DNA of 36,481 bases. Origin: an uncultured bacterium (lineage in GTDB: Bacteria; Cyanobacteriota; Vampirovibrionia; Gastranaerophilales; Gastranaerophilaceae). The notes under the pieces were generated by a model. The model saw only the letters and a program-made list of their open reading frames with translations, had not been told where the DNA came from and made no database searches. Of the stretch, positions 1-36,481 are shown in pieces (the stretch's first letter is position 1; the number at the start of each line of letters is the position of its first letter). Made by a program: the position numbers and the translations under genes. The stretch spans positions 1 through 36,481 of the forward strand of contig CACYKF010000028.1 in assembly GCA_902774905.1 (NCBI GenBank), in the 5' to 3' direction.

Positions 1-1089
1 CTTTGTTTGTGCGTTATAAGGCAGGGCAAAATGCACATTAACATTCAATTCTTTTAGCATTGCTGAAGTTTTATTTTTGTTTGTTTCGATTTTAAAATCC
101 TTTCTCCCTCCTGCAAAATCTTTTGAACGATAATCTTTTCCGTTATCGATAATAACGTCTTTAGGCAGACCAAATTCTTCTACCGCATAATAAAAAGATT
201 GAAATATTAAATCAGAATTCGGATTCCTTGTTTGTAAAATCCAACCGAGCCATTTGCATGATTTGTAATCTCTCCATACAGTAACCCACGGAAATACTAC
301 TTTATTCTTTTCATCATAACAAGCAACATCAATCTGAGCGTGGTCTGATACCCATACCTGATTACAGGTTATTGTTGAATAATCTCTGTCAATAAAATTA
401 TTATACTTTCTGTTCCAAGCAGCTTGACCATTTCTTGCAAGATAAATACTCTGTTCAGGAATTTCTTTATCCAATCTGCGCTTAAATGCCATAAAACTCG
501 GGAAATTATTTCTGTCTGCGCCAAGTTCTCTTACTGCATACCCTAAAGTCAAATCTCTGCAGCTTCTTAATGATGGACCGCCTTCAATTAAATATAGAGT
601 TTTAAAGTATTCAAAATAATCATCCGGGACAAAGGAACCGACCAAATGCTGCCCGTGTTTTGAAATTAATCCTGCAACACCGTATCTGAAATATCTTCTG
701 CGCATCCTAATTAAAGACGGATAAGATGTTGTAAATTCTTCTTCATCGTTATTGTTCCAATTATCAATAAAAGCCTTTAATTTTTTACCTTTAAGTCCTG
801 CAGAAGCATCCAAAATCCTTACATATTTTTCAGCCTGCAATTTTGCCCAACTCGGGACTTCGGAATATTTTAAATCTACTGCCGTATCTCCAAAATACTT
901 ATCTTGAGCAAATTCCGGCATTGATTTTAACAATACAAAATAGTGCGCGACTTTGCCTTTTTTAACTATCTTAAAAACAAATTCACCCTTACGGCATTTT
1001 CTTTTCAAAGTCTGACTGCTCAGACCTATCATCTCAGAAGCCTTATCTATATCTATCCAAATATTTGTATTGTCCTTAGTGTTTTCCAT
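1..1089 (-). CDS. Mu-type DDE transposase, 3' end cut by window edge
   Basis: An open frame of 363 codons starts at ATG 1089 and runs off the left edge without a stop. The N-terminus (about residues 10-35) looks like the MerR-like DNA-binding domain of MuA transposases. It is followed by a helical linker and an RNase H-fold integrase core. Two catalytic aspartates are visible in WVSDHAQID and IIDNGKDYRS. The last residues, FALPYNAQTK, match the conserved segment just before the catalytic glutamate, which lies outside the window. MuA-family proteins cut and join transposon ends and usually work with a MuB-type ATPase. The protein is clearly different from the second MuA-like gene at 16069-18035, so two separate elements are present. 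Which end of the element lies at 1090 and beyond could not be identified. Confidence 0.85.
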   Translation of the reverse strand, partial: MENTKDNTNIWIDIDKASEMIGLSSQTLKRKCRKGEFVFKIVKKGKVAHYFVLLKSMPEFAQDKYFGDTAVDLKYSEVPSWAKLQAEKYVRILDASAGLKGKKLKAFIDNWNNNDEEEFTTSYPSLIRMRRRYFRYGVAGLISKHGQHLVGSFVPDDYFEYFKTLYLIEGGPSLRSCRDLTLGYAVRELGADRNNFPSFMAFKRRLDKEIPEQSIYLARNGQAAWNRKYNNFIDRDYSTITCNQVWVSDHAQIDVACYDEKNKVVFPWVTVWRDYKSCKWLGWILQTRNPNSDLIFQSFYYAVEEFGLPKDVIIDNGKDYRSKDFAGGRKDFKIETNKNKTSAMLKELNVNVHFALPYNAQTK

Positions 1090-1538
1090 AAATATCTATT
1101 CTAATTCTTACGTTTTTACTTTTAAAGAGCACTTAACATTGGTTCATAAATTTTATGCAAATTTTAAATGCCGGAAATTGCTAATAACTTGATTTTTTAA
1201 TTTTTGGGAATTTTATAAAAAATCGTTCTAAATTTTATCATTACTGATTTTTAACACTATCAAAATATTTGCAAAAAATTTACGAAGAAATATTAAGCGT
1301 TATTGACAGAAATTCTGTTTGTATATAATAGGTACTAATTTTGCTAAATATTATTGTTAATATTACAAAATGTAAAGTATATGGAAAATTTATTCTCCGC
1401 TCATAAAAAATCAATTTTAAACAAAAATTTTTATTATAATTTTGAAAAAATTAGAAAAATGATGATATTTAAAATACAAAATCAACATTTTGGTCCGTTT
1501 TTGAAAAAACTTTACAATTCCGTGTAATACACAGTTTT

Positions 1539-1568
1539 TTGACATACAAAAACGGCTCAATATATAAT
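1539..1568 (+). promoter_or_regulatory. Strong promoter for the glnA locus
   Basis: TTGACA at 1539-1544 and TATAAT at 1563-1568 are separated by 18 bases, about 36 bases before the glnA start. A GGGAG ribosome-binding sequence at 1589-1593 precedes ATG 1604. A second promoter-like pair lies at 1303-1308 (TTGACA) and 1324-1329 (TATAAT), with a short 15-base spacer. The rest of the gap 1090-1538 is AT-rich; I see no gene in it. An intact promoter in front of a broken gene suggests that the damage is recent. Confidence 0.6.
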
Positions 1569-1603
1569 TTACAACATAAACAGAAAATGGGAGAAAATGA
1601 AAT

Positions 1604-2967
1604 ATGGCAACACGAAGCATTATCGATTACAAAAAAACTTTGACTAAAGATGAAATTATTAAAATAGTCGAAGAAAACAACATTGAATTTATAAAACTTG
1701 AATTTTGCGATATAAACGGAACAATGAAAAACTTATCAATTCCATCCGAGCAATTGGAAAGTGCAATGGAAGTATTGAAACATCTGATATGTATTTTTAT
1801 CCCGACCTTAAAACGTTTGCGATTATTCCTTGGAGAAGTGATGATGACACAAAGGTTGCAAGATTTATTTGCGATATTCATAACGCAGACGGAACCCCTT
1901 TTGAAGGGTGCCCTAGATGTAATCTTAAAAAGATGATAGCTCGAGCTGAAAAATTAGGCTACACAATGAACGTAGGGCCGGAGGCAGAATTTTTTATTTT
2001 TAAACAAGATGAAAACGGTTTTGCAACAACGGATACTTTTGATAAAGCCGGTTATTACAGCGCAGCCCCCGTTGATAAAGGTGAAAACCTAAGAAGAATA
2101 ATGGTTAAAACTCTGAAAGAAATGGGATTTGAAGTTGAAGCAAGCCACCACGAAGTAGCAAGAGGACAACACGAAATCGATTTTAAATACGCCGATGCTC
2201 TTACAACAGCTGATAATATTATGACTTTTAAGTATGCAGTTACTGCAATAGCTGAACAAAATGGTGCAGTTGCTTCATTTATGCCAAAACCGATATTTGG
2301 TATAAACGGTTCAGGCATGCATTGTAACATTTCCCTATTTAAAGACGGTAAAAATTTATTTTTTGACTCTGAAAAAACTTATCAATTATCAAAAGAAGCA
2401 TTGTATTCAATAGGAGGATTATTAAAACACGTTAAATCCTTTACGGCTATAACAAATCCTATTGTAAACAGTTACAAAAGACTTGTTCCCGGATATGAAG
2501 CTCCTGTGTATTTGGCTTGGAGTTTGGCAAATAGGTCTGCTCTAATTAGAGTTCCTGCTAAACGAGGCAATTCAACTCGTGTTGAGCTTCGCTCACCAGA
2601 CCCGAGTTGTAATCCTTATTTAGCTTTAGCTGTCATATTGGGTGCAATCTTAGACGGTGTTGAAAATAAAATTGAACCACCATTACAAGTTGAAGAAAAT
2701 ATTTATCACATGACTAAAAAGGAAAGAAAAAGAGCCAAAATTGATTCACTTCACATGACTAAAAAGGAAAGAAAAAGAGCCAAAATTGATTCACTACCTG
2801 CAAGTTTAGTTGAAGCATTGGATTTATTAGACGATGATGAAATTATAAAAGATGCTTTAGGTAATCATATTTACGATGAATTTATTTCAGCCAAAGAAAA
2901 AGAATGTGATAAATTTAGAACTTATGTAACACAGCTTGAAGTTGATATGTACTTGAATATGCAATAA
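1604..2967 (+). pseudogene. glnA: Glutamine synthetase type I, disrupted by deletion/frameshift
   Basis: Glutamine synthetase makes glutamine from glutamate, ammonia and ATP. Translation from ATG 1604 gives a good N-terminal beta-grasp start (residues 14-54), but the reading frame is lost near 1766. Similarity resumes in another frame at about 1768 with SDMYFYPDL and continues to the stop at 2967. The segment normally lying between, containing the conserved MFDGSS motif (subunit-interface Asp of the active site), is missing: about 17 bases remain where about 60 are expected by comparison with B. subtilis GlnA. Downstream motifs are intact: GPEAEFF, HEVARGQHE (usually HEVAPGQHE), NGSGMHCN, NSYKRLVPGYEAP and RVELRSPDP. 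A 45-bp in-frame tandem duplication lies at 2707-2796. An internal ATG at 1705 opens the second frame, but its first 20 or so residues are not glutamine synthetase. The product is unlikely to be active. Confidence 0.9.
2707..2796 (+). repeat. 45-bp in-frame tandem duplication inside glnA
   Basis: Units 2707-2751 and 2752-2796 are identical except for the final base. Each encodes 15 residues (HMTKKERKRAKIDSL). The duplicated part is the loop after NIY that holds the adenylylation Tyr region in other GlnA proteins; B. subtilis GlnA has a single corresponding copy ending in DLPATL. Near-identity of the copies indicates a recent event. Confidence 0.97.
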
Positions 2968-3065
2968 TCCCGAGCAAAATGAGCTTAGAACTTCGTTCTT
3001 AGCGAATGTAAAGTAATAGTTACAAAATAAAGTTAATAATGCAAGAAAATGGAGAAAGATAAATT

Positions 3066-4709
3066 ATGTCAGAAATAACAGTTGTTGATTATTTAATTAA
3101 AAGACTAGAAGAATTAGGAATAATGGATATATTTGGTTTACCCGGTGATTTTAATTTTAATATCATTGAAGCAATCGAAAGAAATAAAAATACAAATTGG
3201 ATAGGTTGCACTAATGAACTTAATGCAGGCTACGTTGCCGATGGTTACGCAAGAGTTAAAGGATATGGAGCATTGGTTACAACTTTTGGGGTCGGTGAAT
3301 TATCGGCAATTAATGCTATTGCGGGAAGTTTTGCCGAATATATTCCTGTTATTAAAATAGTTGGAACACCCTCAACAAAAAATATTTCTCAAAAAACTCT
3401 GCTGCATCATAACTTTGCAAATCCCGATTATTACGCATTTAAAAATACTTATTCAAATGTTGTTCAAACAACTGCTTATCTAAATGAAAAAAATGCTAAA
3501 ACTGAAATAGATAGAGTTCTATCGATATTCATTAATGAAAAGAAACCGGTTTATATAGCAATTCCTGAGGATATATGCTCTGTAAAAATAAATGATATCC
3601 CATGTATTCAAAAAATGACAAGTAATCCCGATATGCTGGATCGAGTCATTGAGCATATTATAAAAATGCTGTCAAAAGCAAAAAAACCTATTGTAATAGC
3701 AGATATTTTAGCTGAAAGGTTTGAAGCACATGATAATCTTATAAATTTTCTTAAGAAATCTCAATATCCTGCAGTTAATTTATTAATGGGAAAAGGGTTA
3801 TTAAATTGGGACTATAAAGGTTATTTAGGAACATATTTAGGTAAATATGGCAATAAAACTGCATATAATACGGTTAATAATTCGGATTGCGTTATAACAG
3901 TTGGTGCAATATATAGCGACTTAAATACTTTCGGTTTTGATTATAATTTTGAACCAACGTCAATGATTGATATAGAAGGCACTTATACAACGGTTGAATA
4001 TATAAGATATGATAATGTTTTAATGAAAGATGTATTATCAAGACTTTCAAAAATCGTGCCCGCATATAAAAATGAATATCCTGAAGTTTTGCCTCAAAAT
4101 TTAATTAAAGAAACTGAAGAAAATAAACCGTTAGAATCTAAGTTTATATATTCAAAGATACAAGATTTTATAAAAGAAGATGATATAATATTTTCTGAAA
4201 CAGGTCTTGTTGAATTTGGCTTTGCTACATTGGAATTACCCAAAGGTGCCCATTTATATAATCAGGTTTTATGGGGTTCTATCGGTTGGGCAACTCCTGC
4301 CGCTTTTGGTGCAACCATAGCAGAAAGGAATAAAAGGGTTATATTAGTAACAGGGGACGGATCTCATCAACTAACAGCTCAGGAAGTAAGCTCTATGATG
4401 CGATATGGTGTTAAACCTATTATTATCGTTATAAATAATTCAGGATATACAATTGAAAGAGCATTATGCAAAAATCCTATGGACTTATTCAATAATATTG
4501 CTTCTTGGAATTATTCAAAACTCCCCGATGTATTTAACGGCAAATCGTGGAGCATTAAGGTTGAAACAGAACAAGAACTGCATGAAGCATTAATTAATGC
4601 AGAACAAGAACAAAAAGATAAATTATGCTATATAGAAATTTGTACGGATAAAATGGATATGCCAAAATTAGCGCAGGATTTAATTTTTAAATCTTTAGCA
4701 AAAGTTTAG
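3066..4709 (+). CDS. Thiamine-diphosphate 2-keto acid decarboxylase (indolepyruvate/phenylpyruvate type)
   Basis: 547 residues, the usual size for the pyruvate/indolepyruvate decarboxylase family. The protein decarboxylates a 2-keto acid to an aldehyde in the cytoplasm. Visible features: N-terminal PYR domain with the cofactor-activating Glu in TNELNAGYVADGYAR, the HH pair in LLHHNFANPDYYAF typical of decarboxylases rather than acetolactate synthases, a central domain, and the C-terminal PP domain with GDGSHQLTAQE followed by NNSGYTIE (Mg/ThDP binding). An active-site SETG lies near residue 380. The start has a GGAG ribosome site at about 3050. It follows glnA in the same direction with a 98-bp gap and converges on the glutamate synthase gene with a 17-bp gap. 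Substrate choice (aromatic versus branched-chain) cannot be read from the sequence; an aromatic-acid fermentation (Ehrlich-type) role is an inference. Confidence 0.85.
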   Translation: MSEITVVDYLIKRLEELGIMDIFGLPGDFNFNIIEAIERNKNTNWIGCTNELNAGYVADGYARVKGYGALVTTFGVGELSAINAIAGSFAEYIPVIKIVGTPSTKNISQKTLLHHNFANPDYYAFKNTYSNVVQTTAYLNEKNAKTEIDRVLSIFINEKKPVYIAIPEDICSVKINDIPCIQKMTSNPDMLDRVIEHIIKMLSKAKKPIVIADILAERFEAHDNLINFLKKSQYPAVNLLMGKGLLNWDYKGYLGTYLGKYGNKTAYNTVNNSDCVITVGAIYSDLNTFGFDYNFEPTSMIDIEGTYTTVEYIRYDNVLMKDVLSRLSKIVPAYKNEYPEVLPQNLIKETEENKPLESKFIYSKIQDFIKEDDIIFSETGLVEFGFATLELPKGAHLYNQVLWGSIGWATPAAFGATIAERNKRVILVTGDGSHQLTAQEVSSMMRYGVKPIIIVINNSGYTIERALCKNPMDLFNNIASWNYSKLPDVFNGKSWSIKVETEQELHEALINAEQEQKDKLCYIEICTDKMDMPKLAQDLIFKSLAKV

Positions 4710-4726
4710 AAGTAAAAAAGATAGAA

Positions 4727-7021
4727 TTATTTATTTTCTTCCATTTCCCAAATACCGCAAGGGCATAGACCTGCACAAATTCCACAACCTATACATTTGT
4801 TTGGGTCTGAAATGTATTCAAACTTACCATCATGCTCTATTCTTGATATTGCATTTTGAGGACAACTTTGTTTGCATAATCCACAATCCCTGCAATAACC
4901 GCAGGACATACAGCGATTTTGTTCATTATCGCAATTAGATGAATAACATTCGTAATACTCTGATTTAATTCTTTTAGCAGGAATTAAATCTTTTTCCTTA
5001 ATTGGAGTTAATTCTTCATTGTTTAGAAATTTAATAATATTTTCTGCTGCATGTTTTCCGTCTGCTATTGCATTTGTAAATAAGCCGGGCTTTATGGCAT
5101 CACCAATAGCAAAAACTTTAGGATTAAAAGTCTGCATAAATTCGTTTATTTGAATTCTTGATTTTTCATCTAAATAATCTTTTGGTACAAAATCAAAGAT
5201 GGGTCTATCTCCAACAGATATAATAACACTATCGGCTTCTAAAAGTCGCCCGTCTTTTAATAATACACCTTTATCAGTTATTTTCTGCGTAAAACAGGGA
5301 TACATTATTTTTGCGCCCAGTTTTTCAGCCGCTTTGATTTCTTTTTCAAAAGCAGAAGGCTCTTGAATATCTATTGCGGTAACGCTTTCGATACCATTTT
5401 GTTTATAAACTTCTGTTATAACATCCATTGCTGCATTTCCTGCGCCAATAACTACAACTTTTTTGCCTAAATTATATTTTTTACCGTTTTTGCAATCTTT
5501 TAAAAAGTTTAGACCTTTAATTAATCTCTCATACCCTTCAAATGGTATTACAACAGGGTTATGTCCGCCTATTGCAAGTACAATGGCATCAAAATCTTTT
5601 TCCAATTGATTAAACAGGTCGGGCGTTACTTTTGTTGAAGTATGAATTGTTACACCTGTACTTTTAAATCTTTCAAGCTCTGTTTCCAATATTTCTTTAT
5701 GCAGTCTTCCAGTTGGTATTACTTGAGATAATTTTCCACCGATTTTGTCATCCGCTTCAAACATTTCAACTTTATAACCATGTCTTAATAATTGCCAAGC
5801 GGCGGAAATACCGGCCACACCCGAACCAATAATTGCAATACATTCTTTATGCGTAATTTCAACGGGATTCAGTTTTATATCTTTTGACAAAGAACCGAGC
5901 ATTTTAACATCTAACGGTTCATCAAAATTTCCTCTTGAACAATGACTTAAACACAAATTAGGGCAAACCTGACCGCAAACAGAAGCAGGGAAGGGACTAT
6001 AATCTAAAACCAATTCAAGTGCTTCTTTAACACGTCCTGAGCGAAGAAGCGAAAATCTTTTTTGTGTCGGGATTTTAATGGGGCAATTATATTCACAAGG
6101 TGCAGAGTATGCATAATTTTTCCAGTTCGGTTTACGTAGTCTTGAAATACCTGTTTGAACTAAATCATAGGATTTGAAATCATCTTTAATTAAATCGGAA
6201 AATATTGAACCGCCAATTTCTTCAAACCATTTGTTTATCCTAAATGTTCTTAAAGAAATATCATTGTGTTTTTGCCTTTCTTCATAGGTTTTAGCGACTA
6301 TCTTATGCCATTTGGTAAAGTTTATCAGTTCATCATAGTATTCATCTTTTTTAACTTCTAATAGAAATGTTTTAAGCCCGTTTTCAAGAAAACTAATATC
6401 ATTTTCATCTAAATCAAGCAAATAAACGTCATCAGATAAATTTTTTATATTCCCTCTTACATAGACAATTCCGCCAACCATACCTACACAGGCTCTGTCA
6501 CCCAAAACCGATGACATATTTTCACAATTTAAACCACAGACAACTGCAATTCCACCACCCATAAATTCAAATGAAAATGACCCCGTTGAACCCAAAACCC
6601 ATAATTCGGGAGTGGTAAACTTCGGGTCCTTTTTCATTAAAGCACCTGACCTTGTACCTACATTTCCGCCTATATAAATTTTACCTGATGCCGCACAATG
6701 CCCTGTTGTATCTCCACTATCGCCATTTACAACAATTTTAGCACCGCTGTTTAACCAACCTGTATCAGCAGGAGCGGAGCCTTCCACATAAATATTTGTG
6801 CCATTTGCTCCCATAGCGCCAACTCTTTGTCCCGGGTTTTTGATATAAAAGTTTAAATCTTCACCGTTTTTAGACCAAACTGAACCTCCGATATTATGTT
6901 GCCCGCAGGCATTTATTTCAAAATCGGTAACACCATTTTCGATTGCGCTCCAAATTTCCTGCATTAAATTCTGCGTAGAAGTTCTTTTGTCGTTTTCAAT
7001 TGTGTTTATTATTTTTTTCAT
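4727..7021 (-). CDS. Glutamate synthase: fused GXGXG domain + GltD-like FAD/NAD(P)H subunit + ferredoxin domain
   Basis: 764 residues with three parts. Residues 1-240 form the GXGXG beta-helix domain normally at the C-terminus of GltB, with repeated G-rich turns (GNVGTRSGAL, VGMVGGIVYVRG). Residues 300-670 resemble the GltD small subunit: a Cys-rich N-terminal cluster (CEYNCPIKIP, CGQVCPNLCLSHC), an FAD-binding IIGSGVAGISAAW and a pyridine-nucleotide site VVVIGAGNAAMD. The C-terminal 70 residues hold Cys-rich clusters of ferredoxin type (CMSCGYCRDCGLC, CIGCGICAGLCPCG). The protein would pass electrons from NAD(P)H or ferredoxin to the FMN subunit encoded just upstream. In most bacteria GXGXG and GltD are on different polypeptides; split GltB domains are known from archaea and some bacteria. 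The frame is uninterrupted. Confidence 0.85.
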   Translation of the reverse strand: MKKIINTIENDKRTSTQNLMQEIWSAIENGVTDFEINACGQHNIGGSVWSKNGEDLNFYIKNPGQRVGAMGANGTNIYVEGSAPADTGWLNSGAKIVVNGDSGDTTGHCAASGKIYIGGNVGTRSGALMKKDPKFTTPELWVLGSTGSFSFEFMGGGIAVVCGLNCENMSSVLGDRACVGMVGGIVYVRGNIKNLSDDVYLLDLDENDISFLENGLKTFLLEVKKDEYYDELINFTKWHKIVAKTYEERQKHNDISLRTFRINKWFEEIGGSIFSDLIKDDFKSYDLVQTGISRLRKPNWKNYAYSAPCEYNCPIKIPTQKRFSLLRSGRVKEALELVLDYSPFPASVCGQVCPNLCLSHCSRGNFDEPLDVKMLGSLSKDIKLNPVEITHKECIAIIGSGVAGISAAWQLLRHGYKVEMFEADDKIGGKLSQVIPTGRLHKEILETELERFKSTGVTIHTSTKVTPDLFNQLEKDFDAIVLAIGGHNPVVIPFEGYERLIKGLNFLKDCKNGKKYNLGKKVVVIGAGNAAMDVITEVYKQNGIESVTAIDIQEPSAFEKEIKAAEKLGAKIMYPCFTQKITDKGVLLKDGRLLEADSVIISVGDRPIFDFVPKDYLDEKSRIQINEFMQTFNPKVFAIGDAIKPGLFTNAIADGKHAAENIIKFLNNEELTPIKEKDLIPAKRIKSEYYECYSSNCDNEQNRCMSCGYCRDCGLCKQSCPQNAISRIEHDGKFEYISDPNKCIGCGICAGLCPCGIWEMEENK

Positions 7022-7084
7022 TTTAATTTCCTTTTACCCCTCACTCCAACCCTCTCCCACAAGGGGCGAGGGAGAAGAATTAGT
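7022..7084. repeat. Short interspersed repeat between glutamate synthase genes
   Basis: The 63-bp gap holds a C/T-rich then G/A-rich inverted sequence (CCCTCTCCC ... GGGCGAGGG). It is of the same general kind as the repeats at 34520-34595 and 36366-36444 (CCCCTCAC ... GGGAGAGGG). It can fold into a hairpin within what is otherwise a compact three-gene operon. Confidence 0.6.
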
Positions 7085-8712
7085 TTAGCAAGAGTATTGT
7101 ATTTGAAGTCTTTCTGCCACATTTTTATCAACGCAAACAAGTGCATCAGATCTTCCAATCGGCAGAGTTGAATTACCTACAGGTGCAAGAAGTTTTTTAA
7201 GTTCAATATCAGTTGCTAAAATATAATTAACAATATTTTCGGTAACTCTATCAACATCAAGTCTTTGCATTAATTTTGGATTTTGTGTTGTAATTCCGAT
7301 TGGACATTTGCCTGTATTACAGCCGTTACATTTGCCGAAATCGTTTCCTACGCACCCTGCAATTTGAAGTATCAATTTGCCAATGAATACTCCGCTTGCA
7401 CCTAAACATATCATTTTAAAAGTGTCTGCCGCAAGATTCCCGTTCATTCCGATTCCACCACCTGCGAAAATAGGGATTTGACCTTGTTTCCCCTGATGAA
7501 CAGCAGCCAAATAGCAATCTCTCAGTTTTGAAACAATTGGATGACCAGTATGGTTTAAAGAAATCTCGTGAGCTGCTCCCGTTCCGCCTGCGATACCGTC
7601 TATAAAGAATCCGCCAACGATATTATAGGGGTCACGAAGAAGATTATTATATACGCTAACACTTGTTGAAGATGCCGCAACCTTAATTGCAACGGGAACT
7701 TTAAACTTAAAAGCACAATTCATAGATAAAAACATTTTCTGAACACTCTCTTCTATCGAATAAAGCCCCTGATGATTAGGAGGAGAGAGTAAATCTGCTT
7801 TAGGGACACCTCTGATTTCCTGAATTAATTTTACATTCTTTTCTGCCATCAAAAGTCCGCCATCCCCCGGTTTTGCTCCCTGACCGATTTTGATTAATAT
7901 TCCTGCCGGATCTTCATGCATATATGGCATAGAATTTATAATTCTGTTCCAACCGAAATGTCCTGAAGCAATTTGAAGTATCATATATTTTAAATATTTT
8001 GAACGTAAAAGTTTATCCGGAATCCCGCCCTCACCGGAGCACATTCTAATAGGAATTCCTTTAACTTCGTTTAAGTATGCTGTCGCTATTGCAATAGCCT
8101 CCCACATTCTTGGAGATAAAGCACCAATAGACATATCTGAAAACATAATGGGGTAAATTGAAGTGTTCACAGGAAGATTTTTATTTTCTTTTTCTCTGAG
8201 TTCACCGTCTTGTATCTCAAAATCAAGATTATCCGCACTTACGACTCTGCCTAAATTGGTCCTTAAATCAAAAGTGTGCCTTAAAGCATCAAGTGATGGG
8301 TCTGTCATTTGAGATATTCTGCCGACTTTGATTTTATCTAAGGTTCTGCCTTCTGTGTGCAGGTTACTTCTTCCCCCACGTTTTACGCTATTTGAAGTTT
8401 TTGCTCTGTATCTTGTTCCAAATATTTCTGTTTGGTTTCTGACGACTTTTATAGCACTGTTTGGGCAAACTTTTGTGCAAATTCCACAGCCTCTGCAAAA
8501 ATTATTAGCATCGATCACTTGCCTTATTACAGGTATTGCTTTTTGGTCCTCGTCGATTTGAAAGCCTTCTTCGTTGGAAATTGCTCTAACCTTTTTTCTT
8601 TTTTGAACATCAACTTTAATTGCACCAAATGAACAAGCTGCAACACAATGTCCGCAAAGCATACATTTTTCAAATCATCTTTTGAAATGCTGTTTATATT
8701 TATATCTGTCAT
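7085..8712 (-). pseudogene. Glutamate synthase central FMN subunit with N-terminal ferredoxin domain, frameshifted near the start
   Basis: The subunit transfers the ammonia-derived amino group to 2-oxoglutarate. The gene should start at ATG 8712, which overlaps the TGA of the upstream amidotransferase gene as ATGA (translational coupling). Reading from there, the frame is lost after residue 13 at 8672-8674. Adding one base to that short run restores MTDININSISKDDFEKC, which joins the ferredoxin motif CMLCGHCVAAC. The open frame from internal ATG 8662 lacks the first cluster Cys, which lies immediately before it. The remainder is complete: a second cluster CRGCGICTKVCPNS, an FMN-binding alpha/beta barrel with GEGGIPDKLL, GQGAKPGDGG and SPPNHQGLYS, GGGIGMNGN, and the 3Fe-4S cysteines in KCNGCNTGKCPIG. 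Either a true early frameshift or a one-base consensus error. Confidence 0.85.
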
Positions 8713-9815
8713 TGAGCAATCCTTTGAATATTTAAATCATTATCCACAACAACGAGTTCTCTTTCGTTTGTGTAAATGTCTTTCGTTATATCCCTGTTTG
8801 GTAATATTTCATTAGCACCGCAAACTTCTGATGTCATAACAACAATATCTTTGTCTTTACAGATGACGGTGGGTCTTAATTTTTTTGAATCTATAACATT
8901 AAACATTGTGCCGTCAGGAAGAACACCGATAGTTGTGTTTGGTCCGTTTATTTCAAGATTTGATAATGATGCTTTAATTCTTTCTAAAACATTTTTGTTA
9001 TCACGTTTTTCCATTTCATCAAACGGAAGTGGTGTTAAAACGTGCTTATAGTATTTTAAGGGCCATTTTAAAATTTTATGAACATAGTGAAGTGTGTATA
9101 AAAAACATTGTGAATCACTTTCAAACCCAATATATCCTTTATGAAGTTTTTTCTGCATTAATTTATTTTTTTCATAAAATGTATTTTCACCGTTAGTTAA
9201 AGTGGTATAACCTTGCAAGAAAAATGGGTGTGCAGCATAGCGAACTATATCATAATTTGTGTTTTGCCTGCATTGAGCTGTTATAATCTTTGCTTTTAGA
9301 TTGACGTCTTCGCTCCAGAGGTTAAAATATGTACCAATGTCATTTGGATCTCCGATTTCTTTTAGAGAAATGACATCAGGATAAAAAGAATAAACAAAAC
9401 CTTCTTCATTTTTTTCTAAATATGTTCTTAATTTTAATCTTGTATCAAGAAGCAACTCCTCTTTTTCTTCTTGAGTTGCATTTTTATAAGTTTTCGGATA
9501 TTGAAACACCTCAAAAACATAGTTTGGCATTGTTTCTATTCTTAATGATTTATCAGGATAAACTTCAGGTGTATACTGAAAAACACGAACAAAACCTATT
9601 TGATGAAGTAAATCTTCAGCATATTTCATCCCCTCATCAGTTACTGCCATAGATAAAATCGGCAAATCCTTATAATTTTCAAAAATACCGCCCAAATCCT
9701 GCATAATAAACGCGAAACCTGAATTATCATGTCCTTTTTGCTGTGAACGCATCAATTTTAAAGCAAGAGATGGATGTATATAATGTTTTGACTTGATTGA
9801 ACCTATTCTGCACAT
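8709..9815 (-). CDS. Glutamine amidotransferase (class II, Ntn) subunit of split glutamate synthase
   Basis: 368 residues. Met-Cys at the N-terminus (MCRIGSIKSKH) places the nucleophile Cys at position 2, as in class II amidotransferases that release ammonia from glutamine. Other family signatures: a GHDNSGFAF segment near residue 30, TNGENTFYEKN near residue 210, and GFESDSQCFLYTL near residue 230. This is the stand-alone GltB N-terminal domain seen in archaeal-type split glutamate synthases. It is the first gene of the operon and its stop overlaps the start of the FMN subunit. The gap 9816-10082 (267 bp) to divergent nadE is AT-rich with no recognised gene. Confidence 0.85.
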   Translation of the reverse strand: MCRIGSIKSKHYIHPSLALKLMRSQQKGHDNSGFAFIMQDLGGIFENYKDLPILSMAVTDEGMKYAEDLLHQIGFVRVFQYTPEVYPDKSLRIETMPNYVFEVFQYPKTYKNATQEEKEELLLDTRLKLRTYLEKNEEGFVYSFYPDVISLKEIGDPNDIGTYFNLWSEDVNLKAKIITAQCRQNTNYDIVRYAAHPFFLQGYTTLTNGENTFYEKNKLMQKKLHKGYIGFESDSQCFLYTLHYVHKILKWPLKYYKHVLTPLPFDEMEKRDNKNVLERIKASLSNLEINGPNTTIGVLPDGTMFNVIDSKKLRPTVICKDKDIVVMTSEVCGANEILPNRDITKDIYTNERELVVVDNDLNIQRIAQ

Positions 9816-10082
9816 AGTACAATTATCTATCAGGTACTATATGCCGTCAATTTTAAGGGTTTATTAAGATTTCTAAAGTTTTTTATTTTTGGATAATTTT
9901 TGACAATTTTTAGGTGAATTTATAATATTTTGATTAAAAATTTAGAAATTTTTGAAAATTAAGTTAAAAATATGACATAAAACTTTCAAAAAATTCAAAA
10001 AATTGCGGGGTTTACAGTTATTAATATTTCAATAAGGTTACTGCTTTCTTAAAATTAAATAATTATTACTTATAATTTTCTT

Positions 10083-12050
10083 ATGACAGAATTATTTACA
10101 AACGAACTAAAAGATAAAATATTGTCACATAAAAGAGGATCAATCGGCATTGCTCAAATTAATCCTATTGCAGGAGATATAGAATATAATGCAAAAAAGG
10201 TTCTTAAATACATAAATCTTGCTCAGAGTATTGAATTAGATTTAGTTGTATTTCCTGAGTTAACGCTAATGGGATATCCTATTGAAGATACAATAGACAG
10301 ATATCCGATAATTGTCGAAGATAACATAAAATGGCTAAAAGAAATTGCAAAAATCACAACAAAAACCTGTGCAATTATCGGTTTTGTTGAGCCAAGAGAA
10401 GATATTAATGTTGGCAAAAAATATTATAATTCACTTGCTGTTATTCAAAATGGAGCAATAAAAAGCATTGTAAGAAAGTCACTCTTGCCGACATATTGTG
10501 AGTTTAACGATTACAGATATTTTGAACCGTCACCTGTTGTAGGGTGTCAAAGTGCCGATACACTTTGTAATTTTGATGAAAGTAAAGTCGAAAATTGTTC
10601 TAAAACAATAACCATAAATGGCATTAAATATGGAATTTTAATTTGCGAGGACTGCTGGAATAACAAAGAATTTTTTAATGACAATGTTCTTTATTCAAAA
10701 GATCCTGTTGAAGAGCTATCAAAAGAAAATCCCGATGTTTTTATAAATTGTTCAGCTTCCCCTACACGTGCCAAAAAAGAACAATTAAAACACAATATGC
10801 TTTCATTCATTTCTAAAAAATATAAGACTCCTTTTGTATATGTTAATCAAGTTGGAGCAATAGACAACAGCTCTTTTGACGGTTCAAGCAGGGTATTTAA
10901 TAAAGAAGGTAAATTAATAGCAAGAGCAAAATCATTTGAAGAACAGTTTTTGATAGTTAATCCAATTAAAAATATTGGAGAAATTTATCCTTTAACTAAT
11001 GGTCCTGAAAAAACTTTGCCAGAAGCAAAAGCATATACTCTTGAATATAATCCTGATTTAGAAAGAACATATAAAACAATAGTTCAGGGAATAAAAGATT
11101 ATTTTCATAAATCAGGATTTGAAAAAGCGGTAATAGGTCTGTCGGGCGGACTTGATTCAAGCGTGTGTGCTGTTTTATTGGCGGATGCTCTTGGTAAAGA
11201 TAATGTTTTTGGTATAAGTATGCCGTCTGTTATTACATCAAAAGAAAGTAAAAATGATGCCCGAAATTTGGCACAGAATTTAGGAATAAATTTTCTTGAA
11301 GCATCCATTAAAAATGTGGTTGATAGTATCAATAATTCTTTAAAAGATATATTTACAAAAGTTGAAATCAAGTGGAATAATAGGCTTGAAGAATCATTCA
11401 CTATGGATAATATTCAAGCAAGGTCAAGAGCGGTATTTTTATGGGGAATAAGCAACGAATTTTCAAAAACACTCCCCATTGCAACATCTGATAAATCAGA
11501 ATTATATATGGGCTATGCAACAATAAACGGTGATATGTCAGGTGGCTTCGCACCTATCGCTGATGTTCCGAAAACAAAACTGTTCGCTCTTGCAAAATGG
11601 TTAAATGAAAACAGAGCACAGAAAAATACAATCCCACAAAGTGTTATTAATAAAAAACCTGGGGCAGAACTTGCAATAAACAGTGAAACAGGAGAACCGT
11701 TAACAGCAGAAGATGCTCTAATGCCTTACGAATTTTTAGATGAGATAATATGGCGAATAGAAAACAAAAAAGAACATTATTACGATATGCTGAATTCTGA
11801 ATTTTTATATGAGAAACACAAAAAAATACCAAAAGAATTAAAAATTGAGTGGCTTGATAAATTTTACGGAAAAATGTCTAATGCCCTTTATAAATGGTCT
11901 ATTTTACCGCCATCTGTAATAGTTGATTCACACTCAATTAATAAATATGACTATAAGCAACCGATTACATCATCAAAAATTAATTATAAAGGAATAAGTG
12001 AGAAAGAAATTTCTAAAAAATTAAAGGAGTTTTTATTATGCCAAACATAA
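10083..12050 (+). CDS. nadE: Glutamine-dependent NAD+ synthetase
   Basis: 655 residues, the normal size for the two-domain enzyme that converts nicotinate adenine dinucleotide to NAD+ with glutamine. The N-terminal nitrilase-like glutaminase domain has the Glu-Lys-Cys triad in VVFPEL (Glu59), VRKSLLP and GILICEDCW. The C-terminal ATP-pyrophosphatase domain begins near residue 330 and has the P-loop GLSGGLDSSV plus SDKSELYMGYATINGDMSGG. No Shine-Dalgarno precedes ATG 10083, and a TATAAT at 10071-10076 lies only 6 bases before it, so the transcript may be leaderless. It overlaps dapF by 13 bp. Confidence 0.93.
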   Translation: MTELFTNELKDKILSHKRGSIGIAQINPIAGDIEYNAKKVLKYINLAQSIELDLVVFPELTLMGYPIEDTIDRYPIIVEDNIKWLKEIAKITTKTCAIIGFVEPREDINVGKKYYNSLAVIQNGAIKSIVRKSLLPTYCEFNDYRYFEPSPVVGCQSADTLCNFDESKVENCSKTITINGIKYGILICEDCWNNKEFFNDNVLYSKDPVEELSKENPDVFINCSASPTRAKKEQLKHNMLSFISKKYKTPFVYVNQVGAIDNSSFDGSSRVFNKEGKLIARAKSFEEQFLIVNPIKNIGEIYPLTNGPEKTLPEAKAYTLEYNPDLERTYKTIVQGIKDYFHKSGFEKAVIGLSGGLDSSVCAVLLADALGKDNVFGISMPSVITSKESKNDARNLAQNLGINFLEASIKNVVDSINNSLKDIFTKVEIKWNNRLEESFTMDNIQARSRAVFLWGISNEFSKTLPIATSDKSELYMGYATINGDMSGGFAPIADVPKTKLFALAKWLNENRAQKNTIPQSVINKKPGAELAINSETGEPLTAEDALMPYEFLDEIIWRIENKKEHYYDMLNSEFLYEKHKKIPKELKIEWLDKFYGKMSNALYKWSILPPSVIVDSHSINKYDYKQPITSSKINYKGISEKEISKKLKEFLLCQT

Positions 12051-12883
12051 AATTTACGAAAATGAATGGCCTTGGTAACGACTTTGTTATACTTGATTAT
12101 GATGAATATAAAAAGGCTAATATACCTGCCGACAAATTGGCACTTAAACTATGCAACAGAAACTTTTCAATAGGAGCAGACGGACTTATTATAGTTAATC
12201 CAAATACCGATAAAGCTGATATCTCCTGGATTTTTTATAATTCAGACGGTTCAATTGCTCAAATGTGCGGAAACGGAATGAGATGTTTTAGTCGATATGT
12301 TTACGATAAGAAAATAATTAATAAAAAAGAATTTTCCGTTGAAACAAAAGCAGGAATTATAGTTCCAAAAATAATTTCTGAAAACGAAGTTTGTGTAAAT
12401 ATGGGAATACCGATTTTAGAGCCAAATAAAATTCCTTGTAAAACCAAAACAAACTTAAACATCCCTTATACCCTTAATAATAAAGATTTTTTATTAAATA
12501 CGGTAAGCATGGGAAACCCTCATTGTGTTATTTTTGTAGAAAAAGACAGCAAAGAGCTTGCTTATAAATACGGTTCAATAATCGAAAATGATAAACTATT
12601 CCCTGAAAAAACCAATGTTGAATTTGTTGAAATTTTATCAAAAGATGAAGTTATTATTAATGTTTGGGAAAGAGGATGCGGAATAACGTCTGCTTGTGGA
12701 ACCGGAGCTTGTGCAACAGTTGTTGCAGGAATTTTAAACGATTATTTGAATAATAGTATAAAAGTAAATTTACCCGGTGGTACATTAAAAATCGAATGGA
12801 ACGGAAGTTCTACTGACATAAAACATTCTGTTTTTATGACAGGCAGGGCTGATTATTCTTTCTTTGGAGAAACTGTTATTTAA
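12038..12883 (+). CDS. dapF: Diaminopimelate epimerase
   Basis: 281 residues; converts LL- to meso-diaminopimelate for lysine and peptidoglycan. Motifs: NGLGNDF at residues 10-16, the first catalytic Cys in QMCGNGMRCF and the second in ITSACGTGACA. The start codon lies inside the end of nadE and is preceded by AAAGGAG in the nadE coding sequence, so the two genes are probably cotranscribed and coupled. It converges with dapL, the preceding pathway step, with the two stop codons overlapping by 4 bp. Confidence 0.95.
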   Translation: MPNIKFTKMNGLGNDFVILDYDEYKKANIPADKLALKLCNRNFSIGADGLIIVNPNTDKADISWIFYNSDGSIAQMCGNGMRCFSRYVYDKKIINKKEFSVETKAGIIVPKIISENEVCVNMGIPILEPNKIPCKTKTNLNIPYTLNNKDFLLNTVSMGNPHCVIFVEKDSKELAYKYGSIIENDKLFPEKTNVEFVEILSKDEVIINVWERGCGITSACGTGACATVVAGILNDYLNNSIKVNLPGGTLKIEWNGSSTDIKHSVFMTGRADYSFFGETVI

Positions 12884-14058
12884 AAAAAATTATAAAATTT
12901 TTCCATAGCTTTGGTTGTATTTTCAATTGTATTAAAAGAGGTTAATCTGAACCAATTTTCGCCGTTCTTTCCAAAACCGCTCCCCGGAGTTCCAACAATA
13001 CCGATTTTAGTTAATAATAGATCAAAGAAATCCCAAGAATTCATATTATTTGGACATTTTAACCATATATAGGGTGAATTTTTACCGCCTGTATATTTGA
13101 TATTCAATTTATCAAGAGTATCGCTTATAATTTTAGCGTTGCGCTTGTAGTAATTTAGATTTTCTTGAATTTGTATTTGCCCTTCATCTGTAAATACTGC
13201 AGCAGCAGCTTTTTGGATAATATATGGAACACCATTGAATTTTGTTGTTTGTCTGCGAAGCCACATTTTATTGAGATTCATATTGTTATAATTTAAATTA
13301 TCGGGAACAATTGTATAACCGCATCTTGTGCCGGTAAAACCTGCTGTTTTAGATAGAGAACAAAATTCTATAGCACAAGAAACTGCACCCTCTATTTCAT
13401 AAATACTTCTTGGAAATTCATCTCCTGATATAAAACTTTCATAGGCAGAATCAAAAAGAATAATAGCATTGTTTGAAATTGCATAATCTACCCATTTTTT
13501 AAGTTGTTCTCTATTATATACAGCTCCTGTAGGATTATTGGGAGAACAAATATAGATTATATCGCATTTTATCGATTCATCAGGCAAAGGCAGAAAATTA
13601 TTTTCTTCATTAGCATCTATATAAATTATTTTTCTTCCTGCCATAAGGTTTGTATCAACATAAACAGGATAAACAGGATCAGGAATTAAGCAGATATTAT
13701 TTTTGGAGAATAAATCCAAAATGTTCCCCAAATCACTTTTAGCGCCATCCGATATAAAGATTTCATTGAGCTTAAGTGAAACATTAAAATTTTTATAATA
13801 ATTTTGAATTGAAGTTTTTAAAAAATCATAACCCTGCTCCGGGCCATAACCTTTAAAAGTTTCTTTGAAGCTCATTTCATTAACCGCATTATGTAATTCT
13901 TCAATTACAACAGAACAAAGAGGCAGTGTAACATCTCCAATGCCTAATTTTATTATTTCCATATTCGGGTTTTTTGAAGAAAAATCACTAACTTTCTTAG
14001 CAATAGTTGAAAAAAGATAACTCTCGTTTAAATTTTTATAATTTTCATTAATGTTCAT
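12880..14058 (-). CDS. dapL: LL-diaminopimelate aminotransferase
   Basis: 392 residues, a fold-type I PLP aminotransferase. It makes LL-diaminopimelate from tetrahydrodipicolinate and glutamate in one step, the route used by plants, cyanobacteria and chlamydiae. Motifs: KLGIGDVTLPL near the N-terminus, KGYGPEQGYDFL, CSPNNPTGAVYN, DSAYESFI, and the PLP lysine in SLSKTAGFTGTRCGY (about Lys237). The C-terminus has PGSGFGKNGENWFRLTSF. Adjacency to dapF supports this over a general aspartate aminotransferase. The ribosome site GAGG lies 5 bases before ATG 14058. The enzyme uses glutamate, linking it to the damaged glutamate pathway upstream. Confidence 0.92.
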   Translation of the reverse strand: MNINENYKNLNESYLFSTIAKKVSDFSSKNPNMEIIKLGIGDVTLPLCSVVIEELHNAVNEMSFKETFKGYGPEQGYDFLKTSIQNYYKNFNVSLKLNEIFISDGAKSDLGNILDLFSKNNICLIPDPVYPVYVDTNLMAGRKIIYIDANEENNFLPLPDESIKCDIIYICSPNNPTGAVYNREQLKKWVDYAISNNAIILFDSAYESFISGDEFPRSIYEIEGAVSCAIEFCSLSKTAGFTGTRCGYTIVPDNLNYNNMNLNKMWLRRQTTKFNGVPYIIQKAAAAVFTDEGQIQIQENLNYYKRNAKIISDTLDKLNIKYTGGKNSPYIWLKCPNNMNSWDFFDLLLTKIGIVGTPGSGFGKNGENWFRLTSFNTIENTTKAMEKFYNFF

Positions 14059-14183
14059 ATTTACCTCGCTTAAATCTAACTTAATTTGCGCAGAATAAGC
14101 TCATTTAAGTTTGGCTATTTTGATTCTAGCATAAACATTTAAAATATAATATATAGTTGTGCCTTTATTCATAAATATAAAAA

Positions 14184-14423
14184 TTACATTCTATCTAAAT
14201 ACCAGTTTGACATTCCAAAGTGATTAAAATTCCAAAGAAGTTCAAAATAAAAATTAAACTCCAAAGAATTATCGTCTCTGAAATTGTAAGAATATTTATT
14301 TAGTTGTGTTTTGCGGTAACTTTCAAATGCATCCTGAATTTCTTTTGCAAACTTTTTCCTGAATTCAGAATACGGGATCTCCAATACTTCTTTTGTTAAT
14401 TTATTTTTCAAAATCATCTTCAA
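14184..14423 (-). CDS. Small transposon-associated protein, unknown function
   Basis: 79 residues, charged in the first half with many aromatic residues near the C-terminus (FNFYFELLWNFNHFGMSNW). No family recognised. It overlaps the upstream 66-residue gene by 23 bp, which suggests coupled translation and a real gene. It is the last gene of the transposon block. Confidence 0.55.
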   Translation of the reverse strand: MKMILKNKLTKEVLEIPYSEFRKKFAKEIQDAFESYRKTQLNKYSYNFRDDNSLEFNFYFELLWNFNHFGMSNWYLDRM

Positions 14424-14601
14424 ATCCCCTTATATTATCAAGTTCAATATTGTATCGCTTGCCGGTCTTATCCACACAGGTGGCAAAATCTACTGTTTTA
14501 TCGGCATATTTGTTCTCCCATAAACAAATAAGCAAACCTATTTCCTGTGTTTTTAGATTTAAAATTTTTGTTCCATAGAGTTTGTAATCTTTTTCAACCA
14601 T
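14401..14601 (-). CDS. Small transposon-associated protein, unknown function
   Basis: 66 residues with a beta-strand-rich pattern (YKLYGTKILNL, KRYNIELDNIRGF) and no recognised motif. A clear AAAGGAG ribosome site lies 8 bases before ATG 14601. It lies 125 bp downstream of the 220-residue gene and overlaps the next small gene, so it is likely part of the transposon cargo or regulatory set. Confidence 0.6.
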   Translation of the reverse strand: MVEKDYKLYGTKILNLKTQEIGLLICLWENKYADKTVDFATCVDKTGKRYNIELDNIRGFEDDFEK

Positions 14602-14726
14602 AATATGCTCCTTTCGGTCATTAACATTAATCGATTAGAATAAGTTATTTTTAAAGTGTTTGTGTCCAAATGATAAGTGATTTTCAAATTGGTTTTTAAT
14701 GCCGTTTTATTGGTGTTTTAATAAAT

Positions 14727-15389
14727 TCAATTTATCAGATTGTATAAATCAGCATATAAACTTTTAAAATCCTTACCCTTGCGCCAAAGTGTCTCAGCAA
14801 TTTTATATTCCAAATTATATGCATTTTTGTTATGCGTTAAATTCCTAAATAAATAGCAATAAATTGTTGTAAAATCTGCTTTATCCTTTGCGGTTAAAGG
14901 TTTATCGTTTTTGCTTTTTAGCAGATTTTTTGAAATAAAAACCTGTCCATCGTAAAAATATAGATAAACTTCTTTATTGAAAAATGTTCTGTGTCGTGCG
15001 TTTTGAGGCTCTTTGGGATAATAATTATCCAATAATTTTTTCTGTCTTTCATAAATTAAAGTACGAAATATCGTATAAAATTTTTGCACCTGTGGTTCAC
15101 CGATAGATAAAATATGCGAAACTTTGGTTGTTACAATAGATTCGCAAAAACACCTTAATAGAAAGTCGATTGTAGCTTTTGGATAATATTTAAAAATGGA
15201 ATATTTATTAGAATCTTTTTGTTTCTTTTGGTAAGAATAAATATTATTTTCAAGCGATAATTTATTCTCACAAATCAATTCATTCAAAACAGGCAACAAA
15301 TTATCCGCAGGGATTTCCGAGATTGTTGCTATTTCATCAAGCGTAAATTTGTTTAGCCGTTTGCAGAGTTGTAATATTCGTTCGGTCAT
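14727..15389 (-). CDS. Transposon accessory protein with N-terminal winged-helix-like segment
   Basis: 220 residues. Residues 1-55 (RILQLCKRLNKFTLDEIA ... LLPVLNELICENKLSL) have the spacing of a winged-helix DNA-binding domain. A further helix-turn-helix-like stretch follows at about residues 85-110 (TKVSHILSIGEPQVQKFYTIF). The rest is basic and aromatic. The start has AAGGAG 10 bases upstream and overlaps the ATPase gene by 53 bp, so it belongs to the transposition operon. I do not recognise a characterised family. A regulator or target-choice factor is possible but unproven. Confidence 0.6.
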   Translation of the reverse strand: MTERILQLCKRLNKFTLDEIATISEIPADNLLPVLNELICENKLSLENNIYSYQKKQKDSNKYSIFKYYPKATIDFLLRCFCESIVTTKVSHILSIGEPQVQKFYTIFRTLIYERQKKLLDNYYPKEPQNARHRTFFNKEVYLYFYDGQVFISKNLLKSKNDKPLTAKDKADFTTIYCYLFRNLTHNKNAYNLEYKIAETLWRKGKDFKSLYADLYNLIN

Positions 15390-16065
15390 TTAGTATGCTC
15401 CTTAAAATTTCTTCGTTGAGTTCTGTTATTTCATTGGTTTTAGCAAGTTTTTCAATTTTATTTATAAGTTTCACTATCTGTCGAAATTGGTTATGACGTG
15501 TTGCAAGATACTCTAAACCGTCATGAGTAATAGGGATTTCAGATAATTCAGATATAATTTGTTTAATATCCTGCGAGTCATAGCTTTCAAATTTATATGC
15601 CTTATAAATCCTATCTTTCAGGTGTGGATATTTGGATAATTTCTTATCAATATTTGCCATTCCGACAAGTACCATAGGACAACCCGATCTGTCATGTAAA
15701 TCCCTTAAAATCTCAATCACATTATTATTTATTAGATAATCAACCTCATCAATGATTATGGTTTTTGGCTGTTGCTTCAATTTATTTTCAATCATATTAA
15801 AGGTTTCCTGCGAATGCCAATAAGGTTCTTCTCCGAGTTCCTCTGCTATTTCAGATAACAGCCACCGAACAGGCATTCCTTTTGTTGCTCTTACATATAC
15901 GCAATCGTTTTTAAATGTCCACCACTTTATTGTTTCGGATTTTCCTAAACCGTAATCCCCATATACAAGTGCAATTTTAGGGATATTTGGCGGAAGTGAT
16001 TTCAATTCTTCCATAAACCCTACAAATTCTTTGACGTTTTTTGTTTTTACAAATTTTTTGTTCAT
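15337..16065 (-). CDS. MuB/TniB-like AAA+ transposition ATPase
   Basis: 242 residues. Walker A GDYGLGKS at residues 36-43, Walker B TIIIDEVD with Asp106-Glu107, a sensor-like LVGMANIDKKL, and a C-terminal helical lid. MuB-type ATPases bind target DNA in an ATP-dependent way and recruit and stimulate the MuA transposase. The gene follows the transposase by 3 bp and has an AAGGAG ribosome site. All key residues are present, so this component seems intact although its transposase is not. Confidence 0.88.
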   Translation of the reverse strand: MNKKFVKTKNVKEFVGFMEELKSLPPNIPKIALVYGDYGLGKSETIKWWTFKNDCVYVRATKGMPVRWLLSEIAEELGEEPYWHSQETFNMIENKLKQQPKTIIIDEVDYLINNNVIEILRDLHDRSGCPMVLVGMANIDKKLSKYPHLKDRIYKAYKFESYDSQDIKQIISELSEIPITHDGLEYLATRHNQFRQIVKLINKIEKLAKTNEITELNEEILRSILNDRTNITTLQTAKQIYA

Positions 16066-16068
16066 AAG

Positions 16069-18035
16069 TTACTCCTTGTATATGTTTATATATTCATCGC
16101 TTCTAATATAGTCAGCAAGCCACTTTCTCTGTTTAGGGTAAGTACAACCGTGCTGCATAAGCCATTCGTATTTTTCATAATTTGATGAAAATATCGGTAT
16201 ATTCATCTGTGTTTCACGCTCGGTCAAATGGCGTTTTTTCTCCGTTTTATGTGGTTCTATTTCAATAACTTTTTCTTCGGGTTCTATTTCTAAAACTTCT
16301 GTTTTTTCAGCAGGAAAATATTTTAGAAATTCTTTTTTCGCTTTATTAAACTGCCGTTTTTGTTTTTGAATCTGCTGCTTAAATTCTTCCATATCTTTAA
16401 CGGTACCAAGATGATTTGCCATAGGATGCACTTTTTCAACTTGTTTGGCGATACATAAAAATTCTCCCTTAACCGAATAAACATACACTTTCGTTAAATC
16501 AAAAAGCGAGTAGCGGATAAAAACTTTTTCCCTTAAATCAATTAAGAAATCGTTTCTGAAATGAAGTCCTAAAAATGTTATTTCACCTCGATTTATTGTC
16601 CTAACTTCATTAAATCATTCAGGATATTTTTATCAATATTTTGTTTTTGAACTGTATTTAAACATTCTTTGATTGTCATTTGCTCATTATTTGGACAAGG
16701 TTTTGAATTATGATAATCTATCCAACAGTCAATATATTTAATAATTTCCTGAACTGTCGGAATATAATTCCCCGTCATTTTGCGGTGGAGTTCCCTGTGT
16801 AACTTTTCTCCCCGTTTCATCCAAGCAGGTTTGTTTTCAATACTTGAACCGCAATAAGATATCATCATTTTTTCAAAATCTTCCTGAAACTCTTTGAAAA
16901 ATCGCTCAATAACTTTGGCTCTTGCATTATACGGTTTTGCAAAAACTGATTTTATTCCTAAACTTGCATAGACTCCGTTAAAGCCGGATTCGTCAAAATC
17001 AACGTGCTGAAAATATTTTGCCTTAAATGCTTTTCCGTTATCCTGATATACAACTTTGGGGATAACTCCAAGATTTAATATTGCGTTACGGAGAGCGGAA
17101 GCGATACATTGAGCATTTTCAGTCATCATAATTTCATAACCGACTAATGCTGTTGATTTCCAGTCTAAAAAACCGACCAAAGTAGCTCTAGTCGGTCTGC
17201 CGGTAAACGGGTTTATTACTTGAAAGTTGAGTACATGTCCATCGGCTATTAAAACATCCCCAACTTCTAATTTTGAAATATCTCTTTCAATATACGGTTC
17301 AACTTTATCGTGGTATGCTTTCTCTCCCTCTCTCATAATTATCCATTTTGAATAATTCTGCTTTTTAAAATGTTCCGCAAATCTTCTGAATGTCAGGTTG
17401 CACGGAATATCCTCATATCCTCGTTTTTCTAAAATATGCTTGGTTAAACTTATAGATTTTCCGATGCTGAATTTATTCGGATGCAGAAGATAGGTCAGAA
17501 AAACTTTTTTCATCTCGTCATTGAGCTTTGAATTATACTCACCAAGTTGATTTGTTTTTCTTTGCGGCAATAAACCTTTTGTTCCATAGTTTTCATAAGC
17601 CTTAACCCATCGGTGTAAAGTTCCGATTGATATTGTTCCGACAAATTTAAAAACTTGCGGAAGATACATTCCGCTGTTATATAAATCTAAAAACACGTCA
17701 TCAGCTTCTTTTTTAGTAGGATATTTTGATCTTATATTCATCAATGCTGTTACAATATCTACTCTTGCAAGAGCATTTATTTTTGCATTTTCGGATATAA
17801 AATTTGTTTTATTTTCAACAGGAATTAATGCAGTTGTTTTTCTTTCTTCATCTTCAAGTTTTTCCTGAATCTCAGACTCTAATGATGAATATAATATTTC
17901 ATAAGAAGTTCCGCCATTAACTTTAATTTCACGAGCAATATATTTACCTTTTTGAATAGCAATTCTAATTGATCGGGTGCTTTTAAGTCCTTTTATTTCT
18001 GCTATACGTTTAATATCTATATATGTGTTATTCAT
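16069..18035 (-). pseudogene. MuA-like DDE transposase split by a frameshift
   Basis: The first frame (ATG 18035 to stop 16593; a GTG three codons upstream is also possible) encodes an N-terminal DNA-binding domain, a helical region (SIGTLHRWVKAYENYG) and an integrase core with the catalytic acidic residues in VLIADGHVL, VYQDNGKAF and VIERFFKEF. It stops after LMKLGQ. In another frame from 16614 to 16069 the protein continues as the C-terminal beta-barrel and tail of MuA proteins (RTINRGEITFLG, VFIRYSLFDLTKVYVYS, GEFLCIAKQVEKVHPMANHLG). That frame has no ATG and only a GTG at 16488 inside the barrel, so it is a continuation, not a separate gene. No canonical slippery heptamer is seen at the switch (about 16600-16614). 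MuB comes next, as in Mu. Confidence 0.85.
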
Positions 18036-18118
18036 CGTACACACACATTAACTCGTTTCACACTGTATTGGAACACCATTTCCGAGCTATGTGTTGTTTT
18101 GTGTCTTTGAATTTATTT

Positions 18119-18173
18119 CCGACCTTCAAGAAAAAATTACCGACCTTTTTGCATGAAAATAAAATCCCGACTT
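18119..18173. repeat. Three CCGAC-type direct repeats upstream of the transposase
   Basis: CCGACCTT occurs at 18119-18126 and 18140-18147, and CCGACTT at 18167-18173, each within an AT-rich context. A further CCGACC lies at 18368-18373. Spacing of 21 and 27 bases is in the range of transposase-binding site arrays at Mu/Tn7-like ends. Binding is an inference. Confidence 0.5.
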
Positions 18174-18189
18174 TCCGGTAAAAATTTTG

Positions 18190-18216
18190 AAATGTCCTCA
18201 AATGTCCACAAATGTC
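18190..18216. repeat. Three AAATGTC repeats with exact 10-base period
   Basis: AAATGTC starts at 18190, 18200 and 18210. One turn of DNA separates the copies, so all would face the same side of the helix. A fourth AAATGTC lies near 18430, and the complement GACATTT occurs near 18328. These lie in the gene-free stretch 18045-18468, which otherwise shows no ORF. Possible transposase or repressor binding sites. Confidence 0.6.
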
Positions 18217-18468
18217 AAATAATCTTTTTACCCGTGCAATTTAGTAAACATGGGGGAATACAGACTATGACTACATAAAAAATTAAAAATTTGTGGAAAG
18301 TAATGGGAAAATAAGTGACAATAAAGTGACATTTCGTCCCATTTGCGAACGCATAAAAAGATTTTTTCCGACCGCCTAAACTCAAACACACACTAAACCT
18401 TGCCGAATAATCATTTTAATCGTTCAAATAAAATGTCCTGTTAAACTATACTATGCCATATTCCCAAC

Positions 18469-18508
18469 AATAAATAACTGTATGCTTAATAGCATACAGT
18501 TATTTATT
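18469..18508. terminator. Perfect 17-bp hairpin directly after tRNA-Ser
   Basis: Arms 18469-18485 and 18492-18508 are perfectly complementary, with the 6-base loop TTAATA. The hairpin starts at the base following the tRNA discriminator position on the minus strand. There is no long T-run beyond it, but the arms themselves are T-rich. A transcription terminator or 3'-end processing signal is the simplest reading. Confidence 0.6.
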
Positions 18509-18595
18509 CGGAGAAGCAGGGATTCGAACCCTGGGTGGAATCGCTCCCACAACGACTTTCGAGATCGTCACCTTAAACCACTCGGACACTTCTCC
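18509..18595 (-). tRNA. tRNA-Ser (anticodon CGA)
   Basis: 87 bases. The 7-bp acceptor stem GGAGAAG/CTTCTCC is followed by discriminator G. Anticodon stem ACGAT/GTCGT encloses loop CTCGAAA, giving anticodon CGA. It has a long variable arm (GTGGGAGCGATTCCAC region) and the T-loop GGTTCGAATCC. The long variable arm and discriminator G are typical of tRNA-Ser. CCA is not encoded. Confidence 0.96.
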
Positions 18596-18621
18596 AATTT
18601 ATTAAAACTGTTTAAATATTA

Positions 18622-19344
18622 CTATTTTTCAATAACAACATTGTCAAGCAACTGGATATTTACCTTATCCCCCGCTTTCGCCTTATAATAAAGCCCCGGA
18701 GTCAATAAACCTGCCGCTGCCCCGACCGCAAACCCAACAGGCATACCAATTGCAAAACCACCAACAATTACAGCACCTGCCGCAACACCAATACCGCAGC
18801 CTGCACCCGTTCCGATTGCCATTCCGCCTAATGTCGTACCTAAACCCTTACCCAAAGCGTTTAACTTGCCTCTTGATAAAAAGTCCTTCTTATTAAATAT
18901 TTTTGCTCTGATAAATTTTTGTGTTCCGTCAGGCAATTCCATGTATTTGAAATCCAAATATATCTTACCGCTTCTGTTGAATGCTTTTGGTTTTTCAATA
19001 TTGCAAATTTCTGCTACAAACTTTGTAGAAGCAGGCAAAACTTCTGTTCCTTCCTGAGTTCTCAAACATTCGTTAAGAATAAATACAACTTCATCACCAA
19101 CTTTGGCATATTTGCTGTTAAATGCTTCTGCAAATGACACCTGCAAAGTGTTATAAGGCAAAATCACCATTTCAAGTTCCGATGAATTTACAATATTTGT
19201 TGGAGTTTTCTTTGCCAATTTTTTGGGTAAAAGCATATGTTCAACACTCACACAGTCACAATTTTCTTCTGCCATAACCATTGATGACGGAAAACTCATA
19301 CTTATAAATAAACCACATAATAAAAGTGCCATAATTCTTTTCAT
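18622..19344 (-). CDS. Secreted glycine-zipper-containing protein, unknown function
   Basis: 240 residues from ATG 19344, chosen because AAAGGAG lies 8 bases upstream; an in-frame ATG at 19368 has no such signal. A signal peptide is clear: basic start, hydrophobic core (IMALLLCGLFISM) and likely cleavage after VMA. The middle (about 60-160) is a beta-rich domain with repeated FVAEICN/FKYMELPDG patterns. A long Gly/Ala segment (LGKGLGTTLGGMAIGTGAG onward, about 168-220) has glycine-zipper spacing and is hydrophobic enough to insert in a membrane. The C-terminus AGDKVNIQLLDNVVIEK closes the domain. Likely periplasmic or outer-membrane associated. Confidence 0.75.
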   Translation of the reverse strand: MKRIMALLLCGLFISMSFPSSMVMAEENCDCVSVEHMLLPKKLAKKTPTNIVNSSELEMVILPYNTLQVSFAEAFNSKYAKVGDEVVFILNECLRTQEGTEVLPASTKFVAEICNIEKPKAFNRSGKIYLDFKYMELPDGTQKFIRAKIFNKKDFLSRGKLNALGKGLGTTLGGMAIGTGAGCGIGVAAGAVIVGGFAIGMPVGFAVGAAAGLLTPGLYYKAKAGDKVNIQLLDNVVIEK

Positions 19345-19421
19345 AACTCTGCTCCTTTTCTTACGCATAATAGCACATATTTAAACGAATGTAAACCGCA
19401 ATGTTACTAATGAATTAAGGT

Positions 19422-20957
19422 CTATTTTACTTCCTGATATGTATCATCCGCATTAACAGACCAAAGAATTGTTTTATCAGAACTATTTTTTATAATATCT
19501 GATGCCATTATTCCGCTTAAAGTCGAATGATCCATATTATTGTACTTATGCTGACCATTTCTGCCTATACAATATAAATTTTCAATTGAATTTATATAAG
19601 ATTTTATAACATCAAAATTTTCATAACTGTCAAAATATGCCGGATACGCTTTTTCGACTTTAAATCGATAAGATTTTAATACATCCTCTTTTGATTGTAT
19701 TGCATTTATTTTTAGCATTTCTTCAATACCAAATTTAAAGATTTCGTTATCTGTCATATTCCATAATTCATCATCCTTATCACAAAAATATTCCAAACAG
19801 ATTAATGTATCTTCAATATTTCGGCATAAATACGGAGAAAAATTCTTAGGGATATATATTCTGCCAATTTTTACTTCTCTATCCTGAACATAAATCCAAC
19901 TGTCAGGACATATATCATTAATAGTCCGCCAATCTGTGTTATTTTTCAGATTAAACTTTTTAACTAAATAAGTAATCAATTGATAATCACGATATGGTAA
20001 ATTTTGCGCAATATCAATTACATTTTGCGCAACATCATTCATACCACACAACAAATCTTTTACAGGCATAGACGAAACCACATAATCACCATATATATCG
20101 CTTATTACCCCTTGCGAATTTTTAACAGTTAAAGAATTTATTTTATTCTCGGATTTATTAATTTTTACGACCTTTGTATCCAAATGTATTTCTCCGCCTT
20201 TTTCCAATATTGTTTTCAGCATTTCAGAACACATTTGTTTTGCCCCGAATTTAGGATAAAAATACTCATCAGTCAGAGAAATTTCTTTATTATTCTTACT
20301 AAATTTATTAAGGAGTGTTTTTATAAGCGATAAACCCTTGATACGCTGTTGTCCCCATGATTTATCTATATCCCTCGGCTTTCTTCCCCAAACTTTCTCG
20401 GTATAATACTCGAAAAAAGTGTTATACAAAACCTTCCCAAAACGATTTATCATAAAATCTTCAAGAGATTTTTCTTCACGTTTTATAATACATGACTTTA
20501 AGTAACTGAAACCGCAGCACATAGTTCTTATTAATCCTAAATTCAATATAGTTTTTATATTTAATTTTACAGGATAGTCAAAAAATTTCTTCAGATAATA
20601 AATTCGTGAGAATCTTTTTCGCTTCAATAATACATTATCATCGACCTCTGGATCAGAATAACCATCGTCGAAATCTATCTTCCTTTTTAAAAGAATATCA
20701 TCTATAGCATTTGCGCCCTGCAAAGGCATAATACTTTTCCAAAATTCTATAACTTGCTCATTTTTTGTAAAAAATCTGTGCGGACCTATGTCTGCGGAAT
20801 TCCCATCATAATCAATTGTGGTAGCAAGTCCTCCTATGTACGGATTTTGTTCAATAATTATCGGTTTTAAATTATCACATTCAGTAACCAACTTATATGC
20901 ACAAGTAATTCCGGCGATACCGGCACCAATAATTAATACTTTTTTTTGCTTTTCCAT
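19422..20957 (-). CDS. FAD-dependent oxidoreductase (protoporphyrinogen oxidase/UDP-galactopyranose mutase-like)
   Basis: 511 residues. The N-terminal dinucleotide-binding motif VLIIGAGIAGITCAYKL is followed by EQNPYIGGLATTIDYDG and DIGPHRFF, as in the NAD(P)-binding amine oxidase superfamily. The C-terminal FAD-contact segment has YCIGRNGQHKYNNMDHSTLSG, a pattern seen in members found near glycosyltransferase and cell-surface genes. Bacterial relatives are often annotated as protoporphyrinogen oxidase, but no heme gene is nearby. The substrate is unknown. It stands alone between a secreted protein gene and a tRNA. Confidence 0.8.
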   Translation of the reverse strand: MEKQKKVLIIGAGIAGITCAYKLVTECDNLKPIIIEQNPYIGGLATTIDYDGNSADIGPHRFFTKNEQVIEFWKSIMPLQGANAIDDILLKRKIDFDDGYSDPEVDDNVLLKRKRFSRIYYLKKFFDYPVKLNIKTILNLGLIRTMCCGFSYLKSCIIKREEKSLEDFMINRFGKVLYNTFFEYYTEKVWGRKPRDIDKSWGQQRIKGLSLIKTLLNKFSKNNKEISLTDEYFYPKFGAKQMCSEMLKTILEKGGEIHLDTKVVKINKSENKINSLTVKNSQGVISDIYGDYVVSSMPVKDLLCGMNDVAQNVIDIAQNLPYRDYQLITYLVKKFNLKNNTDWRTINDICPDSWIYVQDREVKIGRIYIPKNFSPYLCRNIEDTLICLEYFCDKDDELWNMTDNEIFKFGIEEMLKINAIQSKEDVLKSYRFKVEKAYPAYFDSYENFDVIKSYINSIENLYCIGRNGQHKYNNMDHSTLSGIMASDIIKNSSDKTILWSVNADDTYQEVK

Positions 20958-21047
20958 AATGTTTCGTTTATTAAATAATAAATAAGAAATCCTAAATCTT
21001 TACTTTTTATAAATTCCCAATTTGAACAAGAATTGGTTCTGTCAAAC

Positions 21048-21131
21048 CCTGATTGTTACGACTTCGAGAGTAACAATCAGGTTAGAAGCCACCCTCTCTG
21101 ACTCGGTGATAAGAATTTTTGTAATTCTTAT
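21048..21131. terminator. Two consecutive hairpins downstream of tRNA-Ser(GGA)
   Basis: Hairpin one: arms 21048-21059 and 21070-21081 (12 bp, CCTGATTGTTAC). Hairpin two: arms 21109-21117 and 21123-21131 (ATAAGAATT), followed on the plus strand by GTTTTTC. They lie between the divergently placed oxidoreductase start and the 3' end of the tRNA and would stop minus-strand tRNA transcription. No gene lies in 20958-21143. Confidence 0.55.
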
Positions 21132-21143
21132 GTTTTTCAAATT

Positions 21144-21230
21144 CAGAGAGGAGGGGATTCGAACCCCTGGTGGAATTGCTCCCACACAACCTTTCCAAGA
21201 TTGCACCTTAAGCCGCTCGGACACCTCTCT
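21144..21230 (-). tRNA. tRNA-Ser (anticodon GGA)
   Basis: 87 bases. Acceptor stem AGAGAGG/CCTCTCT with discriminator G. Anticodon stem CAATC/GGTTG with loop TTGGAAA, giving anticodon GGA. Long variable arm and T-loop GGTTCGAATCC present. It lies 14 bp downstream of the DUF2997 gene on the same strand and could be cotranscribed with that operon. CCA is not encoded. Confidence 0.96.
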
Positions 21231-21244
21231 GTATATTTATGTCT

Positions 21245-21448
21245 TTAATTATCACTTAAATGCTGTGACTCGTCAAGTTCCAAATAAGAATCCTGATAGT
21301 ATTCATCAGTTTTGTCTATTTTTTCGGTTTTTACGTCCGCAAGTTGTTCCAACACTTTTGCGTAATCAAGACATTTTTTGCCTTTTATTCCTTTTGTTTC
21401 CATTTCTATTGTGCCGTCAGGCAGTAATTTGATTTTAAGTTTACCCAT
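21245..21448 (-). CDS. DUF2997-like small protein
   Basis: 67 residues. The first 40 residues (KIKLLPDGTIEMETKGIKGKKCLDYAKVLEQL) match the DUF2997 pattern: a beta hairpin with PDG, then GxKGxxCLD and a helix. The acidic, Tyr-rich tail is not part of the usual domain. The start is 2 bp after the DUF1257-like gene. DUF2997 proteins are common in cyanobacteria beside Ycf35/DUF1257. The biochemical role is unknown. Confidence 0.8.
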   Translation of the reverse strand: MGKLKIKLLPDGTIEMETKGIKGKKCLDYAKVLEQLADVKTEKIDKTDEYYQDSYLELDESQHLSDN

Positions 21449-21450
21449 TT

Positions 21451-22443
21451 TTATCCTAAATCTATTGTTAAAACTATTGAATTATCATCATTGACTTCTT
21501 CACTTTCAAGTCGCATATTTTTATCTTTAATGCGTTCAAGTATTTTTCGGTATGTCAAATCCTGAATATTTAATCCGTATTCCTCATCTAAATCTTGAAG
21601 CAACTGCCCACATTCAGATTGATCTGTAATTTGCATTATTTCAAGATTATAAGCATCATTTTTAAAATCTTTAGAATAATGAAGTTTCATTCCAAACATT
21701 TCGCAAGTTACATTAAATTCATCAGATATAATATTTGTTGCGCCATGTTCGCTGAGAGTTTTTATTAAAGTTTCTTTGTAAGTATAATTTGTTTTCTGTG
21801 TTTTTGTCGTTATCGGTTTTTGACCGGAAAGAATATTCACAAGCGGAATTTTTTGTTCTGATTCAAGGTAAAAATTCTGCTTTTTATCTTTTCTTATGTA
21901 TTTATAATTTTTGTTATTCACTCTGAATCTTATTTCAGTTTCGGTTTGTTTGGAAATATTTTCAATATTATTATTTTTCAACAGATCAAGCAATTCTTCT
22001 TTTGTTTTATAAGGAGTGTTATAGCAATAATAAAAAATTTCTTCAGATCCGACATCTCTTGTATTTTTTTTCAGAATAACATCAAATGTATTGAATAAAG
22101 TTTCAGAATAATTAACAAGCGTTTGCGCCTTATCAATAATTTTATTAAGAATACTGGAATGTTCCTCCATTGACAAAACCGCACAATAACAACCATTATA
22201 AAGTTCCCAATGAATATTCAAGCCATTATCTAATTTATAGGTATTTGCATCAATCTGTGTACATTCATCAAGATTAGCCATCAAATAAGGAATTTGTGCC
22301 GGAGTTAAATTTGTTGCTACTTTGACAAGTTTCAAATTATCTTTTTCTAAACTCAGGTCATATTTTTTAGGTGAAATTTTATTATTTTTAGCGTCAGGAC
22401 TAATTAAAAATCCCATAGGAAACGCTTTTAAAACAATGGACAT
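21451..22443 (-). CDS. DUF1257 (Ycf35-like) protein with long N-terminal extension
   Basis: 330 residues. The last 110 residues resemble Ycf35/DUF1257: TYKETLIKTLSEHGATNI ... LTYRKILERIKDKNM ... DDNSIVLTIDLG, matching the family's ending (YxYxKVLExxxxxGF...EDGSIxLxL). The middle, about 140-190 (TPYKTKEELLDLLKNNNI ... RFRVNNKNYKYI), looks like a degenerate second copy of the first half of this domain, so the protein may be a tandem duplication. The first 120 residues are not recognised. The gene lies 12 bp after the Ycf46-like ATPase gene and 2 bp before the DUF2997 gene. Function unknown. Confidence 0.7.
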   Translation of the reverse strand: MSIVLKAFPMGFLISPDAKNNKISPKKYDLSLEKDNLKLVKVATNLTPAQIPYLMANLDECTQIDANTYKLDNGLNIHWELYNGCYCAVLSMEEHSSILNKIIDKAQTLVNYSETLFNTFDVILKKNTRDVGSEEIFYYCYNTPYKTKEELLDLLKNNNIENISKQTETEIRFRVNNKNYKYIRKDKKQNFYLESEQKIPLVNILSGQKPITTKTQKTNYTYKETLIKTLSEHGATNIISDEFNVTCEMFGMKLHYSKDFKNDAYNLEIMQITDQSECGQLLQDLDEEYGLNIQDLTYRKILERIKDKNMRLESEEVNDDNSIVLTIDLG

Positions 22444-22455
22444 TTAAAACCCTCT

Positions 22456-24072
22456 CTATACATCCAACGCTCTGCCGCCTCTTGAAGCACTAACATCATC
22501 CGCACTATCAGATGAGTACATTTCCATATCGGATTTTTTAGTCGCAGCAACAGCTCTTACATTTGCCCATTCACGCAAAGAAATAATTTGTTCTTTTTGG
22601 GTAACTGATAAAGGCACTACATTTTTTATAGTTGAAGTTAAATCCTCAAAAGTCAGTGCTCTTTTATTAAAATAAGCCTCATAAAGAGAATCGATAATTA
22701 CCTGCTCAATTTCAGCACCAACAAGTCCTTCTGTCATTTGCGCAAGTTTTTTACATAAAGCATCATTCACTTGTATTTTACCGCTAACTTCTGCATCTTT
22801 CAAACGCTTGTTAAGGTGAACCTTAAAAATTTCTTCTCTTTCTTTTTGAGTAGGCATATCAACAAAGAAAATTTCGTCAAATCGACCTTTACGAAGTAAT
22901 TCCGGTGGAAGTCCGCTGATATTATTTGCAGTTGCAATAACAAATACAGGGGCTTCTTTATCCTGCATCCAATTTAGAAAAGTGCCGAAAATTCTTGAAG
23001 ATGTTCCGCTGTCACCGCTTGAATTCATACCGCTTAAACTTTTTTCAATTTCATCAACCCACAAAATTGACGGGGCAACTGCTTCAGCAGTTTTCAGGGC
23101 TTTGCGCATATTTTCTTCCGAACTGCCGACAATTCCTGCAAAAATTTTACCGAAATCAAGTTTTAATAGCGGTAATTGCCAAATTGCGCTTGTTGCTTTT
23201 GCAGTCAAACTTTTTCCGCAGCCCGGAACACCTGTAATTAAAACACCTTTGGGTGACGGCAGACAATATTTTTTTGCCGATTCCGACCAGGAATTATTCC
23301 TTTTTATCAGCCAGCCTTTTAAATTTTCAAGACCACCAATATCTTCGATTTTATATTCCGTATTGATAAATTCCAAAATCCCTGTCTTTTTAATGACCTG
23401 CATTTTTTCACTCAAAATAGTATCCAGGTCTTCAATACTGATTTTTCCATCATTGACCATAGCCAAAGCAAATGCATTTTCCGCTTCTTGTAAGGTCAAA
23501 CCCAATGCGGCCTTACAAAGTTTTTCTTCTGCCTCCGGGGTAAGTTCTGATGTATCAATCTGGGCATTTTGAGTAACCATTTTTGAAAATTTTGATTTTA
23601 TGTCTTCTAATGACGGCAAAGGCAAATCAAGAACGGTTATTTCTTTAGACATCGTATCCGGTATAATCAGTTCCGAAGACAAGAAAATAACATTTTTTCT
23701 GAATTTATCAGTTTTTAATTTTCCTATAATATCTCTAAGATGTCTTACGACATTGTAATCAGGCTGACGACCCTTAACACCAAAATAAACATGAAAATCA
23801 CACATCACAAATACGGAATTTTTTTGAACATCTTTTATAAAATCTATTGCTTTATCTGGAATATTAGTACCTTCAATAGGCTGACCGTTAAGAGTAAATC
23901 CGCCCGTTTGAGTCCATATATAGACTTCTCTCGGCACTCTGACAAGTTTTTCGGATGAAGAAATATTTTTGATAATCGCTAATGCCCGTTCTTCTTCAAA
24001 TGTCGTAAGATAGATATATGGGAATCTTGCCCGAAATAATCTTGTCAACTGCGATATAAACTTATTATCCAT
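22456..24072 (-). CDS. Ycf46-like AAA ATPase
   Basis: 538 residues, close to plastid/cyanobacterial Ycf46. An N-terminal non-ATPase domain (FPYIYLTTFEEERAL ... QKNSVFVMCDFHVYF ... NVIFLSSELIIP) precedes the AAA module. Walker A GVPGCGKS at 281-288, Walker B ILWVDEIE with Asp340-Glu341, sensor-1 IATANN near 383 and an arginine finger in RKGRFDE (397). The C-terminal lid has GLVGAEIEQVIIDSLYEAY. All catalytic residues are present. It is the third gene of a five-gene operon. In cyanobacteria Ycf46 is linked to stress and inorganic carbon responses, but the client protein is not established. Confidence 0.9.
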   Translation of the reverse strand: MDNKFISQLTRLFRARFPYIYLTTFEEERALAIIKNISSSEKLVRVPREVYIWTQTGGFTLNGQPIEGTNIPDKAIDFIKDVQKNSVFVMCDFHVYFGVKGRQPDYNVVRHLRDIIGKLKTDKFRKNVIFLSSELIIPDTMSKEITVLDLPLPSLEDIKSKFSKMVTQNAQIDTSELTPEAEEKLCKAALGLTLQEAENAFALAMVNDGKISIEDLDTILSEKMQVIKKTGILEFINTEYKIEDIGGLENLKGWLIKRNNSWSESAKKYCLPSPKGVLITGVPGCGKSLTAKATSAIWQLPLLKLDFGKIFAGIVGSSEENMRKALKTAEAVAPSILWVDEIEKSLSGMNSSGDSGTSSRIFGTFLNWMQDKEAPVFVIATANNISGLPPELLRKGRFDEIFFVDMPTQKEREEIFKVHLNKRLKDAEVSGKIQVNDALCKKLAQMTEGLVGAEIEQVIIDSLYEAYFNKRALTFEDLTSTIKNVVPLSVTQKEQIISLREWANVRAVAATKKSDMEMYSSDSADDVSASRGGRALDV

Positions 24073-24099
24073 TAAAGCACCCCTCTCATTTAATATTCA

Positions 24100-24702
24100 T
24101 TATTTTACAATATTTCTTGAGAGTTGTAAACAAAAATCACGCTCAAGTTTTGCAAAATCACCCATTCCGTTGATTTCAATTCTCCCGTCATAATCAAGAT
24201 GCAATTCAATTTTATTTTTATATTTTTTTAAATCGTTTTCACAATATCTGCTTGTAAGAAAAATAAATCTTTGATTAGAAGACCCGACCCAAGGACGGGA
24301 AAGGTCAAAATGTTCCTGCTCAAAACCGCCGTCAATAAGTAAATCGATATTAGACAAAAAATCATTGATATATTTGTCTTTTTTAAGTTTCAATTCTTCC
24401 AATGTGTATCCCGTAAAACACAAAACAGACAAATTATTTCTTTTGACCATTTTTGATAACGCCGAAAGTTCTTTTGCCTGTTCAAACGGTTCCCCGCCCA
24501 AGAAAGTGACACCCTCAATATTATCTTGTGCTTTAATAAGACTATAAAGTTCTTTTACACTATAAATTTCGCCTGAGTCAAAGTCCCATGTTTCCTTTGC
24601 AAAGCAACCTTTACAATGTTTTTTACAACCCTGAACCCAAATACAAAAACGCTGCCCCGGACCTTCTACTGCTGTATTTTTTAAAATTTTGTATATTTTC
24701 AT
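24100..24702 (-). CDS. Radical SAM activase-like protein (NrdG/PflA-like single-cluster family)
   Basis: 200 residues. The SAM-binding cluster motif CxxxCxxC is at Cys26, Cys30 and Cys33 (WVQGCKKHCKGCF), followed by TFLGGEPFEQA. The size and arrangement fit glycyl-radical activases such as the anaerobic ribonucleotide reductase activator, but no glycyl-radical enzyme is adjacent. Instead it starts 2 bp after the HhH protein gene and lies 27 bp before the Ycf46-like ATPase, so its target may belong to that system. Whether it is a true NrdG acting elsewhere cannot be decided from this window. Confidence 0.85.
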   Translation of the reverse strand: MKIYKILKNTAVEGPGQRFCIWVQGCKKHCKGCFAKETWDFDSGEIYSVKELYSLIKAQDNIEGVTFLGGEPFEQAKELSALSKMVKRNNLSVLCFTGYTLEELKLKKDKYINDFLSNIDLLIDGGFEQEHFDLSRPWVGSSNQRFIFLTSRYCENDLKKYKNKIELHLDYDGRIEINGMGDFAKLERDFCLQLSRNIVK

Positions 24703-24704
24703 TT

Positions 24705-25646
24705 TTAATCCACAATTCTTTCGGATTCGGCTTCTTTTTCTTTTTGGGTAAGAAATGAAGAAGACTTTTCCACCGTAATCATTTCCAAAATTTTTTCTCT
24801 GAAATGCGATTTTACTTCTGATACATTTAAAAAATCTTCTTTATTTTTGAAAAATCCGTTCAGATTACGGTATTCCACAATTTTTTTTGCCATAATAATA
24901 TTTATGCCCGGCAATTCAGAAATAGTTTGAGCATTTGCAAGATTTATATCAATCTTATCGCTATTTGTTAAATCTTGCATATTGACAACATCTTTTGCAT
25001 TTTCTTTATTTCCTGAAGTTTTAATTTCCTGTTTTTGCAAATCATTAAATTCTACTACAATTTGTCCATGAACTGCGCTTTGCTCAATTTTTTTTGCAAG
25101 TTTTTCATTATTAACTTTCGGAGCCGGCACAGATTTAACCTTTTTCTCAGGCAAAAATTCTTCCATCCCTTCAATTTTGAAATTGCTTTCATTGGGGGAT
25201 AAAAACAACATATTAAGACGACCGCTTGCCTTGTCTATAAAAGAAAATAATGTATCAAGATATGTATATTCTTCATAAACCGAACAAATTTCTTTCCAGC
25301 AATTATCAACATTTTCATGATTAGTTTTATCTACAATAAAGGCTCTTAATGTCTGATTACCTTTTGAAATCGGGTTGTCCATGACAACAATTTTATTACG
25401 GGGGAAATATCTTACTATACAGTGTTTGTTTGTCAAAGTATTATTGTTAAAAACAAGTTCTTTAGGGACACTTCTTATTCCGGTTAAAATATATTCCCTT
25501 TTTGCTTTTTTTATAAACAATTTAAATGATATTCCTGCCAAAATTACGAGCAAAAAGCATCCGGCAACAGCGAACGGAAGTTTGGTCGCAAGTAATAAAA
25601 AGACTAATAATAAAGGTATTATAAGTGATTTTATTTTTATATTCAT
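24705..25646 (-). CDS. Membrane-anchored helix-hairpin-helix (ComEA-like) protein
   Basis: 313 residues. Two hydrophobic segments at residues 5-28 and 28-46 anchor it in the membrane. A soluble middle region follows, then a Lys/Glu-rich linker. Residues 230-295 form a ComEA-type HhH repeat domain: INLANAQTISELPGINIIMAKKIVEYR then FFKNKEDFLNV. ComEA proteins bind incoming DNA in transformation, but the long middle domain and position as first gene of the Ycf46 operon differ from competence loci, so a DNA- or RNA-binding scaffold is an alternative. It diverges from blaI across a 134-bp gap. Confidence 0.75.
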   Translation of the reverse strand: MNIKIKSLIIPLLLVFLLLATKLPFAVAGCFLLVILAGISFKLFIKKAKREYILTGIRSVPKELVFNNNTLTNKHCIVRYFPRNKIVVMDNPISKGNQTLRAFIVDKTNHENVDNCWKEICSVYEEYTYLDTLFSFIDKASGRLNMLFLSPNESNFKIEGMEEFLPEKKVKSVPAPKVNNEKLAKKIEQSAVHGQIVVEFNDLQKQEIKTSGNKENAKDVVNMQDLTNSDKIDINLANAQTISELPGINIIMAKKIVEYRNLNGFFKNKEDFLNVSEVKSHFREKILEMITVEKSSSFLTQKEKEAESERIVD

Positions 25647-25719
25647 AACACTATAATATTATATTATAAAATCCTAAAAGTAATAATATATATAAATGAA
25701 TTAATTTTTTGTAAACCAC

Positions 25720-25757
25720 TTGAAAAATTTTATTTGTTGTATTACAATTATAGTAAT
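25720..25757 (+). promoter_or_regulatory. Promoter with overlapping BlaI-type operator dyad
   Basis: TTGAAA at 25720-25725 and TACAAT at 25743-25748 are spaced by 17 bases. The inverted repeat ATTAC-N7-GTAAT at 25741-25757 overlaps the -10 box. It resembles the TTAC/GTAA half-sites bound by BlaI/MecI repressors, so the downstream regulator probably represses its own operon. Confidence 0.6.
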
Positions 25758-25780
25758 TAATAGAAAAGTAGGAGTAAATT

Positions 25781-26125
25781 ATGGCTTGCGGTTTTTTAGA
25801 AATGGAAATTTTAAATACATTTTGGAATTTAACTTCCGAAAATGAAGACAGAGATATTTCAATTCAGGATGTCGTTGACGAACTTTCATCAAACGGTGTT
25901 GAAAGAGCATACACTACGATTAAAACCGTTATGGACAGATTAGTTTCTAAAAGTATTTTAGTTCGTTACAAAACCGGTAAAAAATTCTTTTACAAGGTGA
26001 CTATGGACAAACGCGAAATGGCACTTGATATGATGAAAGAATTTACCGACAATTTCTTTGACGGTGATATATCAAAGATGGTTCGTTTTGTTGAAAAAGA
26101 AACGGTTGAACTTCTTGTAAAATAA
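25781..26125 (+). CDS. BlaI/MecI/CopY-family transcriptional repressor
   Basis: 114 residues, the family's usual size. The N-terminal winged helix has LEMEILNTFWNL, ISIQDVVDELSSN, RAYTTIKTVMDRLVSKSILVR and FFYKVTMDKREMA. The C-terminal helices allow dimerisation. BlaI and MecI repress until cleaved by the BlaR1/MecR1 sensor protease. No such sensor or beta-lactamase gene is in this window, so the signal is unknown. GGAG precedes the start. It is the first of five closely spaced genes. Confidence 0.9.
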   Translation: MACGFLEMEILNTFWNLTSENEDRDISIQDVVDELSSNGVERAYTTIKTVMDRLVSKSILVRYKTGKKFFYKVTMDKREMALDMMKEFTDNFFDGDISKMVRFVEKETVELLVK

Positions 26126-26127
26126 TT

Positions 26128-26505
26128 ATGAGCGAAGAACAGAACAAAGACAGACGCTTTGTTGCGGAAATTTTACGCAATGTCAGGTTGGGGCAATTAT
26201 CCGTAAGAGAGGCTATGTTGCACTACCCAAAAGACACAAAGGATGAGAGCCTAATTGCGGCATATCACGCACTTATTCATTACGAAGCAGATGAGGATAT
26301 AAGAGCAAGAGATATTTTGTTTCGGGAAGAACAAGACGATTATATTGAATTTATTTATACTACGCTTGCAAACGGAGATGATTTACCGCAAAATATAATA
26401 GATTCATACAAAGAGTTTTATGACAAGGCTCCTATTTTGCATGAAAAAAATGCAAAAGGCTTTTGGAAAAGTTTTTGGAAAAATTTGAATGTAAAGGATG
26501 ATTAA
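26128..26505 (+). CDS. Hypothetical cytoplasmic protein in blaI operon
   Basis: 125 residues, mostly helical and acidic, with no signal peptide and no membrane segment. Residues 10-90 (RFVAEILRNVRLGQLSVREAM ... LIAAYHALIHYEADEDIRARD) have the amphipathic repeats of a small helical bundle. The last part is rich in Trp, Phe and Lys (FWKSFWKNLNV). No family recognised. Gaps of 2 bp on both sides make cotranscription with blaI and the lipoprotein gene nearly certain. Confidence 0.75.
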   Translation: MSEEQNKDRRFVAEILRNVRLGQLSVREAMLHYPKDTKDESLIAAYHALIHYEADEDIRARDILFREEQDDYIEFIYTTLANGDDLPQNIIDSYKEFYDKAPILHEKNAKGFWKSFWKNLNVKDD

Positions 26506-26507
26506 TT

Positions 26508-27653
26508 ATGAAAAGGTTGTATTCAGTTTTACTTGCAATTATTATAGCGGTCAGCATTGTACCTGTAGTAAGTGCATGTCATTTTAAGAAGGAAAAACTT
26601 ATAGAGGAATCTTCTGTTGTAACTCAACCAGAAGAAAAAACAGAAATTTATTATGCAAAGACTAAAAGCGGGGCAGAAACTGATGCTGTAATTCTTGCAA
26701 CGATGCAGGATACAATGCCGGATGGGAACTGTCTTTGGGTCGGCACATTTCAAATTGTTTGGAATGAGGTTATAGACAACATTACTCGTCGTCCTATTGA
26801 ATTTGTAGAAGGAACAACGGTAACCGCAAAGCATCTTAATAAAAGAGAATTTAAGAAGACAGACATCAGCGAAAATTCTTATTACACAAAATATGGGAAA
26901 GTATCTCCCGAATTAAAAAAAGAAATTGAAAAAGGCATAAAAGAAAAATTTAATGAAACAAGCGATATATTACATTCATTTGATTTCAGTTATAACCCAA
27001 AAAAAATATTTATTTATGCAATGCTAAAAAAAGATTTTAAATTTCTTGAACCGTTTGATAAACTTTCTGAAGATACTTTCGGAAACAAAAATAGTGAAAA
27101 AGTAAAGTATTTCGGAATAAAATCAAGCAGTTCAAAAAATCTCTATAAGAATGTTTCGGTGCTTTTCTATAATTCTGACAATGACTATGCCGTAAAATTA
27201 AACACTAAAACCAATGACAGAGTTATTTTATACCGAACTGATGATATTAAGAAATTCAATGAATACTATAATGATATAAAATCTAAAAGCAAGGCTTTCG
27301 ATGATAATAAGTATTTCGGGCATTATGACAGATTAAAAGTACCTGATATTTCGCTTTATCTTAAAACAAGTTTTAGGGATGTCGAAGGTAAGCATATAAA
27401 AAAATCTGATTTTAAAATTGATAAAACTATAGAAACAATTGATTTCAAAATGGATAATGAGGGTGTAAAATTAAAAAGTGAAGCAGCAATGCTGATGTTG
27501 AACAGTGCTGGTCCGGGGGTTACACCTAAAATCAGATATTTTTATTTTGATAAAGATTTTGTACTTTTCCTGATTGAGGATGGTAAGAATGTTCCGTATT
27601 ATGCAATGCGTGTAACAGATATTGCAAGCCTGAATAAAACGGGGAAAAAGTAA
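26508..27653 (+). CDS. Predicted lipoprotein with serpin-like C-terminus
   Basis: 381 residues. A signal peptide ends in a lipobox VSAC with Cys24 as the lipid-attachment residue. The C-terminal 100 residues follow the serpin pattern: ETIDFKMDNEGVKLKSEAAM corresponds to the strand and hinge before the reactive loop (usually xxVNEEGTEAAAAT). About 34 residues later YFDKDFVLFLIED corresponds to the DxPFLFxI strand. A segment near residue 80 (NCLWVGTFQIVWNEVID) may match the serpin NAxYFKGxWxxPF strand. The hinge has Lys where inhibitory serpins have small residues, so protease inhibition is doubtful. The serpin reading is pattern-based and uncertain. Confidence 0.6.
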   Translation: MKRLYSVLLAIIIAVSIVPVVSACHFKKEKLIEESSVVTQPEEKTEIYYAKTKSGAETDAVILATMQDTMPDGNCLWVGTFQIVWNEVIDNITRRPIEFVEGTTVTAKHLNKREFKKTDISENSYYTKYGKVSPELKKEIEKGIKEKFNETSDILHSFDFSYNPKKIFIYAMLKKDFKFLEPFDKLSEDTFGNKNSEKVKYFGIKSSSSKNLYKNVSVLFYNSDNDYAVKLNTKTNDRVILYRTDDIKKFNEYYNDIKSKSKAFDDNKYFGHYDRLKVPDISLYLKTSFRDVEGKHIKKSDFKIDKTIETIDFKMDNEGVKLKSEAAMLMLNSAGPGVTPKIRYFYFDKDFVLFLIEDGKNVPYYAMRVTDIASLNKTGKK

Positions 27654-27656
27654 CAA

Positions 27657-28400
27657 ATGTCCGAACTTTTTTCAAGAAATATTCTCTATTGGGGTGAAGA
27701 AAAACAAAAATATTTAGCGCAAAAGCATATTGTCGTGTTTGGTTTAGGCGGAGTTGGAGGTTTTTGCGCTGAGGCTCTTGCAAGGACAGGGGTTGGGCAT
27801 CTGACTATTGTTGATTTTGACACGGTTTCAGAATCAAATATTAATCGTCAGAGCATTGCCCTGCACTCAACAATCGGACAAAAAAAGACAGAACTTTTTG
27901 AAAAAAGATTAAAAGATATCAATCCTGAAATAAATATTGAAATTGTTGATGATTTTTATACAGAAAATAATCAAATTATGACAGGGCAATATGATTATGT
28001 TGCAGATGCAATAGATACAATGCGTTCAAAAATTCATCTTTTAAAGACCTGTTATGAAAATAAAATTCCCGTCATAAGTTCAATGGGTGCAGGGAACAGA
28101 ATTGATCCGACAAAACTTTATATTGCCGATTTAAAAGATGTGGAAAACCGTAATGCACCGTTTGTATCCAATGTAATTTATCAACTAAAAAAACTCGGAA
28201 TTACTCAGGGAATAACTTTTGTTTGTTCAAGAGAAACTCCGCATGCGCAGGAAAAAATAACTGAAAAAGAAGAAATAACGACAAATTCGGGTGAAAAAAT
28301 TGAGTTTAACAAAATTATCCCGAGTTCCACTCCGTTTGTTGCTTCATGTTCCGGTATTTTTATGGCATCATATATTGTAAGAAAACTAATTGAGGGTTAA
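27657..28400 (+). CDS. tcdA: tRNA threonylcarbamoyladenosine dehydratase (TcdA)
   Basis: 247 residues of the E1/ThiF/MoeB superfamily. The ATP-binding FGLGGVGGFCAEALARTG is near residue 28, then the VDFDTVSESNINRQ segment and a second-half DAIDTMRSK. The C-terminal VCSRETPHA segment is seen in TcdA/CsdL. The enzyme cyclises t6A to ct6A at position 37 of ANN-decoding tRNAs. The length excludes full MoeB/ThiF with rhodanese. Gap of 3 bp to the lipoprotein gene and to the SDR gene. Confidence 0.9.
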   Translation: MSELFSRNILYWGEEKQKYLAQKHIVVFGLGGVGGFCAEALARTGVGHLTIVDFDTVSESNINRQSIALHSTIGQKKTELFEKRLKDINPEINIEIVDDFYTENNQIMTGQYDYVADAIDTMRSKIHLLKTCYENKIPVISSMGAGNRIDPTKLYIADLKDVENRNAPFVSNVIYQLKKLGITQGITFVCSRETPHAQEKITEKEEITTNSGEKIEFNKIIPSSTPFVASCSGIFMASYIVRKLIEG

Positions 28401-28403
28401 TAT

Positions 28404-29114
28404 ATGAACATTTTGGTAACAGGTGCATCTAAAGGTATAGGCAGAGTTATTGCTCAGGAATTAAAAAACGCAAGGCATAAGATTTTTGTCAGCGCAAGAA
28501 ATGAACAGGCATTAAAAGAACTTAAACCGACAGGGTATTTGTTGTGCGATTTGGCTAACGAATACGATATATCCAAACTTGGAGATTTCATCGTTGAAAA
28601 CAAAATTGATGTATTAATAAACAATGCCGGCGAATACATATATTCAGAAATAGAAAAAACGAAAATCAATAAATTAAACCACATCGTTGCGGTGAATTTA
28701 AAAGCCCCGATATACCTTACGGCAAGGGCAGTACCTTATATGAAAGAAAAAGGATTTGGCAGAATAATAAATATCGGTTCAATTTCAGGGGTTATGGGCG
28801 AAGCAAACGCAAGCCTATATAGTGCCACAAAATCAGGGTTAATCGGATTTACAAAGGCAACTGCTTTAGAGTTGGCACAATTTGGAATTACGGTAAACAC
28901 TATAAATCCGGGGTGGGTTGAAACAGAACTTGGCAAAGATTCCATTGAACAAAGCGAATTTAGTCAGGAAGAAATATTAGACTGTATTCCGCAAAAGCGC
29001 TTTGTTGAACCAAAAGAAATTGCCGGAATGATAAAATACCTCATAAGTGATGATGCAAAAGGGGTAACGGGGCAATCAATTAATCTTTGCGCAGGCTTAA
29101 GTGTTGGAATTTGA
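28404..29114 (+). CDS. Short-chain dehydrogenase/reductase (FabG-like)
   Basis: 236 residues, classical SDR. Cofactor motif TGASKGIG at 6-13, NNAG at 73-76, catalytic Ser126, Tyr139 and Lys143 (YSATK), then NPGWVETEL and the C-terminal VTGQSINLCAGLSVGI. The pattern resembles 3-oxoacyl-ACP reductases, but no fatty-acid genes are nearby, so the substrate is open. It is the last gene of the blaI operon, 69 bp before tRNA-Leu. Confidence 0.88.
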   Translation: MNILVTGASKGIGRVIAQELKNARHKIFVSARNEQALKELKPTGYLLCDLANEYDISKLGDFIVENKIDVLINNAGEYIYSEIEKTKINKLNHIVAVNLKAPIYLTARAVPYMKEKGFGRIINIGSISGVMGEANASLYSATKSGLIGFTKATALELAQFGITVNTINPGWVETELGKDSIEQSEFSQEEILDCIPQKRFVEPKEIAGMIKYLISDDAKGVTGQSINLCAGLSVGI

Positions 29115-29182
29115 TTTTTTTATTGTATAATGAAATGAAATAATAGTAATTATATACTATTTTACAGTCGCATAATACTTAT

Positions 29183-29263
29183 GCCGAAGTGGTGGAATGG
29201 TAGACACGTGCGTTTCAGGTGCGTATGGAGAAATCTGTGCGGGTTCAAGTCCCGCCTTCGGCA
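29183..29263 (+). tRNA. tRNA-Leu (anticodon CAG)
   Basis: 81 bases. Acceptor stem GCCGAAG/CTTCGGC, discriminator A, D-arm GGTGGAATGGTAGAC, anticodon loop TTCAGGT (CAG), variable arm and T-loop GGTTCAAGTCC. CCA is not encoded. TTTTTTA directly follows. A possible promoter (TTGGAA 29104, TATAAT 29126) lies upstream at the end of the SDR gene. Confidence 0.95.
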
Positions 29264-29323
29264 TTTTTTATTGCTATAAACCTCAAAATATGCTAAACTA
29301 TATAAGCATATTGAGGTTTATTT

Positions 29324-30685
29324 ATGGCAAAGACTGATTGTTTACTGATTCATGTTCCGCAAGTTAGAGGGTTTTCCAAAAAGGATTTTAAACTGTTTAT
29401 CAATTATATTGCGATTGGTGTTTTTTCAATGTGTAACGAACTTGCAAAAAACAAGTTTAAACCGCAGATTATACATTTGGGAGTAGAAAAATCATTTGAC
29501 GCAGATTTTGATATAGCGGATTATGTCAAAAAAAATAAAATTAAAATGGTCGGATTATCTTTGCATTGGCACTATCAGGCTTATGACACCCTGAATGTTG
29601 CACGAAAAATTAAAGAAATAAACCCTGATACATTTATATTTTTAGGCGGAATAATGTCGTCGGCTTTTGCAGATGATATTATAAAAAAATACTCATACAT
29701 AGACGCCGTAATAAAAGGCGAGGGTGAAAAAAGTATCGTTGAACTTGCGCAAAAAATTCACTCGCAAGATAAGAATTTGTCATCAGTTTCAAATCTGCGC
29801 TGGCGCAAAAACGGTAAAATTGTAAAAAATAAAAAAATATGGTTTGCCAACGAAGAAGAATTAAACAGTTACAGTTTTGATGCTCTTAAATACCTTAAAA
29901 ACTACGAAAGATATTTAAAATTCCCGTTTATTTACAACTACAATGCAGAAAAGCCGGATGAAATAAACTATCGCAAAAAATCAAGTTTTGTGTGCTGTTT
30001 GGGACGCGGGTGTCCGGGCAATTGCAGTTGGTGCGGCGGCGGATATGAAGCAATGAAAAAAATTACGGGCAGAAATTGTGTCACTTTGCGAAACCCGAAA
30101 ATTGCAGCAAAAGAGTTTATTAATTTTAAGAAAAAATATAATCTTGATGAATATTACTTTTGCTTTGACCCGTTCCCGAAAAATCAGCAATACCTTATTG
30201 AACTTTTTGAGATTTTAGGCAAAGAAATGCCAAACAAAATTGATATTATGTTTGAATGTTTCGGACTTCCGACAAAAGAATTTATTGATTCTTTTAAAAA
30301 GAATTTGGGCAAAGATTCGCAAATAATCATTTCACCTGAATTTGCAAGCGAAGAATTGCGAAAAGAACACAGGGCATTTTGGTTTTCTAACCGGGAATTG
30401 TTTGATTGTCTTGAATACCTTATAAAAAAAGAAGTTAAGACACTTTTATATTTTTCTGTTTTGCCGTTTGAATCGGATGAAGACAAAAAGGCGACAAAAG
30501 AACTTATTAACAAAATAATGATAGATAAACGCTCGGAATTTGTTGAAGCAATAAATCAGCAGATAAATGACATTGAGCCGTATTGCCCCTTGGCTCTAAA
30601 CGCAGAAAAATACGGAATAACATTGAGGCTAAAAACACTTGAGGACTATATCAACAACTCCAAAGGTCACAGGGATTTGCTGTAA
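29324..30685 (+). CDS. B12-binding-domain-type radical SAM protein
   Basis: 453 residues. Residues 1-145 have the Rossmann-like pattern of a cobalamin-binding domain (ADYVKKNKIKMVGLSLHWH, NPDTFIFLGGIMSS, VIKGEGEKSIVEL), although the DxHxxG cobalamin-ligand motif is absent, as often in this superfamily. The radical SAM cluster CxxxCxxC is at Cys230, Cys234 and Cys237 (GRGCPGNCSWCGGG). The C-terminal part forms the rest of the barrel. Such enzymes carry out methylations or rearrangements on unknown small molecules, lipids or peptides. There is no adjacent pathway gene. The gene starts 60 bp after tRNA-Leu. Confidence 0.82.
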   Translation: MAKTDCLLIHVPQVRGFSKKDFKLFINYIAIGVFSMCNELAKNKFKPQIIHLGVEKSFDADFDIADYVKKNKIKMVGLSLHWHYQAYDTLNVARKIKEINPDTFIFLGGIMSSAFADDIIKKYSYIDAVIKGEGEKSIVELAQKIHSQDKNLSSVSNLRWRKNGKIVKNKKIWFANEEELNSYSFDALKYLKNYERYLKFPFIYNYNAEKPDEINYRKKSSFVCCLGRGCPGNCSWCGGGYEAMKKITGRNCVTLRNPKIAAKEFINFKKKYNLDEYYFCFDPFPKNQQYLIELFEILGKEMPNKIDIMFECFGLPTKEFIDSFKKNLGKDSQIIISPEFASEELRKEHRAFWFSNRELFDCLEYLIKKEVKTLLYFSVLPFESDEDKKATKELINKIMIDKRSEFVEAINQQINDIEPYCPLALNAEKYGITLRLKTLEDYINNSKGHRDLL

Positions 30686-30697
30686 ATCCTATCACTA

Positions 30698-30908
30698 ACT
30701 ATCTCCCTTGGGGGAGAGAAATTTTTCAATGTGAGAAATTCATTTCGAACATTTGAAAAATGAGAGAGGGTTATACACTATCTCCCCAGCGGGGAGAAAA
30801 GAATTTCAATGCGAAACAAAGTCGAGCATTAGAAATTCAAGAGAGGGTTTATTATTTTACCCTCTCCTGTCAACTTCGTTGACATCCTCTCCAAAGGAGA
30901 GGTAGAAA
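30698..30908. repeat. Interspersed structured repeats: one type A and one type B copy
   Basis: 30698-30777 (type A): CTCCC/GGGAG hairpin followed by an AAATTTTTCAATG ... CATTTGAAAAAT stem. 30779-30908 (type B, the unit of the array at 31977-32569): hairpins CTCCCC/GGGGAG, AATTTC/GAAATT, GTCAAC-TTC-GTTGAC and CCTCTCC-AAA-GGAGAGG. The gap 30686-31158 has no gene; 30909-31000 holds no recognised signal. Confidence 0.85.
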
Positions 30909-31000
30909 CCTATCTCACTACGGAAAGATAGAGCATTGTGTCAGGCAATTGCCTGACCTAAAGGCTAACCACAACGATTTGTATGATGAAATAGTATAAG

Positions 31001-31159
31001 TTGTCATTGCGAGTGAGTGAAGCGAGCGTAGCAATCATATTATTAAATTGTCATTGCGAGAAAATCTCTGATTTTCGTCGCAATCGCATTGGTTAAAAGA
31101 TGTTCAATGGTTGATTTAATGAGATTACTACGCAAACTGCGTTTGCTCGTAATGACAAT
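31001..31159. repeat. TGTCATTGCGAG palindromic (MITE-like) element
   Basis: TTGTCATTGCGAG occurs at 31001-31013 and 31048-31060, and its inverted form CTCGTAATGACAAT at 31146-31159. The internal half-sites GCAATC (31082 region) and GATTAC are also in mirrored positions, so 31048-31159 forms one large imperfect palindrome of about 110 bases. The element ends at the stop codon of the prepilin gene. Confidence 0.8.
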
Positions 31160-31827
31160 TAATAATCCATCTTCCAGCCATTGTCGGCTAATGCTCCAAA
31201 ACAATAACTCGGTGCAGCAGAGGAATTAGAAGATTTGCAATTCGCAATTTTTTCTTCTAAAGTCTTTTCCATTCCTTGTGCATAATAAGTATCAACCACA
31301 TGACCTTTTATAGAAACACAAAAGGTAAATAAATCTCGCCCTGCAATGTTTGGCTTGTCATTACCATTTACATCTATTGTGAAGCAACCTGCAATCTTAT
31401 CGTTGGTTGATTGAGTCGAATATCTCATTATTACCCCATTTTTTAATATAACAACAAGACCGTCAGGAACAGATATATTTTTTTTACTCAAAGTTTTATA
31501 AGTAACTTTGTCCTTACCGGTTGCCTCAGTTTTCCAGCAATTTGTCATTTCATCTCTGTTGGGAATACAACTTTTTGCAATGGCAAAATGCTTTTCGGAT
31601 AAAATCTTCCAACCATTGCCAAAATCAGTATCTTTGGTATCTCTTACCCTGTGGGCGATAAGTTCGTCCTGCGCAAGTTGTTCGATAGTCGCAGCCATAT
31701 TTTTGACCTGATTTGCAAAAACACGGTTGTGGATATTATTCATCAATATAGGGATTGTCAAAACCGCCAAAACCCCGACAATTGTAAGTGCCATCAATAG
31801 TTCCGTTAGTGTAAAGCCTTTTTTCAT
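31159..31827 (-). CDS. Type IV prepilin-like protein
   Basis: 222 residues from ATG 31827, chosen because AAAGGAG lies just upstream and because it gives the class III signal MKKGFTLTELLMAL (cleavage after Gly4, Glu at mature position 5). The ORF could be opened 25 codons earlier, but without a ribosome site. The hydrophobic N-terminal helix (TIVGVLAVLTIPILM) is followed by a soluble domain with several Cys and the segments FTIDVNGNDKPNIAGRDLF and ADNGWKMDY. These are characteristic of the many minor pilins/pseudopilins in Gastranaerophilales (recalled, not checked). A prepilin peptidase must be encoded elsewhere. No partner pilus genes are adjacent. Confidence 0.88.
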   Translation of the reverse strand: MKKGFTLTELLMALTIVGVLAVLTIPILMNNIHNRVFANQVKNMAATIEQLAQDELIAHRVRDTKDTDFGNGWKILSEKHFAIAKSCIPNRDEMTNCWKTEATGKDKVTYKTLSKKNISVPDGLVVILKNGVIMRYSTQSTNDKIAGCFTIDVNGNDKPNIAGRDLFTFCVSIKGHVVDTYYAQGMEKTLEEKIANCKSSNSSAAPSYCFGALADNGWKMDY

Positions 31828-31910
31828 ACTCACTCCTTTTTTAATATTATAGCAAAAATTTGATACTCTTGCAATAAACCCTATCTCCCCATGATTATAC
31901 ACTATCTCCC

Positions 31911-32569
31911 TTGGGGGAGAGAAATTTTTCTTAATGAGCGGTAGCGAATTTAGAAAAATGAGAGAGGGTTAATACACCTATCTCCCCTACGGGAGAAAAG
32001 AATTTCAATGCGAAACGAAGTTGAGCATTAGAAATGTTTATTATTTTACCCTCTCCTGTCAACTGCGTTGACATCCTCTCCAATGGAGAGGTAGAAAACC
32101 TATCTCCCCTGCGGGGAGAAAAGAATTTCAATGCGAACGAAGTTGAGCATCAGAAATTCAAGAGAGGGTTTATTATTTTACCATCTCCTGTCAACTGCGT
32201 TGACATCCTCTCCAATGGAGAGGTAGAAAACCTATCTACCCAACAGGGAGAAAAGAATTTCAATGCGAACGAAGTTGAGCATTAGAAATTCAAGAGAGGG
32301 TTTATTATTTTACCCTCTCCTGTCAACTTCGTTGACATCCTCTCCAATGGAGAGGTAGAAAACCTACCTACCCTGCGGGGAGAAAAGAATTTCAATGCGA
32401 AACGAAGTTGAGCATTAGAAATTCAAGAGAGGGTTTATTATTTTACCCTCTCCTGTCAACTGCGTTGACATCCTCTCCAATGGAGAGGTAGAAAACCTAT
32501 CTCCCCTACGGGGAGAAAAGAATTTCAATGCGAAACGAAGTTGAGCATTAGAAATTCAAGAGAGGGTTT
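31911..32569. repeat. Tandem array of about 132-bp structured repeat units
   Basis: A type A copy at 31911-31976 precedes type B units at 31977-32098 (shortened), 32099-32230, 32231-32362, 32363-32495 and a left half at 32496-32569. Each full unit holds hairpins CTCCCC/GGGGAG, AATTTC ... GAAATT with ATGC/GCAT, GTCAAC/GTTGAC and CCTCTCC/GGAGAGG, joined by GGGTTTATTATTTTACCC. Units differ by only a few bases. The whole stretch 31828-32555 is free of convincing genes; ORFs in it are repeat translations. Confidence 0.93.
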
Positions 32570-32963
32570 CACGCTTTATAACCTCACAAACACCATCAAT
32601 ATTATCCCAAACTTCATTGTTCCAAAATCTTATAACCTTATATCCCTGTTGCTCAAGATATGCTGTACGGTTTTTATCATTTTCAATATTATTATCTTCA
32701 TTATGCTGACTTCCATCTAATTCTATAATAAGCATTTTTTCAGGACAGACAAAATCTGCAATGTACTCACCAATGAGAACCTGACGCTTAAATTTTAAAT
32801 TATAAAAATTTTTGGCACGCAAAATATTCCACAATTTGACTTCTTCTTTTGTCATATTTGAACGCATATTTTTTGCTAAAGATATATGTTTCTTGTTGTA
32901 ATACATGTTTATAAAACCCTCTCCTGTCAACTTCGTTGACATCCTCTCCAAAGGAGAGGTAGA
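32496..32963 (-). mobile_element. Repeat unit carrying a DUF559 endonuclease gene
   Basis: Left half 32496-32569 and right half 32916-32963 are the two halves of the array unit. In gene-less units they are joined by the 8 bases ATTATTTT between GGGTTT and ACCCTCTCC; here about 346 bases with the endonuclease ORF stand at that point. The layout suggests a full element whose deleted copies form the array. No terminal duplication can be defined because neighbouring repeats abut. Confidence 0.7.
32556..32906 (-). CDS. DUF559-family endonuclease-like protein
   Basis: 116 residues from ATG 32906. DUF559 proteins have a Vsr-like, PD-(D/E)xK-type nuclease fold. The conserved core is complete: MRSNMTKEEVKLWNILR, FKRQVLIGEYIADF (Asp51), LIIELDGSQH (Glu62, Asp64), DKNRTAYLEQQGYKVIRFWN and NEVW. 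The stop codon and last residues (TLS) are encoded by the repeat. The likely ribosome site AGGAGAGGG, about 10 bases upstream, is also repeat sequence. In-frame starts inside the repeat (ATG 32942, TTG 32951) would add 12-15 residues of repeat-encoded sequence. Nuclease activity is inferred from motifs. Confidence 0.85.
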   Translation of the reverse strand: MYYNKKHISLAKNMRSNMTKEEVKLWNILRAKNFYNLKFKRQVLIGEYIADFVCPEKMLIIELDGSQHNEDNNIENDKNRTAYLEQQGYKVIRFWNNEVWDNIDGVCEVIKRETLS

Positions 32964-32980
32964 TATTTAATTTTGTTATG

Positions 32981-33029
32981 TCCCCTCTCCTGTCAACTTC
33001 GTTGACATCCTCTCCAAAAGAGTCGTAGA
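32981..33029. repeat. Solo right half of the repeat unit
   Basis: CCCTCTCC-T-GTCAAC-TTC-GTTGAC-AT-CCTCTCC as in the right half of the array unit, with a decayed end (AAAAGAGTCGTAGA instead of AAAGGAGAGGTAGA). It abuts the stop codon of the second prepilin gene. Confidence 0.9.
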
Positions 33030-33031
33030 TA

Positions 33032-33697
33032 TTAATCCAAATATCTCGGTTCGTAACTTGAAAGTTCTACCATTCTGAAACAAGCCGCACCATTACCGGC
33101 ATTACATAAATCTTTTAAACCTGATGCTGTTTCTTCACCATCAGCATCGCCGTTTACATATCCTGATATATCGCCGGCTCTGTAACCTTCGCCGTCATAC
33201 CATTCAACCTTCATGATGAAATAATCAACCCCGACCATATTGGGCTTATCTGCACCCGTTACATCAACCACAATCGAAGTTTTGCTGTTATCTTTATCAT
33301 TAACTATACCTATTCCGACACCGTTTTTGAGTAACAACACAGCCTGATTATCAGAATCTTCCGAAGGAATCAATACATCAGTAATTACTTTTGAATCCGA
33401 ATGTCTTTTATATGTTTTTCCAAACGGTTCACCTGATTTTGCCCCTTCAAACTTTTGTATAAATGACTTCGGGTCTTTATAAATATCCGTTGAAGTAATT
33501 TCCGTTGTTCTTTGTTTTGTCAATTCAGACTGAATAACATTTCCGATTGTCGCAACAGTACCTTTTAATAAAGACATTCTTGATTTTTCATGAACATTTT
33601 TTAACAAACTCGGTAAAGACAATACCGCAATAACACCAATAATCAACATAGCAAGCAAAACTTCACCTAAAGTAAAACCATATTTTCTTTTATACAT
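33032..33697 (-). CDS. Type IV prepilin-like protein
   Basis: 221 residues with class III signal YKRKYGFTLGEVLLAM (cleavage after Gly7, Glu at mature position 5) and a hydrophobic helix (LIIGVIAVLSLPSLL). The soluble domain has VVDVTGADKPNMVGVDYF, matching the DVNGNDKPNIAGRDLF segment of the prepilin at 31159-31827, so both belong to one family. A C-terminal Cys pair lies in LCNAGNGAACF. The two prepilin genes run in the same direction but are separated by the repeat field and probably are transcribed separately. Confidence 0.87.
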   Translation of the reverse strand: MYKRKYGFTLGEVLLAMLIIGVIAVLSLPSLLKNVHEKSRMSLLKGTVATIGNVIQSELTKQRTTEITSTDIYKDPKSFIQKFEGAKSGEPFGKTYKRHSDSKVITDVLIPSEDSDNQAVLLLKNGVGIGIVNDKDNSKTSIVVDVTGADKPNMVGVDYFIMKVEWYDGEGYRAGDISGYVNGDADGEETASGLKDLCNAGNGAACFRMVELSSYEPRYLD

Positions 33698-33768
33698 AAA
33701 TAACCTCTTTTTCTTTACTTAAATTTATCATTATTTTCTTAAAATTTCAATTATCTTGACGATAAATT

Positions 33769-33797
33769 TTGAGCAAGTTAAAATTTTTGTGTATATA
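33769..33797 (+). promoter_or_regulatory. Promoter for the Fe-S scaffold gene
   Basis: TTGAGC at 33769-33774 and TATATA at 33792-33797 with a 17-base spacer. AGGGAG, 6 bases before ATG 33815, serves as ribosome site. Confidence 0.6.
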
Positions 33798-33814
33798 AGT
33801 GAAGGGAGTAAAAA

Positions 33815-34516
33815 ATGACTAATATACAAGTTACTCAAGAAATTTTAGACAAATGCCCCGTAAAAAGAGGCGTTAAAGGTAGTCCGGCACCTATTCCTCA
33901 AGAAGGAGCATGGACAAAGTGTAAAGAAATCAAAGATATTTCAGGTTTGACTCACGGTTGCGGATGCTGCGCACCTCAACAGGGTACCTGCAAACTTACT
34001 TTGAATGTAAAAAACGGTATTATTCAGGAAGCACTTGTTGAAACTATCGGATGTTCAGGTATGACACATTCTGCGGCTATGGCAGGCGAAATTCTTCCTG
34101 GTAAAACAATCCTTGAAGCATTGAATACTGACTTAGTTTGTGACGCAATCAATGTTGCAATGAGAGAATTATTCTTACAAATTGTTTACGGCAGAACTCA
34201 ATCCGCATTCTCAGAAAACGGTTTGCCTGTCGGCGCAGGACTTGAAGACTTAGGCAAAGGCTTATGCTCTATGTGCGGTACAATTCACTCTACAGCTCAA
34301 AAAGGTGTAAGATACTTACAATTAACCGAAGGTTATATTCTTAAACTCGGTTTAGACAAAAATAACGAAGTTATCGGATATCAATTCATTAACCTCGGCA
34401 AATTTATGGATGCCATCAAAAAAGGCGTCAATCCGCAAGAAGCATACGATAAAAATATCGGTACTTACGGCAGATTTGCTGATGCGGTTAAATATATTGA
34501 CCCGAGAGAAGAATAA
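33815..34516 (+). CDS. Iron-sulfur cluster assembly scaffold-like (NifU-N/IscU-like) protein
   Basis: 233 residues. A Cys-rich HGCGCCAPQQGTC segment near residue 50 is followed by an IscU-fold region with ETIGCSGMTHSAAMAGEILPGKTILEAL and a third conserved Cys pair LCSMCGTIHS near residue 153. The three Cys positions fit a scaffold binding an Fe-S cluster. The protein is longer than IscU, with an N-terminal arm and a C-terminal extension (IKKGVNPQEAYDKNIGTYG). This variant is found next to GGGtGRT-family genes in anaerobes, as here. The partner enzyme is not known. Confidence 0.82.
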   Translation: MTNIQVTQEILDKCPVKRGVKGSPAPIPQEGAWTKCKEIKDISGLTHGCGCCAPQQGTCKLTLNVKNGIIQEALVETIGCSGMTHSAAMAGEILPGKTILEALNTDLVCDAINVAMRELFLQIVYGRTQSAFSENGLPVGAGLEDLGKGLCSMCGTIHSTAQKGVRYLQLTEGYILKLGLDKNNEVIGYQFINLGKFMDAIKKGVNPQEAYDKNIGTYGRFADAVKYIDPREE

Positions 34517-34519
34517 TAA

Positions 34520-34620
34520 ACCTGTTCCCCTCTACCTTTGGGAGAGGGTAGAATTTCTTAATGAACATAGTGAATTTAGAAATTCGGGTGAGGGTTAGAT
34601 CCTGAAACAAGTTCAGGATG
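34520..34620. repeat. Interspersed repeats between scaffold and GGGtGRT genes
   Basis: 34520-34595 is a CCCCTCTACC ... GGGAGAGGGTAGAATTTCTTAATGAAC ... GTGAGGGTT hairpin-rich element related to those at 7022-7084 and 36366-36444. It is directly followed by ATCCTGAA-ACAAG-TTCAGGAT (34599-34619) and GACA, the TGTCATCCTGAA type of palindrome known from many bacterial genomes. Together they fill the gap between two functionally linked genes. Confidence 0.8.
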
Positions 34621-34652
34621 ACAGTTACAAAAATAAAGTAAAGGAAATAAAA

Positions 34653-35657
34653 ATGACAGTAAAATTTGAAGGACAAGATAGACGCGAAGCAACTTTGAAA
34701 AAAGTTTTGCCTGAATACGGTTTCAATTCTTTGGAAGATGCTCGCGAATTATGTTTATCAAAAGGCATTGATGTAGATGCCATTGTTAAAGGTATTCAGC
34801 CTATTGCGTTTGACAACGCATCTTGGGCTTACACTTTGGGCGTTGCTATTGCAATCAAAAAAGGTATTACAAATGCTGCCGATGCTGCTGAAGCAATCGG
34901 TTTAGGTTTGCAGGCATTTGCAGTTCCGGGGTCAGTAGGTGACAGAAGACAAGTTGGTATCGGTCACGGTAACTTGGGTGCAATGCTTTTAAGAGAAGAA
35001 ACTAAATGTTTCTGTTTCTTGGCAGGACACGAATCATTTGCGGCTGCTGAAGGCGCAATCGGTATTGCAAGAAACGCAGACAAAGTAAGAAAAGAACCTT
35101 TAAGAGTAATATTAAACGGTTTAGGAAAAGATGCCGCTTATGTAATTTCAAGAATCAACGGATTTACTTATGTTGAAACAGATTATGATTACAAAACAGG
35201 CGAACTTAAAGTTGTTAAAGAAACACCGTTCTCTGACGGCGAAAGAGCAAAAGTTAAATGCTACGGTGCTGATGATGTATCAGAAGGTGTTGCAATTATG
35301 ATTAAAGAAGGTGTTGATGTTTCTATCACAGGTAATTCAACTAACCCGACAAGATTCCAGCACCCTGTTGCAGGTACTTACAAAAAATGGGCTATCGAAA
35401 ACGGCAGAAAATATTTCTCTGTTGCATCAGGCGGTGGTACAGGTCGTACATTACACCCTGATAATGTTGCAGCAGGTCCTGCTTCTTACGGTATGACAGA
35501 TACTATGGGAAGAATGCATGGTGATGCTCAATTCGCAGGTTCATCTTCAGTTCCTGCCCATGTTGAAATGATGGGTGTTATCGGTATGGGTAACAATCCG
35601 ATGGTAGGTGCAACCGTTGCATGTGCCGTTGCTGTTGCGCAAGCAATGAATAAATAA
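34653..35657 (+). CDS. GGGtGRT-family protein
   Basis: 334 residues. The family-defining motif SVASGGGTGRTLHPDN lies near residue 255, followed by the highly conserved Gly/Met-rich C-terminus (TDTMGRMHGDAQFAGSSSVPAH, MGMGNNPMVGATVACA). The N-terminal part has GLGLQAFAVPGSVGDRRQVGIGHGN and CFCFLAGHESFAAAEGAIG. The protein is cytoplasmic with no membrane segments. The function of the family is not established. Constant pairing with the Fe-S scaffold gene suggests that it holds or uses a cluster. Ribosome site AAAGGA lies just upstream. Codon use is richer in GC than in neighbours, consistent with high expression. Confidence 0.85.
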   Translation: MTVKFEGQDRREATLKKVLPEYGFNSLEDARELCLSKGIDVDAIVKGIQPIAFDNASWAYTLGVAIAIKKGITNAADAAEAIGLGLQAFAVPGSVGDRRQVGIGHGNLGAMLLREETKCFCFLAGHESFAAAEGAIGIARNADKVRKEPLRVILNGLGKDAAYVISRINGFTYVETDYDYKTGELKVVKETPFSDGERAKVKCYGADDVSEGVAIMIKEGVDVSITGNSTNPTRFQHPVAGTYKKWAIENGRKYFSVASGGGTGRTLHPDNVAAGPASYGMTDTMGRMHGDAQFAGSSSVPAHVEMMGVIGMGNNPMVGATVACAVAVAQAMNK

Positions 35658-35702
35658 TTGAGGTTACTCTGAGGCTTTAGCCAAAGAATCTTATTATAAA
35701 TA

Positions 35703-35732
35703 AAAGCCGTATCTTGTATAAGATACGGCTTT
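35703..35732 (+). terminator. Rho-independent terminator after GGGtGRT gene
   Basis: Arms 35703-35715 and 35720-35732 (13 bp, AAAGCCGTATCTT) with loop GTAT, followed by GTTATTTCTT. Confidence 0.85.
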
Positions 35733-35786
35733 GTTATTTCTTCTACTCTGTTTGGAGGATAATTTTATCATTTGTATAAAGATATG

Positions 35787-35887
35787 AAAAAATCTGTCGA
35801 TATTAAAAATATAGATATGAAAAACGAAAGTTTTTCATACCTCCTCCCCAAGTCTGGTAGCCGTTTTTTGAAAAACGGCTTTTTTTT
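35787..35887 (+). ncRNA. Candidate small RNA with C-rich single-stranded motif
   Basis: A promoter-like pair TTGGAG (35752) and TATAAA (35775), spacer 17, predicts a start near 35787. The transcript would hold a perfect 10-bp hairpin closed by a GAAA tetraloop (arms 35816-35825 and 35830-35839), an unpaired CCTCCTCCCC (35840-35849), and an intrinsic terminator (arms 35859-35868 and 35871-35880, seven T). C-rich stretches of this kind pair with Shine-Dalgarno sequences in known small RNAs of other bacteria. The short ORF 35784-35942 overlapping it has no ribosome site. Confidence 0.5.
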
Positions 35888-35892
35888 ATGTC

Positions 35893-35921
35893 TTGACAAA
35901 TATTATCGGCATAATTATCAT
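35893..35921 (+). promoter_or_regulatory. Promoter for the 52-residue ORF
   Basis: TTGACA at 35893-35898 and TATCAT at 35916-35921 with a 17-base spacer, immediately after the terminator T-run of the candidate small RNA. Confidence 0.65.
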
Positions 35922-35951
35922 GTGCATGTCGTTTAATCGGAGTTAAGAATT

Positions 35952-36110
35952 ATGCTTACCAAAGAAGTCAATGATTGGATTAAGAAAGTTGAAAAAGGCA
36001 ATTATTCTTCGTGGGATATTATGGAAGAATTTGCACAATTTTCAAAATACCTGACAAAAACAGAAATGAAACAAATTACAAAACGATTAAGAGCAAATGT
36101 AAAACACTAA
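35952..36110 (+). CDS. Small hypothetical protein, 52 residues
   Basis: Starts MLTKEVNDWIKKVEKGNYSS and ends RLRANVKH. A clear promoter and a GGAG ribosome site about 10 bases before ATG 35952 support a real gene. The protein is Lys-rich and probably forms two or three helices (EVNDWIKKVEKG, WDIMEEFAQFSKYL, KTEMKQITKRL). It has no membrane segment and no recognised family. Confidence 0.65.
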   Translation: MLTKEVNDWIKKVEKGNYSSWDIMEEFAQFSKYLTKTEMKQITKRLRANVKH

Positions 36111-36195
36111 AAAATAATGACCATTTTATATGTGACCATTATTTATACATAAACTATATTATCTGTAGTCATTGAGAAATTAAAACTTTCTACCT

Positions 36196-36242
36196 GTTCA
36201 TTTCTTTTCTTTTGTTTGCGAGGCAAAAGAAAAGAAATGAAC
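36196..36242. repeat. 19-bp perfect inverted repeat (GTTCATTTCTTTTCTTTTG type)
   Basis: Arms 36196-36214 and 36224-36242 with spacer TTTGCGAGG, followed by CCAAAGAAAAGAAAA. Similar C/T-rich then A/G-rich palindromes recur in many bacterial genomes as intergenic repeats. No gene overlaps it. Confidence 0.85.
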
Positions 36243-36273
36243 CAAAGAAAAGAAAACTTCGCTAATTACAATA

Positions 36274-36469
36274 CCGCCTAACGGCGGCATAAGACTGCTA
36301 ACGCAGTAATATGTGTTTTTGCCTATCGGCAAAAATCTCTTAGCGGGGCTAAAACAACGCCCCGCATTAACCCCTCACCCCTTGGGAGAGGGAGCAGTAG
36401 TAGGCGAATTTATGAGCCGTACAACTGCGGGTGAGGGTGAAAATCGTAAGTTGGGGTTTCTACCCCAAC
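36274..36469. repeat. Cluster of small hairpins at the window end
   Basis: CCGCC-TAAC-GGCGG (36274-36287), ACTGC-TAAC-GCAGT (36294-36307), TTTTTGCC-TATC-GGCAAAAA (36316-36335), GCGGGGC ... GCCCCGC (36343-36365), then a CCCCTCACCCC ... GGGTGAGGGTG element (36366-36444) and GTTGGGGT-TTCT-ACCCCAAC (36450-36469). The last is followed by ATTTATTTTG. The stretch 36111-36481 has no gene. Confidence 0.8.
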
Positions 36470-36481
36470 ATTTATTTTGTT

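Follow-up and report, generated by a model that had tools for sequence, protein, structure and literature searches.

What do relatives of Ycf46 and Ycf35, proteins whose names point to plastids, do in a bacterium that lives without photosynthesis, and with which partners do they act? To our knowledge, Ycf46, Ycf35 and DUF2997 proteins are widespread and conserved, and no mechanism is known for any of them. The stretch of DNA analysed here (the window, 36,481 nucleotides at its full length) encodes all three in one operon, together with a radical SAM (rSAM) enzyme and an HhH membrane protein, and belongs to a 2.0 Mb genome from the Gastranaerophilales part of the cyanobacterial phylum. The Gastranaerophilales are a non-photosynthetic sister lineage of the oxygenic cyanobacteria, and the earlier note on this DNA, made from the sequence alone, was thus right to assume a probable non-photosynthetic bacterium, though this bacterium falls unexpectedly inside the cyanobacterial phylum.

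In oxygenic cyanobacteria, the cluster of DUF2997, ycf35 and fed7 is known as ‘cluster g’ (PMC4284462), and in red algal plastids the presence of Ycf46 and Ycf35 tracks habitat, with losses that are shared by the two genes (PMC5940233). According to the citation of Jiang et al. 2015 in PMC7496141, inactivation of Ycf46 in Synechocystis lowers the activity of the carbonic anhydrase EcaB. The full kit of genes described below and the tail that its proteins share seem undescribed, as a literature search that covered few subscription journals returned no description of an rSAM-HhH-AAA set or of a shared tail.

Gene content of the operon

The operon occupies the minus strand of the window at 21245-25646 and codes for five ORFs, in the transcription order HhH, rSAM, AAA ATPase, DUF1257 and DUF2997, separated by intergenic gaps of 2, 27, 12 and 2 bp and followed by a tRNA-Ser. 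All five ORFs proposed in the earlier note were recovered, and four of the five protein names are directly backed by Pfam and NCBIfam, the exception being DUF1257.

The HhH membrane protein (24705..25646, 313 aa) consists of two N-terminal hydrophobic segments, read from the sequence, a linker and a C-terminal HHH_3 domain (56 bits against a cut-off of 27), and 24 loci with the gene order of the window have a homologue at this position. ComEA-type HhH proteins likewise have an N-terminal membrane segment and a C-terminal HHH_3 domain, but the window protein stays under both ComEA cut-offs (TIGR01259, 35.4 against 152.35; TIGR00426, 34.4 against 53.1), the second hairpin is altered in the module proteins, with a ‘PH’ motif in many of them, and they bear a C-terminal tail. 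Membrane segments are also borne by the other HhH proteins of the module. HhH genes also occur in clusters of up to eight (L142).

The rSAM (24100..24702, 200 aa) is of the NrdG/pyruvate formate-lyase activase type, with 136.8 bits for Fer4_12, an intact CxxxCxxC motif (QGCKKHCKGC) and a GGEP motif. It shares both motifs and its overall family with the NrdG and pyruvate formate-lyase activases, and differs from them in carrying a C-terminal extension and in belonging to a module without a glycyl radical enzyme.

The Ycf46-like AAA ATPase (22456..24072, 538 aa) scores 99 bits for the AAA family and is about 47% identical to cyanobacterial Ycf46 over residues 8-511, which represents full-length homology. 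Its predicted model (pLDDT 87) matches p97/Cdc48 over model residues 1-506, with Z 28-30 and 466-475 residues aligned by VIA-align, and its second AAA domain resembles Vps4 (Z 25-27). In the sequence, a P-loop is present only in the second half (GVPGCGKS, residues 281-288), and this active domain (about residues 236-511, 22540..23367) also has a Walker B motif, ILWVDEIEK. The N-terminal half (about residues 1-235, 23368..24072) is without Walker A and, because the model aligns with p97/Cdc48 across residues 1-506, is by VIA-align and sequence alignment a degenerate first AAA domain whose P-loop has been lost. The predicted tandem fold is thus like that of p97/Cdc48, Rix7, AFG2 and Vps4, but, in contrast to these proteins, the first domain lacks Walker A, neither an N-domain nor a MIT domain is seen, and the partners in the module bear no relation to ubiquitin or ESCRT-III. 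Near PspA, a protein with two AAA copies, the N-terminal one inactive, has been noted before (PMC11237479).

The fourth gene (21451..22443) encodes a protein of 330 aa whose C-terminal half is the DUF1257 domain. By sequence, the DUF1257/Ycf35 label is weak, with PF06868 reaching 13.9 bits, below its gathering score of 22.2, and without a match anywhere in the whole genome. The label given in the earlier note is nonetheless backed by profile-profile comparison: residues 211-329 align with DUF1257 proteins of cyanobacteria, phages and plasmids at an hhalign probability of 96.1 and an E value of 2.9e-9. The predicted fold has two alpha/beta repeats; its best matches are the adaptin appendage, KA1 and the spermine synthase N-domain, and none is named as a structural relative, as Z scores of 8-9 are too near the usual level. 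The first 25 residues are disordered in the model, and a conserved hydrophobic stretch begins most DUF1257-like proteins of the module. The last gene (21245..21448) encodes a DUF2997 protein of 67 aa, which passes the Pfam cut-off (PF11211, 43 bits against 24.1) and has an invariant glycine (Gly12) and an invariant cysteine (Cys26) in the alignment.

Recurrence of the gene set and descent of the ATPase

The same five genes, in shuffled order, are found in at least six other phyla, namely Actinomycetota, Bacillota, Bacteroidota and Fusobacteriota as well as Planctomycetota and Armatimonadota, the last two represented by one genome each in the scan of species genomes. They are also present on a Paenarthrobacter plasmid, whose AAA is 47% identical to that of the window. 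An rSAM lies within about 7 kb in 69 of 137 distinct AAA loci, a proportion that is not a natural frequency, since the scan was seeded with rSAM-linked AAAs and favours such loci; DUF1257 and DUF2997 are present as well in 62 of these 69. With H, R, A, 1 and 2 standing for HhH, rSAM, AAA, DUF1257 and DUF2997, the set is kept through many orders, including HRA12 (the order of the window), A12HR, A21HR, 2HRA1 and A2R1H. Because it recurs across phyla, the gene set is far beyond chance, and the five genes are supported as one functional module, located at the membrane. The earlier note had proposed a gene-neighbourhood survey across phyla and allowed that the association might be confined to this lineage; the recurrence of the rSAM and HhH partners speaks decisively against such confinement.

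Within the family of the window genome, 145 genomes divide into 39 with both AAA and rSAM, 3 with AAA only, 1 with rSAM only and 102 with neither (Fisher P about 1e-30, a value that ignores phylogeny). Two genomes (G009 and G227) have the operon split into an HhH-rSAM half and an AAA-DUF1257-DUF2997 half, and both halves persist with their tails. Two family genomes (G197 and G249) contain the AAA and tailed TPR or Mrr-like proteins with no match to the rSAM at E 1e-12, so that the rSAM can be dispensable. A core role unrelated to photosynthesis had been suggested for these genes; a role outside photosynthesis is supported, but ‘core’ does not hold in this lineage, where only 42 of the 145 family genomes carry the AAA.

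A quick maximum-likelihood tree of the AAA proteins, built with the tail columns removed, places the window AAA in an rSAM-linked clade, apart from the Ycf46 of oxygenic cyanobacteria (36 rows, SH-aLRT 99). This clade takes in nearly all rSAM-linked AAAs and is common to Bacillota and Actinomycetota, and inside it the AAAs of the window and of its relatives in the family form a group with those of Clostridia (98). The earlier view of a plastid-type Ycf46 whose role comes to light here is not supported. From this placement, and since only 42 of the 145 family genomes carry it, the AAA of this family looks horizontally spread and not inherited from a photosynthetic ancestor, and its tie to the plastid genes is accordingly one of distant homology. 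The cyanobacterial and plastid Ycf46-Ycf35-DUF2997 systems have homologous AAA, DUF1257 and DUF2997 proteins, but the cyanobacterial system includes the ferredoxin Fed7 where the module has the rSAM and a tailed HhH protein, its AAA belongs to a different clade, and many of the cyanobacterial Ycf46 proteins sampled end in QRLEF or QRMEF, whereas the module AAA ends in RGGRxLDF.

Ycf46-like AAAs are also encoded by Rhizobium, Rhodobacter and Pseudomonas phages, by mycobacteriophage Firecracker, by a Streptococcus satellite phage and by IncC plasmids, and many of those from phages and IncC plasmids adjoin DUF1257 and DUF2997. These cores thus comprise the same trio, and some have a tail on unrelated neighbours, but they lack the rSAM and the HhH protein, contain DUF3150 and SWIM proteins instead and use different tails.

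A C-terminal tail shared by the ATPase and its partners

Comparison of C-termini across loci reveals that the AAA and HhH proteins end alike, in sequences such as RGGRTLDF, EGRIVDF and AERIIDL. Expressed as the motif [GE][RK]x[ILVMF][DE][FYILVWM] at the extreme C-terminus, the tail is found in 59 of 69 rSAM-linked AAAs, 76 of 88 HhH proteins and 12 of 3,883 other ORFs; the motif was picked after the data had been seen, which makes the precise ratio somewhat too favourable, although the contrast is still very large. Eleven of the 12 other ORFs adjoin such an AAA, and they encode TPR, Mrr-like and membrane proteins. Eight aligned rSAM-linked AAA sequences have R-G-G-R-x-x-D invariant, after a linker that varies in length. 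In the window, the AAA ends in RGGRALDV (22459..22482) after its variable linker, and the HhH protein ends in SERIVD (24708..24725), one residue short, without the last hydrophobic residue present in relatives (KERTVDL, EGRIVDF). An origin of the tail as a ribosome-binding-site artefact was rejected, because its arginine codons vary (AGA, AGG, CGN) and tails also occur at operon ends.

In the predicted model of the AAA, the tail has a pLDDT of 79 against 69 for the preceding linker, which suggests that it contacts the AAA itself, and the reader of the tail may be the AAA rather than DUF1257 or DUF2997. No natural fusion that would place the tail and its reader in one chain occurs among the ORFs. 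A pattern search of the window genome, limited to complete tails in front of stops other than TGA, returned only the AAA and one match with an in-frame stop, against one match in the control.

Two further sets of loci extend the picture of the tail. In a mobile variant situated between tyrosine recombinases, it is found on TPR-HhH proteins and on a membrane protein with an Mrr_cat domain (83 bits). Among 17 rSAM-free loci, three clearly have unrelated neighbours with a common tail of a different sequence (RFSLVKL, RRILID and KRKIILD, pair scores 23-33), and in the rest sharing is hinted at in some and not seen in several; the tailed proteins of such loci include DUF3150 and SWIM-like proteins. 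The tail may also explain why phages, IncC plasmids, cyanobacteria and plastids all have the same three-gene core. As a handle it predicts partners, permits tests of short-peptide binding and can be removed protein by protein.

Candidate mechanism and competing explanations

Here, Ycf46, Ycf35 and DUF2997 are parts of a larger mobile module with an rSAM and tailed membrane partners. The balance of evidence tilts slightly towards a horizontally moving, membrane-associated remodeller with tail-docked partners and an rSAM whose substrate belongs to the module and is most likely HhH. The AAA would act as a p97/Cdc48-like machine of two domains, the first dead and the second live, and the tail common to the AAA and HhH proteins, and elsewhere to TPR and Mrr-like proteins, would be a docking signal. 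Docking would take place at one common hub, for which DUF1257 and/or DUF2997 are the most likely candidates, and ATP hydrolysis would drive the remodelling or assembly of tail-bearing membrane proteins, presumably including HhH. The NrdG-like rSAM would modify a module protein, and its most likely target would be the HhH protein encoded by the neighbouring gene; HhH-rSAM is the commonest gene adjacency (n=51). ATP-driven remodelling at the membrane, as put forward in the earlier note, is probably correct, in keeping with the tandem p97/Cdc48-like AAA fold and the membrane segments of HhH, but the radical or metal enzyme envisaged as its client gives way to the visible candidates, which are the HhH, TPR and Mrr-like proteins with their common C-terminal tail. 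It is an evenly balanced question whether this remodeller belongs to an undescribed class of machines, composed of a p97-like AAA, the hubs DUF1257 and DUF2997, an rSAM and interchangeable tailed membrane proteins, with rSAM-free phage and plasmid versions that have tails of their own, and moving between phyla on mobile DNA.

Among the rival explanations, the strongest is a role in anti-phage defence or in conflict between mobile elements, which is possible but unlikely. The tail would then recruit interchangeable effectors (HhH, TPR or an Mrr-like nuclease) to AAA, DUF1257 and DUF2997, and the rSAM would arm or mature the effector, with phages and plasmids using the core themselves or as counter-defence. 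Consistent with this are the Mrr_cat variant flanked by tyrosine recombinases, the patchy distribution, the plasmid and satellite-phage copies and the clustered HhH genes of L142. In one genome the mobile variant stands beside Hachiman (HamA 1.6e-74, HamB 4.3e-211), ThsB-like and SoFic matches occur in the same set, and flanks from other phyla match DpdF and PsyrT. Control flanks of the chromosomal variant from the same taxa also match PADLOC, however, mostly through methyltransferases and housekeeping look-alikes, so that the flank evidence is weak except for Hachiman and only the Mrr variant stands out. Moreover, the chromosomal variant has no nuclease, and against PADLOC (2023 library) the module proteins give only generic matches, to an IetA/TRIP13 AAA, a viperin-like rSAM and an Mrr-type nuclease.

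It is improbable that the rSAM acts on the conserved glycine in the tail itself, forming a glycyl radical or a backbone change there. The nearest solved structures to the module rSAM are pyruvate formate-lyase activases, whose target is a glycine within a short peptide loop, and R-G-G-R, which does not vary among the aligned AAAs linked to an rSAM, is absent from rSAM-free phage tails. What disfavours this target is that some tails have no glycine: the AAA tails of two loci lack it despite the presence of the rSAM (NPRILDYQ in L160, RARKLYF in L163), and many HhH tails carry E in place of G. Very improbable, too, is a tail that serves as an ssrA-like degradation or threading tag, by which the AAA would unfold tailed proteins for a protease encoded elsewhere. 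The p97/Cdc48-like fold and the extreme C-terminal position of the tail would suit such a tag, but the module has no protease, the AAA bears the same tail, and the tailed proteins are encoded alongside it, like partners and unlike waste.

There remains the reading, also raised in the earlier note, of the rSAM as a plain NrdG that lies beside the AAA operon by chance and serves a class III ribonucleotide reductase elsewhere, which is scarcely credible: the window rSAM clears the curated NrdG cut-off (TIGR02491, 133.4 against 126.1) as the sole match in the genome to do so, and nrdD is present on another contig, but this nrdD has its own NrdG2-type activase directly downstream (217.7 bits against a cut-off of 131.15), the rSAM relatives in the same module score 89.7-125.9, under the NrdG cut-off, and the linkage to AAA, HhH, DUF1257 and DUF2997 is kept across phyla. 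The module rSAM is thus most likely not a ribonucleotide reductase activase, and G009 holds a separate NrdD-NrdG pair besides its module rSAM.

N-terminus of the DUF1257 proteins

A Met-Ser start is found in 26/26 DUF1257 proteins, including that of the window (21451-22443) and those of our DUF1257 alignments A3 and A4, and almost every member from cyanobacteria, phages and plasmids extends it to Met-Ser-His. Because the Met-Ser start is shared by all 26, a free N-terminal serine may be of importance in this family.

Flanking genes and a mobile variant

Divergent from the module, a gene group at 25781-28400 of the window encodes a repressor of the BlaI/MecI type, a protein of 125 aa, a lipoprotein-like protein and a ThiF-family protein resembling TcdA, and is retained together in the close relatives L058 and L059. 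A mobile variant of the module, found at loci L040, L041 and L074-L076 (Gastranaerophilaceae genomes G291, G025, G207, G034 and G037), encodes TPR-HhH proteins together with a membrane protein of Mrr-like type, lies close to tyrosine recombinases and is adjoined in L076 by Hachiman HamA/HamB.

Module-type genes at other loci

At locus L142 (2191-7233), eight HhH ORFs lie in tandem upstream of the radical SAM gene; seven end in the shared C-terminal tail (e.g. EREIDF, ERNLDI, ERIIDI), and the eighth is partial and overlapping. In the oxygenic cyanobacterium Limnofasciculus (L167, 7252-9434), a module-type radical SAM gene adjoins a Ycf46-like AAA gene whose product lacks this tail. In L107 (4018-8696), the IncC plasmid backbone carries AAA-DUF1257-DUF2997, two neighbours of which have the C-terminal tail KRKIILD in common. 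On viral contig L097 (5401-8490), an apparent intein, ending VVSHN directly before a C, splits the Ycf46-like AAA just upstream of its Walker B motif, and a zinc-finger/HNH-like ORF sits between the two AAA parts.
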